Shown here: positions 1 through 64,000 of the stretch, one piece after another | Numbering within the stretch: the stretch's first letter is position 1 | Layout of the letters: each line of letters starts with the position of its first letter | Assembly (NCBI RefSeq): GCF_900176135.1 | Contig: NZ_FWWW01000070.1 | Location: forward strand, 62,058 to 126,057 | DNA from: Hymenobacter roseosalivarius DSM 11622 | Lineage (GTDB): Bacteria; Bacteroidota; Bacteroidia; Cytophagales; Hymenobacteraceae | Length of the DNA: 64,000 nucleotides | Direction: 5' to 3' | Position numbers and translations under genes: made by a program | Notes under the pieces: model-generated | Databases searched by the model: none | Seen by the model: only the letters and a program-made list of their open reading frames with translations | What the model was told of the DNA's origin: nothing

Positions 1-2
1 TG

Positions 3-218
3 ACCGATTCACGCCAGTACACCCGCCACGTCGGCCGCAAATTGCAACTAAAGCTCGCTGATGGCACGGAGAAAACAGGTACTCTAGAAGCAATTGAGGC
101 TGAAGGCATTCAACTGACTGAGGAAATAAAAGAAAAGAGTAAAACCAAGACCCTGCCCGTCGCATTTATCCCCTTCTCAACTATCGCGGAGGCCCGGGTC
201 GTGATTTCATTTAAATAG
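3..218 (+). CDS. rimP: Ribosome maturation factor RimP, C-terminal part (5' end outside window)
   Basis: The frame beginning at base 3 is open for 71 codons and stops at TAG 216-218; the gene starts before the window. The visible part contains R-Q-Y-x-R-H-V-G-R, then a K-L-x-L-x-L-A-D-G-T segment and a final I-P-F-S-T-I-A-E-A-R-V-V-I-S-F-K, which matches the C-terminal SH3-like domain of RimP, a 30S maturation protein. Its place directly ahead of nusA and infB is the classical rimP-nusA-infB order and supports the call. The 171 bases to nusA hold no other gene and no obvious terminator, so co-transcription is likely. Confidence 0.85.
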   Translation, partial: TDSRQYTRHVGRKLQLKLADGTEKTGTLEAIEAEGIQLTEEIKEKSKTKTLPVAFIPFSTIAEARVVISFK

Positions 219-389
219 AAACGCAGGTTTTGGTGAATGAAGCCGGTTATTCGGATTTATTCGACCTCTGGGGGCAAATTTCCAGCCCTGGCAACTCTGT
301 TGCTTAACCAGTAATACCTGCTTAAATTAAAACTGCTGCTTGCTTTTCGCATCTGCGCAATCTCTTTAAATCTGCAAAATCTGTGATTT

Positions 390-1673
390 ATGAACAGCAA
401 CGTGCTAATTGAATCGTTCGCCGAGTTTGCCCGCTCCAAGAACATCGACCGTCCCACGATGATGAGCATTCTGGAGGACGTGTTTCGCACGATGATCCGG
501 AAAAAGTACACCACCGACGAGAACTTCGACGTAATTCTGAACGTGGACCAGGGTGACCTGGAAATCTGGCGCAACCGCGAAATCGTGGACGACAACTCCG
601 AGGATATCTGGGATTTTGATAAAATTCCGCTGACCGAAGCCCAGAAAATTGAGGCCGACTTTGAAGTAGGCGAACAAGTAGCCGAAGAAGTGAAGCTCGA
701 AGACTTCGGCCGCCGCGCCGTGCTTATGGCTCGTCAGACGCTGATTCAGCGGGTGAAAGATTTGGAGCGCGACCACCTCTACCAGCAATACAAAGACCAG
801 GTAGGCGAAATCGTGACCGGCGAAGTATACCAGGTATGGAGCCGCGAGGCGCTTATTCTGGACAAAGAGGAAAACGAGCTGGTACTACCCAAGTCCGAGC
901 AAATTCCAAAGGACCGTTATCGTAAAGGCGACAGCGTGCGCGCCGTGGTCCACCGCGTTGAAGTTATTAACGGTACGCCTAAAATTATCTTGTCGCGGGC
1001 TGCGCCGGCGTTTTTAGAGCGGTTGTTCGAGCAGGAGGTGCCCGAGATCTACGACGGCCTCATCACCATTAAAAACATCGTGCGCGAACCCGGCGAGCGA
1101 GCTAAAGTAGCCGTTGAAAGCTACGACGACCGCATTGACCCAGTTGGTGCTTGCGTAGGCATGAAAGGTGCTCGCATTCACGCCGTTGTGCGCGAGTTGG
1201 AGAACGAGAATATCGACGTTATCAATTACACTGATAACCTGGAGCTGTATATTCAGCGGGCTTTGTCGCCGGCCAAGATTGGCTCGATGAAGATTAATGA
1301 ACAAACTGGCCGGGTTTCGGTGTTCTTAAAGCCCGACCAGGTTAGTCTGGCCATTGGCCGCGGCGGTGCCAACATCAAATTGGCCAGCCGGTTGGTAGGA
1401 ATGGAAATTGATGTGTTCCGCGAAGCCGGTGACTACGACGAGGATATCGCCCTCGACGAGTTCCAGGATGAAGTTGAACCCTGGGTATTGGCTGAATTGA
1501 AGAAAATCGGCCTCGATACGGGCCGCGCCGTACTAGCCGTCAGCAAGGAAGATATTGTGCGCCGCACAGAGCTTGAGGAAGAGACTGTCGAGGATCTTTT
1601 CCGCATTATCAAGCAAGAATTCGACGACAACGAAGAACAAGAAGAGCAACCAAATTCCGGCGACGCGCAATGA
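390..1673 (+). CDS. nusA: Transcription termination/antitermination factor NusA
   Basis: 427 residues. NusA binds RNA polymerase and nascent RNA and controls pausing, termination and antitermination. The order is the RNAP-binding N-terminal domain (about 1-130), an S1 domain (about 135-203, beginning G-E-I-V-T-G-E-V), then two KH domains with GMKGARI near residue 259 and GRGGANIKLA near 324. After the KH2 domain there is a short helical region and a very acidic, Glu/Gln-rich tail, and no long AR repeats as in enterobacteria; this length is normal for Bacteroidota. The ATG at 390 gives the usual N-terminus. It sits between rimP and infB, and 122 bases separate it from infB. Confidence 0.97.
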   Translation: MNSNVLIESFAEFARSKNIDRPTMMSILEDVFRTMIRKKYTTDENFDVILNVDQGDLEIWRNREIVDDNSEDIWDFDKIPLTEAQKIEADFEVGEQVAEEVKLEDFGRRAVLMARQTLIQRVKDLERDHLYQQYKDQVGEIVTGEVYQVWSREALILDKEENELVLPKSEQIPKDRYRKGDSVRAVVHRVEVINGTPKIILSRAAPAFLERLFEQEVPEIYDGLITIKNIVREPGERAKVAVESYDDRIDPVGACVGMKGARIHAVVRELENENIDVINYTDNLELYIQRALSPAKIGSMKINEQTGRVSVFLKPDQVSLAIGRGGANIKLASRLVGMEIDVFREAGDYDEDIALDEFQDEVEPWVLAELKKIGLDTGRAVLAVSKEDIVRRTELEEETVEDLFRIIKQEFDDNEEQEEQPNSGDAQ

Positions 1674-1754
1674 GTGCGCGGCGGCCGGTCCGGCAAGGGC
1701 GTTGAATTGTGCCAAGCGGCGCGATTCGACGCCGTTCGGCAAGATTTAATATAG

Positions 1755-1762
1755 TACCTTTG
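1755..1762 (+). promoter_or_regulatory. Candidate Bacteroidota -7 element (TACCTTTG) ahead of infB
   Basis: TACCTTTG fits the Bacteroidota sigma-A -7 consensus TAnnTTTG and ends 33 bases before the infB ATG. No convincing -33 TTG/TTTG was seen at the right distance. It could give infB its own transcript in addition to read-through from nusA. Confidence 0.4.
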
Positions 1763-1795
1763 CACCTCAATACGAGTATCGTTCGCGAGCACAGA

Positions 1796-4700
1796 ATGGC
1801 GGAAGTAGCAACTAAACGGCTGAATCAGGCGGCCAAAGACCTGAACGTTGGATTATCCACAATTGTGGATTTTTTGGCGGGTAAAGGGCACCAGATCGAA
1901 AACAAGCCAACGACTAAGCTGACGGCTGAGCAGGTTTCCCTGCTTGACAAGGCCTTTGAGTCGTCGGCTCAGGATAAGATCGAAGCTGCCAAGCTTAGCC
2001 AGGCCAAGCGCCAGAGCGAGCTGGAGGCTTCTTCCCATGCCCGCCCCGAACCCGTGGCTCCCAAAGCCAATGGTATCTCTGCTGTGCCCGCCCCAGCCGA
2101 GGCACCTACCAAGCCAGCCGAAGAGATTCGGCCACTCGCACCCGTACCTGTGGTTGCGGAAGCCGCGCTTGCCCCGGCGCAGCCTGTTCCTCCGGCCCCC
2201 GAAGCACCAAAGGTGCCCGGCTTAAAGGTGTTGGGTAAGATTGAGCTAGACGCGAAAGGACGGCCTGTGCCTCCTCGGCCAGCCGCCGCGCCTACTCCGC
2301 CAGCGCCGGCCGCTGCGCCAGTACCAGTAATAGCTGATCCGGTTCCGGCCGTTGCTGCTACACCTGAACCAGCGCCTGCACCCATCGCACCAAAAGAAGC
2401 TGCTGTGCCCGCGCTGGCTCCTGTAGCCGAAGCAAAGCCCGCACCGGCCCCGGCCCCGGCACCTACACCAGTTTTGCCAGTTGAAGCTCCAACCCCCGTT
2501 GCGGCAACTCCGGCTCCTGCGACTTCAGATGAACCAGTGGCACCGACTGTCGAGGACAGTACAATCGTAGCTAAAGCCGATCAGCTGAAAGGTTTGACGG
2601 TGCTCGGTAAGATTGAACTACCTATGGACCCTTCGCGCCGTGGTGGTCGGGGTGCCCGCCCCGTCGCTTCGTCGGATGTGCGTAAGAGTGGTATAAACCA
2701 AGATAATAAGAAGAAACGCCAGCGCATTGCTATGCCCGGCTCGCCTGCTCCTGGCCAAGGAGGTCAGGGGGGGCAAGGTGGCCAGCAGGGCGGTGGTTAT
2801 CAGGGTAACCGACCAAATAATACTCCTGGCCAGCCGCGTCCCGCCGGTGGTCAGGGTGGTCCTCGCCCCGGTGGTCCTGGTCCTCGCCCCGGCCAGCCAG
2901 GGCAGAATCAAAATGCCCCCCGGCCGGCTCCCGCAGTCAATAACCCGGAGCAGAACGACAAGCAGATTCAGGAGCAGATCAAAGCCACGTTGGCCAAGCT
3001 CAGCGGTGGTCGTGGTGGCAACCAGAACAACCGAGCGAAGTATCGCCGCGACAAGCGGGCGGGCGGCGCAGAGGATCGGGAAGCTCAGCGCGCTCAAAAC
3101 GAACTGGACGCTAAAACACTGAAGGTTACCGAATTTATTTCGGCCAATGACTTGTCGTCCCTCATGGACGTATCAGTCAACGAAGTAATCAAGGTGTGCC
3201 TGAACATGGGCATGTTCGTTTCCATCAACCAGCGTCTCGACGCGGAAGCTATCACGGTTGTTGCCGACGAGTTTGGCTACGACGTGGAATTCCTGTCGGC
3301 GGAGGAAGAAGATACGGATGTTACTATTGAAGATAATGAGGCGGATTTAGCCCCTCGTGCCCCCATTGTTACCATCATGGGTCACGTTGACCACGGTAAA
3401 ACGTCGCTGCTTGATTATATTCGGAATGCGACGGTAGCTAAAGGCGAGGCCGGCGGTATCACCCAGCACATCGGTGCCTACGACGTAATGACGGCTTCTA
3501 ATAAGCGCGTTACCTTCCTCGATACACCGGGTCACGAAGCCTTTACGGCTATGCGTGCCCGTGGTGCTAAGGTGACGGACATTGCCATCATCGTAATTGC
3601 GGCGGACGACTCCGTGATGCCGCAGACGCGGGAAGCCATTAACCACGCGCAAGCGGCTGGAGTGCCCATCGTTATTGCGATGAACAAGATTGACAAGCCC
3701 GGTGCTAACTCCGAAAAGATTCGGGAGGAGCTGTCGGCCATGAACATCTTGGTGGAAGAGTGGGGCGGCAAATACCAGTCGCAGGAAGTATCAGCTAAGT
3801 CGGGCCTCGGCGTAGAAGACTTGCTGGAGAAGGTATTGCTGGAAGCCGAATTATTGGAGCTGAAAGCCAATCCCGACCGCAATGCAGTCGGTACCGTTAT
3901 CGAAGCCATGCTGGATAAAGGTCGTGGCTACGTAACAACGGTGCTGGTGCAAACAGGTACGCTGCACGTAGGCGACGTTGTGCTGGCTGGTCCGCACTAC
4001 GGCCGCGTGAAAGCCATGACCGACCACCGCGGCAAGAAAATGAAGTCAGCTGGTCCGGCCACGCCGGTGCAGGTGCTCGGTCTAACCGGTGCTCCGCAGG
4101 CTGGCGACAAGATTCAGGTGATGGAAACTGAGCGTGAAGCTCGTGAGCTTGCCACCCAGCGTCAGCAGCTCTCGCGTGAGCAGAGCATGCGTACCAAGAA
4201 GCACATTACCCTCGACGAGATTGGTCGCCGCCTGGCTATCGGTTCGTTTAAGGAGTTGAACGTGATTGTAAAAGGTGACGTGGACGGCTCGGTAGAAGCC
4301 CTGTCGGATTCGTTGTTGAAGCTTTCTACTCCGGAGGTAAAGGTGAATATCCTCGCCAAAGGCGTGGGAGCTATTTCCGAATCGGACGTACTGTTGGCTT
4401 CGGCCTCCGATGCCATCATCATTGGCTTCCAGGTTCGTCCTTCGCAGAGTGCCCGCAAGCTGGCCGAGCAGGAGCAGATCGATATTCGCCTGTACTCGAT
4501 CATCTACAATGCTATCAACGAGGTGAAAGATGCCATGGAAGGCATGCTGGCTCCGTCGGTGCAGGAGACAGTGGTGGCCAATGCCGAGGTTCGTCAGGTC
4601 TTCAACATCACCAAAGTGGGCGCTATTGCCGGCTGTATGGTGACGGAAGGTACTTTCACCCGCCGAACCCGAGTACGTGTCGTGCGCGACGGTATCGTGG

Positions 4701-4861
4701 TGTACGCCGGCGAAATTCAGGACCTCAAGCGTTACAAAGACGATGTGTCGGAAGTGCGCCAGGGCTATGAGTGCGGTATCTCGGTGAAAAACTTTAATGA
4801 TCTGCGCGAGGGCGACAACATCGAAGGTTTCGAGGAAAAAGAAGTGAAGCGGACGCTGTAA
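1796..4861 (+). CDS. infB: Translation initiation factor IF-2
   Basis: 1021 residues from the ATG at 1796; the upstream in-frame extension is not protein-like and the chosen start gives [10 protein letters not shown], the normal IF2 N-terminus. IF-2 is the GTPase that places initiator tRNA on the 30S subunit. An N-terminal IF2_N domain (1-55) is followed by a long Pro/Ala-rich linker (about 90-270), then a Gly/Gln/Pro-rich stretch (about 310-380) and a second IF2_N-like segment (about 445-500). The GTPase core carries GHVDHGKT near 529, DTPGHE near 577 and NKID near 629; domains II-IV follow. The low-complexity linker is long but typical of the phylum. A strong terminator follows 27 bases after the stop. 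Confidence 0.97.
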
Positions 4862-4888
4862 AAAGCAGCTGACTGAACGTAAGTCAAC

Positions 4889-4923
4889 AAAAAGCCCCCC
4901 AACATACCGTTGGGGGGCTTTTT
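4889..4923 (+). terminator. Intrinsic terminator after infB
   Basis: Perfect 14-bp stem (AAAAAGCCCCCCAA at 4889-4902 with TTGGGGGGCTTTTT at 4910-4923), 7-base loop, followed by the T-run built into the stem. This AAAAAGCCCCCC design recurs at 5761, 20570, 21592 and 60065 and is the house style of this genome. Confidence 0.9.
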
Positions 4924-4963
4924 ACGTTTAACCAAAAGCCGTAACGCTCGCCGCGGAATCGCT

Positions 4964-4971
4964 TAGCTTTG
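4964..4971 (+). promoter_or_regulatory. Candidate -7 element (TAGCTTTG)
   Basis: TAGCTTTG matches TAnnTTTG and lies 57 bases before the ATG of the outer-membrane barrel gene at 5029, directly after the infB terminator, so a new transcription unit is expected here. Confidence 0.5.
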
Positions 4972-5028
4972 CGGTAGACTATTTTACCTACTGCGCCGGC
5001 GTTGCTGTGCCGACTGCCTTTACTACTT

Positions 5029-5754
5029 ATGAGAGCTTTTTCGCTTCTGCTTTGCCTTCTGCTTTGGGTAAGCCTGACCTCACTAGCGTTGGCTCAGACT
5101 GCCCGGCGACCCGCAGCCAAGCCCCCAACCAACAAACCAGCTCCAAAGCCATCAAAGTCAGCTTCACCTCGTGTTGAGGTCCCGGCTGACGACGAAATTC
5201 CACCTCTCGATACCCGCTTCCCCGAGCTGTTTACCCCCGAAAGCACGCCTACCTTTCGTAAAGGCTACTCGATACTGAATCTGGGACTGGGACTGTTGAG
5301 CCCTAATAATGGCTATGATTTGTTTGGAAGCCTGAAAAGTGCGCCGGCACTTACGCTGTCTTATGACCGCGGCGTAGTAGAAGGCATCGGGCCAGGCACC
5401 ATTGGTCTGGGGGGCATCATTGGCTACAAAGGCTACCGCTATGACTTTCCCAACACAGACGAAAAAGCCACCTGGACCGACATTGTAGTAATGGGCCGCG
5501 GTACCTACCACTACAACTTCACCACCAATCCACAACTTGATACGTATGGTGGCATTAGTTTAGGGATTCGGGCTAATTTTTATAAAAACGACGTTTCGCC
5601 CGACCGTGATCGTTACAATGGCGATGGGCTGCACTTAGCGTATGGGCTGTTTGCCGGGGCGCGCTATTATCTCACCGAGCGGTTTGGGGCTTTTGGGGAA
5701 GTCGGCTATGATATGTCATACCTGAAGCTAGGGCTCACCTATCGATTTCAGTAA
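5029..5754 (+). CDS. Small outer-membrane beta-barrel protein
   Basis: 241 residues. I start at ATG 5029, which gives a clean Sec signal peptide (M-R-A-F-S-L-L-L..., cleavage after ...S-L-A-L-A-Q); the longer in-frame TTG start would bury it. After a Pro/Lys-rich linker (about 24-60) the protein has alternating Gly/aromatic strands such as YSILNLGLGLLSP, GTIGLGGIIGYKGYRY and GLFAGARYYLTERFGAFGEV and ends in L-T-Y-R-F-Q, with the terminal aromatic typical of an 8-10-strand OmpA/OmpX-like barrel. The substrate is unknown. It is a single-gene unit with its own promoter and a bidirectional terminator 6 bases after the stop. Confidence 0.8.
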   Translation: MRAFSLLLCLLLWVSLTSLALAQTARRPAAKPPTNKPAPKPSKSASPRVEVPADDEIPPLDTRFPELFTPESTPTFRKGYSILNLGLGLLSPNNGYDLFGSLKSAPALTLSYDRGVVEGIGPGTIGLGGIIGYKGYRYDFPNTDEKATWTDIVVMGRGTYHYNFTTNPQLDTYGGISLGIRANFYKNDVSPDRDRYNGDGLHLAYGLFAGARYYLTERFGAFGEVGYDMSYLKLGLTYRFQ

Positions 5755-5760
5755 GATGCC

Positions 5761-5795
5761 AAAAAGCCCCCTATACTTAATCTAGGGGGCTTTTT
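5761..5795. terminator. Bidirectional intrinsic terminator
   Basis: Stem AAAAAGCCCCCTA (5761-5773) / TAGGGGGCTTTTT (5783-5795), with T-runs on both strands. It separates the convergent barrel gene (+) and the small secreted-protein gene (-). Confidence 0.88.
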
Positions 5796-5814
5796 TAATT
5801 AAGGAGAAGCGATA

Positions 5815-6258
5815 CTAGTTAAAAAACAGGAAACCCTTGCGCTTTTTGTGCTTAAGCGGTTTGCCTTTCGGATCAATGCCGGGCGCGGCATGCGAAAGCC
5901 CACGCTTCTGCTTGGCCGTCCCGATGCGCTTGTCTTTAAATTTTTTGACCGTGAAGCCGCCCGTACCTTTGTCGTACTGACGAGCCGGGCCAGAGCCGCG
6001 GCCGAAGCTGGTATTGGCCGTGCTACCCCCGGAGCGCGCCTCCAGAATCTCTAATTGCTGGTCACGCTTCGCCTCATCGGGGTTCATATTCATGCGGCGC
6101 TGCATGCGCGCTACATCCGCCGGCTCGTCTTTCGATTTCTGCTTGCGAGGCTTAGCCCCAGCCTCCTGATCGGGCGTAGGGGGCGAAACCTGCGCGTGAG
6201 CAGGCGCAATGAACAGACCAGAAAGTGCCAGCACCGCGCCAGCCAGAAACTTTTTCAT
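5815..6258 (-). CDS. Small secreted basic protein of unknown function
   Basis: 147 residues with a Sec signal peptide (M-K-K-F-L-A-G-A-V-L-A-L-S-G..., cleavage near A-H-A-Q, residue 23). The mature part is low in hydrophobics and rich in Lys/Arg/Gly/Pro: an acidic/basic segment at about 30-75, a Gly/Ser segment, then a repeated Lys-rich tail (K-P-L-K-H-K-K-R-K-G-F-L-F-F-N). I recognise no domain. The basic tail suggests binding to nucleic acid, acidic polysaccharide or the cell envelope, but that is only inference. It is transcribed alone toward the shared terminator at 5761. Confidence 0.6.
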   Translation of the reverse strand: MKKFLAGAVLALSGLFIAPAHAQVSPPTPDQEAGAKPRKQKSKDEPADVARMQRRMNMNPDEAKRDQQLEILEARSGGSTANTSFGRGSGPARQYDKGTGGFTVKKFKDKRIGTAKQKRGLSHAAPGIDPKGKPLKHKKRKGFLFFN

Positions 6259-6454
6259 GCAGAAAGGTAAAGAGAAGAATAGCTACTAAACGACGGATGG
6301 GCAACTTTCGTACCCGTCCCGGCAACGGGGCCTGCCTAAAGTTAGTTTCAAACGTCTGAAACTTGTAGGAGTGACTATTAGCCTGAATTTCTTTGGATTA
6401 GTTGCTTTTTTCTGAGCCATCAAGGTTATCCCAATAAACCGTAACACGAAAAGG

Positions 6455-6495
6455 TCCCCAAGCCTAAGATTATCTTTCCGCTGGGGAGCTTTTTT
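6455..6495. terminator. Weak hairpin terminator downstream of mscL
   Basis: TCCCCA (6455-6460) pairs with TGGGGA (6482-6487), extended by a GC/GC pair after a 1-base bulge. A T-run follows on the + strand and a shorter one on the minus strand. It lies just past the 3' end of mscL and is less regular than the other terminators in the window. Confidence 0.45.
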
Positions 6496-6519
6496 GATGT
6501 TAACAGAGAGAAGTCTGGA

Positions 6520-6942
6520 TTAGGGCCGGCGTAGGGAGTCGCGAATTTCCATGAGCAAAGCCTGATCCTTAGTCGGGCCTGGGTCGTTCACGGCTACTAC
6601 TTCCGTAGGCTGGCGGAAGCGGTTAGCAAAGCGCACAATCAGGAAAACGCAGAAGGCAATTATGAAGAAGTAAATGACTGCGTTCAGAAACAGCCCAAAG
6701 TTCAGTGTTGCGGCACCCGCTTCCTTAGCGGCTTCAATGGTAGCATACGACTCCCCATCAACAGCTACAAACCAGTTTTTAAAGTCGACGCCGCCCGTAG
6801 CCAAACCAATAATAGGCATCAGAATATCCTCGGTCAAAGACGTGACGATTTTGCCAAAAGCAGCGCCGATAATGACGCCTACTGCCAGATCAAGCACGTT
6901 GCCCTTGGCGATGAACTCTTTGAATTCAGAAACTACGCTCAT
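6520..6942 (-). CDS. mscL: Large-conductance mechanosensitive channel MscL
   Basis: 140 residues, the normal MscL length. The protein is a homopentameric inner-membrane channel that opens under membrane tension to release solutes on hypo-osmotic shock. It shows the N-terminal amphipathic helix (S-E-F-K-E-F-I-A-K-G-N), the conserved first membrane helix VLDLAVGVIIGAAFGKIV (about 16-33), a periplasmic loop with D-F-K-N-W, and a second membrane helix (about 80-105, A-V-I-Y-F-F-I-I-A-F-C-V-F-L-I-V-R). A charged C-terminal helix follows. It appears to be monocistronic. Confidence 0.95.
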   Translation of the reverse strand: MSVVSEFKEFIAKGNVLDLAVGVIIGAAFGKIVTSLTEDILMPIIGLATGGVDFKNWFVAVDGESYATIEAAKEAGAATLNFGLFLNAVIYFFIIAFCVFLIVRFANRFRQPTEVVAVNDPGPTKDQALLMEIRDSLRRP

Positions 6943-7047
6943 ACGATTAGAAGTTGAATGGGGAGGTTTGAATAAATATATAAGTATTTACTTAGATCAG
7001 GTCAACAGTGTCGGCTGCTGGTAAATAGGCCCCCAATGGTTTTACTT

Positions 7048-7055
7048 TATCTTTG
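7048..7055 (+). promoter_or_regulatory. Candidate -7 element (TATCTTTG) of the enoyl-CoA hydratase gene
   Basis: A TATCTTTG match to TAnnTTTG, 31 bases before the ATG at 7087, in the divergent gap between mscL and the hydratase gene. Confidence 0.5.
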
Positions 7056-7086
7056 CGGCCATTCCGTTTTGCCCCGCCCTAACACC

Positions 7087-7875
7087 ATGACTACTTTCGA
7101 CAACTTACTACTCGACCTCGATGCCGCTTCGGGCATTCTGACTATCACCCTGAACAGGCCCACCAAACTCAATGCCCTGAATAGCGCCACCATCAGCGAT
7201 ATTCACGGAGCTATGCAGCAAGCCCTCGACGATGATCAGGTGCGGGGTATTATTCTGACGGGCAGCGGCGAAAAAGCCTTCGTAGCGGGTGCCGATATTG
7301 CCGAGCTGTCGGGGCTGAATGACATCAGTGGGCGTTGCTTTGCCGAGCAGGGGCAGGATGCTTTCTGCCTGATTGAGGAAAGTACGAAGCCCGTTATTGC
7401 CGCCGTCAATGGCTTTGCTTTGGGCGGTGGGGCCGAGTTGGCTATGGCCTGCCATCTGCGGGTAGCCAGCGAAAATGCCCGCTTTGGCCAGCCCGAGGTA
7501 AACCTGGGCTTGATTCCGGGCTACGGCGGCACCCAGCGCTTAGCGCAATTAGTAGGGAAAGGAAAAGCCCTGGAAATGATGCTCACCGGCGACCCTATCA
7601 AGGCCGACGAAGCGTTGCGCTTAGGGTTGGTTAATCATGTAGTACCGCAAGCTGAGCTACTTTCCTTTTGCCAGCAGCTGCTAACGCGTATTCTCAGCAA
7701 AGCTCCTTTAGCCGTAGGCTTGGTTATCGACTGCGTAAACGCTTATTATGACTCCGAGCGCCACGGCTACCAGACCGAAGCTAACTCTTTCAGCAGGTGC
7801 TGCGGCTCCGACGACTTTCGCGAAGGCACCAGCGCTTTCCTCGATAAGCGCCCGGCGTCTTTCACGGGAAACTAA
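7087..7875 (+). CDS. Enoyl-CoA hydratase/isomerase family protein
   Basis: 262 residues from ATG 7087; an upstream in-frame ATG would run through the promoter. Crotonase fold: hydration of trans-2-enoyl-CoA in fatty-acid beta-oxidation is the usual reaction. Visible signatures are the oxyanion-hole segments GEKAFVAGADIAEL and ALGGGAELAMACHLRVAS and the two catalytic-glutamate contexts (G-G-G-A-E-L and F-G-Q-P-E-V-N-L-G-L-I-P-G-Y-G-G-T-Q-R-L), so both Glu residues of a true hydratase are present. The flippase gene follows 12 bases after its stop, so the two are probably co-transcribed, although no functional link is obvious. Exact acyl-CoA specificity cannot be told. Confidence 0.9.
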   Translation: MTTFDNLLLDLDAASGILTITLNRPTKLNALNSATISDIHGAMQQALDDDQVRGIILTGSGEKAFVAGADIAELSGLNDISGRCFAEQGQDAFCLIEESTKPVIAAVNGFALGGGAELAMACHLRVASENARFGQPEVNLGLIPGYGGTQRLAQLVGKGKALEMMLTGDPIKADEALRLGLVNHVVPQAELLSFCQQLLTRILSKAPLAVGLVIDCVNAYYDSERHGYQTEANSFSRCCGSDDFREGTSAFLDKRPASFTGN

Positions 7876-7887
7876 GCATTTTATAGG

Positions 7888-9405
7888 ATGAGCGTCGCCA
7901 AGAAGCTGGCCAGCCAGACGGCTGTGTACGGCCTAAGCAGCATATTGGGGCGGGCGCTTACGTTCGCACTAGTGCCGCTGTACACGGCCAGGTTTGCGCC
8001 GGGCGAGTACGGTATCGTCACTGATCTGTATGCCTACGTAGCCTTCCTGAATATCGTGTTCACTTATGGGATGGAAACGGCCTATTTTCGCTTTGCCAAC
8101 CGCCTTGGCACCGACCGGCAGCAGCTGTATAATCAAGTAATGAGCATATTGTTGAGCACCAGTATGTTGCTCAGCGGCTTTCTTGTTCTGGTAGCCGGCC
8201 CCTTAGCTGAAGTGCTCCGCTACCCCGACCGCGCCACCTATATCGTGTGGCTGGCAATCGTGCTGGGCCTCGATGCGGTAGTAGCGTTGCCTTTCGCCCG
8301 CCTGCGCCTGGAGAATAAAGCCAGGAAATTTGCTGCCGTGCGCTTTACAAATACGCTGGTAAACGTGGGCTTGTCGTTGTTTTTTATTGTGTTCTGCCGT
8401 GATGTATACGAGGGGCATCTGCTACCTGAGCTAAGGCCCTTGATAGCGCGGATCTACAATCCAGAGTTGGGAGTAGGCTACATCTTTCTGATCAATCTGA
8501 TAGCCAACGCTCTTTATATTCCGCTGCTTTGGCGCGAGCTGCTGGATTTTCGCTTCCGGCTGAGCCTGGCTCCGTTGCGGCCTATGCTCAAGTATGCTTA
8601 TCCGCTGATGCTGATGGGCTTGGCAGGGATGGTGAATGAGGTAATCGATCGTATCCTGCTTAAATATTGGCTGCCCGAAGGTTTCTATCCCGGTCAATCT
8701 AACCTGACGGCTGTCGGTATTTATGGGGCTTGCTACAAGCTGGCCATTTTTATGTCACTAGTCATTCAGGCGTTTCGGTACGCGGCGGAGCCTTTCTTCT
8801 TTTCGCAGGCCGCCGATAAGAATTCGCCGGCTACGTTTGCTGTCGTTCTGAAGTGGTTTACGCTCTGCTGCGCCGTTATTTTCGTGGTCATCAGCGTCTT
8901 CATTGAAGACTTTGGCTTGCTGCTGCGCAGCCCCGAGTACCGCACGGGCCTCGCGATAGTGCCAATTCTGCTGCTGGCTAACTTGTTTCTGGGGGTATAT
9001 TATAACTTATCCGTCTGGTTTAAGCTTACCGACAGAACCTACTTCGGTACGTATATCAGCGTCGGTGGAGCCATACTAACTGTCGTGCTCAACCTGCTGC
9101 TGATTCCGATAATGGGCTACATGGGTAGTGCCATCGCCACGCTGGCCTGCTACTTTATGATGGCTGCTATTTGCTGGTGGCTGGGCAACCGCTATTTTCC
9201 CGTGCCTTACCCCGTGCTGCGCATCAGCGCGTGGCTGCTGCTAGCCGTTGGCCTGGTAGCCGCTACGTGGTTTATCGATATTGAAAACTACTGGCTGCGG
9301 CATGCTTTTCATTTGTTGGTATGCGTAGCCTTTACGGGGGGCATTTTTTTAGTCGAGCGCGCTGACCTGACCCGAAAGCCTCAGCTCCAAGTTAAGCAAG
9401 CGTAA
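7888..9405 (+). CDS. Polysaccharide flippase (Wzx/MATE-like, MOP superfamily)
   Basis: 505 residues, very hydrophobic, with about 12-14 predicted membrane helices starting right after S-V-A-K-K-L-A-S-Q-T-A-V-Y-G-L-S-S-I. The N-terminal pattern (T-A-R-F-A-P-G-E-Y-G-I-V-T-D-L-Y-A-Y) is that of oligosaccharide flippases (PST/Wzx), which move lipid-linked sugars across the inner membrane. The gene begins the run flippase - dut - nucleotidyltransferase - TPR - DUF4292 - M23, an order I associate with other Cytophagales. Its cargo (O-antigen, capsule or peptidoglycan-like precursor) cannot be read from the sequence. Confidence 0.88.
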   Translation: MSVAKKLASQTAVYGLSSILGRALTFALVPLYTARFAPGEYGIVTDLYAYVAFLNIVFTYGMETAYFRFANRLGTDRQQLYNQVMSILLSTSMLLSGFLVLVAGPLAEVLRYPDRATYIVWLAIVLGLDAVVALPFARLRLENKARKFAAVRFTNTLVNVGLSLFFIVFCRDVYEGHLLPELRPLIARIYNPELGVGYIFLINLIANALYIPLLWRELLDFRFRLSLAPLRPMLKYAYPLMLMGLAGMVNEVIDRILLKYWLPEGFYPGQSNLTAVGIYGACYKLAIFMSLVIQAFRYAAEPFFFSQAADKNSPATFAVVLKWFTLCCAVIFVVISVFIEDFGLLLRSPEYRTGLAIVPILLLANLFLGVYYNLSVWFKLTDRTYFGTYISVGGAILTVVLNLLLIPIMGYMGSAIATLACYFMMAAICWWLGNRYFPVPYPVLRISAWLLLAVGLVAATWFIDIENYWLRHAFHLLVCVAFTGGIFLVERADLTRKPQLQVKQA

Positions 9406-9540
9406 TTCTGGAAATAAAAGCATTAAAAAAGCCCCCCAGTCGTCAACCTAGCTCTTAGCTCACTGCTTTTAGCAGGGCGCGCCCTATATTCGTTTGCCTA
9501 TCACTAATCGCTCATAAATCGTTTAATCTGCCATTCGGTT

Positions 9541-9548
9541 TATCTTTG
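9541..9548 (+). promoter_or_regulatory. Candidate -7 element (TATCTTTG) abutting the dut start
   Basis: TATCTTTG ends only 4 bases before the ATG of dut at 9553. With the usual 4-7 bases between the -7 element and the transcription start, the mRNA would begin at or a few bases from the start codon, so the transcript would be leaderless or nearly so. Confidence 0.5.
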
Positions 9549-9552
9549 TTGC

Positions 9553-9987
9553 ATGCTGATTCCAGTTATTAACCGCTCTACGCATCTACTGCCGGCTTAC
9601 CAGACGGCTCACGCGGCGGGCATGGACGTGCGCGCTTATCTCCCAGAACCCGTTACGCTGCGTCCTCTGCAACGGGCTCTTATTCCGACGGGGCTTTTCA
9701 TGGAAATTCCCGAGGGCTACGAGGTGCAGGTGCGGCCCCGCAGCGGCCTGGCCTACAAGCACGGTATTGGCATCGTTAACAGTCCCGGTACCATCGACGC
9801 CGATTACCGTGGCGAGTTGAAAGTATTGCTGGTCAATTTGTCGGACGAGGAGTTTGTGGTGCAGGATGGGGAGCGCATTGCCCAGCTGGTGGTAGCCCGC
9901 CACGAAACGGCCGTTTGGCAGGAAGCCGCTACGCTGAGCGAAACAACGCGCGGAGCGGGCGGCTACGGCAGCACCGGAGTCAATTAG
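9553..9987 (+). CDS. dut: Deoxyuridine 5'-triphosphate nucleotidohydrolase (dUTPase)
   Basis: 144 residues, the classical trimeric dUTPase. It hydrolyses dUTP to dUMP and pyrophosphate, keeping uracil out of DNA and supplying dTMP synthesis. All five motifs are visible: A-A-G-M-D-V-R-A (motif 1), P-R-S-G-L-A (motif 2), [16 protein letters not shown] (motif 3, with catalytic Asp and the uracil-pocket Tyr), E-R-I-A-Q-L-V (motif 4) and [10 protein letters not shown] (motif 5, the P-loop-like tail closing on the phosphates). It has its own promoter next to the start codon and is followed after 106 bases by the nucleotidyltransferase gene. Confidence 0.96.
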
Positions 9988-10093
9988 AATTGACTTAGCG
10001 AACGTTAAATGCCTCCATAAGCAACCCAACCACAATATTTCAGTTAGTATAAATTCCGATCAGCCTAACTAGCAACCCCAAACTACCTACTTC

Positions 10094-11104
10094 ATGAAAA
10101 TCATCGTCCCGATGGCCGGCATGGGCAAGCGCATGCGCCCCCACACTCTCACCGTTCCTAAGCCCCTTATTCCGATTGCGGGCAAGCCTATCGTGCAGCG
10201 CCTCGTGGAGGATATCGCGAAAGTTTGTGGGGAGCAAGTAGAGGAGGTGGCGTTTATCATCGGACGCTTTGGCGAGACTGTAGAGAAAAGCTTAGTGAAA
10301 ATCGCGGAGTCGGTAGGGGCCAAAGGATCTATTTATTATCAGGATGAGCCCCTGGGTACGGCCCACGCTATTCTGTGCGCCAAAGAATCGCTCAGCGGAC
10401 CGCTGGTGGTGGCTTTTGCCGACACGTTATTTAAGGCCGATTTTACCCTCGACAGCTCGGCCGCCGGCACTATTTGGGTACAGCGCGTCGACGATCCGAA
10501 GCCCTTCGGCGTAGTGAAGCTGGATGACCAGGGCCAGATTACGGACTTCGTAGAAAAGCCCACTGAGTTTGTGTCAGACTTAGCTATTATCGGCATCTAC
10601 TACTTCCAGGATGGCGATTATCTGCGTGATGAGCTTCAATTCCTGCTCGATAACGACATCAAGGACAAAGGCGAGTTTCAGCTTACCAATGCCCTCGAAA
10701 ACATGAAGAACAAGGGCACCACCTTCGTGCCCGGCCGTGTAACTGAGTGGCTCGACTGTGGTAACAAAGACGCGACGGTTTTCACCAACCAGCGCTACCT
10801 GGAGTATCTGCGGGAGCGGGGCGAAAACCTGGTATCTGATTCGGCCACGCTCACTAATTCTATCGTAATTCCGCCGGTGTACATTGGTGATAATGTGAAA
10901 ATTACGGATTCAGTGGTTGGCCCGCACGTCTCGTTGGGCAACAATGCCAACGTGCGCCAATCTGTTGTTTCTAACTCAATTGTGCAGGAATCGGCTACGG
11001 TATTGAACACCAACGTGACCAATTCCATGATTGGCAACCATGCTACCGTCACCGGAGTCCCTCATGATTTGAGCCTCGGCGACTATAACACGCTGCGCGT
11101 GTGA
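10094..11104 (+). CDS. Sugar-1-phosphate nucleotidyltransferase with left-handed beta-helix tail
   Basis: 336 residues. The N-terminal Rossmann-like domain begins I-V-P-M-A-G-M-G-K-R-M-R-P, the NTP-binding loop of NDP-sugar pyrophosphorylases, with V-P-K-P-L-I-P-I-A-G-K-P-I just after and the metal-binding F-A-D-T at about 109. From about residue 245 the protein contains hexapeptide-like repeats (N-S-I-V-I-P-P-V-Y-I-G-D-N-V, D-S-V-V-G-P-H-V-S-L-G-N-N-A) forming a left-handed beta-helix. This architecture makes glucose-1-phosphate thymidylyl-/uridylyltransferase or a mannose-1-phosphate guanylyltransferase-like enzyme likely. Which nucleotide and sugar it uses is uncertain. Context next to a flippase fits envelope polysaccharide synthesis. 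Confidence 0.88.
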   Translation: MKIIVPMAGMGKRMRPHTLTVPKPLIPIAGKPIVQRLVEDIAKVCGEQVEEVAFIIGRFGETVEKSLVKIAESVGAKGSIYYQDEPLGTAHAILCAKESLSGPLVVAFADTLFKADFTLDSSAAGTIWVQRVDDPKPFGVVKLDDQGQITDFVEKPTEFVSDLAIIGIYYFQDGDYLRDELQFLLDNDIKDKGEFQLTNALENMKNKGTTFVPGRVTEWLDCGNKDATVFTNQRYLEYLRERGENLVSDSATLTNSIVIPPVYIGDNVKITDSVVGPHVSLGNNANVRQSVVSNSIVQESATVLNTNVTNSMIGNHATVTGVPHDLSLGDYNTLRV

Positions 11105-11294
11105 TGTTTTTTGCCTCTCGGACGTTAGCAATGAGAAGTGAGATAGTAGAGGTAAGAAACGAGAACTCAGCGGCAAGGGCTTGGAACGGAGAATTAATTT
11201 CCGTTTCCAAAGCAGTTGTCTCTGAGTTCTTACCTCTAAGCTCTCTAGTTAGTACCCTCTGAACAGCGGATTGTTGGTCCGCGCTCCTGCGTCC

Positions 11295-13127
11295 ATGAGC
11301 CGTATTTCTGCCTTTGTTTTTCTGCTGATCAGCCTGCTGTTTGCCGTTCCGGCGTGGGCGCAGCAAGCTGCACCTGCCAAAGAGGATGCGCCTAATAAAA
11401 AGTCTGAGAAACCCGAAAAGCCGCGCAAGCTTAGTCGGCGGGAGAAGAAGGAGCTCAGTCGGCGCGCCGAAGTAGAGGCTGCCCAGCTTCGGGTAGGTGC
11501 TACTTTATCGGACCGCGACCGGGGCATGAGCGAGTCCTACTTCGTGGATGGGGTGAAGTATGTGCTGCTGGAAGACTACAACAAAGCGCTGGAGCGCCTG
11601 CTGAAAGCCTACGCGTTGAATCCCACCAACGCGGCCATCAACTACAAGATAGCCGAGACGAACTTGCTGAGTGGCAATCTGAAAGACGCCACCAACTTTG
11701 CGCAGGCAGCCGTCAAATATGCCCCCCAGAATGCCTATTACTACTTGCTGCTGGCGCAGGTGTATACGTCGCAGAAGCAGTTCGATAAGGCTACGCAGGT
11801 GTACACGAGTTTGATTAAGGAAGTGCCGGATTCCGATTATTACCTGTTCAATCTGGCCGATCTGTACATGGCGCAGGGTAAGCTGAATGAGGCGCTCACC
11901 ACATTCGAGCAAGCGGAGAAGAAATTTGGCCCCCTGGACGAGGTTTCTTTCAAAAAGCAGCAGATCTATCTCAAGCAGAATAACCTCGAAAAAGCCCTCC
12001 AGGAAGGTGAGGCTCTGATAAAAGCCAACCCGGAAGAAGTGCGCTACGTGCTGGCGCAGGCGGAGATGTACGCTTCCAATAATCGGATGCCCGACGCTAT
12101 TCGGCTGAGTGAGCAGGCCCTGAAGCAGGACCCGGATAATCCGCAGGCCCGCATGATTCTGGCTGATGTGTATCGTCTACAGGGCAACTCGGTGGAGTCG
12201 GCCAAACAGATTAAGCTGGCTTTTGCCAGCCCGGCGCTCGATATCGATGACAAGGTGCGCATCCTCGTCGACTACATCAAGCAATTGCCCAACCCAGCCA
12301 TCGAGCAAACGGCTCTGGACCTGGCGGCCATTACTACCAAGGTTCACCCAAAAGAAGCCAAAGCGTTTTCAGTAGCCGGTGATTTGCAGACCATCACGGG
12401 GCATAAAGCCGCGGGGCGGGAGGCTTATTTGCAGGCCATTCGGCTTGATGATTCCAAGTTCCTGCTTTGGCAGCAAGTCGTGCTGATTGACGCGGAGCTG
12501 AACCAAACAGACTCGCTGCTGCGCCACACTGAGCGGGCTTTGGAGCTATTCCCCAACCAGTCTGCCATGTGGTTTTACAACGGGGTAGCGCATATTCTGG
12601 ACAAGCAACCCATAAAAGGCGTGAAGTCACTGGAATATGGCCGGAAGCTGGCTACCGACAATCCGGAGCTGCTGTCCCAGTTTGATACGCAGTTGGGCGA
12701 TGCCTACCACGAGTTAAAGGAATATGCCAAGTCGGACGCTGCCTACGAGGCGGCGTTAGGCTTTGACGCCAACAATGCGCAGGCGCTGAACAATTACAGC
12801 TATTATCTATCGTTGAGAGGCGAGAAGCTGGATAAAGCGAAGGAAATGTCGGGCAAGCTGGTCAAGCAGTTTCCTGATAACGATACCTACCTTGATACGT
12901 ACGCCTGGGTTTTATATAAGCTCAAGGACTATCAGGGAGCCCGTCAAGCATTGGAAAAAGCGCTTAAAACCACCACCGATGCCACAGTGATAGAGCATTA
13001 TGGTGACGTGCTATTTCAATTGGGCGAAAAAGAAAAAGCCTTAACACAATGGCAACGTGCCCAGAAGGCCGGCGGCGCATCGGCGTTTATCGTCCGCAAG
13101 ATTAAAGACCAAAAATTGTATGAGTAA
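11295..13127 (+). CDS. Exported large TPR-repeat protein
   Basis: 610 residues from ATG 11295, which opens directly into a Sec signal peptide (S-R-I-S-A-F-V-F-L-L-I-S-L-L-F..., cleavage near A-W-A-Q); the longer TTG-started frame is rejected. A short Lys/Glu-rich linker follows, then at least ten tetratricopeptide units from about residue 75 to the end (examples: D-Y-N-K-A-L-E-R-L-L-K-A-Y-A-L-N-P-T, Y-K-L-K-D-Y-Q-G-A-R-Q-A-L-E-K-A-L). It is presumably a periplasmic or outer-membrane-associated scaffold. The stop codon region overlaps the start of the DUF4292 lipoprotein gene by 8 bases, so translation is coupled and the products probably act together with the downstream EnvC-like protein. Confidence 0.85.
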   Translation: MSRISAFVFLLISLLFAVPAWAQQAAPAKEDAPNKKSEKPEKPRKLSRREKKELSRRAEVEAAQLRVGATLSDRDRGMSESYFVDGVKYVLLEDYNKALERLLKAYALNPTNAAINYKIAETNLLSGNLKDATNFAQAAVKYAPQNAYYYLLLAQVYTSQKQFDKATQVYTSLIKEVPDSDYYLFNLADLYMAQGKLNEALTTFEQAEKKFGPLDEVSFKKQQIYLKQNNLEKALQEGEALIKANPEEVRYVLAQAEMYASNNRMPDAIRLSEQALKQDPDNPQARMILADVYRLQGNSVESAKQIKLAFASPALDIDDKVRILVDYIKQLPNPAIEQTALDLAAITTKVHPKEAKAFSVAGDLQTITGHKAAGREAYLQAIRLDDSKFLLWQQVVLIDAELNQTDSLLRHTERALELFPNQSAMWFYNGVAHILDKQPIKGVKSLEYGRKLATDNPELLSQFDTQLGDAYHELKEYAKSDAAYEAALGFDANNAQALNNYSYYLSLRGEKLDKAKEMSGKLVKQFPDNDTYLDTYAWVLYKLKDYQGARQALEKALKTTTDATVIEHYGDVLFQLGEKEKALTQWQRAQKAGGASAFIVRKIKDQKLYE

Positions 13128-13884
13128 CCGCTTATTCTTGCTTTTCCTAGTCACTATTACGCTGGGAAGCTGTGCCCGCAAGGCTGTCCCCACTAAAACT
13201 GTTATTCCACCGACTACCAGTGCGGTTCGTGCCAACAACGTAGAGTTTCGATCTCTCTCAGCCAAAGGCAAAGCTCAGATTGAGCAGAACGGTAATAAGC
13301 TCCCCAACGCGAACCTGACACTGCGGATACGCCGCGATAGTGTCATCTGGATATCGGTATCGGTAGCGGGGTTCGAAGGCGTGCGCGCGTCCATCACGCA
13401 GGATTCGGTACGGGTGCTTAACAAGTTGCAGCGCGAATACTATGTCGGTGATTTCGCCTATTTAAGTCGCCAGCTCAACGTGCCCGTTTCCTTTGCTCAG
13501 GTGCAGGCATTGCTACTGGGTAACTACCTGCCCGCCACTGACGGCGTAGAGCCGATGATAACAATGGAAGGGACTACGCAGCGCGTACAATACAATCAGG
13601 CCAGTTTATTTATTGAGCAACTCATAGAAATGAGTCTGGGCAAACTACAAAAGCTTAGCGTGCGCGACGAAGCCAGCAAGAATAATTTGCTGGTAAACTA
13701 CTCTGACTTTCGTATGCTGATGCCTACTAACCAGAGTTTTGCTCATAACACTTTACTCCAGGTCCAGCAGGCCAACGGTCAGAATAAGTCATCGGCCGCA
13801 ATTAACTACCGCAACGTGGACGTAGATACCGAGCGTCTGGATTTCCCGTTCTCGGTACCTTCGGGCTATGTACGCAAAAAGTAA
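13120..13884 (+). CDS. DUF4292 lipoprotein (LolA-like fold suspected)
   Basis: 254 residues. I start at ATG 13120, inside the end of the TPR gene, because it opens directly into a lipoprotein signal peptide (S-N-R-L-F-L-L-F-L-V-T-I-T-L-G-S-C, lipidated Cys at 18). Beta-rich segments such as I-W-I-S-V-S-V-A-G-F-E-G-V-R-A and R-D-S-V-R-V-L-N-K-L-Q-R-E-Y-Y-V-G-D-F match the DUF4292 family, found almost only in Bacteroidota. The fold is thought to resemble LolA/LppX-type lipid carriers, but the function is not established. The 3' end overlaps the EnvC-like gene by 17 bases, and the three overlapping genes form a tight operon. Confidence 0.85.
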   Translation: MSNRLFLLFLVTITLGSCARKAVPTKTVIPPTTSAVRANNVEFRSLSAKGKAQIEQNGNKLPNANLTLRIRRDSVIWISVSVAGFEGVRASITQDSVRVLNKLQREYYVGDFAYLSRQLNVPVSFAQVQALLLGNYLPATDGVEPMITMEGTTQRVQYNQASLFIEQLIEMSLGKLQKLSVRDEASKNNLLVNYSDFRMLMPTNQSFAHNTLLQVQQANGQNKSSAAINYRNVDVDTERLDFPFSVPSGYVRKK

Positions 13885-15241
13885 GCGCTGGCTCTGCTGG
13901 CTGCTGATGGGATTGATGCTGGCGCAAGCCGCACCGTCGGTGGCTCAGCAGCGCAGCAAAAAAACGACCACGCGCAAAGCACCTGTCCGGAAAAGCACTA
14001 CCAAGTCGAAAGCCCAGCTGGAGCGCGAGCGGCTGGCCAACCTACGCCGGATTCGGGAGGCCAGCCGTATTCTGAGTCAGACCCAGAAGCAGAAAGAAGC
14101 TTCTCTCGGTCAGCTGAACGCGCTCAAAGAAAAGCTGGACGTGCAGAAGGGCGTTATCCGCAACATCTCCTCGGAGCTGAAATACATCGAGTCGGATGTG
14201 CGACAGACGGAAAACCAGGTGCAGCAAACGCAGCAGAGTCTGGAGCAGCTCAAGAGCGAGTACGCCCGGTTGATTTACGCTTCTTCCAAAACGGCTAATA
14301 GCTACAACCGCCTTATGTTTCTTTTCGCGGCCGAGTCGTTTAACCAGCTTATGCTGCGTATGCGTTACGTCCGGCAGTATTCGGAGGTGCGCAAAACCCA
14401 GGCGGCGCAAATTACGAGCGTGCAGCAGCGCCTCAACCGTCAGCTTACGGGCCTGACGGAGAAAAAGCAGGAAAAAAGCAGTCTGCTCACCACGCAGCTG
14501 GCTGAGAATCGTAACCTAAGCACCCTAAAGGTACAACAGGACCAAGTGGTTACCAAGCTGAGCCGTCAGGAGGAAAACCTGCGCCAAGAGCTGGCTAACC
14601 GCCAGGAATCCGTCCGCAAGCTTGACAACCTGATTGCGCAGCGCGTACGCGAAGAAATAGCGCGGGCCGCCCAGGTGGCAGCGGCTAAAGCAGCCGCCAA
14701 AGCAGCGGCTGAACGTGCCGCCGCCGGTAGCAGCAGCCCTAGTAGCACTGCCCGCACTAGTCCGGAAGCCGAAGCAGCCGCCACCCGCGTCGACCGCATT
14801 ACGCTCACGCCCGAAATAGCCAGCATTTCGTCTTCATTTGCCGAAAACAGGGGCCGCATGCTGTGGCCCGTGGCGCGGGGATTCATTTCGCAGCACTTTG
14901 GCCGTCACGAGCATCCGGTGCTCAAAAATGTGATTGTGGAGAACCGTGGCGTAGATATTCAAACCAGCGCCGGGGAGGCTGTGCGCGCCGTTTCGGCTGG
15001 AAAAGTGCTTACCGTTACCAGTATAGCGGGCATGAATAACATCGTTATGGTGCAGCACGGTGAGTACTTCACGGTGTACGCTAAGCTGCGCAGCGTAAGC
15101 GTAAGTGAGGGCGACCGGGTGCAGGCCAAGCAATCAATTGGTACGGTATACACTAATTCGGAGGGCACGTCGGAGCTGCAGTTTCAGGTGTGGCGCAATA
15201 GCTCCAACCTGAACCCCGAAAGCTGGCTGGGCCAGAAGTAG
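13868..15241 (+). CDS. EnvC-like murein hydrolase activator with degenerate M23 (LytM) domain
   Basis: 457 residues: signal peptide (W-L-C-W-L-L-M-G-L-M-L-A-Q-A, cleavage near S-V-A-Q), long coiled coil (about 45-275, Gln/Leu/Lys-rich), Ala/Ser linker, then a C-terminal M23/LytM domain (about 330-455). In active M23 peptidases zinc is held by HxxxD and HxH. Here the first site reads E-N-R-G-V-D-I (His replaced by Asn) and the last reads L-Q-F-Q-V-W (both His replaced by Gln). The domain is therefore probably non-catalytic, as in EnvC, which activates amidases during septum splitting. Translation is coupled to the preceding DUF4292 gene by overlap. No terminator separates it from the convergent hom gene, which ends 16 bases away. 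Confidence 0.88.
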   Translation: MYAKSKRWLCWLLMGLMLAQAAPSVAQQRSKKTTTRKAPVRKSTTKSKAQLERERLANLRRIREASRILSQTQKQKEASLGQLNALKEKLDVQKGVIRNISSELKYIESDVRQTENQVQQTQQSLEQLKSEYARLIYASSKTANSYNRLMFLFAAESFNQLMLRMRYVRQYSEVRKTQAAQITSVQQRLNRQLTGLTEKKQEKSSLLTTQLAENRNLSTLKVQQDQVVTKLSRQEENLRQELANRQESVRKLDNLIAQRVREEIARAAQVAAAKAAAKAAAERAAAGSSSPSSTARTSPEAEAAATRVDRITLTPEIASISSSFAENRGRMLWPVARGFISQHFGRHEHPVLKNVIVENRGVDIQTSAGEAVRAVSAGKVLTVTSIAGMNNIVMVQHGEYFTVYAKLRSVSVSEGDRVQAKQSIGTVYTNSEGTSELQFQVWRNSSNLNPESWLGQK

Positions 15242-15256
15242 CGCCAGAAAACAGTT

Positions 15257-16514
15257 TTAAACTGCCAGCTCAGCCACCGTGTGCTGGTATTTTTGCCCCC
15301 TAGCGGCTGGGCGTACCTGACCCGTGCGCATAACAAATGTTCCTGTAGCTCGCAACTCATCACGAAGTTGAATCAAGGTGCTCAACTGGGCATAGCCGAT
15401 GGTGTATGATGAGGCGCTGTCGGTTGAGACATGCTGCAACGCCAGCGCATCCACGAGCTTTTCATCGGTGGCGCGCAGACAGATTTCAACTTCCACATCG
15501 GTGGTATACGTTGGTACGATGGCGGCAGTGTGCTTATGCAGTGTGCTTATGATAAGCATAGCGGTAGCCGTGGCGCAGAGCGGCCAAATCAGATAGCACA
15601 GCCGAGCCGGTGGGGTGGCCACCGGCACCCCGACCACGCAAAAATTGCGCATCGGCAAAAGCAGCTTGGATTACTACGCCGTTAAACTCGCGCTCCACGG
15701 CATAAAGAGGCGACGCCGGGCCGACAAGCTGCGGCGTGACAAATACTGTGACGCGGCCATCTGCCAGCCGCTGCAAACTGGCAACTGCTTTAATTTTTTG
15801 CCCCCCAGCAGCTGCAAACCGGATGTCCTGAGCCGTGATGTTTTCGATGCCCAGATTCAGCACCTGGTCAGGGTTCAGGAGCACACCGTACGCGTGCGCG
15901 ACTAGAATGACGGCTTTGGAACGCGGATCGAAAGCGCCCATATCGAGCGTGGGGTCAGTTTCGGCGAAACCTAAGGCCTGAGCTTCGGCCAGGGCGGGGC
16001 CGTAATCGGAGCCTTCTTCGGTCATGCGGGAAAGCACGTAATTGGACGAGCCATTGAAAAGGCCCCCCACGCTATGCAGCGGCTCGCTGCCGAAGTAGCT
16101 GTCGAGGGTGCGTATAATCGGGATACTGCCGCAAACGGAAGCTTCGTAGAGCAGGGTGCCGCCGTGCGCTTGCTGAAGCTCAACCAGCTCAGGCAGGTGG
16201 TGCGCAACCATCGCCTTATTGGCCGTTACGATTTGCCGCCCGTTGCGCAAGGCAGTGCTTACCAAGCGAAAAGCTTCATCGGCATCGTCGATTACTTCCA
16301 CCAGCACGTCCAGATCGGGGTCGGTGAGCAGGTCGTCGGCGTGAAAGTCGAAGCGGTCGGCGGGCAGGGTGCGGGATTTGGTAGGATTTTTCACCGCAAT
16401 ACGCTTCACCACCGCTCCAAACTCGGGCAGCTGCTGCAGAATATCGTAGAGCCCTTGCCCCACGCAGCCAAAGCCAATCAACCCAATGCGCAAACGACTT
16501 TTATCGGATATCAT
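15257..16514 (-). pseudogene. hom: Homoserine dehydrogenase, frameshifted by a 13-bp tandem duplication
   Basis: From ATG 16514 the protein begins S-D-K-S-R-L-R-I-G-L-I-G-F-G-C-V-G-Q-G, the NAD(P)-binding loop of homoserine dehydrogenase, which reduces aspartate semialdehyde to homoserine for Met/Thr synthesis. Later signatures such as G-L-F-N-G-S-S-N-Y-V-L-S-R-M and G-R-G-A-G-G-H-P-T-G-S-A-V are present. Frame is lost after ...Y-A-Y-H-K-H-T-A at a TAA (15534-15536), leaving 326 residues. Removing one of two identical 13-bp units (15525-15550) restores a 414-residue protein. It then continues A-A-I-V-P-T-Y-T-T-D-V-E-V-E-I-C-L into an ACT-like C-terminal domain ending at 15257. The truncated form keeps the whole catalytic domain and could retain activity while losing the regulatory tail. 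It is the last gene of the met operon, 53 bases after metX. Confidence 0.85.
15525..15550. repeat. Exact 13-bp tandem duplication inside hom
   Basis: GCAGTGTGCTTAT occurs at 15525-15537 and again at 15538-15550 with no gap. Thirteen is not a multiple of three, so the duplication shifts the frame of hom. Such duplications arise and revert by replication slippage. Confidence 0.97.
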
Positions 16515-16567
16515 AGGAGTGCTACTTGCGGAAAGAATAGAACAGCAGGAACAAGCGGCTAAGAGCC

Positions 16568-17596
16568 TCAATGGGCGAACGTCTGCACATAGAAGCGTTC
16601 GAGAAAATGAGTGATTTGGGCGGTTTCTATCAAAAAACCGTCGTGGCCGAAACCGGAATCCATTTCGGCGTACATAGCGCCGGGGATGTAGCGGGCCAGA
16701 AACTGCTGCTCGTGGGGCGGAAACAGCACATCAGACGTGATGCCCAGCACCAACGTACGAGCCCGAATCTGGCCCAATGCGGCAGCAATGCTCCCTCTGC
16801 CCCGGCCCACATTGTGCGAGTCCATGGCTCTGGACAGCGCCACGTAAGTGTAGGCATTAAAGCGGGCCACCAGCTTATCTCCCTGATATTGTTGGTAAGT
16901 GCTGGCCCGGAAACCCGTGATTTTATTTTCGTCGGGTTCCTGCTGGGTATTGCCATAAGCCTCGTAGCTGCGGTAGCTGAGCAAGGCTATGGCGCGGGCC
17001 GCTTTCAAGCCATTTTGCCCTCCGGTCGGCGTGGCCGAGTGATAGGTTGGATCAGCGAAAATGGCTAAGCGCTGCGCTTCATTAAAAGCAATGCCCCAAG
17101 GCGAGTGCTGCGCATTGGTGGCCAGCACGATAAGATGCTCAAACACGGTGGGCTGCTGAATGGCCCACTCCAGTGCCTGCTGTCCACCCAGGGAGCCACC
17201 AATCAGCGTATGAATCTGAGTCAAGCCTAAGTGGAGCCGCAAAGCTTCGTGCGCCGTCACCATATCCCGAACCGTAAGCAGCGGAAAATCCTGATAAAGC
17301 GCTGGCTCTGCGTTGAACGGCGTGAGTGGGCCCGTGGAGCCATAGCAAGAGCCCACTATGTTGGCGCACACGATGAAATGAGTTGCCGGATCGAAATGGC
17401 AGCTGGGGCCAAATAAGCCAGGCCACCAGCTGAGCACATCGGCGTTGGCCGTAAGCGCATGGCACGCCCACACCACATTGTCGCGAGCGGCATTGAGCGT
17501 ACCATACGTATGATAAGCTATCCGCGCTTGAGGTAACATAGCGCTGCTTTCGAGTAGAAGCGGTTCAGAAAGGACGAAATGCTGATAATCAGGCAT
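16568..17596 (-). CDS. metX: Homoserine O-acetyltransferase
   Basis: I use ATG 17596 (M-P-D-Y-Q-H-F, 342 residues); an in-frame ATG 33 bases upstream is possible but would lie in a hairpin. Alpha/beta-hydrolase-fold enzyme that moves an acetyl (or succinyl) group from CoA to homoserine, the first committed step of methionine synthesis. Visible are W-A-C-H-A-L-T-A-N-A-D-V, A-N-I-V-G-S-C-Y-G-S-T-G-P, the nucleophile elbow G-G-S-L-G-G-Q-Q-A-L-E-W, and the Asp and His contexts I-T-S-D-V-L-F-P-P and G-H-D-G-F-L-I-E. Order metY-metX-hom on the minus strand makes a methionine operon under the SAM riboswitch at 20336-20442. A 265-base gap with strong hairpins separates it from metY. Confidence 0.94.
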   Translation of the reverse strand: MPDYQHFVLSEPLLLESSAMLPQARIAYHTYGTLNAARDNVVWACHALTANADVLSWWPGLFGPSCHFDPATHFIVCANIVGSCYGSTGPLTPFNAEPALYQDFPLLTVRDMVTAHEALRLHLGLTQIHTLIGGSLGGQQALEWAIQQPTVFEHLIVLATNAQHSPWGIAFNEAQRLAIFADPTYHSATPTGGQNGLKAARAIALLSYRSYEAYGNTQQEPDENKITGFRASTYQQYQGDKLVARFNAYTYVALSRAMDSHNVGRGRGSIAAALGQIRARTLVLGITSDVLFPPHEQQFLARYIPGAMYAEMDSGFGHDGFLIETAQITHFLERFYVQTFAH

Positions 17597-17683
17597 GTAG
17601 TGTGTTGTTCTGATAATTGCCTCAAGCAAACCGGGGCCAGAGGTTGAGGCCCATCGTCAGGCGGTAACTATAAAAGCAGATTC

Positions 17684-17744
17684 TCAATAGCTCCCACACC
17701 AACTAATGCTAACCCAAACGCTGGGTTGGTGTGGGAGCTATTGA
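17684..17744. repeat. 20-bp perfect inverted repeat between metY and metX
   Basis: Arm 17684-17703 (TCAATAGCTCCCACACCAAC) is perfectly complementary to 17725-17744, with a 21-base loop that contains a further AACCCA/TGGGTT pairing. Neither strand has a T-run directly after it, so it is not a simple terminator. It lies in the leader of metX and may be an mRNA-processing or stability hairpin or a mobile REP-type unit. Confidence 0.85.
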
Positions 17745-17811
17745 AGGCTGGGCAAGGCAGTATCTTTGATTTCTGCCTTGTCATTCCGCAAAACCGCTGT
17801 ATTGGAAATTT

Positions 17812-17841
17812 GAGCGCGGACCGCTGCAACGTCCCGCGCTC
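17812..17841 (-). terminator. GC-rich hairpin just after metY
   Basis: An 8-bp GC-rich stem (GAGCGCGG-type, extended by two more pairs past a bulge) directly downstream of the metY stop codon on the minus strand, followed by AAATTT rather than a long T-run. It may be an attenuating or partial terminator that lowers metX-hom expression. Confidence 0.4.
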
Positions 17842-17861
17842 TATGTTTCTGCTGGCAGCAG

Positions 17862-19977
<2,116 letters not shown>

Positions 19978-20172
19978 AGTGGTATAAAGAGTTGGTTTGC
20001 GAGAAAATGGACAGGGCGCCGTGGCGAGACCCGGAGCGCGGCTGGCGGGGGCAAGACAACAGGCAGTAGTGAGCCGGCCAGGGACACCCGATGCCCCGTG
20101 CAGACCCTAGGATCTGCCGCGGCGCGGTTTTTTACAGGAAATGAAAAGGAGGAGAGCTAGTCGGAAGCCGGA

Positions 20173-20325
20173 TTAGCAACAACACACGCAACAACAGCAC
20201 ATTCGCTTGGCCAACGGGCTGCCAGTGGCAGGAGCCAAAACGCGGAAACCCGCAGGCCAATCGGCGCGCAATGAGGCGGCTGAGGCGGGCGGGGGAAGCA
20301 GTACGGAAGAAGCTTGGTTTCTCAT
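20173..20325 (-). CDS. Leader ORF ending in a cysteine-codon run (CCCCVCCC)
   Basis: A 50-codon ORF starts 11 bases after the SAM-I riboswitch and ends at TAA 20173-20175. Its last eight codons are TGC TGT TGT TGC GTG TGT TGT TGC, i.e. C-C-C-C-V-C-C-C. An internal ATG (20200-20202) would give a nine-residue peptide M-C-C-C-C-V-C-C-C, which may be the working unit. Seven cysteine codons in eight positions ending at a stop is the pattern expected of an amino-acid-sensing leader peptide: ribosome stalling when Cys-tRNA is short would change folding of the RNA downstream. The next 195 bases to the peroxiredoxin start contain at least two hairpins (GCAGATCC/GGGTCTGC near 20101-20118, and GGGGCA/TGTCCC near 20081-20097). 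Expression is not proven; the upstream 41 codons look unremarkable. Confidence 0.6.
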   Translation of the reverse strand: MRNQASSVLLPPPASAASLRADWPAGFRVLAPATGSPLAKRMCCCCVCCC

Positions 20326-20335
20326 GGCGCTGAGC

Positions 20336-20442
20336 TTATATCTCCCGCCGGCAACTGACCGGGCGGGCAGGAATTGGCACCTTTCACATGATGAAGGTTG
20401 CCAGCGGGTCAGGGAGCCTATTCTCTCGCCGCTTCTGTATAA
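20336..20442 (-). ncRNA. SAM-I (S-box) riboswitch
   Basis: On the minus strand the RNA reads ...TTATACAGAAGCGGCGAGAG..., then CTGACCCGCTGGCAACC, a variable stem-loop, GGTGCCAATTCC, then TGCCCGCCC...GGCGGGAGATATAA. The paired signature GGCAACC (near 20397-20403) and GGTGCCAATTCC (20370-20381), the AGAG-purine internal loop and closure of TTATA (20438-20442) with TATAA (20336-20340) as P1 are those of the SAM-I class. Binding of S-adenosylmethionine should shut off the operon that follows (Cys-leader ORF, peroxiredoxin, metY, metX, hom). No T-tailed terminator lies directly 3', so control of translation or of the leader ORF is as likely as transcription termination. Confidence 0.85.
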
Positions 20443-20492
20443 ATCTGAAATAACTATCTCGTCGTTAACGAGAAGTACCGGGTAGGTAGCCG

Positions 20493-20523
20493 CAAATGTA
20501 CGAATCGAATGGAGAACGCCAAA
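20493..20523 (-). promoter_or_regulatory. Promoter of the met operon
   Basis: On the minus strand TTTG (20520-20523) is followed after 19 bases by TACATTTG (20493-20500). This is a full match to the Bacteroidota -33 TTTG / -7 TAnnTTTG promoter with correct spacing. The predicted transcript starts near 20486, about 45 bases before P1 of the SAM riboswitch. Confidence 0.75.
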
Positions 20524-20569
20524 TTCGTCAAAAAGTTTTTTGTTTCGTGCAGCTCAGCCAGTGAGGTGC

Positions 20570-20606
20570 AAAAAAGCCCCCTAGCAATTCGCCAGGGGGC
20601 TTTTTT
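20570..20606. terminator. Bidirectional terminator after the LysM gene
   Basis: AAAAAAGCCCCCT (20570-20582) pairs perfectly with AGGGGGCTTTTTT (20594-20606). It lies 27 bases past the end of the minus-strand LysM gene and insulates it from the met promoter. Confidence 0.88.
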
Positions 20607-20632
20607 GTGATAAAATTCATCGTGAATTTTAG

Positions 20633-20935
20633 TTAGGCCTGAGGTAGAGTTAATACCTGGCCCACCTCAATATGGTCGGGATTGGAGCCGATTGTTGCCT
20701 TATTCGCATCATAAATCTGATGCCATTTGGCGGCATCACCGTAGTGGCTTTTCGCGATTTTGGAGAGCGAATCACCACTAACTACCGTGTATTGTGTGCC
20801 TTGAGCAGCAGCGGGCTTGGCAGCAGCCTGATTAGCGTTGCCGAAAAAATCGGTATTGGCGTTCTGGTTGGGTGTGGCGGCCGGTTGAACGGGCTTTTCT
20901 TCGCCTTTATTGCTTAGGAAATCGAACAGTCCCAT
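20633..20935 (-). CDS. Small LysM-domain protein (YgaU/Kbp-like)
   Basis: 100 residues without a signal peptide: a short N-terminus (G-L-F-D-F-L-S-N-K-G-E-E-K), an Asn/Ala/Pro-rich linker (about 15-45), and one C-terminal LysM domain (about 47-98: Y-T-V-V-S-G-D-S-L-S-K-I-A-K-S-H-Y-G, ending I-E-V-G-Q-V-L-T-L-P). LysM binds GlcNAc-containing polymers. The cytoplasmic layout resembles the tail of the potassium-binding protein Kbp (YgaU), but the BON domain of that family is absent. It is a single-gene unit. Confidence 0.85.
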   Translation of the reverse strand: MGLFDFLSNKGEEKPVQPAATPNQNANTDFFGNANQAAAKPAAAQGTQYTVVSGDSLSKIAKSHYGDAAKWHQIYDANKATIGSNPDHIEVGQVLTLPQA

Positions 20936-21159
20936 AGTCGTGGTTGATTAAGAGGAGGAAACAGCGCATGTGCCTGACGGCCATGCTGTCAAGTCATCTT
21001 ACGCCCAATGCTTGAATAAGTTGCGGTCTTCAAAATGCCCCCAGGGGATGTTAACTCTTTCCAATAAGGCGCGTAAGAAGCCCAACACTGCTCTGTTAGA
21101 ATGTATCATTCTGGCTGAAGCGGCGCCTTTCCATCTTTAAACCCTAAGGACTACTTTCC

Positions 21160-21573
21160 ATGAGAACTATTGCACTTCCTTTCCGCTACCTGGCCAGCCT
21201 GATGATGCTGTTGTCGCTATTTACGGCAGCCTGTAGCCAGAAAGACAAAGTTGGCGAAACCAACATGCTCTACGGTACCGAGAGCAAAGTATGGAAAACG
21301 GACAAAGAAACTGCTGCCAGCGGCGACAAGGTAGCCCAAACGGATGCTGATAAAGATACCGAACTGCGGTTCTATGCCAATGGTAACTTCAACATGACGT
21401 CGCCCCAGCAATCGATGCAGGGCAAGTACACTTTCGATCAGCCCGGCAAGAAAATTACGCTCACTCCCGACGGTGGCACTACGTCCATGAGCTTTGATGT
21501 CGTAAACCTGACGGACGATAAAATCACGTTGCGCGGCGTAAACGGCGAGCAGATGATGCTGGAATCTGACTAA
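21160..21573 (+). CDS. Lipocalin-like small lipoprotein
   Basis: 137 residues with a lipoprotein signal (L-M-M-L-L-S-L-F-T-A-A-C, lipidated Cys near 25). The mature part has a K-V-W-K-T-D-K-E start and then beta strands (T-E-L-R-F-Y-A-N-G-N-F-N-M-T-S-P, M-Q-G-K-Y-T-F-D-Q-P-G-K-K-I-T-L-T-P-D-G-G). This is the pattern of the small lipocalin-like/DUF-type lipoproteins common in Bacteroidota, where a W-K motif is followed by 'F-x-x-x-G-x-W-x-F-x-x-D' strands. No ligand can be assigned. A strong terminator follows 18 bases after the stop, shared with the convergent gene downstream. Confidence 0.75.
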   Translation: MRTIALPFRYLASLMMLLSLFTAACSQKDKVGETNMLYGTESKVWKTDKETAASGDKVAQTDADKDTELRFYANGNFNMTSPQQSMQGKYTFDQPGKKITLTPDGGTTSMSFDVVNLTDDKITLRGVNGEQMMLESD

Positions 21574-21591
21574 CGAAGCTTTATTTTACTT

Positions 21592-21628
21592 AAAAAAAGC
21601 CCCCCAGCGCAATGTTGGGGGCTTTTTT
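21592..21628. terminator. Bidirectional terminator
   Basis: AAAAAAAGCCCCCCA / TTGGGGGCTTTTTT hairpin with a short loop, between the convergent lipoprotein gene (+) and the UPF0104 gene (-), which ends at 21634. Confidence 0.9.
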
Positions 21629-21633
21629 ATGCT

Positions 21634-22713
21634 TTATGAATTCATAACTTCCTTCACCCGGTTCCGACCAAATACCCGTGCTATCCAGCGCGGCAAAAAA
21701 ATGGCCCCCAGTACCAGATACAAGTAATAAGTAACGATGCGATACAGCAGGACCACAAAGTTGGTCATGGTGGGCGTGCCGATAAATTTGCCAAAAAACG
21801 TGGGAAATGCGCCCTCAGCAATGCCCGCGCCACCGGGTGTGATAGCGACCAAGAGTACCACCTTATAGATCAGATTTCGGCTGAAAATCAGCCCGAACTC
21901 GCCCCAGCTCATGTCTACGAAGGCGGCGATAATGCAACCGATGACCAGGTAGCGCGCCGTCCAGACAAAGGCCGTGGATAAAGAGGCCTCCACCCAATAC
22001 CGGGCCGCGTTGCCCCGAAGCTGGGCCGACGCCCACACCATTTCGTTGCCGTGCTGATAGGCTTTGGAACGCCAGCGCCGCATTCCTTTGAAGGAAAACA
22101 GCCGCACCAGCAGCCGCTTCACCGACTGCGGATTGATAAAGAGTGCATACAGCATCAGGGCCGAATACAGGGTTACCATCAGGTAGCTCAGCACGAAGGC
22201 CACCTGCAAAGTCGTGACGAAGCCGCCTTGCAGGGCCTCGTGCGGGTACAGCGCGTCGCCCGCCAGCCATACTACCAGCGGCACCGTCACTACATAGTAC
22301 ACGTTGTCGAGCAGGGCCGTTACCATTACATAGGCCAGCGATTTGCCCAGAGAGATTCCTTCTTTATTAAGCAGGAAAGGCGCTACCGAGGTGCCGCCCA
22401 CCGCCGATGGAAGGACGCAGGAGGCAAATTCCCAGATCATAATTACGTCCAGGCTTTGGCGCCAGCTCAGTACTTTTTCCGATATATGCCGAATGCGGTA
22501 GATATAGCCCCAGTCGCGGGCCACCAGCACCGCCACCATAATAAGGAGCCAGTGCAACTTGGCATTAGCCAAAGGAGCCAAATCGCCCGGCTGGTAGCTG
22601 CGCCAGAACATAAACCCCACCACGCTCAGGCCGATAAGAACCGGCAGAACGATGCGGGAAGGTTTTAGCTTATCAAGAAGTTGCTTTTCCTGACTATCCT
22701 GGGTGAGCGGCAT
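21634..22713 (-). CDS. UPF0104/YbhN-family membrane protein (lysylphosphatidylglycerol synthase TM region-like)
   Basis: 359 residues with about eight membrane helices (first at about 20-35, V-L-P-V-L-I-G-L-S-V-V-G-F-M-F). Segments such as W-E-F-A-S-C-V-L-P-S-A-V-G-G-T-S-V-A-P-F and T-P-G-G-A-G-I-A-E-G-A-F-P match the YbhN/AglD/LPG-synthase membrane domain (the P-x-x-x-G-G and P-G-G-x-G motifs). The cytosolic aminoacyl-transferase domain of true MprF is missing, so this is the flippase-like membrane part only. A lipid- or isoprenoid-handling role is inferred. Whether its head-to-head neighbour dxs (isoprenoid precursor synthesis) is functionally linked is only a suggestion. Confidence 0.85.
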   Translation of the reverse strand: MPLTQDSQEKQLLDKLKPSRIVLPVLIGLSVVGFMFWRSYQPGDLAPLANAKLHWLLIMVAVLVARDWGYIYRIRHISEKVLSWRQSLDVIMIWEFASCVLPSAVGGTSVAPFLLNKEGISLGKSLAYVMVTALLDNVYYVVTVPLVVWLAGDALYPHEALQGGFVTTLQVAFVLSYLMVTLYSALMLYALFINPQSVKRLLVRLFSFKGMRRWRSKAYQHGNEMVWASAQLRGNAARYWVEASLSTAFVWTARYLVIGCIIAAFVDMSWGEFGLIFSRNLIYKVVLLVAITPGGAGIAEGAFPTFFGKFIGTPTMTNFVVLLYRIVTYYLYLVLGAIFLPRWIARVFGRNRVKEVMNS

Positions 22714-22879
22714 GATAAAAGATGGGTGGTGGGGTAAAAGTAGGCAATAATGAGAGCGGCCCCTACCAAATACGAGGTAAGTATTGCCTCGGACGAGGCT
22801 AACTCACCCCTATAGAATCAGTTGATAGAAAGCTAGGCGTTTGCAGCTTTCGTCAACAACCGGCCCTAACGAAAAGTCG

Positions 22880-22887
22880 TACCTTTG
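22880..22887 (+). promoter_or_regulatory. Candidate -7 element (TACCTTTG) of dxs
   Basis: TACCTTTG in the divergent gap between the UPF0104 gene and dxs, 93 bases before the dxs ATG. No -33 box at ideal spacing was seen. Confidence 0.45.
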
Positions 22888-22980
22888 TCTGGTAGCTTCG
22901 GCAGGAAAGTTGGACGGCTCCAACCTTTTAGATTCGTAGTAGGTTATTGTGCTATATTTTACTTTTTGCTTTTCTGAAAG

Positions 22981-24921
22981 ATGATTGTTGAACCCGGTGA
23001 ACTACTGGCGGCCATTGACTCGCCTGATGACCTCAAGAAGCTCAGCGAGGACCAACTAGTCCAGGTAAGCCAGGAGCTGCGCCAGTTCATTATTGATTCG
23101 GTTTCGATTTATGGGGGGCATTTTGGTGCTTCGCTGGGCGTAGTAGAGCTGACCGTAGCCCTGCACTACGTCTTCAATACTCCCTACGACCAATTGGTCT
23201 GGGATGTGGGCCATCAGGCTTACGGCCACAAAATCTTGACCGGCCGCCGCGGCCAGTTCCCGACCAACCGGCGCTACGGCGGCATGTCGGGCTTCCCTAA
23301 GCGCAACGAGAGCCCCTACGATGCCTTCGGCGTGGGCCACAGCAGCACCAGCATTGGAGCCGCGCTGGGCATGGCCGTAGCCTCGGAGTATAAGAACGAG
23401 CAGGACCGCCAGCACATCGCCGTCATCGGCGACGGGGCCATGACGGCTGGTATGGCTTTCGAGGCATTGAACCATGCGGGGGTAGCCAAGTCTAATCTGC
23501 TGGTTATCCTCAATGACAACTGCATGAGCATCGACCCCAACGTGGGCGCGCTTAAAGAATACCTCACCGACATTACCACTTCCCGCACTTACAACAAAGT
23601 GCGCGACGAGCTGTGGAATGTATTGGGCAAGCTCAGCAAGTTCGGTCCCAACCCCCAGCAGATTGCCCGTAAGGTAGAGCAGGCTATGAAGGCTACGCTG
23701 CTCAAGCAAAGCAACCTGTTTGAGGCTCTCAACTTCCGCTATTTCGGCCCCGTGGATGGCCACGACGTGCAGCATCTGACCACTATTCTGCGCGACCTGA
23801 AAAGTATTCCGGGGCCCAAAATTCTGCACTGCGTAACGGTGAAAGGCAAAGGCTACGCGCTGGCCGAAAAAGACCAGACGCTGTGGCACGCTCCGGGCCT
23901 GTTTGACAAAATCACGGGCGAGATTCACAAGAAAAGTTACGATAAGCCGCAGCCGCTTAAGTATCAGGATGTATTTGGTTACACCATTGTAGAGCTGGCT
24001 GAGCAGAACGCGAAGGTGATGGGCGTGACGCCCGCGATGCCCTCGGGCTGCTCCCTGAACATTATGATGAAGGCAATGCCCGACCGCGCTTTCGACGTGG
24101 GCATTGCTGAGCAGCACGCTGTTACTTTCTCCGCAGGCTTAGCTACGCAGGGCTTGGTGCCGTTCTGCAACATTTATTCCTCCTTCATGCAGCGTGCCTA
24201 CGACCAGGTAGTACACGATGTAGCTTTACAAAACCTGAACGTCGTGTTCTGCCTCGACCGGGCCGGGTTTGCCGGCGCCGACGGTCCCACTCACCACGGT
24301 TGCTACGACATCGCTTATATGCGCTGCGTGCCTAATATGGTGGTGTCGGCGCCCATGAACGAGCAGGAGTTGCGCAACCTCATGTACACGGCCCAGCAGC
24401 CGGATATGGGTCCGTTCAGCATCCGCTACCCTCGCGGCGAGGGCGTTATGCCCGAGTGGCGCACGCCGTTCAAGAAAATCACCGTTGGTACTGGCCGCGT
24501 AGTGCGCGAGGGGCAAGGCGTAGCTATTCTTAGCTTCGGTCACATCGGCAACTACGCCATGAAAGCCACTGTTGCCCTGGCTGCTGAAGGCATCTCCGCT
24601 GGCCACTACGATATGCGCTTTGCCAAACCTTTGGATGAAGAAATGCTCACCGATGTGCTTAGCCGTTACCAAGCTATTGTGACCGTGGAAGATGGCTGCC
24701 TGCAAGGTGGCTTCGGTGCCGCCGTGCTGGAGTTTATCGCCGACCATGGCTACTCAGTGCCCGTCAAGCGCCTCGGTATCCCTGACCGGGTAGTGGAGCA
24801 CGGCACCCAAGATGAACTGTACAAGGAATGCGGCTTCGATGCGGCCGGTATCGCGAGTGCGGTGCGGGAATTGAGTGGTAAAGTAGCAGCGAAAGCTACA
24901 TTTCAATCACTATCTGTATAG
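22981..24921 (+). CDS. dxs: 1-deoxy-D-xylulose-5-phosphate synthase
   Basis: 646 residues, normal for DXS. It is thiamine-diphosphate dependent and condenses pyruvate and glyceraldehyde-3-phosphate to DXP, the entry to the MEP isoprenoid pathway and also to thiamine and pyridoxal. Visible are D-V-G-H-Q-A-Y-G-H-K-I, H-S-S-T-S-I-G-A-A-L-G-M, the ThDP motif G-D-G-A-M-T-A-G-M-A-F-E-A-L-N-H...N-D-N, the proton-relay Glu in D-V-G-I-A-E-Q-H-A-V-T, and D-R-A-G-F-A-G-A-D-G-P-T-H-H-G. A 25-bp terminator hairpin follows the gene. Confidence 0.97.
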   Translation: MIVEPGELLAAIDSPDDLKKLSEDQLVQVSQELRQFIIDSVSIYGGHFGASLGVVELTVALHYVFNTPYDQLVWDVGHQAYGHKILTGRRGQFPTNRRYGGMSGFPKRNESPYDAFGVGHSSTSIGAALGMAVASEYKNEQDRQHIAVIGDGAMTAGMAFEALNHAGVAKSNLLVILNDNCMSIDPNVGALKEYLTDITTSRTYNKVRDELWNVLGKLSKFGPNPQQIARKVEQAMKATLLKQSNLFEALNFRYFGPVDGHDVQHLTTILRDLKSIPGPKILHCVTVKGKGYALAEKDQTLWHAPGLFDKITGEIHKKSYDKPQPLKYQDVFGYTIVELAEQNAKVMGVTPAMPSGCSLNIMMKAMPDRAFDVGIAEQHAVTFSAGLATQGLVPFCNIYSSFMQRAYDQVVHDVALQNLNVVFCLDRAGFAGADGPTHHGCYDIAYMRCVPNMVVSAPMNEQELRNLMYTAQQPDMGPFSIRYPRGEGVMPEWRTPFKKITVGTGRVVREGQGVAILSFGHIGNYAMKATVALAAEGISAGHYDMRFAKPLDEEMLTDVLSRYQAIVTVEDGCLQGGFGAAVLEFIADHGYSVPVKRLGIPDRVVEHGTQDELYKECGFDAAGIASAVRELSGKVAAKATFQSLSV

Positions 24922-24933
24922 TTCCTCCAAGTA

Positions 24934-24988
24934 GGCGCAAGCAAAGAGCCCCACCGGATTATATCCGGTGGGGCTCTTTGCTTGCGCC
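24934..24988. terminator. 25-bp perfect hairpin terminator after dxs
   Basis: GGCGCAAGCAAAGAGCCCCA... (24934-24958) pairs base for base with 24964-24988 across a 5-base loop (TTATA). The stem is unusually long and perfect and contains the TTTG/CAAA ends rather than a plain T-tail, so it may act in both directions or as a 3'-end stabiliser. Confidence 0.85.
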
Positions 24989-24989
24989 T

Positions 24990-25283
24990 GTAGTTAATGC
25001 CCTCCTGTAAAGTGATTGATTCAGATATAAGTACTGGTATAATTTAAGTTATGTATAGGGCTCATACTAGGATTAAATATAACTAATCTATGTTTTTAAT
25101 AAACGAAAGATTGTATTTTTATTTTTGATAAACTATGATTATAGAAGTATAAATATCTATTTAATGAATTAATTAAGATTAATTATTATAAAATAAGGTT
25201 TTATTAATTACCACGAATATTCTGGTTTCAGATTTGTATATTGTAAAAAATTGAGTTGCTATTACTACCGCACAACTGACAAT
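24990..25283 (+). promoter_or_regulatory. Very AT-rich leader/promoter region of the type IX-secreted protein gene
   Basis: Nearly 250 bases made almost entirely of A and T, unlike the GC-rich surroundings. It contains TATTTTTG at 25120-25127, which fits the -7 consensus, several ATTAATTAA-type stretches and no ORF. It may hold more than one promoter, be a binding site for a nucleoid or silencing protein, or mark the edge of acquired DNA. Confidence 0.5.
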
Positions 25284-27503
25284 ATGAAAAAACTGTACAA
25301 ATTTCTTTTGAGCTGTTTGGGTTTGCTCTTGCTCTCCTTTTCTGGATACGCGCAATGCAGTAATCAGATTACGACCAAGTATTACAACAACGGCCTATTA
25401 GTCACTGATAATACGAATAAGGGGCAGAGTGGCTATACCGGCACAGTATGTCCAACAGCAGGTGCTGCCTACACATTTAGTGCTAGTTCTACCTCAAACG
25501 CCCGTATGACGTGGTCCAGAGTAATTACTCGTGGTTCCACTCCTGACCTGGATGTCGTATCAAACATTGAGACAAGACTAGTACCCTCCCCTAACGAATT
25601 TGAGGTGGAGTTATCATTCACTACAACTACGACATTCCGGCTTGAATCAGATGCTGGTAAAGGTTCATACCCTGGAAACAATTGTAATAATACTACAATT
25701 AGCTATGTATATCTGACCCTTACTCCAGCTCTCGCCTTATCCTCTCCTAATTTTAGCGGGGTTTGCATTGGAAGCGACGTAACGTTGAACGCATCGGGCT
25801 CTACCACCGGAGTATATACTTGGACTGCTAATGGAGTCACGCTTAATAAGACAAGCAGCTCCATTACGGAAAAGCCTCTTGTTACTACCACTTATACCGT
25901 TACGACCAGTACCAACTGCGGCACCAGCTCTCAGCAGCTTACCATCCCCGTAAAGGACGTAACCATTTCGCCCAGCGCGCCTACCATTTGTAGTGGCCAG
26001 TCTACTACGCTCACGGCAAACTACAACGGCGATAATACTGGTATTTCCTATAACTGGACCGTAAAAGGTGGATCAACCTCGCTGCCTACAACTAAGTCAA
26101 TCACGGTAACTCCTACTGCGACCACTACTTACCAAGTGGTAGTAAATACTAATGATTGTGGCCAATTTACGAAAGAGGTAACGGTGACAATAGGCGCCCC
26201 TACCGTTGCTATTTCTCCTAGCGCGGCTACGATATGCTCTGGTGGCTCTAGTAGTTTGACAGCAGTATCAAACAACCCCAATGCTACATTTACTTGGTCG
26301 CCGAGCACCAGTCTCAGCAGCCCAACGGGTGCTACCGTCATAGCTAGCCCTACGACCACCACAACATATACGGTGACTGCTACTACACCTTGTGGCGTTG
26401 TAACCAGTCAGGTAGTAGTGACGGTTACATCGTCGGCAGAATATAAGGTAACGCCTAGCCCGGCTGTGATTTGCTCGGGATCTTCTATCACCCTGACCGC
26501 CAGCTCCAACATCACCGCAGCTAGCTACAGATGGTATAAGACGACAGATTTGGGTACCATTCTTTCAACAACGGCGAGCCTGACCGTAGCGCCAACGGCT
26601 AATACCACTTACAGAGTCATAACTACAACTTCCTGTAATACCAATACTACGGACGTTCCGGTAACGGTCAAGGCCAGCCCGTCGGTTACGGTTAGCCCAT
26701 ACAATATCAGCATAAGACCAAGGTCTTCCGTTACCTTAAAAGCTGATGACGGGACTACGGGTACTACAAACACCTATGCTTGGACAGCCAGTACGGAAAG
26801 TGCGACTAGCACCTTGTCAGAAACTACCCAGTCTATCACGGTTTCGCCTCGTACTGCTACTACGTATACAGTTACAGTTACCAATTCTGTGGGTTGCAGT
26901 GCTACTTCTCAGTCTGTTATAAATCCAAATATACCTCTCCCCGTAGAGCTTATTAGCTTTGTAGCAACCTGGACGAGTTCGGCTCCTAAACTGACTTGGG
27001 CCACAGCTTCGGAAAAAAATAATGCTTACTTCGATATCGAGCGTAGCGTGGACGGCAGTACTTTCCAAGTAGTAGGAAAGCGCCTAGGCGCAGGTACAAC
27101 GCTTTCACAAACCGAATATCAATTCTCTGACGAGAGTGTCTATGAAACTGCTGCTAGCACACTGTACTACCGCTTGCATCAGGTCGATATCACGGGTGAG
27201 AGCAATTACTCTCCGGTACGTAGTGTGCAGCCTAAGGCAGGAAAATATACCTTCCAAGCCGAAGTATTCCCTAATCCTTATGAGGATAAAGTAACGGTAC
27301 AGTATCGTTCGTTTGGAGCTGGTACTACCACGCTCACTATTCATGATGTGCTGGGCCATACCCTGCTCACGAAAACGGTAGCCGCCACGGCTGGCGCCCA
27401 GGAGATCGAGCTTCCCGAAGCTGCTTCTTTGTCCGCTGGTGTTTATTACCTGACTATCCGCCAAGGTGGTCAGCAGCAGGTAATGAAGCTCAGCCACCGC
27501 TAG
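25284..27503 (+). CDS. Type IX-secreted multi-Ig/PKD-like surface protein
   Basis: 739 residues from ATG 25284, opening into a signal peptide (K-K-L-Y-K-F-L-L-S-C-L-G-L-L-L-L..., cleavage near G-Y-A-Q). The middle is Ser/Thr-rich with about five repeated Ig/PKD-like units, each carrying an I-C-S-G-x-S-x-x-L-T-A core and ending T-T-Y-x-V-x-x-x-T. About residues 560-640 hold P-L-P-V-E-L-I-S-F-V-A-T-W-T and L-T-W-A-T-A-S-E-K-N-N, typical of the module preceding sorting tails. The C-terminus (V-F-P-N-P-Y-E-D-K-V-T-V-Q-Y then G-V-Y-Y-L-T-I-R-Q-G-G) is a type A T9SS sorting domain, so the protein is exported across the outer membrane and probably anchored. It is likely an adhesin or structural surface protein. 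The 5' half is more AT-rich than neighbouring genes. Confidence 0.85.
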   Translation: MKKLYKFLLSCLGLLLLSFSGYAQCSNQITTKYYNNGLLVTDNTNKGQSGYTGTVCPTAGAAYTFSASSTSNARMTWSRVITRGSTPDLDVVSNIETRLVPSPNEFEVELSFTTTTTFRLESDAGKGSYPGNNCNNTTISYVYLTLTPALALSSPNFSGVCIGSDVTLNASGSTTGVYTWTANGVTLNKTSSSITEKPLVTTTYTVTTSTNCGTSSQQLTIPVKDVTISPSAPTICSGQSTTLTANYNGDNTGISYNWTVKGGSTSLPTTKSITVTPTATTTYQVVVNTNDCGQFTKEVTVTIGAPTVAISPSAATICSGGSSSLTAVSNNPNATFTWSPSTSLSSPTGATVIASPTTTTTYTVTATTPCGVVTSQVVVTVTSSAEYKVTPSPAVICSGSSITLTASSNITAASYRWYKTTDLGTILSTTASLTVAPTANTTYRVITTTSCNTNTTDVPVTVKASPSVTVSPYNISIRPRSSVTLKADDGTTGTTNTYAWTASTESATSTLSETTQSITVSPRTATTYTVTVTNSVGCSATSQSVINPNIPLPVELISFVATWTSSAPKLTWATASEKNNAYFDIERSVDGSTFQVVGKRLGAGTTLSQTEYQFSDESVYETAASTLYYRLHQVDITGESNYSPVRSVQPKAGKYTFQAEVFPNPYEDKVTVQYRSFGAGTTTLTIHDVLGHTLLTKTVAATAGAQEIELPEAASLSAGVYYLTIRQGGQQQVMKLSHR

Positions 27504-27527
27504 AATTAAGTAGCATAAGCGCCAACA

Positions 27528-27562
27528 GAAAGGCCAGGACCGTATATGGTTCTGGCCTTTTC
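27528..27562 (+). terminator. Intrinsic terminator after the T9SS protein gene
   Basis: AAAGGCCAGGACC pairs with GGTTCTGGCCTTTT (one G-T pair) around a 6-base loop, followed by a T-run, 25 bases past the stop codon. Confidence 0.85.
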
Positions 27563-27643
27563 GTTGCCAGTTACTTAGAGTCATCACCTCACCATCGTAG
27601 TGCAGATTCATACTCTTCTCACGCACTCACAGTACCCGTACCT

Positions 27644-28420
27644 ATGCCCAATACGCAACCCGCCCTCCTCTTCCTGCACGGCTTCGCCGAAAGCCGCGAC
27701 ATCTGGACCGAGTTCATCCAAAATTGCCCCCCAGACTACTACATCCTTACGCCCGGCTTCCCCGGCTACGGCGCTGCTGATGCTGATGCGCCGCCCGTTG
27801 CCGACTATTCCATGGAGGCGCTGGCCGAATTTGTGAAGCATGAGCTGGATGAGGCCGGCGTACAGCAGGCCATCTTTATCGGGCACTCCATGGGCGGCTA
27901 CGTGGCGCTGGCGTTTGCCGAAAAATACCCGGCGCGGGTCGCGGGCTTGTGCCTGTTTCACTCCTCGGCCCAAGCCGATACCGACGAGAAAAAGGCTAAT
28001 CGTGGCAAGAATATCAGCTTCGTGGAGAGCCACGGCGTCGTGAAGTTTATGGAAACCTTCATCCGGCCGCTTTTCGCCGATGCCAACGAGGAAACCATGC
28101 TGCCCTATCGGCGGCAGTTAGAGGAAATCGGGGCGGCCACACCCCCAGCCAGCGTCGTCGGTGGCCTGCAAGCCATGCGCGACCGGCCCGACCGCACGGC
28201 GGTGCTGCGCAAAGCCACGTTTCCAGTGCTCTTCATTGTGGGCAAGGAAGATGCCGCTGTGCCCTTAGCGGCGGCCTTGGAGCAGGTAGCACTGCCGCCC
28301 ATCAGTACGGCCCTCTTTCTGGAGCGCGTGGGCCACGTCGGATTCTTCGAGCGCCCCGAGGCCACGCGCCGGGCGGTGCTGGACTTCGTGGGGGGCATTT
28401 TTGGGGAACAGGCGAAGTAG
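27644..28420 (+). CDS. Alpha/beta-fold hydrolase
   Basis: 258 residues with no signal peptide. The order is P-A-L-L-F-L-H-G-F-A-E-S (oxyanion strand), the nucleophile elbow G-H-S-M-G-G-Y-V-A-L-A-F near residue 90, an Asp context V-L-F-I-V-G-K-E-D-A-A-V-P near 205 and the catalytic His in V-G-H-V-G-F-F-E near 235. This is a complete Ser-Asp-His triad in the position used by esterases, lipases and haloperoxidase-like hydrolases. The cap domain (about 115-180) is helical. The substrate is not predictable. It is a stand-alone gene closed by a bidirectional hairpin. Confidence 0.9.
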   Translation: MPNTQPALLFLHGFAESRDIWTEFIQNCPPDYYILTPGFPGYGAADADAPPVADYSMEALAEFVKHELDEAGVQQAIFIGHSMGGYVALAFAEKYPARVAGLCLFHSSAQADTDEKKANRGKNISFVESHGVVKFMETFIRPLFADANEETMLPYRRQLEEIGAATPPASVVGGLQAMRDRPDRTAVLRKATFPVLFIVGKEDAAVPLAAALEQVALPPISTALFLERVGHVGFFERPEATRRAVLDFVGGIFGEQAK

Positions 28421-28440
28421 CCGAGCTTATTTAGAAAGGA

Positions 28441-28472
28441 AAACGGCCGCTTCTTGCTTGAAGCGGCCGTTT
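28441..28472. terminator. Bidirectional terminator
   Basis: Perfect stem AAACGGCCGCTT (28441-28452) / AAGCGGCCGTTT (28461-28472) between convergent genes. Confidence 0.8.
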
Positions 28473-28494
28473 GGTGTAGGCTAGCTGCTGCTAG

Positions 28495-29618
28495 CTAGAG
28501 AATAGCGAAAGTGATGGGAACCACATAAAATACCTTTACTGGCTTGCCTTGGTGCATCGCCGGCTTAACGGCTTTCTGCCGGCTCACGGCGCGTGCGACT
28601 TCCTCATCAATGGCCGAATAAACCGGCTGAATAATCTTCACCGGACTCATTGTTCCCTGTTCGTCCACTTCAAAATACGCTAGCGCAATACCGCCCTTCC
28701 TATTGCGCAGCGCGTCTGCCGGGTACCGGATGCTGCGTTGGATGTTCGCTACAAGTTGCTCATCATCAGCGGCTCCCTCAAAAACAGGCATTTGATCTGC
28801 GTAGACGTAAACAGGGGCAGACGGGGTTGGCGTCAGGTAAAAGTATACGGGCAGCATCTGGGTGCTTGCTGCTGGAATCCCGTTTCGCACAGCGGGCTTC
28901 CAGAGCAGCATAGTGGCTACGGCTTGTTCGGCGGCTTTTATCAATAGCGGCTGCGCTATGGCGCTATTGTCTAAGGGCGCTTTGCGACGGTTTGGGCTTT
29001 CCGCCGGCCGGATGGCGGCTATATACTCCGCTTTACCTTCCGCGCTAATCTTACACCGCACAAATATCCGACCTTCCGCCTGACTGGCGCGTGCCACTTC
29101 CGGGTAAGGTACAGCGGCTAGATAAGCCAGCAGCGCTTCCGGTCCGCCCGGAAACTGCGCGCTGCTTGTAGCTAATTTCCCGCTCTGCGCGGCGGCGCGT
29201 GCAGCCAAAATCTGCTCTACGTTGGCAGGAAGCTCAAACGTAATGGGCAGAGTATAAGCAACGGGCACGGCGCGGCCAGATTGCTTGCCTGGAGTGTGGG
29301 CGGGCAGCGTACCCACGGCCCGTACGGCTTCGGCGTCGAGTAGGGGATGGGCCGACTTCGCTACCTGCACATCCTGCAACCGGCCCGAGATCCCCACCAC
29401 GTAGCTGAGCCTTCAAGCCGCTGCTGCAATGCCTCGGTAGGATATACTATGGTAGAGCCAAGACCTTTCAGCAAGGCCTCCTGCCCGCCTGGAAACACGG
29501 GCATTTGCTCGATGTAGGTATAGACTGAGTCAGTAGAAGCAGCTTTCTCCTGCGCCTGAGTGGAATGCGTAGCAAGGGAAAGACTTCCTAACAATAAAAA
29601 CCGCGAAGGAAAGGACAT
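28495..29618 (-). pseudogene. Protein with three tandem TonB C-terminal domains, frameshifted
   Basis: Starts at ATG 29618 with a signal peptide (S-F-P-S-R-F-L-L-L-G-S-L-S-L-A). Three TonB_C-like units follow: Y-P-T-E-A-L-Q-Q-R-L-E-G-S..., Y-P-E-V-A-R-A-S-Q-A-E-G-R-I-F-V-R-C-K-I, and Y-P-A-D-A-L-R-N-R-K-G-G-I-A-L-A-Y-F-E-V. Each is introduced by an M-P-V-F-P-G-G-like or F-P-G-G-P-E-A-L-L segment. Near 29392-29405 the frame changes: ...L-E-G-S-A-T | V-V-G-I-S-G-R-L-Q-D-V. Adding one base in GCTACGTGGTGGGG restores 374 residues. Normal proteins of this kind carry one such domain, usually after a membrane anchor; here there is none. Likely a periplasmic TonB-like partner or decoy; broken, or carrying a sequence error. 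Confidence 0.75.
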
Positions 29619-29653
29619 CAGTAGAAGCAAGGTGTAGACATAGAATAAGAAAC

Positions 29654-30652
29654 CTATGCTGTCAGCAAGCCCATTTTGAGCATCGCCTCCGCGATCTGCA
29701 CGGCATTGGTGGCGGCACCTTTGCGCAGGTTATCCGCTACTACCCATATATTGAGCGTGCGCGGCTGCGACTCGTCGCGGCGCAGGCGACCGACCAGTAC
29801 CGCGTCCTTACCGTGAGCATCCTTGGGCATCGGATATTGGTTCCGGGCCACATCATCAACCAATTCCACGCCGTCGGTTTCGCGCAGGATGCGGTACACC
29901 TCATCCAACTCAAACTCCTGCTCAAACTCCACATTGATGGCTTCCGAGTGGCCGCCCATTACGGGGATGCGCACGGCGGTGGCCGTTACCTGAATGGTAT
30001 CGTCGCCGAGGATTTTCTGGGTTTCGCGCACCATTTTCATTTCCTCCCTGGTGTAGCCATTATCCTCGAACACGTCGATGTGGGGCAACACGTTCAGGTC
30101 GATGGGGTGGGGATAGGCGGGGTTGGAAGCGGCCTGGCCGGCGCGCTCTTCCAGGAGCTGATCCACGGCTTTTTTGCCGGTGCCCGTCACGCTCTGGTAG
30201 GTGCTCACCACGATGCGCTTGATCTGGAAGGCCGCGTGCAGCTGGTGCAGGGCCAATACCATCTGGATAGTGGAGCAGTTGGGATTCGCAATAATTTTAT
30301 CGGCCGGGGTCAGCTCTTTGGCGTTGATTTCGGGTACCACCAGCTTCTTGGTGGGGTCCATGCGCCAGGCCGAGGAGTTGTCGATAACCACGGTGCCGAC
30401 TTCAGCGAAGCGCGGGGCCTGCTCCTTCGAGACGCCACCCCCGGCCGAGAAAATAGCCACGGCGGGCCGGGCCGCGATGGCCGCGTCCATGCTCACTACC
30501 TTGTATTTCTGACCCTGAAACTCGATTTCCTGGCCCACCGACTTCTCGGAGGCCACGGGCAGCAGCTCAGTGACCGGGAAGTTACGCTCGGCCAGTACTT
30601 TCAGCATTTCGGTGCCCACCAGGCCAGTGGCACCCACAACGGCAACTTTCAT
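29654..30652 (-). CDS. asd: Aspartate-semialdehyde dehydrogenase
   Basis: 332 residues. It reduces L-aspartyl-4-phosphate to aspartate semialdehyde, the branch point to lysine/diaminopimelate and to homoserine (Met, Thr). The N-terminal NADP loop V-A-V-V-G-A-T-G-L-V-G-T-E-M, the catalytic Cys in A-N-P-N-C-S-T-I-Q-M near residue 128 and the substrate-binding I-P-V-M-G-G-H-S-E-A are all present. It supplies the substrate of hom, which is disrupted in this window. It has its own promoter (TATCTTTG) and is transcribed alone. Confidence 0.95.
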   Translation of the reverse strand: MKVAVVGATGLVGTEMLKVLAERNFPVTELLPVASEKSVGQEIEFQGQKYKVVSMDAAIAARPAVAIFSAGGGVSKEQAPRFAEVGTVVIDNSSAWRMDPTKKLVVPEINAKELTPADKIIANPNCSTIQMVLALHQLHAAFQIKRIVVSTYQSVTGTGKKAVDQLLEERAGQAASNPAYPHPIDLNVLPHIDVFEDNGYTREEMKMVRETQKILGDDTIQVTATAVRIPVMGGHSEAINVEFEQEFELDEVYRILRETDGVELVDDVARNQYPMPKDAHGKDAVLVGRLRRDESQPRTLNIWVVADNLRKGAATNAVQIAEAMLKMGLLTA

Positions 30653-30696
30653 GATACAATCTATTGATGAAACGGGCCAACAATGCGGCAGCTGGG

Positions 30697-30704
30697 CAAA
30701 GATA
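30697..30704 (-). promoter_or_regulatory. Candidate -7 element (TATCTTTG) of asd
   Basis: On the minus strand TATCTTTG lies 45 bases upstream of the asd ATG. Confidence 0.5.
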
Positions 30705-30855
30705 CGGGTGAAAGCAAATCCAGTATCACGGTATCTTTCTTGCAGAGGCGCGCCAATAACGGACGGTTATGAGTAGCGCACCCCATTAACTAGTAACCGC
30801 CGCGAGCCTATCCGAGAGCTTATATGAATGATAAAGAACGCCTATTGTATTACAT

Positions 30856-33459
30856 ATGAAAGCACGAATACTAAGTTTATTTCTCCTTCTTCTCCTCTCT
30901 ATATCCGCTACTGCCCAGCTCACCGACTCCTTTACTGACGGCGACTTTACCCAGAATCCCGCCTGGTCCGGCGACGCGACTAGCTTCCAGATCAACCCGC
31001 AGCAACAGCTGCAAAGCAACGGCCCGGCCATAACGGGCACCACCCTCCAGCTTGCCACGCCCAGCACCGCGGCTAACGGCGTCACATGGGAGTTTTATGC
31101 TAATCTGCGCCTGGCTACTTCGGGGGGCAATCTGGCCGATATCTGGCTCATGGCTGATCAGTCGAGCTTAAAAACGAGCGGCACTAAAGGCTACTTCGTG
31201 CGACTAGGTGGCACTCTGGATGAGATAAGTCTGTTTCGCCAGGATGCGACGGGCAGCCCCGTGTATGTCATTAATGGCCAGGATGGGTCGCTCAAATCAA
31301 CTACCAACAACGTCGTGCGTGTACGCGTGACACGCTCCCCTGGGAATGTCTGGGTGCTGGAGCACGACCTGACTGGGGGGCAAAATTTCACCTCCGGCGG
31401 CACGGCCACCGATGCCACGCACCAGCGCAGCGCCTATTTCGGGGTGCGACTGACGTACTCTTCCGCCAACAGCCGGAATTTCTACTTCGACGATTTTCGC
31501 ATCACCGACACGGTGCCGCCAGCCCTGCTGAGCGCTACGCCCACCGGTCCGCGCCAGCTGGATGCCTTGTTCAGTGAAGCTTTAGATGCTGCCCCTAGTG
31601 CGGCCAGCTACCGCCTCGTGGCCGGGCCGGCGGTACTTACGGCCCAGCTCGACGCGGCCAATCCGGCGCTGGTGCACCTGACGCTAGGGGAGAATTTACC
31701 GCTGGGAAATAACACGCTCGAAGCGCGCAACGTGACCGATGCCAACGGTATAGTAGCCGCCGGGCCGCTCACGGCTGTTTTCGTGAATCAGGGTTTTGCT
31801 GTCGCACCGGCTTTTAATCAGGTACTCATCACCGAAATAATGGCTGATGAAACGCCCGTGGTGGGGCTGCCCGCGTCGGAGTACGTAGAAATTCATAACC
31901 CCACGGCGGGCACAGTGCTGGACCTGGCGGGGATGCGGCTGCTGAAGCCGGGTAGCACGACAGTGGCTGTCTTTCCGGCCGGGGCCGCGCTACTGCCGGG
32001 TGAGTACGCCGTGGTCTGCGGGAGCACGCGAGCTAGTCAGTTTGCTGCTTTTGGGAAGGTCTTTGGCTTAACGAACTTCCCCAGCCTGTCGAACGCCGGC
32101 GACCAGCTCGTGCTGCGCGCTCGTAACGGACAAACGCTATTTGAAATCACGTATTCGGACACCTGGTACAAGGATTTACGCAAAAAAGAAGGCGGCTGGG
32201 CCCTGGAAATGGTAGACCCTGCCAATCCCTGCGCTGGCAGCAGCAACTGGACCGCCAGCACCGACGACAGTGGTGGAACACCCGCCCGCGCCAACGCCGT
32301 GCGGGCCACTAACCCTGACCACGCCGCGCCTGCTTTATTGCGCGCCGTAGCCCTAACACCGACTATCGTGCGGCTGTTTTTCGGAGAAAAGCTGGATAGT
32401 CTGGCCAGCACCAACGTCGGGCTGTATGCCTTAACGCCAGCGGTGCCCGTTACGCGGGCAGCGCCGCAGGGACCGGATTTTCGCACTGTCGATTTACAGC
32501 TGACTACCAATTTGCCCCCCAACCAACCCCTGATCGTGGCCGTGCAGCGAGCTACTGATTGCGCTGGCAACGGCGCGGGTCCAATTACTGCTGCCCCTTT
32601 TGCCCTACCCGTAGCGGCTCAATCTGGCGACGTGGTTATCAATGAAATCCTGTTCAATCCGCGCACCGGCGGCGTCGATTTTGTGGAGTTGCTGAATCGG
32701 TCGGATAATTACCTCGACGTGCAGGGCTGGCAGCTAGGCACAGAGCAACCCGCTGGCGTAAGCGCCAGCCCCATCAGCGCGGGGCCTTATGGCCTGGCGC
32801 CGGGCCAGCTGCTGGTGCTTACCACCCGGCCCGATGTGGTGCAGACCGAATACCCCACCCACGATCCGGCCGCGTTCTTGGCGATGGCCAGTTTTCCCAG
32901 TCTGCCCGACGACGCGGCCACGGTAGTAGTACTGGACGCGAAAGGCCAGGCTATCGACCGCTTCCACTACGACGAAAAGCAGCATTTGCCCTTACTCAGC
33001 GACCGCAACGGCGTCTCGCTGGAGCGCATTCGGGCGGCGGAAGCTAGCGTGGGGGGCAATTTTCACTCAGCGGCCAGCGCCGTTGGCTACGCTACTCCTG
33101 GCCGGCCCAACTCGCAATACCAGGCCGACCCCACTGGCGCAAAGCTTTTCCAGATTGAGCCCGAAATTTTTACGCCTGACGAAGACGGCCAGCAGGACTT
33201 CACGACGCTCACCTATCGCTTCGACTATCCGGGCTACGCGGCCTCCATTACCGTGTATGATGCCCAGGGCCGACTGACCCGCCGCCTGATGCGCAACGAA
33301 ACCTTCCCCATGAGTGGTTTTTTACAGTGGGATGGCCTCACCGATCAGGGGCGCAAAGCTGCTATCGGGCCGTATGTGCTATTGATCGAGCTGTATCGGG
33401 TGGCGGGCGGCGAGACGCACGTCTATAAGCGCAACGTGGTGCTGGGGGGGCGCTTGTAG
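30856..33459 (+). CDS. Exported lamin-tail-domain protein with FlgD-like C-terminus
   Basis: 867 residues with a signal peptide (K-A-R-I-L-S-L-F-L-L-L-L-L-L-S, cleavage near A-T-A-Q). An N-terminal jelly-roll-like region (about 20-220, D-S-F-T-D-G-D-F ... F-Y-F-D-D-F-R-I-T-D) is followed by Ig-like units. It then has two lamin-tail domains: V-L-I-T-E-I-M-A-D-E...S-E-Y-V-E-I-H-N-P near 325 and V-V-I-N-E-I-L-F-N-P...F-V-E-L-L-N-R near 595. The last 90 residues (P-E-I-F-T-P-D-E-D-G-Q-Q-D...Y-D-A-Q-G-R-L) form a FlgD-like/CHU_C-type Ig domain found on type IX or surface proteins of gliding Bacteroidota. LTDs often accompany nucleases or surface enzymes, but no catalytic domain is visible here. 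Confidence 0.85.
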   Translation: MKARILSLFLLLLLSISATAQLTDSFTDGDFTQNPAWSGDATSFQINPQQQLQSNGPAITGTTLQLATPSTAANGVTWEFYANLRLATSGGNLADIWLMADQSSLKTSGTKGYFVRLGGTLDEISLFRQDATGSPVYVINGQDGSLKSTTNNVVRVRVTRSPGNVWVLEHDLTGGQNFTSGGTATDATHQRSAYFGVRLTYSSANSRNFYFDDFRITDTVPPALLSATPTGPRQLDALFSEALDAAPSAASYRLVAGPAVLTAQLDAANPALVHLTLGENLPLGNNTLEARNVTDANGIVAAGPLTAVFVNQGFAVAPAFNQVLITEIMADETPVVGLPASEYVEIHNPTAGTVLDLAGMRLLKPGSTTVAVFPAGAALLPGEYAVVCGSTRASQFAAFGKVFGLTNFPSLSNAGDQLVLRARNGQTLFEITYSDTWYKDLRKKEGGWALEMVDPANPCAGSSNWTASTDDSGGTPARANAVRATNPDHAAPALLRAVALTPTIVRLFFGEKLDSLASTNVGLYALTPAVPVTRAAPQGPDFRTVDLQLTTNLPPNQPLIVAVQRATDCAGNGAGPITAAPFALPVAAQSGDVVINEILFNPRTGGVDFVELLNRSDNYLDVQGWQLGTEQPAGVSASPISAGPYGLAPGQLLVLTTRPDVVQTEYPTHDPAAFLAMASFPSLPDDAATVVVLDAKGQAIDRFHYDEKQHLPLLSDRNGVSLERIRAAEASVGGNFHSAASAVGYATPGRPNSQYQADPTGAKLFQIEPEIFTPDEDGQQDFTTLTYRFDYPGYAASITVYDAQGRLTRRLMRNETFPMSGFLQWDGLTDQGRKAAIGPYVLLIELYRVAGGETHVYKRNVVLGGRL

Positions 33460-33488
33460 CAGAGTGGGGGCTTTTTGCCTAGCACTAA

Positions 33489-33903
33489 ATGGATAATCAA
33501 GGTAAGGTCAACAAGACCTTTCTACCACAGGCCACGCACAAATTCGCGGCTTGTGTCCATTGTTGCCTTACCGCGTTTATCCATAAAAATCCTGCCCCCA
33601 ATGGCACAAGGCGTCATCGGTATAGCTTTTTCCGCATCCTGTTTGATCTGGAGCCCGCCGTAGATGCGGCATGCTATGTAATGGCGGGGGCTATTTGCTG
33701 CTCACCTTCCTCACCGATTATCGATTTGGCCTTTTTCGGTCGGTGCCCTTTCCTGTGCACGGCTGGCTCGATCTGCTGACGGGAATCGGGCTCCTGGCGG
33801 CTCCTTGGCTATTTGATTTTGAAGCTGGCAGCGCCGAGCGCAACCTGACCTGGGCGCTGGGGTATCGGTCATAACCTGGCTGCTGACGGATTGGAAGGCC
33901 TAA
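33489..33903 (+). pseudogene. Decayed SPW-repeat membrane protein
   Basis: Pieces of one small membrane protein are spread over different frames. F-F-R-I-L-F-D-L-E-P-A-V-D-A-A-C-Y-V-M-A-G comes first. After a shift in the G5 run near 33686-33692 comes Y-L-L-L-T-F-L-T-D-Y-R-F-G-L-F-R, then V-P-F-P-V-H-G-W-L-D-L, and G-I-G-L-L-A-A-P-W-L-F-D-F. After another shift in the GGGG near 33858-33861 comes V-I-T-W-L-L-T-D-W-K-A, ending at TAA 33901-33903. The H-x-W-L-D and A-P-W-L-F signatures are those of SPW-repeat proteins (two S-P-W units in four membrane helices). The N-terminal S-P-W unit is not recognisable. Both frame shifts sit in short G-runs. Confidence 0.6.
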
Positions 33904-33961
33904 TCCCGTTCCCTGCTGACCGATAAGAACACCTGAGCGGCTGCCGGAAAGCACATAAACC

Positions 33962-34001
33962 AAAAGTGGCTGAAGCATTTAGGAATACTTCAGCCACTTT
34001 T
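33962..34001. terminator. Bidirectional terminator
   Basis: Perfect 14-bp stem AAAAGTGGCTGAAG / CTTCAGCCACTTTT with T-runs on both sides, closing the metal-related minus-strand operon that ends at 34028. Confidence 0.88.
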
Positions 34002-34027
34002 TGCCGTAAAAAAGCTGCCTCTCAGGA

Positions 34028-34873
34028 TTATATTCTGACGGTGATACCTACGAAAAATTCGCGTTCCGTGTCAGGCGTGACGGGCAGCACCGCCCCCATA
34101 TCGAACTGTATGTTCTCGCCTACCTTGATTTCTGGCCCAAAGTTAAAGGTGGTCTGCCACTCGTTTTTGCGAGTATTCCAACGGCCTACTACTTCGCCGT
34201 ACACTCCCAACGCCTCTGTAAAAGTATGCTCCGCTGTAATGCCGGGCACAAACTGGAAGTAGTGACGACCGGCCTCCCGATCATAAGCCCGGTCGCCTTC
34301 CAATTGAGCGGTTAGATCCCAACTGGTAGTCAAATGATAGTTAAGGGGCAGCACCAGGCCCATTTCAGTGCCGCCCACGCCCTCGCCTCCACCCGTAGGC
34401 AGACGCACGAACCCCGTGACCGACATCGCGGCGCGGGTTTCGTCATCATCACCGAAGAGGTTGCGCTTCAGGCGGAACGCCACGTCACCGAAGCCGCTGC
34501 GGCGTTGCTGGGGTTCGTTTTGCGGCCATTCTTTTTCTATCGTGTAGGGTTCCAGCGCTACCTGAAAGTCTGTTTTATCAGAGAGGCCGAGCTTAAGCAC
34601 GAGCGGCGTAACCTGCCAGGTACGGCTTCGGTTACCTGCGCTGCGGCTAGTGAGAAGCCGCAAAAAATCGCCTTCCACCTGAAAATGGCCAGGGTCGATG
34701 GTAAACGGGCTCTCCGTGACGCCGGGCCGGTCGGGGTGCAGGTCGCGCAGGGAGTCGCGCGGCACGGGCCGGAACAGCGAGTAACCATCCATCTCGGTGC
34801 CCTTCGCGGGCCGTTGGGCGTAAGCGGTAGTCAGGGGCAGCAGCGCCACCAGCAGCCAGTAGAGTTTGGTCAT
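34028..34873 (-). CDS. Outer-membrane transporter-like beta-barrel (phenol MetA-pathway family)
   Basis: 281 residues with a signal peptide (L-Y-W-L-L-V-A-L-L-P-L-T-T-A-Y-A-Q). The opening H-P-D-R-P-G-V-T-E-S-P-F-T-I-D-P-G-H-F-Q-V-E is the hallmark of the 'transporter / MetA-pathway of phenol degradation' barrels, as are G-F-G-D-V-A-F-R-L-K-R-N-L-F-G and the final G-I-T-V-R-I. The family name is historical; these are outer-membrane proteins of unknown cargo. It is the last gene of the minus-strand block following the TonB receptor, so a link to metal uptake or tolerance is inferred. Confidence 0.8.
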   Translation of the reverse strand: MTKLYWLLVALLPLTTAYAQRPAKGTEMDGYSLFRPVPRDSLRDLHPDRPGVTESPFTIDPGHFQVEGDFLRLLTSRSAGNRSRTWQVTPLVLKLGLSDKTDFQVALEPYTIEKEWPQNEPQQRRSGFGDVAFRLKRNLFGDDDETRAAMSVTGFVRLPTGGGEGVGGTEMGLVLPLNYHLTTSWDLTAQLEGDRAYDREAGRHYFQFVPGITAEHTFTEALGVYGEVVGRWNTRKNEWQTTFNFGPEIKVGENIQFDMGAVLPVTPDTEREFFVGITVRI

Positions 34874-34940
34874 TCAGGTAAATAAGCAACGGCCCCAACC
34901 CGGAGCCGGAGCACCTACGCAGCCGGCGGCCCAAAAGATG

Positions 34941-35450
34941 CTAGGGCGCGGCGGCTGGCCCCGGAGCCAGCTTATTCAGGGCGGCCCTTAGCTGTCCGGC
35001 TTTAATGAGCCCCGGCCAACGCCCACGCACCTCTAATTTCTCATCCAACAGGACGACGGTGGGGTAGACTACCTGCCCGTGCTCGTCGCGGGCCAGGGCC
35101 AGAGCTAGTCCATGTACACCGTTATCAGGCCCCGTGGCCTGAAACGTGAAGGTGTGCCCGCCCAGCCGGATGGGTTCACGACTTTCCGCGTTCAGGGCTA
35201 CGGCGTAGAAGCGGGCATTCAGGCGGCTTACTACGTCTTTATCCCGAAACGTGGTCAGATCCTGTAATTTACAGTAGCGGCACGAGGGGGTGTAAATGTT
35301 CACCAGCACCGGGCGGGGCCGCACCCGCATACTGTCGGCCAGGGCCTGGGGGGTGAGCCAGCGGACGGCCCCCGCTGGATGGGGCGGGCGGCTGCCGCCC
35401 AACGCCAGCAGGAGCGACAACAGGAGAAAAGCACGCAGAGGTAGCAACAT
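34941..35450 (-). CDS. Exported thioredoxin-fold protein (CRYC motif)
   Basis: 169 residues with a signal peptide (L-P-L-R-A-F-L-L-L-S-L-L-L-A-L-G-G-S). The thioredoxin fold begins near residue 45 with R-P-V-L-V-N-I-Y-T-P-S-C-R-Y-C-K-L-Q, which keeps both active-site cysteines, and has the cis-Pro in V-V-Y-P-T-V-V-L-L-D. The fold resembles periplasmic thiol-disulfide proteins of the thioredoxin/DsbE or thioredoxin-like SoxW type. It is in one operon with a TonB receptor that has its own C-N-V-C motif in the plug (near residue 157), so a role in reducing that receptor or its metal ligand is plausible. Confidence 0.85.
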   Translation of the reverse strand: MLLPLRAFLLLSLLLALGGSRPPHPAGAVRWLTPQALADSMRVRPRPVLVNIYTPSCRYCKLQDLTTFRDKDVVSRLNARFYAVALNAESREPIRLGGHTFTFQATGPDNGVHGLALALARDEHGQVVYPTVVLLDEKLEVRGRWPGLIKAGQLRAALNKLAPGPAAAP

Positions 35451-35468
35451 AAGGAGGCCGCTTGTCAG

Positions 35469-35942
35469 TTAGTTGGGGTGTTGGGCCGCAGCCCGCAAGT
35501 CCAGGTCGCGCCGCCAGCTTTGCAGCTCGGCGGCGTGTTGCTGCACATAGGCTGCTAATCGCTCGGGTAGCTCGTGGGCCGCGTAGAATTCGACCAGCGC
35601 GTAGAAGCAGGCCTTGTATTCGGTGAGGAGCAGCACCCGGCCGCTCGCTGGAATACTTAGGTTGCTGATCAAGCGCCGTAGCCTGCTCAGCGTGGCCAGC
35701 AAGACTTCTTCGGCTGGGGTGATATGCTCCAACTGTGACAGGGCAGCGGCCATGCCCCGGCAGGCCACCACGTAGTGCCGCACCAGCGGCACCGCTTCCA
35801 GGGTGAGCGGGCGGGCCACATCGGCTTGCGGCTGCAGGCCGACTACTACTTCGGCGTAGCGGCCGGCCGCACGCCGGTAGTGTCCTCGCGTCAGGGCCCG
35901 GCCGGCAAATAACAGACATCTTCTGCTTTCAGTATAACTCAT
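35469..35942 (-). CDS. Helical protein of unknown function in the metal operon
   Basis: 157 residues, no signal peptide. The sequence is almost wholly alpha-helical with Ala/Leu/Arg-rich helices (G-R-A-L-T-R-G-H-Y-R-R-A-A-G-R-Y-A-E-V-V, L-V-R-H-Y-V-V-A-C-R-G-M-A-A-A-L) spaced like TPR or other helical-hairpin units, and contains two Cys. I recognise no family. It lies between the TonB receptor (gap 45 bases) and the thioredoxin-fold gene (gap 18 bases), so the three are probably co-expressed and it may be a cytoplasmic accessory or sensor. Confidence 0.6.
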   Translation of the reverse strand: MSYTESRRCLLFAGRALTRGHYRRAAGRYAEVVVGLQPQADVARPLTLEAVPLVRHYVVACRGMAAALSQLEHITPAEEVLLATLSRLRRLISNLSIPASGRVLLLTEYKACFYALVEFYAAHELPERLAAYVQQHAAELQSWRRDLDLRAAAQHPN

Positions 35943-35987
35943 GGAGAAACCGCGTGCGCGGCGTGTAACAGAGGTAAAAGGTGTTGG

Positions 35988-38288
35988 TTACTTGCCCTTG
36001 AGCAGCGTGTAGCGTAGGCCCAGAAAGCCTCGGATACCCTGGTTGGAAGCATACACGTAGCTGGGATCGAAGGTCAGGGCGTTGGGGTTGTTGGCCGTCG
36101 GCACCACCTGGCCGTCGGCCCCAAACTGGACCTGCTTGTCGAAAGGGTCGAAGGCGCGGGCGATGGAGCGGCGGTCAGGCCGGAAGTTGAGCAGGTTTTT
36201 TACCCCCCCGTACACTTCCAGCTTCGTGCCCAGGCGCTTGGTAAGCTGAATGTTCTGGACGCTGAACGTGGGCGAGGTAGCGGGGCGCGGGTCCAGCGGA
36301 CCCAGCAGCGGCAGCTTCATGGGTCCGTACACGTTGCCGGTATAATCCACGGTCAGGCCCGCCTGGGCAAACGTGTAGCTGATGGCGAACGTACCCGAGA
36401 ACCGCTCCGCCAGCAGCTGACGGCTGCGCTCGTCCTCGCCGGCGGCGTTCTGCTCCACCTGGTAGACATCCAGCACCGTCACGCCCAGAATGGCCTTGAG
36501 CGGAAAGCCGAACGTGAAATCCGTATTTAGCGTGAGCCCCCGCGAGACGGCGTGGCCGCGCAGGTTGTCGTAAATCAGCTGATTAGCGTTCGTCTCGTAG
36601 TCCGGGGTGATTTTGTTGGTGAAATAGGTGTAAAAGGCGCTGGCATCGAAGCCCAGCAGACCCCGGCCCACCGGGATGAGCCGCTGGTAGTTAAGGTTGG
36701 CATTGTAGCTGCGCTCCGGCTTCAATTCTCCGGCAAACACGGTCTGGCGGGCCCCGGTGAGGGCGGCGTGGTCTTCGGTAAACACGTTCACGACCCGGTA
36801 GCCGTTGCCCGCGCTCAGGCGAAACGTCTGCTGGGCGTCGGGCGAGAATTTGTAGTTGAGGCGAGGGGTGAAAATGTTGCCGTGCAGCGAATTGTAGTCG
36901 TAGCGCAGGCCCATCAGCAAGGTGTGCCGGTCGTTGAAGCGCAGCTCATTTTGCGCGAACACGCCCGGCAGCCAGATCTCCGACGCCTGGTTGCGGGGGT
37001 TCAGCGTGTCGGCACTGGCGGTGGCCGGCGTATTGTCGTCATAGTAGGTGTAGCGCAGGGCGGCCCCGAGCAGCAGCTGGTTGCGGCCCAGCTGGTGGGT
37101 GCTGGTGAGCTGGCCGAAGGCAATGTTCTGCTGGGCCTTGTAAAGGGTGGTGCCATACACCGAGTTCTGATTATGGGTGTTCAGGGAGGTATTAAGCAGC
37201 ACGTTCTGCCCCCGGATCGGCAGCTGGTAAGCCCCAATTACCTCGGCCCGGCTGGTATAGATGGATTCGGCGTACAGGCTGTCGCCGCCCCGAAACTCGG
37301 GGGTCCACCGGAGCTGTCCACCCCACCGGTCCTCGTACATATAGCGGGCCGCCAGCGAAGCCACCCGACTTTCGGGCCGGGCCAGCGTCAGCTTATCAAA
37401 CACGGAGAGGCGCTTGACCAGGGTGATATCCGTGAAGCCATCCCCATTCTTGTCCAGCGGCCGGTCGTAGAGGAAGCCGTTTACGCCCAGCAGCGAGGTT
37501 ACTTTGCCCATTTTGGTCTTCACGCCCAAGTCCGCGTTCAGCTCCCCCCAGCCGCTGACGAAGGCGTCGGCTGATAGGTCGGCGGCTTTCTCCGGATTTT
37601 TGGTGATGATGTTGATGAGGCCGCCCACGGCCTCCGAGCCGTAGAGCGTGGAAGCCGGCCCTTTCACAATCTCGATGCGCTCGACCAGGCTATTGGGAAT
37701 GCCCGTCAGCCCATACACCGTGCTCAGGCCACTGACAATGGGCATCCCGTCGAGCAAGATCATCGTGTAGGGACCTTCCAGACCGTTGATGTGAATGTCG
37801 CCGGTGTTGCAGACGTTACAGTTGAGCTGGGGACGCACCCCGTTCACGGTTTGCAGCGCCTCAAATACGGAAGGAGTCGGATTCTTCTTGAAATACGTCG
37901 GGTTGTAGACTTCCACCGGCACGGCCGACTCCAGCCGGCTCACCGGGTGCAGGGTGCCCGATACCACGACTTCCCCCAGCTCCTGGCCGCCGGTGAGCGT
38001 GAGCGTGATGGTCTGGGTTTGACCGGCTACGGCCGTCAGCTCCCGCTGCGCCGGCTGGTAGCCCACGGCCGACGCCACGATCTTTACCGGCCCGGCTGGC
38101 AGCCCCGGCAAGGTGAACGTACCGGCTTCGCTGGCTGAGGTGCCCAGCGGGGTACCTGGCACCGCTACACTAGCGAAAGGCACGCCTTTGCCGTCCCGGT
38201 CACGGACGGTGCCGCGCACGGTCGCCGTCTGGGCCGTGGCGACACCAGCCAGGATTAAGCAGAAAATAAGAAAGAAGATGTGTTTCAT
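35988..38288 (-). CDS. TonB-dependent outer-membrane receptor with CxxC-containing plug
   Basis: 766 residues. Signal peptide (F-F-L-I-F-C-L-I-L-A-G-V-A-T-A, cleavage near 19), then a carboxypeptidase-regulatory-like beta-sandwich (about 20-105, G-T-V-R-D-R-D-G-K-G-V-P-F-A-S-V). The plug (about 110-235, D-G-M-P-I-V-S and E-R-I-E-I-V-K-G-P-A-S-T-L-Y-G-S-E-A-V-G-G-L-I-N-I) is followed by a 22-strand barrel ending G-L-R-Y-T-L-L-K-G-K. The plug carries N-C-N-V-C-N-T-G-D-I-H-I-N-G near 156-169, a CxxC uncommon in receptors of this kind. The gene follows the Nramp importer, has a DtxR-like operator cluster in front, and is the first of four co-directional genes. Likely a Mn/Fe (or other metal-chelate) receptor. 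Confidence 0.9.
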   Translation of the reverse strand: MKHIFFLIFCLILAGVATAQTATVRGTVRDRDGKGVPFASVAVPGTPLGTSASEAGTFTLPGLPAGPVKIVASAVGYQPAQRELTAVAGQTQTITLTLTGGQELGEVVVSGTLHPVSRLESAVPVEVYNPTYFKKNPTPSVFEALQTVNGVRPQLNCNVCNTGDIHINGLEGPYTMILLDGMPIVSGLSTVYGLTGIPNSLVERIEIVKGPASTLYGSEAVGGLINIITKNPEKAADLSADAFVSGWGELNADLGVKTKMGKVTSLLGVNGFLYDRPLDKNGDGFTDITLVKRLSVFDKLTLARPESRVASLAARYMYEDRWGGQLRWTPEFRGGDSLYAESIYTSRAEVIGAYQLPIRGQNVLLNTSLNTHNQNSVYGTTLYKAQQNIAFGQLTSTHQLGRNQLLLGAALRYTYYDDNTPATASADTLNPRNQASEIWLPGVFAQNELRFNDRHTLLMGLRYDYNSLHGNIFTPRLNYKFSPDAQQTFRLSAGNGYRVVNVFTEDHAALTGARQTVFAGELKPERSYNANLNYQRLIPVGRGLLGFDASAFYTYFTNKITPDYETNANQLIYDNLRGHAVSRGLTLNTDFTFGFPLKAILGVTVLDVYQVEQNAAGEDERSRQLLAERFSGTFAISYTFAQAGLTVDYTGNVYGPMKLPLLGPLDPRPATSPTFSVQNIQLTKRLGTKLEVYGGVKNLLNFRPDRRSIARAFDPFDKQVQFGADGQVVPTANNPNALTFDPSYVYASNQGIRGFLGLRYTLLKGK

Positions 38289-38302
38289 AAGGAGCAGGTG
38301 AT

Positions 38303-38342
38303 TTTAGACGAATATTTAGATTTTATTTAGATGAGTCTAAAT
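38303..38342 (-). promoter_or_regulatory. DtxR/MntR-like operator cluster ahead of the TonB receptor
   Basis: ATTTAGATGAGTCTAAAT (38325-38342) is an inverted repeat of the TTAGN4-8CTAA kind bound by DtxR/MntR/IdeR regulators. Two further TTTAGA half-sites (38303-38308 and 38315-38320) lie in step at 11-12 bp, about one helical turn. The cluster begins 14 bases upstream of the receptor start, and a matching site is in front of the Nramp gene. Confidence 0.65.
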
Positions 38343-38349
38343 TGATTTT

Positions 38350-38386
38350 CAAAAAAATGCGTAGCGGACATTCTAAGCCGCTACGC
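38350..38386 (-). terminator. Intrinsic terminator of the Nramp gene
   Basis: Perfect 9-bp stem GCGTAGCGG / CCGCTACGC (38359-38367 with 38378-38386), followed on the minus strand by a run of seven T (38350-38356). It separates Nramp from the receptor operon, which therefore needs its own promoter at the DtxR-like sites. Confidence 0.85.
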
Positions 38387-38394
38387 CATACTGG

Positions 38395-39741
38395 TCAACC
38401 CAAAAACGTCTCGTACAGCAGGTAAGCGTTCAGCACGATGATAATGCCCGAAACCATCCAGGCCAGCACTTTGATAACGGGCGAATTAGCAAACACGCCC
38501 ATCTTGAGTCGGCTGCCGGTGAAGAGCACCAGGGGCACCACCGCGAAGCTGAGCTGCAGGGAGAGAATAACCTGGCTCAGCACCAGCAATTCGCCCGTGC
38601 CTTTCTCGCCGTACAGCAGCGTGACGATAAAAGCGGGCACCACGGCAATGCCGCGAGTGATGAGGCGGCGCAGCCAGGGCTTCAGGCGGATGTGCAGAAA
38701 GCCTTCCATCACGATCTGGCCGGCCAGGGTGCCGGTCAGGGTCGAGTTCTGGCCCGAAGCCAGCAGGGCTACCGCAAACAGCACGCTGGCCGCGCCCGCG
38801 CCCAGCACCGGAGCCAGCAGTTTGTGGGCATCGTTGATGTCGGCCACGTCGAAGTAGCCGTTGCGGTGAAAGGCCGCCGCGGCCGTCACCAGAATGGCCG
38901 CGTTCACGAAAAACGCCAGAAATAAGGCCACTGTGGAATCAATGGTGGCGAACTTGATGGCCATGCGCTTGCCGCTTTCCGTCTGCTCGATGGCGCGGGT
39001 CTGCACGATGCTGGAGTGCAGATACAGGTTGTGTGGCATCACCGTAGCGCCCAGAATACCGATGGCGATGTAAAGCATACCGGGGTCGGTTACTACTCTC
39101 GTCTGGGGCACCAGGCCGGCCGCGATGCCCAGCCAGTCGGGGTTCGAGGCAATGATCTCATACAGAAAACAGCCAAAAATCACCACGATCAGCCCCGCTA
39201 CAATGCTTTCGATAATGCGGAAGCCCTTGTTCTGGAAATACAGCACCACCAGCACGTCCAGAATGGTGAGCACCACGCCCCAGGGCAGGGGCAACCCAAA
39301 CAGCAGGTTCAGGGCAATGGCCGAGCCGATAACCTCAGCCAGGTCGCAGGCGGCAATGGCGATTTCGCAGAGCACCCACAGCACCATGGCCACCGGCTTG
39401 GAATAATGGTCGCGGCAGGCCTGAGCCAGGTCGCGGCCCGTCACGATACCGAGCTTGGCCGCCAGATGCTGCAGGAGCATGGCAAACAGGTTGGAAATCA
39501 GGATGACGGACAGCAGCGTGTAGCCATAGCGGGCGCCGCCGGCAATGTCGGTGGCCCAGTTGCCGGGGTCCATGTAGCCCACGGCTACCATCAGGCCCGG
39601 CCCCCAGAAAGCGAACAGCTTGCGCCAGAACGACGCATTCTGGGCCGGCACCTTGATGCTCGCGTACACTTCCCGCAGGGAAGGCGCGTGCCGAGGCTGC
39701 CGCCAGCCCGGATGAGCGGACACGGGCGGCGTGGGGGGCAT
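38395..39741 (-). CDS. mntH: Nramp-family divalent metal transporter (MntH-like)
   Basis: 448 residues from ATG 39741; a GTG at 39795 would add 18 residues but starts inside the likely promoter. Proton-coupled importer of Mn2+/Fe2+. The metal-binding first membrane helix has G-Y-M-D-P-G-N-W-A-T-D (the D-P-G-N motif), and helix 6 has V-M-P-H-N-L-Y-L-H-S (M-P-H motif). Eleven membrane helices are expected, ending near residue 445. A DtxR/MntR-type operator lies upstream, and the gene is followed by the receptor operon. The CDF exporter gene is divergent on the + strand, so uptake and efflux are side by side. Confidence 0.93.
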   Translation of the reverse strand: MPPTPPVSAHPGWRQPRHAPSLREVYASIKVPAQNASFWRKLFAFWGPGLMVAVGYMDPGNWATDIAGGARYGYTLLSVILISNLFAMLLQHLAAKLGIVTGRDLAQACRDHYSKPVAMVLWVLCEIAIAACDLAEVIGSAIALNLLFGLPLPWGVVLTILDVLVVLYFQNKGFRIIESIVAGLIVVIFGCFLYEIIASNPDWLGIAAGLVPQTRVVTDPGMLYIAIGILGATVMPHNLYLHSSIVQTRAIEQTESGKRMAIKFATIDSTVALFLAFFVNAAILVTAAAAFHRNGYFDVADINDAHKLLAPVLGAGAASVLFAVALLASGQNSTLTGTLAGQIVMEGFLHIRLKPWLRRLITRGIAVVPAFIVTLLYGEKGTGELLVLSQVILSLQLSFAVVPLVLFTGSRLKMGVFANSPVIKVLAWMVSGIIIVLNAYLLYETFLG

Positions 39742-39808
39742 TTTTACGGAATCCTGAACGGGCTGGGGCACTGTAGCGGGAGAAGAGGTAGGCACAAAGT
39801 ACGGTATT

Positions 39809-39824
39809 TTTAGGTTGATCTAAA
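39809..39824 (-). promoter_or_regulatory. DtxR/MntR-like operator of the Nramp gene
   Basis: TTTAGGTTGATCTAAA is an imperfect palindrome (TTTAG...CTAAA) matching the DtxR/MntR box class. It lies just upstream of a GTACTTTG -7-like element and about 70 bases from the ATG at 39741, where a metal-loaded repressor would block transcription. Confidence 0.7.
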
Positions 39825-39992
39825 TTTATTTTTAAAGACACCTTAATTACTGATTCGCGCAAAAAATGTTTCACGGACGGGGGAAGTAGATTTTTTAGCG
39901 GATTTTTGCCCCCCGCTTTCGTGTTACTGCTTTCTCTTATGAGCTAAGCGGCAACGCTTCAGCCGGAGCTTAGAACTCCTTATTTTGCCCCT

Positions 39993-40985
39993 ATGACATT
40001 TCCTGCCTCCAAGCTCCGCCTCGGTGTGTTGTCCCTTGTGGTAAGCGCGGTGCTGGTAGCCATCAAATTTTACGCGTATATGCTCACGGCTTCGCAGGCC
40101 GTGCTCACCGATGCGCTGGAGTCCATCATCAATGTGTTTACCAGCGGGTTTGCGCTTTACAGTCTGTACTTATCGGGCCTGCCCAAGGATGAAAACCACC
40201 CCTACGGCCACGGGAAGGTGGAGTATCTGTCGGTGGGCTTCGAGGGCGCGCTGATTTTGATTGCCGGGCTCTACATCTTTTACAGCGCCACGCTGGCCTT
40301 TCTGGAGCCGCACGCCGTGGCCCGCCCCGACCTGGGTATTGCCCTGCTGAGCATTACGGCGCTGGTCAATCTGGCCGTGGGCTTTCTGCTGATTCGCTCC
40401 GGGCGCCAGCTCAAATCGGTGGCCCTGGTGGGCGACGGGCAGCACCTCTACCTGGACGCGGTAAGTACGCTGGTGTCCTGCGTGGCTTTGCTGCTGGTGG
40501 CGGCTACCGGCAATGCGCTGTTTGATGCGGGCGCGGCGTTGCTGCTGGGGGGCTTTATCGTGGTGAACGGCCTGCGCATGGTGCGCCGCTCGGTGGGCGG
40601 GCTGATGGATGAGTCGGACGTGGTAGTGGTGCGGGAAGTAATCGGGGAGCTCCAGCAGTTTCGCCGTCCCGCCTGGATTGATGTGCACAACCTGCGCGTG
40701 CTGCGCTACGGGGCCAACCTGCACATCGACTGCCACATGACCATGCCCTACTACTTCAGCCTCGACGAGATTCACAACGAGCTGAACGACATCGAAGCCC
40801 TCATTCGGGAGCGCTTCGACGTGGAGGTGGAAATGTTCGTCCACGCCGACCCCTGCACGTTTACTTCCTGCTCGCACTGCCACATGCCCGAGTGCCCCGT
40901 ACGCCATCATCCGTTCAGCAAAGAGATAGGCTGGACGCTGACTAACGCCGTGAAGAACGAGCGCCACCGGCTGGTGGCGGAGTAA
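39993..40985 (+). CDS. Cation diffusion facilitator (CDF) family metal efflux protein
   Basis: 330 residues, six membrane helices (about 10-205) followed by a cytosolic metal-sensing domain. The metal-site helices read L-T-D-A-L-E-S-I-I-N (helix II) and H-L-Y-L-D-A-V-S-T (helix V), matching the D/H positions of CDF exporters. N-H-P-Y-G-H-G-K-V-E-Y lies in the first loop. The C-terminal tail has an unusual Cys/His cluster, T-F-T-S-C-S-H-C-H-M-P-E-C-P-V-R-H-H, a likely metal-binding appendix. It is a proton-driven exporter of Zn, Mn, Fe or Cd into the periplasm. The start codon follows a near -7 sequence by 5 bases, so the mRNA leader is very short. Confidence 0.9.
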   Translation: MTFPASKLRLGVLSLVVSAVLVAIKFYAYMLTASQAVLTDALESIINVFTSGFALYSLYLSGLPKDENHPYGHGKVEYLSVGFEGALILIAGLYIFYSATLAFLEPHAVARPDLGIALLSITALVNLAVGFLLIRSGRQLKSVALVGDGQHLYLDAVSTLVSCVALLLVAATGNALFDAGAALLLGGFIVVNGLRMVRRSVGGLMDESDVVVVREVIGELQQFRRPAWIDVHNLRVLRYGANLHIDCHMTMPYYFSLDEIHNELNDIEALIRERFDVEVEMFVHADPCTFTSCSHCHMPECPVRHHPFSKEIGWTLTNAVKNERHRLVAE

Positions 40986-41023
40986 CGCGAAGTAGCACGG
41001 AGTATCACTCCGTGCTACTGTGC

Positions 41024-42395
41024 CTATTCCACCACCAGCCGGCGCGCGTACTGTCCGGCTGCGCTGCGCACCTGCACCACGTACACGCCCGCCCGCAGGC
41101 CCATCAGATTTAGACTCACTTCCGTCTGCCGGGGGGCAAATTCGGCCGTGCGCACTACCCGGCCCAGAGCATCGTGGATGGTGGCGGTGGTAGCAGAAGC
41201 CGGCGCGGCGGGCAGACGAACGGCCACCGTCTGTCGGGCCGGATTGGGCCAGATCGCCAGGGCCGCGTTGTTGGCCGCCGACTTGGTGCTGAGCACGGAG
41301 GCGCGGTTTTCCAGGGTCAGAATCCGGTCATTGCCGTTGCTGGTGGCCACGTACACGCGCCCGGCCGGCGACACACACAGCGCCCGGAGGCGGCCGAAGC
41401 CGGTCAGGAAATCCTGTTGGCCCGTCACGGCGTCGCCGGCGGCATTGAGCCAGAGCTGCACGAGTTTGGAGGCCTTTAGCGTCGCCAGCAGCAAGCTACC
41501 GCGCCACTCCGGAATGGCTGGCGAATCGTAGTAGGTGAGCCCGGCTACGGCCAGCGTGGGCGTCCAGACGACCAGGGGCTCGCGCACGTTGTTGGCGGCG
41601 CAGAAGCTTTGCTCGGCGGGCGAGCTGCACAAGCCTTCCACGGTGGGCCAGCCGTAGTTGCGGCCGGCCTCCACCAGGTTCAGCTCATCGTCGGTATTCT
41701 CGCCGTGCTCTGAGCTATAAATATTTACCTGAAGGCAGGCGCACCAGGCCTTGGGCGTTGCGGTGGCCCAGGGTGTACACGGGGCTGCCCGGCGTGGGGT
41801 TATTGGCCGGAATGCTGCCATCCAGATTGATGCGCAGAATCTTGCCATTAAGGGAGGCCGGGTTCTGCGACTCCGAGCGCAGCTGGGCGTCGCCGGTGGT
41901 GATGAGCAGGGTACGGTCGGGGAGGATGAGCAGGCGCGAGCCGCTATGGGTGGTGGTAGCCGGAATGTTGGCCAGCAGAACCCGCGGCTCGCTGAGCGAA
42001 TTGGTGGCCGCGCTGTAAGTGTAGCGTACTACTTTCTCCCTGAGGTTGTTATCGGTGTAATTATAGACGATGTACACGAAGGGCGTGGTGGCAAAGTCGG
42101 GGTGAAGCACCATGCCCAGCAGGCCGCTTTCGCCGGTGGGCGTCACGTCGGGCACGCTCAGCAGGGGCAGTACCTGGCCGGTGGTAGGGTCCACGCGACT
42201 GATGCGCCCGCTGCGCTCCGTCATCCAGATAAAGTCATCCGGCCCCCACACCAGCTCCCACGGAATGCTGAGCCCGGTGGCCAGGGGCGTAACCGAAACC
42301 GTGGTGCTGCCGACGGCAAACGTGGTGGTCTGGGCCGGGGCGGCGCTAATCAGCCCGGCGCTGATGAGCAGGAGAAGAGCGGCAAATTTTTTCAT
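41024..42395 (-). pseudogene. PQQ-type glucose/sorbosone dehydrogenase with T9SS tail, +1 frameshift
   Basis: Starts at ATG 42395 with a signal peptide (K-K-F-A-A-L-L-L-L-I-S-A-G-L). Then G-L-S-I-P-W-E-L-V-W-G-P-D-D-F-I-W, E-S-G-L-L-G-M-V-L-H-P and Y-T-L-G-H-R-N-A-Q-G-L identify a six-blade propeller sugar dehydrogenase. After R-L-P-S-G-K the frame ends at a TAG near 41716-41728. Deleting one T in GGTAAATATTTATAGC gives G-K-I-Y-S-S-E-H-G-E-N-T-D-D-E-L-N-L and a 456-residue protein. The restored end is a type A T9SS sorting tail (I-W-P-N-P-A-R-Q-T-V-A-V-R...A-G-V-Y-V-V-Q-V-R). Inactive as written unless the insertion is a sequence error. Confidence 0.78.
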
Positions 42396-42548
42396 AGAGA
42401 AGACAAGTGGCGGCAGCTGAACGGAGACGAAATGACTAACGAGGTAATAACCGATTCGGATTAGCTTGCTCCCGGTCCGGGAAGGATTATTCTTATTTCC
42501 GGTGTACTTTCCAGTCGCTTCCACGCCCATCTGCTCTCTTCTAAAATA

Positions 42549-44234
42549 ATGACGACACGAAAACTACTGCCTCTGCTCGCTATCGGCGCTGTCAGCTTCG
42601 GGGCGGGGGCCCTGCTGCCCCGGCCCGCCGATTTGCCCCCCATCACCGTCCCGATGCTGCGCGCCGCCCAGGAGGTGCTGGGCCTGCAATTCACTGAGGC
42701 CCAGCTCGACTCCACCCGTCGCGGCCTCACTGATAACCGCCAGAGCTACGAGCAGCTGCGCCAGGCGAAGCTGCCCAACAGCACGTCTCCCGCGCTCGTC
42801 TTCGACCCCGTGCCGCTGCGCCTGCGCCAGGCCATGCTGCCCAACGCCCGCCCCGACGCCGGCAAATTGCCCCCCATGGCCAAAATCAAGTTGCCCGCCA
42901 GCCGCGACGAGCTGGCCTTCTACACCGTGCGCCAGCTCAGCGAGCTGGTGCGCACCAAACAGGTTTCTTCCGAGGAGCTGACCCAATTCTTCCTGGCCCG
43001 CCTCAAAAAGTACGGCCCCAAGTTGTTCTGCGTCACCACCCTGACCGAGGAGCTGGCCCTGCAGCAGGCCCGCCAGGCCGATAAGGAAATTAAAGCCGGC
43101 AAATACCGCGGTCCGTTGCACGGTATTCCCTTCGGCGTCAAGGACTTATTCAGCACCAAAACCTACAAAACCACCTGGGGCTCGGTGCCCTACAAAGATC
43201 AGGTGCTGGACGAGGACGCCGCCGTGGTGACGCGTTTGCGCGAAGCGGGGGGCGTTTTGGTAGCCAAATTCACTTTGGGCGAGCTGGCTATGGGCGACGT
43301 CTGGTACGGGGGCAAAACCCGCACGCCCTGGGACCTGAGCCAGGGCAGCAGCGGCTCGTCGGCCGGCTCGGCGTCGGCGGTGGCGGCCGGACTGGTGCCG
43401 TATGCCATTGGCACCGAGACCTTAGGCTCCATCGTGAGTCCCAGCACGGCCTGCGGCGTGACGGGGCTGCGGCCCTCCTTTGGACGCGTGAGCCGAGCCG
43501 GAGCCATGGCCCTGAGCTGGAGCATGGATAAAGTCGGCCCCCTGGCGCGCTCGGCCGAAGACTGCGCCCTGGTTTTCGCGGCCCTGGCCGGAGCCGATGC
43601 CCGCGACCCGGCCACCACCATGATACCCGCCGGCTTCCGGTACGCTTTCGATACCGACATCAAAAAGCTGCGCGTCGGCTATCTGAAGGCTGATTTCGAC
43701 AAAGACTACCCCACCAAAGCCAACGACCAGGCCGCGCTGGAAGTCCTGCGCAAGCTGGGCGTACAGCTTGTGCCTCTGGATTTGGGCAACCTGCCCGGCA
43801 GCGAGCTGCGCTTCGTGCTTAGCGCCGAGGGCGCCGCGGCCTTCGACGAGCTGACCCGCTCAGGCCGCGACGCGCTCATGGTCAATCAGGGCCGCAACGC
43901 CTGGCCCAACTCGTTTCGGACCGCCCGCTTCGTTCCGGCCGTAGAATACATTCAGGCCCAGCGGGTGCGGCGGCAGCTGATAGAGGATGTAGACAAGCGC
44001 TTGCAGGGCTTCGATGCCTACCTGGCTCCTTCGTTCGGCGGTCCTAACCTGTTGATTACCAACCTGACCGGCCACCCGGCTGTGGTCGTGCCCAACGGCT
44101 TCCGGGCCAATGGTCTGCCCAGCACTATCACGTTTGGCGGGCAGCTTTTCGAAGAAGGCAAATTGCTGGCGCTGGTAAAGGCTTATCAGGACGCGACGGA
44201 GTTTGATGAAAAACACCCGCCGCTGAATTTTTAG
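42549..44234 (+). CDS. Exported amidase (amidase-signature family)
   Basis: 561 residues. A membrane-spanning or signal N-terminus (T-R-K-L-L-P-L-L-A-I-G-A-V-S-F-G-A-G-A-L-L) places it in the periplasm. The amidase signature core has the catalytic Lys in G-I-P-F-G-V-K-D-L-F (near 197), the Ser-cis-Ser region S-S-G-S-S-A-G-S-A-S-A (near 265-275) and the nucleophile Ser in T-E-T-L-G-S-I-V-S-P (near 291). G-L-R-P-S-F-G-R-V-S comes next. The Ser-cisSer-Lys triad of GatA/AS enzymes is therefore intact. It is a hydrolase of linear amides, not the tRNA amidotransferase (which is cytosolic and has GatB/C partners). Confidence 0.9.
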   Translation: MTTRKLLPLLAIGAVSFGAGALLPRPADLPPITVPMLRAAQEVLGLQFTEAQLDSTRRGLTDNRQSYEQLRQAKLPNSTSPALVFDPVPLRLRQAMLPNARPDAGKLPPMAKIKLPASRDELAFYTVRQLSELVRTKQVSSEELTQFFLARLKKYGPKLFCVTTLTEELALQQARQADKEIKAGKYRGPLHGIPFGVKDLFSTKTYKTTWGSVPYKDQVLDEDAAVVTRLREAGGVLVAKFTLGELAMGDVWYGGKTRTPWDLSQGSSGSSAGSASAVAAGLVPYAIGTETLGSIVSPSTACGVTGLRPSFGRVSRAGAMALSWSMDKVGPLARSAEDCALVFAALAGADARDPATTMIPAGFRYAFDTDIKKLRVGYLKADFDKDYPTKANDQAALEVLRKLGVQLVPLDLGNLPGSELRFVLSAEGAAAFDELTRSGRDALMVNQGRNAWPNSFRTARFVPAVEYIQAQRVRRQLIEDVDKRLQGFDAYLAPSFGGPNLLITNLTGHPAVVVPNGFRANGLPSTITFGGQLFEEGKLLALVKAYQDATEFDEKHPPLNF

Positions 44235-44251
44235 GGTTGTTTATTTAGTCC

Positions 44252-44344
44252 GTCATGCAGCGCAGCGCGAAGCATCCCGCGTGCTGACGTGGGAGTACTA
44301 ATCCAGCATCAGCCCGCGAGGTGCTTCGCGCTGCGCTGCATGAC
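44252..44344. repeat. REP-like inverted-repeat element (36-bp arms)
   Basis: GTCATGCAGCGCAGCGCGAA... (44252-44287) pairs with 44309-44344 with three mismatches around a 21-base loop. It shares the 15-base core TAATCCAGCATCAGC and the GCGAG...GTGCTTCG design with the element at 61587-61768, so this is a dispersed family in the genome. Confidence 0.85.
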
Positions 44345-44376
44345 CGCCCGATCATTGATCTGACTTTTTTAGAAAA

Positions 44377-44841
44377 ATGCCCCCCAGCCTCCACCAACGC
44401 CCCGACGGCTACCTCATTTCTACCGACCCGGCCCGGCTGGACCTGGCCGCCATTCACCACTACCTGGCCCACGACTCGTACTGGGCCCGCAATATGCCCC
44501 GCGAGCTGCTGGAGCGCGCCATTCAGAACTCGCTCAACTTCGGCCTGTACGCGCCCGATGGCCGCCAGGCCGGCTTCGCCCGCGTCGTCACCGACCGCGC
44601 CACGTTCACTTGGCTCTGCGACGTGTTCGTGCTGCCTGAGTTTCGGGGCCGGGGCTTATCGAAGTGGCTGATGGAGTGCGTGTGGGCTCACCCCGATTTG
44701 CAGGGCCAGCGCCGCCATCTGCTGGCGACCCTGGACGCGCACACGCTCTATACCCAGTTCGGATTCAGTCCCCTGGCCGAGCCGGAGCGGTTTCTGGAGA
44801 TACGCTTCGCCAATCCGTACGGCGTCCCGACTAGTCATTAA
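44377..44841 (+). CDS. GNAT-family N-acetyltransferase
   Basis: 154 residues. The acetyl-CoA-binding core reads C-D-V-F-V-L-P-E-F-R-G-R-G-L-S-K-W-L-M-E, i.e. V-x-P-x-x-R-G-x-G-L-x-x-x-L, the GNAT motif A. A-T-L-D-A-H-T-L-Y-T-Q-F-G-F fits the C-terminal strand with the catalytic Tyr. The substrate is unknown. The start codon lies inside AAAAATGCCCCCC, a copy of the dispersed GGGGGGC motif. Confidence 0.9.
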   Translation: MPPSLHQRPDGYLISTDPARLDLAAIHHYLAHDSYWARNMPRELLERAIQNSLNFGLYAPDGRQAGFARVVTDRATFTWLCDVFVLPEFRGRGLSKWLMECVWAHPDLQGQRRHLLATLDAHTLYTQFGFSPLAEPERFLEIRFANPYGVPTSH

Positions 44842-44848
44842 GCTATGG

Positions 44849-44900
44849 CGCGAACCGAAGGACGGCAAAGCCTGGCTGCTTCGCTGTCCTTCGGTTCGCG
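44849..44900. repeat. 15-bp perfect inverted repeat
   Basis: CGCGAACCGAAGGAC (44849-44863) is the exact reverse complement of 44886-44900, with a 22-base loop. It lies just after the GNAT gene and has no T-tail on either strand, so it is more REP-like than a terminator. Confidence 0.8.
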
Positions 44901-45002
44901 ATACATTCCTTTCGTTGCAACGGACGCCTTTCATCCCTGTCCTTGCCGCGGCCTTGCGTATTTTGCGACAAGCTTTCTCTATTTCATTTTTCTAAAGAAC
45001 TG

Positions 45003-47495
45003 ATGCGCGTTTCGTTTCTCGTGCGGACGCTGGCTTTGTTGGGGCCGGTTTCCACTGCTATTGCTCAAGCTCCACCCGCCGCGCCGGCTGCCGCACTGGC
45101 TCCGCTCACGGTCGAGAAAATCATGCGCGACCCGGCCCAGTGGATGGGGACGGCTCCTTCTGCCATTTATTGGGGCGAGGATGGCAAGCGCATCTACTTT
45201 AACTGGAACCCCGACCACAACCGCCGCGATTCGCTGTATGCAGTAGCGCCAAGCGGCGGCGCGCCCCGCAAAATCAGCCTGCGCGACCAGCTGAATTTGC
45301 CCCCCGGCGAAGGCCAGTACGACCGGAAGTTCGCCCGCAAAGTCTATGAGAAGGAGGGCGATATTTATCTGCTCGACCTTAAAACCAGTAAAGTACGGCG
45401 CGTGACCAACACGGCCGAGCGCGAATCGGACGCGGCTTTTGCTTTGCAGGATCAGGTGGTGAGCTACGCGCGGGGGGGCAATTTATTTACTTGGAACCCG
45501 GCCACGGGCGAAACCGTGCAGCGCACTGACTTCCGCAAGGGCAACAATCCGGCGAAAGGCTCGCCCACGGACCAGTCGGAGAAGTATCTGAAGGCCCAGC
45601 AGCTGGCTTTGTTTCAGGTAATCAAGCAGCGCGACCAGGACCAACTGGCCCGGCAGCTGGTGCAAAAGGCCCTAGATAAGTTGCGGCCCAAAGCAATTTA
45701 TCTGGGGCTTAAATCGGTGCGCAACCTCCAGCTCAGCCCTGACGGTCGCTTCGTAACTTATTCGCTGGTGCAGGAGCCCGGCAGCAATAAGGTGGCCATC
45801 GTGCCTAACTACGTAACGGCCACGGGCTTTACGGAGGATATTTCGAGCCGCACCAAGGTAGGCGCGCCGCAAACCGCCCTGGAGCTGGGCATCTACGACA
45901 TCGGCCGCGACACGACCTTCGTGCTGGGCTACCGCGATCTGAAAGGCCTGGACGAGCTGCCCGCCTACCGCAAGGAGTATCAGCTGAAAGCCAAAGCCCC
46001 GAACACGGCCCCCGACTCCGCCAAAACGGCCAAAAATGCCCCTCAGAAGGCCGAAAAGCCCGCCACCGAGCTGCGCCGCGTGGCTCCTTTTGGTCCGTTC
46101 TGGTCCGACAATGGGGAGCGGGCGTTTCTGGTCATGCGCTCGGCCGACAACAAGGACCGCTGGATCGTGGCCCTCGACCCCAGCACCCAGAAAATTACGC
46201 TCCTGGACCGGCAGCGCGATGAGGCCTGGATCAACGGGCCAGGCATCGGCTACGGGGCCGGCAACGTGGGCTGGCTGCCCGACAACCGGCGCGTGTGGTT
46301 TCAGAGCGAGGAAAGCGGCTACAGCCACCTCTATACCGTGGACGTGACCAATCAGCAGCGCAAAGCCCTGACCAGCGGCAAGTTTGAGATTCAGAAAGCC
46401 GAGCTTTCCAGGGATAAAAAAACCTGGTTTCTGACGGCCAACAAAACCCACCCCGGCGAGCAGCAGCTTTACCGGATGCCGGTGGCCGGGGGGCAAATGA
46501 CGCAGATTACAACGCTGCCCGGTGCCCACGAAGTCACCGTTTCGCCCGATGAGAAGACGCTGGCCGTGCGCTACAGCGCCGCCAACAAGCCCTGGGAACT
46601 GTTTGTGATGGACAATAAGCCGGGGGCTAAAATGCGGCAGCTGACCAGCTCGCTCACTCCCGAGTTCAAAAGCTACGCCTGGCGCGAGCCCGAAGTCATC
46701 ACCATCAAAGCCCGCGACGGGGCCGACGTGTACGCACGCCTCTACCGGCCCACCAACGCGGTGGCCCAGGGTCCGGCCGTGATTTTCGTGCATGGCGCGG
46801 GCTATTTGCAGAACGCGCATAAGTGGTGGAGCCAGTACCCGCGCGAGTACATGTTTCATAACCTGCTGGCCGACCAGGGCTATACCGTGCTCGACATCGA
46901 TTACCGCGGCTCCAGCGGCTACGGCCGCGACGTGCGCACGGGTATCTACCGCTTTATGGGCGGCAAAGACCTCACCGATCAGGTGGATGGCGCTAAGTTA
47001 TTGACGGAGAAATACGGCGTCAGTCCCCAGCGTATCGGCATTTATGGGGGCTCGTACGGCGGCTTTATTACCCTTATGGCCATGTTCACCCAGCCCGACG
47101 TGTTCAAGGCCGGGGCTGCCCTGCGCTCCGTCACCGACTGGGCCCACTACAACCACGGCTACACCGACAACATCCTCAACGAGCCCTACAATGACTCGCT
47201 GGCCTACGCCCGCTCCTCGCCCATCTACCACGCTGAGGGCCTGAAAGGCGCTCTGCTCATGTGCCACGGCATGGTCGATACCAACGTGCATTTTCAGGAC
47301 ATCGTGCGCCTCACCCAGCACCTGATTGAGTTAAAAAAGGAAAACTGGGAGCTGGCCGTGTATCCCGTCGAGGACCATGGCTTTGTGGAGCCCAGCTCCT
47401 GGACCGATGAGTACAAGCGGATTCTGAAGCTGTTCGAGACGAATCTGAAGCAGGCCGGTACGGGTGCGGCGGGTAGCAGTGGCGGCGGCGAATAA
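45003..47495 (+). CDS. S9-family prolyl oligopeptidase-like peptidase
   Basis: 830 residues from ATG 45003, opening into a signal peptide (R-V-S-F-L-V-R-T-L-A-L-L-G-P-V-S-T-A-I-A-Q). Residues about 35-560 form a beta-propeller with WD/PD40-like strands. The C-terminal alpha/beta-hydrolase domain has A-V-I-F-V-H-G-A-G-Y, the catalytic Ser in Y-G-G-S-Y-G-G-F-I near 683, Asp in H-G-M-V-D-T-N-V-H-F near 758 and His in V-E-D-H-G-F near 791: a complete S9 triad. It probably clips peptides of about 3-30 residues in the periplasm, as DPP-IV-type members do. The last 20 residues are a Gly/Ala/Ser tail. Confidence 0.93.
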   Translation: MRVSFLVRTLALLGPVSTAIAQAPPAAPAAALAPLTVEKIMRDPAQWMGTAPSAIYWGEDGKRIYFNWNPDHNRRDSLYAVAPSGGAPRKISLRDQLNLPPGEGQYDRKFARKVYEKEGDIYLLDLKTSKVRRVTNTAERESDAAFALQDQVVSYARGGNLFTWNPATGETVQRTDFRKGNNPAKGSPTDQSEKYLKAQQLALFQVIKQRDQDQLARQLVQKALDKLRPKAIYLGLKSVRNLQLSPDGRFVTYSLVQEPGSNKVAIVPNYVTATGFTEDISSRTKVGAPQTALELGIYDIGRDTTFVLGYRDLKGLDELPAYRKEYQLKAKAPNTAPDSAKTAKNAPQKAEKPATELRRVAPFGPFWSDNGERAFLVMRSADNKDRWIVALDPSTQKITLLDRQRDEAWINGPGIGYGAGNVGWLPDNRRVWFQSEESGYSHLYTVDVTNQQRKALTSGKFEIQKAELSRDKKTWFLTANKTHPGEQQLYRMPVAGGQMTQITTLPGAHEVTVSPDEKTLAVRYSAANKPWELFVMDNKPGAKMRQLTSSLTPEFKSYAWREPEVITIKARDGADVYARLYRPTNAVAQGPAVIFVHGAGYLQNAHKWWSQYPREYMFHNLLADQGYTVLDIDYRGSSGYGRDVRTGIYRFMGGKDLTDQVDGAKLLTEKYGVSPQRIGIYGGSYGGFITLMAMFTQPDVFKAGAALRSVTDWAHYNHGYTDNILNEPYNDSLAYARSSPIYHAEGLKGALLMCHGMVDTNVHFQDIVRLTQHLIELKKENWELAVYPVEDHGFVEPSSWTDEYKRILKLFETNLKQAGTGAAGSSGGGE

Positions 47496-47496
47496 G

Positions 47497-47529
47497 ACAG
47501 ATTATGAGCTTTTTTAGCTCATAATCTGT
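47497..47529. terminator. Hairpin with T5 loop after the S9 peptidase gene
   Basis: 14-bp perfect stem ACAGATTATGAGCT / AGCTCATAATCTGT (47497-47510 with 47516-47529) closed by a TTTTT loop. No T-tail on the + strand, so termination is uncertain; it is also symmetrical and might be a 3'-end stabiliser. Confidence 0.5.
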
Positions 47530-47870
47530 TGTCTCTGTATTAATGCTTCGATACCGCGTCGGTGTTCGCATTCAGGCGAAACCCCGCGGTAGCCGAGAAG
47601 CTCCAGGGGCGGCTGGTTATCGATGTTCAGAGCGCCCGCAATGGGCGCGTCAATAGCAAAATTGGTGTGGTAAGAAGCGCGTTGCTAACCAAAACCGGGC
47701 AGAACCGCCAACAGCGTAAGCAATACGAAAAGCAGACTGGAAATATTTTCCAGGCGAAGCAGAATGTCAAATTGGCTACCCAGACGAAGGGTTTTGGTGA
47801 AAGCTGGCAATTTGCTTTCACCTACTAGGGGCTGGGGGGCTTTTCATTGTGCGTATTTCCTTCGTCAATT
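47530..47870. other. Gene-free stretch with a possible minus-strand remnant
   Basis: No convincing gene. On the minus strand one frame reads ...[17 protein letters not shown], then a TAG, then R-A-S-Y-H-T-N-F-A-I-D-A-P-I-A-G-A-L-N-I-D-N-Q-P up to a TAA near 47508. It looks protein-like but lacks family signatures, so it may be a degraded small secreted protein or chance. The + strand end contains CTGGGGGGCTTTTCATTG, one copy of the dispersed motif. Confidence 0.3.
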
Positions 47871-47875
47871 TCCGT

Positions 47876-47883
47876 TAGCTTTG
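47876..47883 (+). promoter_or_regulatory. Candidate -7 element (TAGCTTTG) of metK
   Basis: TAGCTTTG ends 57 bases before the metK ATG. The leader shows no S-box sequence, so metK here does not appear to be SAM-riboswitch controlled, in contrast to the met operon at 15-20 kb. Confidence 0.5.
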
Positions 47884-47940
47884 CGGCCCGCCGCCATGGC
47901 GAAGTTTCTTTTTCACCGACGACGTTCTATTCCGACACTG

Positions 47941-49200
47941 ATGTCCTACTTGTTCACTTCCGAGTCTGTTTCGGAAGGCCATCCCGATAAAGTTGCCGAC
48001 CAGATTTCTGACGCTATTCTCGATGAGTTTCTTCGTCAGGATCCTGATTCAAAAGTCGCTTGCGAGACGCTGGTAACCACTGGCTTAGTAGTGGTAGCCG
48101 GTGAAGTAAAATCCAAGGCCTACGTAGATGTACAGTCAGTTGCCCGCAACGTGATTCGGCGCATTGGCTATACCAAGGCGGAGTATAAGTTTGAAGCGGA
48201 AAGCTGCGGCATCCTGTCGGCCCTGCATGAGCAATCACCTGACATCAACCAGGGAGTAGAGCGCCAGAGCCCCGAGGAGCAAGGTGCCGGCGACCAGGGA
48301 ATGATGTTCGGCTACGCTACCCGCGAAACCGATAACTATATGCCCTTGGCTCTGGATCTGTCGCACCGCCTGCTGCGCGAGCTGGCGGCTATCCGCAAGG
48401 AAGGAAAAGAGATGACTTATCTGCGCCCTGATGCCAAATCGCAGGTAACCATTCGCTACGCCGACGACAACACGCCCGAGGCCATCGACACCATCGTGGT
48501 CAGCACCCAGCACGACGACTTCGACGAGTCGGAAGCGGGCATGCTGAAGTGCATTTCGGAGGATATCCGCAACATTCTGATTCCCCGCGTAAAAGCTGGC
48601 CTGAGCGCCGATGTAAATCAGCTCTTCACTGATCAGATTACCTATCACATCAACCCTACCGGCAAGTTCGTTATCGGCGGTCCCCACGGCGACTCCGGCC
48701 TGACGGGCCGCAAGATTATCGTGGATACCTACGGCGGCAAAGGTGCTCACGGCGGCGGGGCTTTTTCGGGCAAAGATTCCTCGAAAGTTGACCGCTCAGC
48801 GGCCTATGCGGCTCGTCATATCGCCAAAAACCTGGTGGCTGCCGGCGTAGCCGACCAGGTGCTGGTGCAGGTAGCGTACGCTATCGGAGTAGCCCAGCCC
48901 GTTGGTTTATACGTGACTACGTATGGCACAACGAAAGCCAAGGGCAGCAATGGCCTGCTCACCGATGGTGAAATTGCTGATAAGGTGAACAAGCTGTTCG
49001 ATATGCGTCCGTTCGCTATCGTACAGCGCTTTGGTCTGCAGAATCCCATCTTTGGTGAAACTGCTGCTTACGGTCATATGGGCCGCGAAGCTGGCACCAC
49101 CGAAGTGAAGCTCGCCAACGGCGAAACCCGCACGTACGAAACCTTTACTTGGGAAAAACTGGATTACGTAGATAAGATTAAAGCTGAGTTTGGACTCTAA
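47941..49200 (+). CDS. metK: S-adenosylmethionine synthase
   Basis: 419 residues from ATG 47941; the reading frame is open further upstream but the usual N-terminus [16 protein letters not shown] begins here. It joins ATP and methionine to S-adenosylmethionine, the ligand of the riboswitch at 20.4 kb. The signature [12 protein letters not shown] and the phosphate-binding [16 protein letters not shown] are present. Its length is slightly above the common 380-400 residues, which is normal for Bacteroidota. Confidence 0.97.
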
Positions 49201-49225
49201 GCCAAACGGCCATCCGCGCTAACTA

Positions 49226-49262
49226 ATAAGGGCACCCTTCCGCAGTGGAAGGGTGCCCTTAT
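49226..49262. terminator. Bidirectional terminator after metK
   Basis: A perfect 16-bp stem (ATAAGGGCACCCTTCC with GGAAGGGTGCCCTTAT, 49226-49241 and 49247-49262) and 5-base loop, between metK (+) and hpf (-). Confidence 0.85.
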
Positions 49263-49281
49263 GCTGTATCCTTATCTAGCC

Positions 49282-49581
49282 TTAATGGCTGGTTAGCTTC
49301 TCCTTGTGTTTTTTTATCTGACGACGTAAGCCCTCTGCTGCTTCGTCGGTGGCCGCCTCGAAGGTGGCCGCATCCGCTTGGCTAAACAGCGTACTGCCGG
49401 GCACTAACACTTTGAGCTCAACGGTCTTATTATCAATCCCGTCCTTATTGTTCAGCTTCATGATAACCTCGCCTTCGGTTACACGGTCGTAGAAGGTTTC
49501 GAGCTTATCGAGACGCTTCTGGATGAAATCAAGTAGGCTCTGGTCGGCGGTGAAATGCACCGAATGCATCTGTACTTTCAT
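49282..49581 (-). CDS. hpf: Ribosome hibernation-promoting factor, short form
   Basis: 99 residues from ATG 49581 (K-V-Q-M-H-S-V-H-F-T-A-D), without the 12-residue extension of the longest ORF. HPF/RaiA proteins bind the 30S A-site region and help ribosomes hibernate in stationary phase. It shows the alpha/beta double-wing pattern: F-I-Q-K-R-L-D-K-L-E-T-F-Y-D, then N-K-T-V-E-L-K-V-L-V, then A-D-A-A-T-F-E-A-A-T-D-E-A and a basic C-terminal helix (L-R-R-Q-I-K-K-H-K-E-K). Short forms lack the dimerisation tail. It is 48 bases downstream of the recombinase gene, same strand. Confidence 0.9.
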   Translation of the reverse strand: MKVQMHSVHFTADQSLLDFIQKRLDKLETFYDRVTEGEVIMKLNNKDGIDNKTVELKVLVPGSTLFSQADAATFEAATDEAAEGLRRQIKKHKEKLTSH

Positions 49582-49629
49582 CGGAAATAGGGGTTTGGTA
49601 AATAGAAAGGAAAACACTCAACTAGTTAC

Positions 49630-50517
49630 TTAAGCCTTCGGATGGGCTTTGTCAAATACGGATTTGAGCTTGTCGATGGACAAGTGCGTGTACACCTGCG
49701 TGGCCGCCAGATTCGCATGACCAAGTAGCTCTTTAATGGCGTTCAAATCGGCACCCTTGTTCAGCAAATGCGTAGCGAATGAGTGCCGCAGTACGTGCGG
49801 GTGCTGCTGCGACGAGGCAGTGGTTATCTGGCTCAGATACTGTTTCACGGTGCGATACACGAGCTTTTCGTACAGCGGCTCTAGCTTATCCGTAACGAGG
49901 AGAAAACCGCGGGCGTTGTCAAGGGGGGCAAATTCGGCCTGCTTACGTGCTATATAGTTTTTCAGCGCTATAAGGAGGGTCGGATTTAGGGGTACCACTC
50001 GTTGTTTGTTGCCTTTGCCCGTCACGCGTACCGTACGGCCTGCCAAGCTCAGATCGTCGTGACGAATCCCAATCAACTCCGAAAGCCGAATGCCAGTACC
50101 GTAGAGCAGCTCTAGAATAAGCTGGTCGCGGGAGCCGATAAACGAATCGGCAAACTGAAAGCTGTTGAGCAGGCCGTTCAGCGCATCCTCGGGCACAAAG
50201 TCAGGAAGCTTCTTAGCCGTTTTGGGCGAAGTAATGCGCAGCATCGGGTTGCGCTGAATAGTGCCCGTACGCAATAAGTACTTGAAGTAGGAGCGAAGGC
50301 AGGCAATCTTCCGATTCACCGTGCGCGGGTCGCGCTGCTGCTGCATCAACTCCACTATCCAGGAGCGAATAAGCATATGGTCAGCCTGAGCAGGATCAGG
50401 CAGTTCGTAGGTCGTGAGCAGGTATTCGGAGAATTGCCGAAGATCGGTTTCGTAAGATATTACCGTGTGCGGGCTGAAGCGCCGCTCAAACCGCAGATAG
50501 TCGAAAAACAAATTCAT
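49630..50517 (-). CDS. xerC: Tyrosine recombinase XerC/XerD family
   Basis: 295 residues from ATG 50517; an upstream in-frame ATG is near a GGGGGGC motif and adds 12 residues of no known character. It has the N-terminal SAM-like domain (F-S-P-H-T-V-I-S-Y-E-T-D-L-R-Q-F) and the catalytic set: Arg in Y-G-T-G-I-R-L-S-E-L, Lys in T-G-K-G-N-K-Q-R, His/Arg in H-V-L-R-H-S-F-A-T-H-L-L, His in L-L-G-H-A-N-L and Tyr in Q-V-Y-T-H-L. It resolves chromosome dimers at dif together with its partner. Whether it is XerC or XerD cannot be settled without comparison. Close linkage to hpf and rpsU is typical of the phylum. Confidence 0.9.
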   Translation of the reverse strand: MNLFFDYLRFERRFSPHTVISYETDLRQFSEYLLTTYELPDPAQADHMLIRSWIVELMQQQRDPRTVNRKIACLRSYFKYLLRTGTIQRNPMLRITSPKTAKKLPDFVPEDALNGLLNSFQFADSFIGSRDQLILELLYGTGIRLSELIGIRHDDLSLAGRTVRVTGKGNKQRVVPLNPTLLIALKNYIARKQAEFAPLDNARGFLLVTDKLEPLYEKLVYRTVKQYLSQITTASSQQHPHVLRHSFATHLLNKGADLNAIKELLGHANLAATQVYTHLSIDKLKSVFDKAHPKA

Positions 50518-50584
50518 ACGCAGGGGTTCAGCCGCTGGGGGGCAATTATCCAATGTAAGAATTTAAATCGGGATTTTTGGACGC

Positions 50585-50627
50585 GAAAAAACCGGCTGAT
50601 TAGCTTGAGTAAGCAAATCAGCCGGTT
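50585..50627 (-). terminator. Intrinsic terminator of rpsU
   Basis: Perfect 12-bp stem AACCGGCTGATT / AATCAGCCGGTT with a T-run after it on the minus strand, 28 bases past the rpsU stop. Confidence 0.88.
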
Positions 50628-50654
50628 ATCACGAAAAGCTTGTTAAGCTAAACG

Positions 50655-50849
50655 CTAGTAATTTTCAGTAGCGTACATGGTCTGCTTGTACACGGCTTTC
50701 TCTCTCTGCTTCCGCTTCGTGATAGAAGGCTTCTGGAAGAACGTACGACGACGCAGTTCCTTCAGCACACCTGTGCGCTCAAATTTTTTCTTGAAACGCT
50801 TCAGAGCCCGGTCAACCGACTCGTTATCTTTGATTTGAACGATGATCAT
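50655..50849 (-). CDS. rpsU: Ribosomal protein bS21
   Basis: 64 residues, the usual bS21 length in Bacteroidota. A small, very basic protein of the 30S platform that helps with initiation. The sequence shows the diagnostic I-I-V-Q-I-K-D-N-E-S-V-D-R-A-L-K-R-F-K-K and E-L-R-R-R-T-F-F-Q-K-P-S, then K-R-K-Q-R-E-K-A-V-Y-K. In Bacteroidota bS21 takes part in occluding or freeing the anti-Shine-Dalgarno of 16S rRNA, consistent with the weak use of Shine-Dalgarno sites in this window. It has its own promoter and terminator. Confidence 0.97.
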   Translation of the reverse strand: MIIVQIKDNESVDRALKRFKKKFERTGVLKELRRRTFFQKPSITKRKQREKAVYKQTMYATENY

Positions 50850-50886
50850 ATATGCAGTGGAGTTGAAAACTTTCTGTTAAGGGGGG

Positions 50887-50894
50887 CAAAGATA
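50887..50894 (-). promoter_or_regulatory. Candidate -7 element (TATCTTTG) of rpsU, running into CCCCCC
   Basis: On the minus strand TATCTTTG is followed at once by CCCCCC, so the predicted transcript starts inside the C-run, about 40 bases from the ATG. This makes one copy of the dispersed GGGGGGCAAA motif part of a promoter. Confidence 0.55.
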
Positions 50895-50981
50895 ATCACA
50901 GATTTTGAAGATTTAAAAATGCTTACGCAGATTCCTGATCAATAGCTGCCAGAACCCGCGAAAGAAAAGAATCAACAAAGC

Positions 50982-52121
50982 CTATTTCAGCAGCGTGCGG
51001 GCAATCACCAGCTTTTGGATTTCGGAAGTGCCTTCGCCAATGGTGCAAAGCTTAGAGTCGCGGTAATATTTCTCGGCTGGATAATCCTTGGTGTAGCCGT
51101 AGCCGCCAAAGATCTGCACCCCTTCATTCGCGGCCCGTACGCATACCTCCGACGCATATAGCTTAGCCATAGCCGATTCCTGGGTCACGTTCAGGCCTCG
51201 ATCCTTCATATCAGCAGCACGGTAGGTCAGCAAAGCTGCCGCTTCAATTTCGGTAGCCATATCAGCCAGCTTGAACGCGATGCCCTGAAAGTTGGAAATA
51301 GGCTGGTTGAACTGATGACGCTCCTTAGAATACTGCGTAGCAGCCTCAAACGCCCCCTGTGCGATACCCAGGCTCAGGGCCGCGATAGAAATTCGCCCCC
51401 CATCCAGCACCTTCATCGACTGGATAAACCCGTCACCTACTTCGCCCAGAATGTTCTCTTTCGGCACGCGACAGTCTGTAAAGATCAACTCAGTGGTTTC
51501 GGAAGCACGCATACCTAACTTATCTTCCTTCCGACCGTGCGTAAAGCCTTCGGTGGGCTTCTCAATCACGAACGCCGTCATGCCATGTGAGTCGCCTACC
51601 TCACCGGTGCGGGCAATAACAACAGCGATGTTGCTGCTTTTGCCGTGGGTTATGAAGTTTTTCGCTCCATTAAGAACATAGTAATCACCATCCTCAACGG
51701 CCACCGTGCGCATATTGCCAGCATCTGATCCTGTATTAGGCTCAGTCAAGCCCCAGGCACCAATCCACTCCGCCGAAGCTAATTTTGGTAGCCACTTGCG
51801 CTTCTGCTCCTCTGAGCCGAATTGAAGTATGTGACCCGTGCAAAGGGAGTTGTGCGCGGCCATCGACAGGCCAATGCTACCATCAATTTTCGCCAGTTCG
51901 GAAATAGCAGTTACGTATTCAACGTAGCCGAAGCCGGAGCCGCCATATTCCTGCGGAACCAGCACGCCCATTAGACCTAAATCACCCAGTTGTTTGAATA
52001 CATCAATGGGAAACTCCTGGCTTTCGTCCCATTCCATCATGCGGGGCTTGATATGGGCGGCACCGAAGTCGCGCACCATCTGGGCAATCATTGTTTGGTT
52101 CTCGGTAGCTACTAATTCCAT
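50982..52121 (-). CDS. Acyl-CoA dehydrogenase
   Basis: 379 residues. FAD-dependent alpha,beta-dehydrogenation of acyl-CoA (beta-oxidation or branched-chain amino-acid breakdown). Helical N-domain, then W-A-L-T-E-P-like segment here as [23 protein letters not shown], and the C-terminal [17 protein letters not shown], where the Glu of I-G-E-G-T-S-E is the usual catalytic base for short/medium-chain enzymes. Acyl chain preference is unclear. Own promoter (TACTTTTG) upstream. Confidence 0.95.
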
Positions 52122-52183
52122 GGGTGGGAAGTGATATGGGTGGGTGGTAATGGCATAACCAGCAAGAGCCAGTTTTGGGTTCG

Positions 52184-52191
52184 CAAAAGTA
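52184..52191 (-). promoter_or_regulatory. Candidate -7 element (TACTTTTG) of the acyl-CoA dehydrogenase gene
   Basis: On the minus strand TACTTTTG, fitting TAnnTTTG, lies 63 bases upstream of the ATG at 52121. It is in the divergent gap to the polysaccharide export gene. Confidence 0.45.
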
Positions 52192-52355
52192 GCACTTTGC
52201 TTTAACAGAAGCAGTTTCCCGGAGCAGAGTACCTAGGTCCTATTTTGAAAAGGTGTGCTAATTCGGTTACTTTGAAGGTTCATCGGAGGAAATCAATGAT
52301 GTATTCCGCTGTTTCCCCGGCACTGTTCCACCTGTCTCTGGCTTCTTTGGCCCGC

Positions 52356-53252
52356 ATGCTACATCCCAACTTTCGCCACTTGCTATCCGTTGGGTTGCTG
52401 GGCTTATCACTTCTGTTGTCATTTTCCTGCACGACTTCCAATATTTACCGTCAAAATGTACTATTTCGCTTAGAAGGCACTACGATTGATACTGCTCGCC
52501 TGCGAACAGCTGTGAACAGAACAGAGCGTAATTATGTGATTCAGTCAAATGACTACCTGGATGTTAAGGTATATACCAATAGGGGTGAACGAATATTAGA
52601 TCCGAATGGTGAACTGCCATTCGGTAATCCCGGTGGACTGCGAGGGACTGCTCGTACTGGGGGAGCCGGTCAGCAGGGAGGAGCCACGAGTGGCGGTGCT
52701 GAATTCATGGTGCAGGACAACGGCATCGTCAAACTGCCTATGGTAGAGTACGTGAAGGTTAGCGGCTATACACTCTTAGAGGCTGATAGCGTGCTTCAGA
52801 TTGCGTATAGCCAATATTATGAGCAGCCTTTTGTGGTAACACGCGTCACTAACAACCGCATTATTGTACTGGGTGCTGTTGGCGGCGGCGGCGGACAGAT
52901 AATCCCTATGTCGAATGATAATATGAACCTCATTGAGGTGCTGGCCATAGCGGGCGGAATTGATGGTGGAGCGATTGGTACCGGTGGTAATCGGGTCGGT
53001 CGCACAACGAACATTCGGCTTATACGAGGTGATTTAAAAAATCCGCAAATACAAGTAATTGACCTCTCTACGTTTGAGGGAATGCGACGTGCCAACTTGC
53101 AGGTGGAACCCAATGATATAGTTTATGTTGAGCCAATACGCCGACAATTCTACGAGGCGTTAGCTGACGCCGGCCCGGTATTTGGGCTTGTGTCTAGCCT
53201 TGTAGGTTTGTTAACCACAATATATATCATAACGACAGTAAACAGGAATTAG
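52356..53252 (+). CDS. Polysaccharide export outer-membrane lipoprotein (Wza-like)
   Basis: 298 residues from ATG 52356, which opens into a lipoprotein signal (L-S-V-G-L-L-G-L-S-L-L-L-S-F-S-C, lipidated Cys near 26); the frame is open further upstream without signal character. It has the Poly_export domain (N-Y-V-I-Q-S-N-D-Y-L-D-V-K-V-Y near 65-80), a Gly-rich insert (about 100-120), then SLBB domains (I-I-V-L-G-A-V near 170 and I-Y-V-E-P near 255) and a C-terminal hydrophobic helix. Wza forms the outer-membrane channel for capsule or exopolysaccharide. It is 31 bases ahead of the Wzc-type kinase gene. Confidence 0.9.
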   Translation: MLHPNFRHLLSVGLLGLSLLLSFSCTTSNIYRQNVLFRLEGTTIDTARLRTAVNRTERNYVIQSNDYLDVKVYTNRGERILDPNGELPFGNPGGLRGTARTGGAGQQGGATSGGAEFMVQDNGIVKLPMVEYVKVSGYTLLEADSVLQIAYSQYYEQPFVVTRVTNNRIIVLGAVGGGGGQIIPMSNDNMNLIEVLAIAGGIDGGAIGTGGNRVGRTTNIRLIRGDLKNPQIQVIDLSTFEGMRRANLQVEPNDIVYVEPIRRQFYEALADAGPVFGLVSSLVGLLTTIYIITTVNRN

Positions 53253-53283
53253 GCTTGTTTCCTTCAACTAATAACATGCGCTG

Positions 53284-55731
53284 ATGGCAGCGAAAGAAGA
53301 AACCGAGCTGGAAGAGCTAATCCGCAATGCCAATGGCATAGAGACGGAAGATAAAGAGGACGAGGGTGATGGATTAGATATCACTACGTTGCTACAGGTT
53401 GCTCGCAAGAGTTTACCCTGGATTGCCTTGCTTATAGCTTTGGGTTTGACGAGTTCTTGGTTGTTTTTGCGCTATACCAAACCTGTATATCAGTCCTCAT
53501 CTGTTTTAAAGATTGACGAGAAGACGGAGGCGGGTCTGTTGGGCCTAGGTGCCGGTGGATCAGTAGAGAAGCGCCGACCGGGAGCTAACCTAGAGGGTGA
53601 AGTAGAACTTATCAAGTCAAATTTGATCTATCGTCGACTAAAAGACTCTTTAGCTCTCGACGTCAATTATTATGTTGAAGGCACGGTCTTAGAGTCAGAG
53701 CTATATACTAGGTCGCCCTTCCAAGTAACATACAAGATTAAAAACCCGGCTTTTTATAACCGGAAGTTCAACGTTAATTTCAGTAGTCCTACTCAATTTC
53801 GCCTTAGCTATTTAGAAGGAGAGCAGGAAGTAAGCGGAGTATATAGCGTCGGGCAACCACTTAACCTTGCTGGCCTGGATTTGCGCTTAACTACCCACGG
53901 TACCTACTTTGATGCAAATGCGCTGGACGCGCAATTTTATTTTGTTATTCTGGATGAAGGCACGCTGAATACTTATCTGAACACCAATTTATCCGTTCAG
54001 ATTGTCAATCCAGATGCCAACACCGTTCAAATCTCATTCAAAGATTTCAATCCAGCGAAAGCACAGGACATCGTCAATAAAATCGACACAGTTTATTTAC
54101 AGGAAAAGCTAGCCCAAAAGAAAAAGGCTTCCGATCAAAGCTTGCAGTTCCTAAGTGAGCAAGCCGATGCCTTCAATAACAAATTGCAGTTGGCTGAAGA
54201 TAACCTACAGTCATTCGCGCGGGAAAACCGGACGTATGATGTGCGTGCGGATGCGGCTACGGTAAATGGTAAAATTCTGGCCCAGGAAGAGAAGCGACAG
54301 AACCTACTGCAAAAACAAGGTTTGCTAGCGGATCTATCTAGCTTAGTGGAACAGGACCAGTTGACTGCAAACGAGGATTCAACGGTAGCACAAAGCATAC
54401 CTGGGTTGGCGGAGCTGGAAGACGGGCGCTTAACGCAGGAAATAGAGGCTTTAAATGATCAACAGTGGGATCTGCGACGAGTGTTACGCTCGTATAAAGA
54501 AACAACGGAAGCCGTAAAGCAACGACGTGTTCAACTAGATTTTACGAGGAGCACAATTCGTCGGCTCCTCGAGCAGAATAAATTACTTCTACAGGAGCAG
54601 ATCGAGAAAATGAACCGTCAGCGCGACGAGCTTAATGCTAAGCTTGACGGATTGCCGCAAAAGGCTACGCAACAGGCCCGTTTGCAGCGGCCATTCGAAT
54701 TATACGAGAAAACCTATGTAAACCTAATAAACAAGGACCTAGAATTTAGACTAGGGCAAGCCGGTACTACGGCCGACTTTCAAATTCTCTCGCCCGCAAG
54801 CTTGCCAAGCGAACCTATTTCCCCAGTCCGCGCCATGATATACGCCATTGGTCTGGCAGGTGGCATTGTACTGGGACTTGGGCTAATCGCAATTCGTTAC
54901 TTCTTGCATGACACTGTAACGAACACGCGCGAGTTGGAGCGCATGACTTCGGCCTCATTGCTCGGCGTGATTCCTACCTACGATAAGGAGAAAATGATGG
55001 TGTCGAAGCTGGTAGTGAATAAAAACCCCAAATCCGCTATTTCCGAGTCTATCCGCTCCATTCGCACTAATCTGGATTTTATTGGGTCATCGCGAAAGAA
55101 GCGTATTATATCGGTTACATCAACGGTGTCGGGGGAGGGTAAAACCTTCGTAACCGTAAACCTGGGGGGCATTATTGCGCTGTCGGAACAGCGAGTTGTA
55201 ATCTTGGACCTTGATATGCGGAAGCCCAAAGTGAATCTGGCTTTTGGAGGAGAAAATGCGCGGGGTATCAGCACCATTCTGATTGAGAAGCACACCATCG
55301 AGGAATGTATTCAGCATACTGATATTCCGACGCTGGATTTTATTTCGGCTGGCCCCACGCCGCCAAATCCGTCGGAACTAATTCTAAACCCAAAGTTCGA
55401 CGAACTGCTGGCCGAACTGCATCAGCATTACGATGTGATTCTGATTGATACACCTCCCGTTGGTCTGGTCACTGATGGTATTCTGATCATGCGCAAGGCT
55501 GATATTCCGCTTTACATCGTGCGAGCTGGCTATTCTAAAAAAGCTTTTTTGAAGAATATAAATAAGCTGATGCGGACGAATAATTTCACCCGCCTCAGCA
55601 CCATTTTGAACGACGCGAGTGCAACCGGCCTTTCTGGCTACAGTTATGGCTATGGCTACGGTCAAGGTTATTACGATGAGCCAACGCCGCCTAAGGGAGT
55701 AATCAGCCGACTGCGGCAGCGCATCTCCTAA
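53284..55731 (+). CDS. Wzc-type polysaccharide co-polymerase with bacterial tyrosine kinase domain
   Basis: 815 residues. A Wzz-type N-terminal region with a membrane helix (about 43-63) is followed by a long periplasmic coiled-coil region (about 270-480), a GNVR-like segment and a second membrane helix near 518-540 (A-I-G-L-A-G-G-I-V-L-G-L-G-L-I). The cytosolic BY-kinase domain has Walker A S-T-V-S-G-E-G-K-T-F (near 612-621), Walker A' V-V-I-L-D-L-D-M-R-K-P-K and Walker B V-I-L-I-D-T-P-P. The C-terminus has a Tyr cluster, S-G-Y-S-Y-G-Y-G-Y-G-Q-G-Y-Y-D-E, the autophosphorylation tail. It controls chain length and export with the Wza lipoprotein; the CpsB-type phosphatase follows 24 bases later and would reverse the phosphorylation. 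Confidence 0.95.
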   Translation: MAAKEETELEELIRNANGIETEDKEDEGDGLDITTLLQVARKSLPWIALLIALGLTSSWLFLRYTKPVYQSSSVLKIDEKTEAGLLGLGAGGSVEKRRPGANLEGEVELIKSNLIYRRLKDSLALDVNYYVEGTVLESELYTRSPFQVTYKIKNPAFYNRKFNVNFSSPTQFRLSYLEGEQEVSGVYSVGQPLNLAGLDLRLTTHGTYFDANALDAQFYFVILDEGTLNTYLNTNLSVQIVNPDANTVQISFKDFNPAKAQDIVNKIDTVYLQEKLAQKKKASDQSLQFLSEQADAFNNKLQLAEDNLQSFARENRTYDVRADAATVNGKILAQEEKRQNLLQKQGLLADLSSLVEQDQLTANEDSTVAQSIPGLAELEDGRLTQEIEALNDQQWDLRRVLRSYKETTEAVKQRRVQLDFTRSTIRRLLEQNKLLLQEQIEKMNRQRDELNAKLDGLPQKATQQARLQRPFELYEKTYVNLINKDLEFRLGQAGTTADFQILSPASLPSEPISPVRAMIYAIGLAGGIVLGLGLIAIRYFLHDTVTNTRELERMTSASLLGVIPTYDKEKMMVSKLVVNKNPKSAISESIRSIRTNLDFIGSSRKKRIISVTSTVSGEGKTFVTVNLGGIIALSEQRVVILDLDMRKPKVNLAFGGENARGISTILIEKHTIEECIQHTDIPTLDFISAGPTPPNPSELILNPKFDELLAELHQHYDVILIDTPPVGLVTDGILIMRKADIPLYIVRAGYSKKAFLKNINKLMRTNNFTRLSTILNDASATGLSGYSYGYGYGQGYYDEPTPPKGVISRLRQRIS

Positions 55732-55755
55732 AAATCAGCTTTCTCCTAATAGAAT

Positions 55756-56535
55756 ATGGCTTCTTTTCTACGCAAGCTTTTCGGCCAAGCAGCTTCAATG
55801 TCGCTGGTTAATGAAAGCGTGCTAGCTGAGCTGGGAGCTGATATGCACTCGCACCTACTGCCCGGCTTAGATGATGGGGCTGAGACTATTGAGCAGTCAT
55901 TAGGTTTGCTGAGAGCTATGCAGGACCTAGGTTACCGCAAGCTGATAATGACTCCCCACATTATGGGAGATTTTTATAAGAACACTCCTGCTACGGTTCA
56001 CGCGGCATTGGCGCGGATGCGTGAAGCCGCCACAACCGCAGGCTTTACCGATATACAGCTTGAATGCGCGGCTGAATACTACCTGGATGAATGGCTGGGG
56101 GGCAAATTGGATAGCGGAGAAGATCTTCTGAGCTTTGGTGGCGCCAAAAAATACCTGCTGCTGGAAACATCTTACATGAACGAGCCCTTCAACATGCAGG
56201 ATATTATTTTTCGGTTGAAAGCGCTGGGGTATCAGCCGGTACTGGCGCATCCTGAGCGCTACACTTATTTATATGGCCGCTTTTCTGAATTGGAAAAGAT
56301 TCACGACAACGGCGTGTTATTCCAAGTCAACCTTAACTCATTAGCTGGTTATTACTCCTCCGGAGCCCAGCGCGTAGCCGAAAAGCTGATCGATGCTCGC
56401 CTCGTGGATTTTGTAGGTACGGATGCGCATAATCTCAAGCACACCGAAACCCTACGCAACAAGGTGCTGCCTACCGCTTATTTGAAAAAAGCGCTGGCCC
56501 TGCCTTTGCTGAACAATACTTTATTGACTGATTAG
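55756..56535 (+). CDS. Tyrosine-protein phosphatase, PHP family (CpsB/CapC/YwqE-like)
   Basis: 259 residues. PHP-domain metal-binding motifs in order: D-M-H-S-H-L-L-P-G-L-D-D-G (near 29-41), M-T-P-H-I-M-G (near 75), a Glu in C-A-A-E-Y-Y-L-D, H-P-E-R-Y (near 175) and F-V-G-T-D-A-H-N (near 218). These bind Mn in the dephosphorylating enzymes of Gram-positive CpsB type. It should act on the Tyr-rich tail of the kinase encoded just upstream (24-base gap), forming a two-gene switch for polysaccharide output. Confidence 0.93.
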   Translation: MASFLRKLFGQAASMSLVNESVLAELGADMHSHLLPGLDDGAETIEQSLGLLRAMQDLGYRKLIMTPHIMGDFYKNTPATVHAALARMREAATTAGFTDIQLECAAEYYLDEWLGGKLDSGEDLLSFGGAKKYLLLETSYMNEPFNMQDIIFRLKALGYQPVLAHPERYTYLYGRFSELEKIHDNGVLFQVNLNSLAGYYSSGAQRVAEKLIDARLVDFVGTDAHNLKHTETLRNKVLPTAYLKKALALPLLNNTLLTD

Positions 56536-56585
56536 CTACTTGTTGCCCAATTAAAAATGTCGGTCACTCGACTATTTACCCCCTG

Positions 56586-57617
56586 ATGCTTATGGTTTTT
56601 GTCACTGGTGGTAGCGGCTTGTTAGGCAGTTTTCTGATTCCAGCCCTGGTGGCACGGGGCTATTCGGTGCGGGCTCTCTATAGGCAGCAGGTACCAGTCA
56701 TTCAGCAGGCTGATAAAGTGGAGTGGGTGGAAGGTGACCTGCGCGACACTATCTTATTGCGCACCGCATTGGCTGGCGTTACCCACGTTTTTCACTGCGC
56801 CGGCTTGGTCTCGTATGCTCCGCAGGATGAGGCAAAACTACAGCAGATAAATGTGGAAGGCACGGCTGTCGTGGTAGATGCCTGCTTGGAGCAAGCCTCG
56901 CATGTCCGGCTGTGTCATGTATCGTCAGTGGCGGCGTTGGGTGGGCCCTCAGTGGTCAGGAAGAACAGCTGGGGAGCAAATGTTGTGGTAGATGAGACGG
57001 CTAAATGGGACTTAGGCGCTGGCCACAATGCGTATGCTACGTCCAAATATTTTGGCGAGTTGGAGGTATGGCGCGGGATTTCCGAAGGACTGTCCGCTGT
57101 TATTGTAAATCCTTCGTTAATACTCGGGCCTGCCGATTGGAAGCGCAGTAGCACTCGCCTTTTCCGATACGCACATCAGGAACACGCTTTCTACACGCCG
57201 GGCAGCTTAAACTATGTAGACGTGCGCGACGCCGTGGAGGCTATGCTTCGCTTGACCTTTCAAAGCGAAGTGACTGGGCAACGATTTATTCTGAGTGGCG
57301 GCACCGTGCCTTTGCGTGATTTTCTACTTCAGGCGGCTGAATGCTTCGGCAAAAAGCCCCCCACGGTGGCCGTGCCCACCTGGGCAGCCGAAACGATCTG
57401 GCGCCTGGAGCATGTGCGCTCCGTGCTGACGGGTGCCCGACCCCTTATTACCAAGGATACGGCCCGGGCGGGTAGGCGACCAGTCGTGTATGAGGCGGCC
57501 AAAGTAGAGACGGCCACGGGCATACAGTTCCGGCCACTGGCCGAAACGATTCAGTGGTGTTGCGCGAGCCTGACAGCAGCGAACCAGCCGTCGCCCGGTG
57601 TGGTTATTGCATCTTAA
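56586..57617 (+). CDS. NAD-dependent epimerase/dehydratase (extended SDR)
   Basis: 343 residues starting M-L-M-V-F-V-T-G-G-S-G-L-L-G-S-F-L-I (NAD-binding G-x-x-G-x-x-G). The active-site S (H-V-S-S-V-A) and Y-x-x-x-K (Y-A-T-S-K-Y) signatures appear near 110 and 150. The extended SDR fold acts on nucleotide sugars, steroids or dihydroflavonol-like substrates. Sitting 50 bases after the CpsB-type gene it could supply a sugar for the polysaccharide, but the C-terminal part resembles the DFR/3-beta-HSD-like subgroup as much as a sugar epimerase, so the substrate is open. Confidence 0.85.
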   Translation: MLMVFVTGGSGLLGSFLIPALVARGYSVRALYRQQVPVIQQADKVEWVEGDLRDTILLRTALAGVTHVFHCAGLVSYAPQDEAKLQQINVEGTAVVVDACLEQASHVRLCHVSSVAALGGPSVVRKNSWGANVVVDETAKWDLGAGHNAYATSKYFGELEVWRGISEGLSAVIVNPSLILGPADWKRSSTRLFRYAHQEHAFYTPGSLNYVDVRDAVEAMLRLTFQSEVTGQRFILSGGTVPLRDFLLQAAECFGKKPPTVAVPTWAAETIWRLEHVRSVLTGARPLITKDTARAGRRPVVYEAAKVETATGIQFRPLAETIQWCCASLTAANQPSPGVVIAS

Positions 57618-57700
57618 GCCAGCAGCGTTATCTTCAATGATTCCGTCGCCGGGCGCCGGCAAAGTCTGCCGTTTTGGCGACCTTTGAGTCTTGCATACGA

Positions 57701-59104
57701 ATGAGAATGAACGAAAATTTTGAGGAAAGGCAGCAAGTGCTGGATACCGTGCGTCGGTTTGAGCGTATGGTAGCCCAAAACGAATCTGTCTTTTTTGATT
57801 TGGCCGATTTTGAGAATATTATCGACCATTATACGACTAACACGCAGTACGACAAGGCTTTACAGGCCTGCGAGGCTGCTATAGCTCAGTATCCCTTTTC
57901 CACGGAGTTGCTCATTGACCGCTCGCAGATATTGGCCATGAAAGGCGAGTACTCCGCGGCGGCCAAGCAGATTGAAGACGTAGCCCAGCTTGATCCGACC
58001 AACCCCGATGTGGCCGTTACCCGCGGCATTATTGCCACGCAGAAAGGCGAGTTTGCTGAAGCAGTAGCTTTTTTTCATGATGCGGCCGAGCACTCGCCGG
58101 AGCGAGAAGATATCTACTTCAACCTGGGTTTGGCTTACCAAAGCTGGCAGAAGTTTAAGAGTGCGGCCAAGTACTATAAGATGAGTCTGCGCCTGAGCCC
58201 CGACAACGACATGGCGGTGCAGGAACTGCTCTATTGCCTGGAGGTGAGCGAGCGGCTGGAAAAGAACCTGGAGTTTTTCCGCCGCTTTACCGATGAAGAT
58301 CCTTACTCCGCTCCGGCGTGGTATAATCTGGGGCAGGCCTACTATCGGTTGGGGCAATACGACCAGGCGGTAGCGGCTTTCGAGTATGCCATTCTGGTCG
58401 ATGCTACCTTTTATGAGGCGCACGCTTTCTTGGCCAGCACGTATGTAAGCCAGGAAAAGTATCGGGAGGCTATTGCTGAGTTCAACCTCAGCTACTCAGT
58501 CGGTGAGCCTACGGCCGAAGCACTGTGCAACATTGGCGAGTGCCACGAGAAGATGGCCGAATGGGACCAGGCGCGGCGCAACTACCAACGGGCTATTGAC
58601 CTTGATCCGGAAATGGATGAGGCCTGGTTTGGGATGGGCGTCGTGCTGAATGCCCAGGAACGCTGGTTGGAGGCCGCTCATTTCTTTCGCAAAGCCACCA
58701 CTCTGTACAACGAAAGCGTGGAGTATTGGTTAGCACTGGCCGCTGCTGAGTATCAGGTTGGCAACGTGGTGAGTGCGGTAGAGTGCTACGACCGCGCTAC
58801 GCAGGTAGGCCCCGACAATAAGGATGCGTGGCTGAACTGGAGCATTATTCTTTACGAGCAGGGTAACTACGACGGCGCTATCGATCTGATGCGCAACGCG
58901 GTGGAGATACAACCTGCTGAAGCTGAGCTACACTACCGCCTCTGTGCCTACCTGCTGGCGGCTGGCCGCTACCGGGAAGCTTACGAGAATCTGGAAAATG
59001 CGCTAGTTTTGGACTTCGACAAGCATCGTTTACTTTTCGAGTACTTTCCGGAGCTGGAATCGCAACGGGCCTTGGCTCGATTGATCGATCAGTACCGAAA
59101 ATAA
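57701..59104 (+). CDS. TPR-repeat protein
   Basis: 467 residues from ATG 57701 (a second ATG at 57707 is equally possible; the longer TTG-started frame is rejected). No signal peptide, so cytosolic. Eleven or more TPR units in tandem cover the whole protein, for example A-L-Q-A-C-E-A-A-I-A-Q-Y-P, G-L-A-Y-Q-S-W-Q-K-F-K-S-A-A-K-Y-Y-K and N-L-G-Q-A-Y-Y-R-L-G-Q-Y-D-Q-A-V-A-A-F. Role unknown; it may be a scaffold. A very strong 35-bp inverted repeat follows 3 bases after the stop. Confidence 0.85.
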   Translation: MRMNENFEERQQVLDTVRRFERMVAQNESVFFDLADFENIIDHYTTNTQYDKALQACEAAIAQYPFSTELLIDRSQILAMKGEYSAAAKQIEDVAQLDPTNPDVAVTRGIIATQKGEFAEAVAFFHDAAEHSPEREDIYFNLGLAYQSWQKFKSAAKYYKMSLRLSPDNDMAVQELLYCLEVSERLEKNLEFFRRFTDEDPYSAPAWYNLGQAYYRLGQYDQAVAAFEYAILVDATFYEAHAFLASTYVSQEKYREAIAEFNLSYSVGEPTAEALCNIGECHEKMAEWDQARRNYQRAIDLDPEMDEAWFGMGVVLNAQERWLEAAHFFRKATTLYNESVEYWLALAAAEYQVGNVVSAVECYDRATQVGPDNKDAWLNWSIILYEQGNYDGAIDLMRNAVEIQPAEAELHYRLCAYLLAAGRYREAYENLENALVLDFDKHRLLFEYFPELESQRALARLIDQYRK

Positions 59105-59107
59105 ATG

Positions 59108-59189
59108 GCTAAATGGTTAGATGGGTAAATAGCTGGTCGTTCTGTCAACTTGTTGAACGACCAGCCATTTACCCATCTAACCATTTAGC
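59108..59189. repeat. 35-bp near-perfect inverted repeat after the TPR gene
   Basis: Arms 59108-59142 and 59155-59189 pair over 35 bp with a single mismatch around a 12-base loop. Within each arm, short words repeat (TAAATGG, AGATGGGTAAAT), like the ATGG-rich intergenic hairpins of Bacteroidota. No T-tail follows. Confidence 0.9.
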
Positions 59190-59209
59190 AGTAAAGCCAT
59201 TCACCCCAC

Positions 59210-60040
59210 ATGAATTATCACCTCGATCAACTCCCCGAGCGTACTGCTAAACCCCGCGAACAAGGCTACACCATGGTTATGGATAAGGGCCTGAGTATTC
59301 GCGAAGTAGAAGACTTCCTGGAAGTGGGTGGCGAGTACTCCGACATCGTGAAGTTGGGCTGGGCTACTTCGTATGTAGTGCCCAATTTGAAGCGCAAGCT
59401 GGAAGTGTACAAAGCGGCTGGTGTGCCTGTGTACTTCGGTGGGACCCTTTTCGAGGCCTTTATTATTCGAAATCAGTTTGATGACTATCGCCGGCTGCTG
59501 TCCGAGTTTGGGATGGAGTATGCCGAGGTTTCGGATGGCTCACTGGAGTTGCCCCACGATAAAAAATGTGAGTATATCCGCTTGCTTGCTAAAGACCTGA
59601 ACGTGTTGTCGGAGGTTGGCTCGAAGGACGCGGAGAAGATTATTCCGCCCTACAAATGGATTTCCCAGATGCAGACCGAGCTGGAGGCTGGCTCTATTAA
59701 GGTAATCGGGGAGGCGCGGGAGGCCGGCAACGTGGGCCTGTTTCGGAGCACCGGCGAGGTGCGCTCGGGTCTGGTAGAGGAAATTCTGACTAAGATTCCG
59801 TTTGAGAAAATCCTGTGGGAAGCTCCTCAGAAAGCTCAGCAGGTATGGTTTATCAAGCTGCTGGGCAGCAATGTGAACCTGGGCAATATCGCGCCTAACG
59901 AAGTAGTGAGCCTGGAAACCATTCGGCTGGGGCTGCGCGGCGACACCTTCACGCATTTCCTCGATATGGATGGCGTAGACCCCATGTTTAAGCCCGAAAT
60001 TAAAACCGGCCGGCCCGGTACTTCTATGCCGCGCGGCTAG
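59210..60040 (+). CDS. ComA-like phosphosulfolactate synthase
   Basis: 276 residues. Matches the ComA family that adds sulfite to phosphoenolpyruvate to form (2R)-phospho-3-sulfolactate: G-Y-T-M-V-M-D-K-G-L-S, the segment S-D-I-V-K-L-G-W-A-T-S-Y, Y-F-G-G-T-L-F-E-A-F-I, E-V-S-D-G-S-L-E-L and V-I-G-E-A-R-E-A-G-N-V-G-L-F look complete along the TIM barrel. In methanogens this makes coenzyme M; in Bacteroidota a sulfonate product could feed sulfonolipids or be excreted. It is not in an operon with other sulfonate genes here. A strong terminator follows 24 bases after the stop. Confidence 0.88.
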   Translation: MNYHLDQLPERTAKPREQGYTMVMDKGLSIREVEDFLEVGGEYSDIVKLGWATSYVVPNLKRKLEVYKAAGVPVYFGGTLFEAFIIRNQFDDYRRLLSEFGMEYAEVSDGSLELPHDKKCEYIRLLAKDLNVLSEVGSKDAEKIIPPYKWISQMQTELEAGSIKVIGEAREAGNVGLFRSTGEVRSGLVEEILTKIPFEKILWEAPQKAQQVWFIKLLGSNVNLGNIAPNEVVSLETIRLGLRGDTFTHFLDMDGVDPMFKPEIKTGRPGTSMPRG

Positions 60041-60064
60041 CGAGCTTAGCTTCTATTTCTGTCA

Positions 60065-60109
60065 AAAAAGCCCCCCAGCCTGCTCCGTGCGGCAGTTGGG
60101 GGGCTTTTT
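60065..60109. terminator. Intrinsic terminator
   Basis: AAAAAGCCCCCCAGCCTGC / GCAGTTGGGGGGCTTTTT, stem of about 17 pairs with small imperfections near the loop. Separates the ComA-like gene from the dehydrogenase gene. Confidence 0.88.
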
Positions 60110-60224
60110 GGGGCTATAGTTGGTAAAACAAGACTTGATAAGTTAGAGGGAGCATTATTAACTCTGCTGGCAGGAGTGCGTAAGCGGGTGTTGCACATCA
60201 GCAATTCGTGTTTGCTTCTTTATC

Positions 60225-61565
60225 ATGAAAAACTACCTGCTTTATCTACCCTTATCGGCCTTATTAGCCTGCAATCAATCATCGTCCAAGACCGAAGAAA
60301 CGGCCGCAGCTACTGCTTCTACCGATTCGGTGGCTGCGATGGCTACGCCGGCGCTGCCTGAGCCATACGCCACGCCGTCGGCTAAGAACTTCAGCAAGGT
60401 GATTGGCTGGCCCCAGGGCAAAATGCCAACAGTTCCGGCTGGGTTTACGGTGACCGAATACGCTGCCGATTTGCAGAATCCGCGTTGGATATATGTGGCG
60501 CCCAACGGCGACATTTTTATTGCTGAGTCTAACTCAATAGAAAAAACCTCCACGGCCAAGGGCGAAAAGGCGAAAGGCCTGAAGCAGTCGGGGTCGATGA
60601 AGGAAACCAGCGCCAACCGCGTTACGCTGCTGCGCGACGCTGACAAAGACGGCAAGCCCGAGGTGCGCCAAACCTTCCTGACGGGCCTGAATCAGCCTTT
60701 CGGGATGCTGGTGGTTGGCGATAATTTTTACGTGGGCAATACCGATGCGGTGATGCGCTTTCCGTACAAAGCTGGCCAGACCAAAATCACCGCTGGGGGG
60801 CAAAAAAGCCTGGATTTACCCGTCGGTGGCTATAATAATCACTGGACGCGCAACCTGCTGGCCAACGCCGATGGCTCCAAGATCTATGTGTCGGTAGGCT
60901 CGGGTAGCAACGTGATGGAGAAGGGCGCCAAAAATGATGAGGGCCGGGCGCTGATTCTGGAGATAAACCCCGATGGCTCCGGCAAGCGCGTGTACGCGAG
61001 CGGCCTGCGCAACCCTGTCGGTATGGATTGGCAGCCCGGCACGCAGGTGCTCTGGACGGCCGTAAATGAGCGCGACGAGCTGGGCGACGACCTCGTGCCC
61101 GATTACATGACCAGCGTGAAGGAAGGGGGCTTCTACGGCTGGCCTTACTCGTATTTTGGCCAGAACGTAGACCCACGCCGCAAGGGTGAGCGACCAGATT
61201 TAGTGGAAAAAGCAATAACGCCCGATGTGGCCTTAGGCCCGCATACGGCGTCGTTGGGTTTGGCCTTTTATGATGCTAATGCCTTTCCAACCAAATATCA
61301 GAACGGCGCTTTCGTGGGTCAGCACGGCTCCTGGAACCGCTCGGAGTTCACGGGCTATAAAGTAGTGTTTGTGCCCTTCCAAAACGGCAAGCCGGTCGGT
61401 CGGCCTGAGGACTTCATGACTGGGTTTGTGGCAAATGAAAGCACGAAGGAAGTGTACGGCCGGCCGGTAGGAGTAACTGTGTTGCCCGATGGTACTTTGC
61501 TGGTTGCGGATGACGCGGGGGGCAAAATATGGCGCGTATCCGCTACTCAAGGCACGAAGCTATAA
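60225..61565 (+). CDS. PQQ-type sorbosone/glucose dehydrogenase lipoprotein
   Basis: 446 residues. Lipoprotein signal (N-Y-L-L-Y-L-P-L-S-A-L-L-A-C, lipidated Cys near 16), then an Ala/Thr-rich linker and a six-bladed propeller of the L-sorbosone/soluble glucose dehydrogenase family (N-P-R-W-I-Y-V-A-P-N-G-D-I-F-I, G-L-R-N-P-V-G-M-D, W-T-A-V-N-E-R-D-E-L-G, G-Q-H-G-S-W-N-R-S). It probably oxidises sugars in the periplasm with PQQ or an unknown cofactor. It is a second member of the family in this window; the first (41024-42395) is frameshifted and carries a T9SS tail instead of a lipobox. Confidence 0.88.
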   Translation: MKNYLLYLPLSALLACNQSSSKTEETAAATASTDSVAAMATPALPEPYATPSAKNFSKVIGWPQGKMPTVPAGFTVTEYAADLQNPRWIYVAPNGDIFIAESNSIEKTSTAKGEKAKGLKQSGSMKETSANRVTLLRDADKDGKPEVRQTFLTGLNQPFGMLVVGDNFYVGNTDAVMRFPYKAGQTKITAGGQKSLDLPVGGYNNHWTRNLLANADGSKIYVSVGSGSNVMEKGAKNDEGRALILEINPDGSGKRVYASGLRNPVGMDWQPGTQVLWTAVNERDELGDDLVPDYMTSVKEGGFYGWPYSYFGQNVDPRRKGERPDLVEKAITPDVALGPHTASLGLAFYDANAFPTKYQNGAFVGQHGSWNRSEFTGYKVVFVPFQNGKPVGRPEDFMTGFVANESTKEVYGRPVGVTVLPDGTLLVADDAGGKIWRVSATQGTKL

Positions 61566-61586
61566 TGTGAATTGTGCAGTCTTTGC

Positions 61587-61768
61587 AATATAAAAGACGG
61601 TCATGCTGAGGTTACGAAGCATCTCGCGTGCGGACGTCAGGGTAGTAATCCAGCATCAGCACGCGAGATGCTTCGGCAGGCGGACGCAAGATAGAGCATG
61701 AGAACACCGTTACAGGCGAGATGCTTCGGCAGGCGGACGCCAGATCAAGCATGACCGCCTTTTATATT
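61587..61768. repeat. REP-like composite inverted-repeat element
   Basis: Outer 21-bp arms (61587-61607 and 61748-61768) pair with one mismatch. Inside, GCATCTCGCGTGC pairs with GCACGCGAGATGC, and a 25-base direct repeat (61663-61687 and 61716-61740) shows that part of the unit has been duplicated. It shares the TAATCCAGCATCAGC core with the element at 44252-44344. Likely a non-autonomous mobile repeat family. Confidence 0.85.
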
Positions 61769-61803
61769 CACTCAAAAAGTGTTTATAAACCCCATATTTT
61801 ACC

Positions 61804-62865
61804 ATGCCGCCATCTGCCCCGACCGCTAAAATGCCCCCTAGCAGCTCCGTGCGACGCCTGCGGGAACTCGCACGACGGGCTGGGCTCGATGGGTTTCTGC
61901 TGGGCCTGGTCGGAGTTATTATTCTGGCTTACTTGTGGCCGGAGTTCGGGGCAGAAGATGGGCCATTGCCGCTGGGCCGCATTGCCCACTATGGCGTATC
62001 CGTCATTTTCTTTTTCTACGGCCTGCGCCTAAGCCGCGATAAGTTGAAGGCTGGTCTGAGTAACTGGCGCTTACACTTGGTAGTGCAGGGCACCACTTTT
62101 TTGCTGTTTCCGCTGCTATTATTAGCAGTAAAGCCGCTCTTCGATTCTGAAAAAAGCCAACTGCTGTGGCTGGGGGGCTTTTATTTAGCTGCCCTGCCTT
62201 CCACGGTTTCTTCTTCTGTTGTGATGGTTTCTATTGCCAAAGGCAACCTGCCAGCGGCGATTTTTAATGCCAGCATTTCCAGCTTGCTGGGCGTATTTAT
62301 TACGCCGGTTTGGATGGCTCTCTTCCTGACGTCCGGCGCTTCCGGCGGCCTGGGTTCCACCATCCTCGATCTGGCCTTGCAGGTGCTGCTGCCCGTGGCG
62401 GTGGGCATTCTGCTGCACTCGCGCCTGCACCAGTTTGCCCAACGTTTTGCCGGGCCGCTACGCCTGCTCGACCAAGCCATTATTTTGCTCATCGTATACA
62501 CCTCGTTCTGCGAGTCGTTCGCGCAGGGCATTTTCCGGGGCTACTCGGCCAGCGACCTTTTCGGGTTGGGGGCGGCTATGCTGGCCTTGTTCTTTTTGGT
62601 GTACGGGTGCGTGTTGCTACTGAGCCGGCTGGTCGGCTTTAATCGCGAAGACACCATTACGGCGCTGTTTTGCGGCTCCAAAAAGTCTTTGGTTCAGGGC
62701 ACCGTAATGTCGAAGGTGCTGTTCCCGGATGCGCGCACGGCCGGCCTGATTCTTTTGCCCCTGATGATCTATCACGCCCTCCAGATTCTAGTGGCCAGCA
62801 TCGTGGCGCAGGCCCTGAGCCGGCGTGCAGAAGAGCAGCCATTAGTAAGCCCAACGATGCACTAA
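61804..62865 (+). CDS. Bile acid:sodium symporter family protein (SBF-like)
   Basis: 353 residues. About nine to ten membrane helices beginning near residue 30 (L-D-G-F-L-L-G-L-V-G-V-I-I-L-A-Y-L-W-P-E-F). A-A-L-P-S-T-V-S-S-S-V-V-M-V-S-I-A-K-G-N is the first helix-break motif and F-C-G-S-K-K-S-L-V-Q-G-T-V-M-S is the second, both from the SBF/YfeH-type carrier group. The substrate is unclear (organic anion or metabolite/H+ or Na+). I keep ATG 61804; ATG 61831, in AAAATGCCCCCT, is an alternative start. Confidence 0.9.
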   Translation: MPPSAPTAKMPPSSSVRRLRELARRAGLDGFLLGLVGVIILAYLWPEFGAEDGPLPLGRIAHYGVSVIFFFYGLRLSRDKLKAGLSNWRLHLVVQGTTFLLFPLLLLAVKPLFDSEKSQLLWLGGFYLAALPSTVSSSVVMVSIAKGNLPAAIFNASISSLLGVFITPVWMALFLTSGASGGLGSTILDLALQVLLPVAVGILLHSRLHQFAQRFAGPLRLLDQAIILLIVYTSFCESFAQGIFRGYSASDLFGLGAAMLALFFLVYGCVLLLSRLVGFNREDTITALFCGSKKSLVQGTVMSKVLFPDARTAGLILLPLMIYHALQILVASIVAQALSRRAEEQPLVSPTMH

Positions 62866-62952
62866 AGTCAGCCGCAAAAGCCCCCATCCAGCAACTTTGC
62901 CGGCCGCCTGCTTTCTTTGCGGTAACATAACGTTGTCTTCACTTCCCATTTC

Positions 62953-63609
62953 ATGGAAATTCTTAAGGATATCATTGATTTTATTCTGCATCTCGATAAA
63001 TATCTCGGGGCCATTATTCAGGACTACGGCACCTGGACGTATGCTATCCTCTTCCTGATTATTTTCGTGGAAACGGGCGTCGTCGTGTTGCCCTTCCTGC
63101 CCGGCGACTCGCTGCTGTTTGCGGCCGGCTCGCTGGCGGCGCTGCCCGGCTCGCCCCTGAATGTGTGGGTGATGATGGGCCTGCTCATTGTAGCGGCGGT
63201 GCTCGGCGACACGCTCAACTACCATATCGGCGACTATCTGGGGCCGCGGGTGTTCCGCGAGAATTCCCGCTTTCTGAAGCGGGAGTACCTCATTCGCACC
63301 CAGGAGTTTTATGAGAAGCACGGCGCCAAGACCATCATCTTGGCCCGCTTCATTCCGATCATTCGCACGTTTGCGCCCTTTGTGGCCGGCGTGGGCACCA
63401 TGAGCTACACTAAGTTCTTGTCGTACAATGTGGTGGGGGGCGTTTTGTGGGTAATTTTGCTGACGGGCGCGGGCTACTTCTTCGGCACCATCCCGTTTGT
63501 GCAGAAAAACTTCTCGCTGGTGGTATTGGCCATCATCGGCTTGTCGATACTGCCGGTAATATTCGAGTTTATAAAGTCGCGCCAAAACAGCCGTCGGCCA
63601 GTGGCTTAA
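62953..63609 (+). CDS. DedA-family membrane protein
   Basis: 218 residues. VTT/SNARE-associated (DedA) domain: an N-terminal re-entrant helix, E-T-G-V-V-V-L-P-F-L-P-G-D-S-L-L-F (the F/L-P-G-D motif), then G-D-T-L-N-Y-H-I-G-D-Y-L-G and the arginine segment A-R-F-I-P-I-I-R-T-F-A-P-F-V-A-G-V-G. Members with these Arg/Glu residues support membrane potential, undecaprenyl-phosphate or lipid flipping. Four to five membrane helices. Terminator follows. Confidence 0.93.
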   Translation: MEILKDIIDFILHLDKYLGAIIQDYGTWTYAILFLIIFVETGVVVLPFLPGDSLLFAAGSLAALPGSPLNVWVMMGLLIVAAVLGDTLNYHIGDYLGPRVFRENSRFLKREYLIRTQEFYEKHGAKTIILARFIPIIRTFAPFVAGVGTMSYTKFLSYNVVGGVLWVILLTGAGYFFGTIPFVQKNFSLVVLAIIGLSILPVIFEFIKSRQNSRRPVA

Positions 63610-63632
63610 TTCCAGGTATTTATTTTTCAAAT

Positions 63633-63666
63633 AAACCGCCCCAATGGTAATCCATTGGGGCGGTTT
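63633..63666. terminator. Terminator after the DedA gene
   Basis: 15-bp perfect stem AAACCGCCCCAATGG / CCATTGGGGCGGTTT with T-run after it on the + strand. Confidence 0.85.
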
Positions 63667-63723
63667 TCTATTATTGCACTTGGAAAGCGTTAGTGGTCAG
63701 TTTAGCTAGTGTGAAGTTATTGT

Positions 63724-64000
63724 ATGAAGGAATTTGGCCTCATTGGCAAGTCGCTTGTCCACTCGTTTTCGCAAACCTATTTCACCCAGAAATTCGAGAA
63801 TCTGGGTCTTGATGACCATCAATACGAGCTTTTTGAGCTGCCCACTATTTCGGCCTTGCCGGAGCTGCTGGCCCAGCACCCCAACTTGCGAGGCCTCAAC
63901 GTAACAATTCCGTACAAAGAGCAGATATGGCCTTATCTGACTGAGATATCATCGGCGGCGGCCCGCATTGGCGCCATCAACGTCATCGACTGCGCGCCCG
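63724..64000 (+). CDS. aroE: Shikimate dehydrogenase, N-terminal part (runs off the window)
   Basis: The frame from ATG 63724 is open to the end of the window (92 codons): K-E-F-G-L-I-G-K-S-L-V-H-S-F-S-Q (shikimate-binding S-x-S), L-R-G-L-N-V-T-I-P-Y-K-E (catalytic Lys in T-I-P-Y-K-E), and I-G-A-I-N-V-I, the N-A/V-I-N-like strand. AroE reduces 3-dehydroshikimate with NADPH in aromatic amino-acid synthesis. Confidence 0.93.
   Translation, partial: MKEFGLIGKSLVHSFSQTYFTQKFENLGLDDHQYELFELPTISALPELLAQHPNLRGLNVTIPYKEQIWPYLTEISSAAARIGAINVIDCAP

Follow-up and report, generated by a model that had tools for sequence, protein, structure and literature searches.

Messenger RNA leaders that respond to two signals are known in bacteria, among them that of mgtA with mgtL (Mg2+ and proline) and tandem SAM-I/B12 riboswitches. 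These leaders respond to other ligands, and to our knowledge none of them pairs a SAM-I riboswitch with cysteine. Short polycysteine ORFs of mycobacteria reportedly act as cysteine-responsive attenuators; in a proposal said to have been made by Canestrari in 2020, stalling of the ribosome frees the start of the gene from a structure that masks it. Among SAM-I riboswitches, translational representatives with the ribosome-binding site in P1 are described in the accessible text of Barrick and Breaker 2007 (PMC2258182). Leader peptides with a Cys run near the stop codon and no conserved terminators were reported in 2005 for actinobacterial cys genes, and the accessible part of that report suggests Rho as a weak possibility (PMC1262725). 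In Mycobacterium tuberculosis, two riboswitches control small upstream ORFs (uORFs) according to the accessible text of the respective reports: the Mg2+-sensing Mbox, which acts through Rho-dependent termination (PMC12810186), and a B12 riboswitch, which controls uORF translation (PMC11260477). Tandem Cys codons also occur in the leader ORF uORFC-8-2 upstream of cysS in Rhodobacterales (PMC8632094, accessible text), and in Flavobacterium psychrophilum strong clues point to leader-peptide attenuation before amino-acid biosynthesis operons (PMC9723704, accessible text).

The leader described here lies in a 64,000-nucleotide stretch of the Hymenobacter roseosalivarius DSM 11622 genome, hereafter the window. 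It appears to combine two elements of known kinds, a SAM-I riboswitch and a Cys leader peptide, and the comparative support for this combination is strong. The aptamer is of the same family (RF00162) as in translational SAM-I riboswitches; however, the start codon beside P1 is that of a Cys-rich leader ORF and not of a metabolic gene. In contrast to the actinobacterial Cys leaders, the ORF belongs to the Bacteroidota, is not located at the 5' end of the mRNA, has a SAM-I riboswitch upstream and is also found before metY. The Mbox and B12 uORFs are not described as amino-acid sensors in the accessible text of their reports (PMC12810186, PMC11260477), whereas the ORF found here carries a run of Cys codons. 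Flavobacterium psychrophilum is likewise a member of the Bacteroidota, but neither cysteine codons nor a SAM riboswitch are named in the accessible text (PMC9723704). uORFC-8-2 differs by having just two Cys codons, a consensus consistent with an intrinsic terminator and no riboswitch, as far as the accessible text describes it, and by its phylum and gene (PMC8632094). Among the listed matches of a full-text literature search, to whose scope subscription papers mostly do not belong, no description of a SAM-I riboswitch with a Cys leader was found.

Leader Anatomy in Hymenobacter roseosalivarius

All features of the leader and its operon are encoded on the minus strand. A promoter-like pair of the Bacteroidota type, TTTG-N19-TACATTTG, is located at 20493..20523 (TTTG at 20520-20523, TACATTTG at 20493-20500), as a preliminary description of this DNA had noted. 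The Bacteroidota promoter consensus is given as TAnnTTTG in the accessible text of PMC9723704, and a TAYMTTTG box is kept in 14/14 leaders of the genus. It is followed by the motif CGGTACT (20474..20480), the 5' strand of a proposed helix P0 whose partner is formed by the bases directly upstream of the leader start codon, and by a 5' hairpin, TCTCGTTAACGACGAGA, between P0 and the aptamer (20457..20473). The SAM-I aptamer itself, likewise recognized in the preliminary description, was recovered by cmscan at 20333..20445 (RF00162, 73 bits, E = 3.4e-15, gathering threshold 44.4) and is the sole Rfam match at the gathering threshold in the window. It aligns full-length to RF00162 positions 1-108 and contains the P1-P4 four-way junction and the conserved core; its outer P1 pairs are weak.

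The leader ORF (20173..20325; MRNQ...KRMCCCCVCCC-TAA) has the 50 codons previously ascribed to it, and its initiation region, AGCGCCATG, is located beside P1/P0 (20323..20331). Its start had been placed 11 bases after P1; counted from the end of the Rfam aptamer, the distance is 7 nt. The last eight codons, seven for Cys and one for Val, and the stop codon form the segment TGC TGT TGT TGC GTG TGT TGT TGC TAA (20173..20199), which is conserved in the genus. The leader ATG at 20325 is located about 165 nt 3' of the -7 box (20493-20500), from which the transcription start is deduced, whereas the mycobacterial polycysteine ORFs are reportedly leaderless.

Between the leader stop codon and the ATG of the first gene lie 195 nt, the distance also given in the preliminary description. 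This untranslated interval (19978..20172) is C-rich and G-poor, which by composition statistics makes it a candidate Rho-loading region, and no intrinsic terminator was found in it. The first frame, a peroxiredoxin (AhpC/TSA; 19303..19977, ATG at 19977), is broken at codon 123 by an in-frame TAG. As the gene is uninterrupted at the same operon position in a relative (L262), the copy in the window may be a recent pseudogene or reflect a sequencing error. The operon continues with metY, encoding O-acetylhomoserine sulfhydrylase (17862..19247; TIGR01326, 671 bits, cut-off 495), a metX-like homoserine acyltransferase gene (16568..17629; TIGR01392, 337 bits, under the curated cut-off of 500) and a homoserine dehydrogenase gene (15534..16571).

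Recurrence of the Leader across Bacteroidia

The source genome contains five SAM-I riboswitches, four of which have a Cys-cluster ORF behind them. Besides the leader in the window, these precede a TonB-receptor-like gene (L001), an amino-acid-permease-like gene (L004) and a RimK-like ATP-grasp gene (L005). The fifth riboswitch precedes metH and has no Cys-cluster leader; the gene names for L001, L004 and this metH were assigned by eye.

We then considered the 233 SAM-I loci of the genus, order and class with the strongest riboswitch matches listed. Of these, 231 were scored; a truncated locus (L077) and one in which the core was not found (L197) were left out. To score as a leader, an ORF had to begin no more than about 95 nt from the GGTGC core, terminate upstream of the gene and contain at least three consecutive Cys codons, and leaders with just two consecutive Cys were counted as misses. 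Gene labels were obtained by tblastn with seed sequences, leaving 16 loci unlabelled. A Cys-run leader was found at 37/48 metY, 13/14 cysH, 11/13 permease, 6/7 ATP-grasp and 2/3 peroxiredoxin loci, at 2/10 metX, 2/8 TonB and 5/16 unlabelled loci, and at 1/26 metB-like (labelled PLP2 and presumed to be of this family), 0/80 metH and 0/6 hom loci. Dinucleotide shuffles led us to expect at most 0.22 Cys-run loci per gene class. Presence before genes of the matching pathway and absence elsewhere, as is characteristic of attenuators, was thus pronounced: 69/85 metY, cysH, permease, ATP-grasp and peroxiredoxin loci carried the leader vs 1/112 metH, metB-like and hom loci (Fisher p = 3e-36; the test omits 34/231 loci, i.e., those unlabelled or labelled metX or TonB). 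As the loci are related, p-values overstate their independence. In the first 211 loci, runs of at least three were counted 72 times for Cys, 19 times for Leu and 8 times for Val, the latter two probably being mostly other frames of the same repeats. The proteins encoded behind Cys leaders include O-acetylhomoserine sulfhydrylase, PAPS/APS reductase, a nitrite/sulfite-reductase family protein and an HPP membrane protein.

The joint occurrence of a SAM-I riboswitch and a Cys-codon leader, as previously described for the window, is hence conserved and gene-specific in several genera of the class. The expectation that orthologues keep the Cys codons held within the genus, where 14/14 examined SAM-I loci of the metY or peroxiredoxin-metY type have Cys clusters; beyond the genus it held in part, as 11/48 metY loci are without a run of three. 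Of 264 loci, a combined sequence pattern for aptamer and Cys run recovered just 4 and 6, and it was dropped for this low recall.

A second, partly overlapping set comprised the best 80 metY loci of a larger number from named genomes, 78 of which had enough upstream sequence (L289 and L338 were dropped). SAM-I was present at 61/78 loci, 57 identified by the core pattern and four more by cmscan, which also confirmed 19/19 rechecked core-pattern calls. Cultured carriers of the leader include Pontibacter virosus, Thermonema rossianum, Chryseolinea serpens, Hymenobacter qilianensis, Mucilaginibacter oryzae and Pedobacter rhizosphaerae. A run of at least three Cys followed in 38/61 loci and was absent from 23/61. 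The latter include four Algoriphagus loci and one Cyclobacterium locus (L273, L277, L286, L288, and L298) in which SAM-I is present but no leader has even a Cys pair, possibly representing natural loss of the Cys leader. Among the 17 loci without SAM-I, one had a Cys run: in a Flavobacteriaceae MAG (L301), the metY leader ORF ends with CCC and no SAM-I reaches the gathering threshold, a possible Cys-only version of the leader. A phylum-wide search yielded 29 new loci, almost all of which belong to other classes; 28 were scored (L356 was dropped). As a Cys run was found at 0/23 metY, 0/3 metX and 0/2 metH loci, the trait looks restricted to Bacteroidia, judged by a narrow sample of other classes in which the 23 metY loci represent three families and 16/23 come from one.

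Several further arrangements were noted. TonB-receptor-like genes are preceded by SAM-I and a Cys-cluster leader of at least two Cys in 5/8 loci so labelled (L001, L021, L048, L051, and L054), hinting at receptors for organosulfur compounds. At L010, L011 and L014, SAM-I is present without a run of three Cys; the leaders of L011 and L014 are alike, and at L010 the riboswitch precedes a cysteine-synthase-like gene (named by eye). At two metX loci (L097 and L099), the leader ends with CC and its stop codon is located about 4 nt upstream of the predicted metX start, a spacing that would suit translational coupling rather than Rho. Finally, in four genomes (G023:C7, G039:C1, G018:C8, and G009:C11) permease-type and cysH-type SAM-I/Cys leaders face each other on opposite strands at a distance of 15-17 kb, as if bounding a sulfur-assimilation island.

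The Riboswitch-Closing Helix and the Leader Start

Leader starts were picked in the order ATG > GTG > TTG. In 61/72 leaders, the best aptamer-side helix ended 0-12 nt before the leader start (median 6 nt), in an automatic search that stopped at the start codon, allowed 0 to about 50 nt in most loci and chose a helix other than P1 in some, the window included. By eye, the P1 strand of the window leader, TATAAGCT, ends 7 nt before the ATG. As in the Mbox type, a riboswitch helix thereby overlaps the initiation region of the uORF, and P0 does so in the genus. A helix 0-12 nt from the gene start was found for 5/76 metH and 0/26 metB-like loci, where the search window differs, making this a contrast in layout and not a matched control. 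Upstream of the leader starts the sequence is rich in A, and a Shine-Dalgarno-like motif occurs in just 2/72.

RNAalifold analysis of 14 metY-type leaders of the genus revealed a helix, GGUA/UACC (P0), that surrounds the aptamer together with a covarying hairpin and has its end next to the AUG. The four P0 pairs are kept in 14/14, 14/14, 14/14 (UG or UA) and 13/14 leaders, the window leader having the one broken pair, and the hairpin introduced above shows compensatory changes at 4/6 pairs. In the GTG type, P1 comprises 11 pairs and hardly varies among 27 sequences, so that covariation is silent on it. Both alignments comprise solely loci with leaders. The P4 arm is missing or nearly so in 23/27 GTG-type aptamers of the genus (L001, L005, and L021 are among the alignment), which still score above the RF00162 cut-off.

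Since the median distance from the end of the closing helix to the leader start is 6 nt, SAM probably turns off translation of the leader directly. The preliminary description overlooked that this helix abuts the leader start codon, owing to which the two sensors look arranged in series and not merely side by side.

From the Leader to the Genes

Between the leader stop codon and the gene, terminator-like hairpins were identified in 5/66 loci (4.1 expected from dinucleotide shuffles). SAM-only leaders contained them in 12/73 metH (1.5 expected), 10/25 metB-like (1.0) and 0/6 hom loci (0.6), with expectations from first-order Markov resampling; by the same rule, 61/73 SAM-only metH leaders are without a terminator. 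These counts bear on the idea of two independent sensors in series, with a riboswitch acting on transcription or on the downstream gene, a Cys leader attenuating separately and a P1 that is close merely as a result of an early leader start. We regard this as rather unlikely. SAM-I can evidently stand alone, as it does before metH and metB-like genes in the same genus and, without a Cys leader, before metY in the three families of other classes; however, the Cys leaders do not share the terminator excess of the SAM-only metH and metB-like leaders, and the spacing from helix to start codon is tight. Classical intrinsic attenuation by terminator and antiterminator was rejected, as there is no terminator excess behind the Cys leader.

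We also considered control as proposed for mycobacteria, in which ribosomes stalled in the Cys run would break a structure hiding the start site of the downstream gene. In the window, the preliminary description had suggested pairing of the Cys segment with bases just upstream of the peroxiredoxin start, and the complement GCAAACCAAC is indeed present at 19991-20000. It is missing near the gene start in 13/13 other leaders of the genus, and this pairing was rejected as not conserved. Predicted duplex energies between the Cys segment and its own gene start showed no difference from those of mismatched pairs at metY, cysH and permease loci. Masking the Cys run produced no overall gain in gene-start openness (62 loci, p = 0.76; metY -0.002), and the small gains at cysH (p = 0.15), permease (p = 0.07) and ATP-grasp loci (p = 0.16), which would fit such control, were non-significant. 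Control of the mycobacterial type is thus improbable here.

The interval before the genes is distinct in composition. The excess of C over G in the 130 nt before the gene was 0.110 in 37 genus loci vs 0.023 in 22 other 5' flanks from the window (p = 7e-5), and for the 100 nt after the leader stop codon the comparison gave p = 0.006. Overall, this C-over-G signal is a weak one and does not prove a Rho site. With terminators at chance level, a gene start that is not opened, a C-rich and G-poor interval and a rho gene present, we favor Rho as the factor that would link the leader to the genes, in analogy to the Mbox-uORF leader of M. tuberculosis (PMC12810186).

The Cys Run as a Putative Codon Sensor

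A short ORF with a cluster of Cys codons near its stop codon, the hallmark of a leader-peptide attenuator, is what these loci display: in 46/72 leaders, nothing separates the stop codon from the last CC. In 14 aligned leaders of the genus, the body of the peptide drifts and the Cys run stays. Among codon-differing pairs, 137/287 were synonymous in Cys columns vs 579/2886 elsewhere, i.e., 579 synonymous to 2307 non-synonymous pairs outside the Cys columns. TGT accounted for 152/219 Cys codons in 37 genus leaders vs 24/115 in 35 long genes of the window (p = 1e-17, one genome set against many loci). By the latter count, TGT is the minority Cys codon of ordinary genes, and a minority codon would suit a sensor if it were decoded more slowly.

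The product could instead be a functional Cys-rich small protein that senses metals or thiols, and runs as long as nine Cys (L167) might bind metal or undergo oxidation. We consider this very improbable given the drift of the peptide body and its excess of non-synonymous pairs, the lack of a Pfam match for the ORF in the window, the position of the run at or near the end, and the strong tie to particular sulfur genes. A chance or low-complexity TGT repeat in RNA without peptide meaning is hardly credible, for although TGY repeats are common genome-wide and probably often arise as shadows of runs of Leu codons (the source genome has 146 matches of TGYTGYTGYTRR vs 36 for the reversed pattern), shuffles expect 0.22 of 48 metY loci where 37 were observed, and start position, frame and early stop are similar in distant genera. 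Among the 30 Cys-run matches listed as loci in the source genome, 15 that end in a stop codon were viewed by eye, and only one of these 15, the already known L224, was located in such a leader.

A Proposed Two-Input Leader and Its Meaning

Our analysis confirmed the observation made in the preliminary description and partly supported its interpretation. We consider it likely, on the basis of sequence comparison, that the mRNA leader has two inputs and permits sulfide/sulfate assimilation only if low SAM coincides with a shortage of charged tRNA-Cys. With a SAM riboswitch directly before a Cys-run ORF, both of the sulfur end products appear to be monitored by a single leader.

In the proposed mechanism, bound SAM would stabilize P1 (and P0 in the genus) over the A-rich bases before the leader start codon, thereby blocking initiation. 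At low SAM, ribosomes would enter the leader and stall at the terminal Cys codons if Cys-tRNA is scarce, and with a stalled ribosome expression would run on into the genes. A leader that is not started, or smoothly completed, would expose the C-rich untranslated interval, most likely to Rho. Consequently, metY, cysH, the nitrite/sulfite-reductase family gene and others would be on only with SAM and cysteine both short. The conserved anatomy argues for SAM gating of the leader and for stalling at the Cys codons, while the Rho step and the AND logic are what we would expect of such an arrangement: SAM-I is usually an OFF switch, and a shortage of cysteine should not leave a sulfur gene silent, so in the simplest logic the genes would need both low SAM and a stalled ribosome to be on. 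OR logic instead of AND logic is conceivable.

In its strictest form, the two-input leader would act as a relay, in which the sole effect of SAM is on translation of the leader, stalling of ribosomes at the Cys codons is then required for the gene to be on, and the riboswitch never touches the metabolic gene. We put this form forward tentatively, as one possibility that we hold with rather less confidence than two-input control as such. If true, inorganic-sulfur assimilation would be under an AND gate across several orders of the class Bacteroidia, and metH and metB-like genes in the same group would stay under SAM-only control, in part with terminators.

If the two-input leader is real, cultured and uncultured Bacteroidia would possess a natural RNA circuit in which a metabolite riboswitch and a codon-based amino-acid sensor are connected in series. 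This would explain one set of Bacteroidota SAM-I riboswitches that lack terminators, along with the Cys-rich ORFs behind them, and suggests that some SAM-I riboswitches act directly on a leader ORF instead of the metabolic gene. It would also provide a testable rule for the conditions under which these bacteria bear the cost of reducing sulfate and of direct sulfhydrylation.
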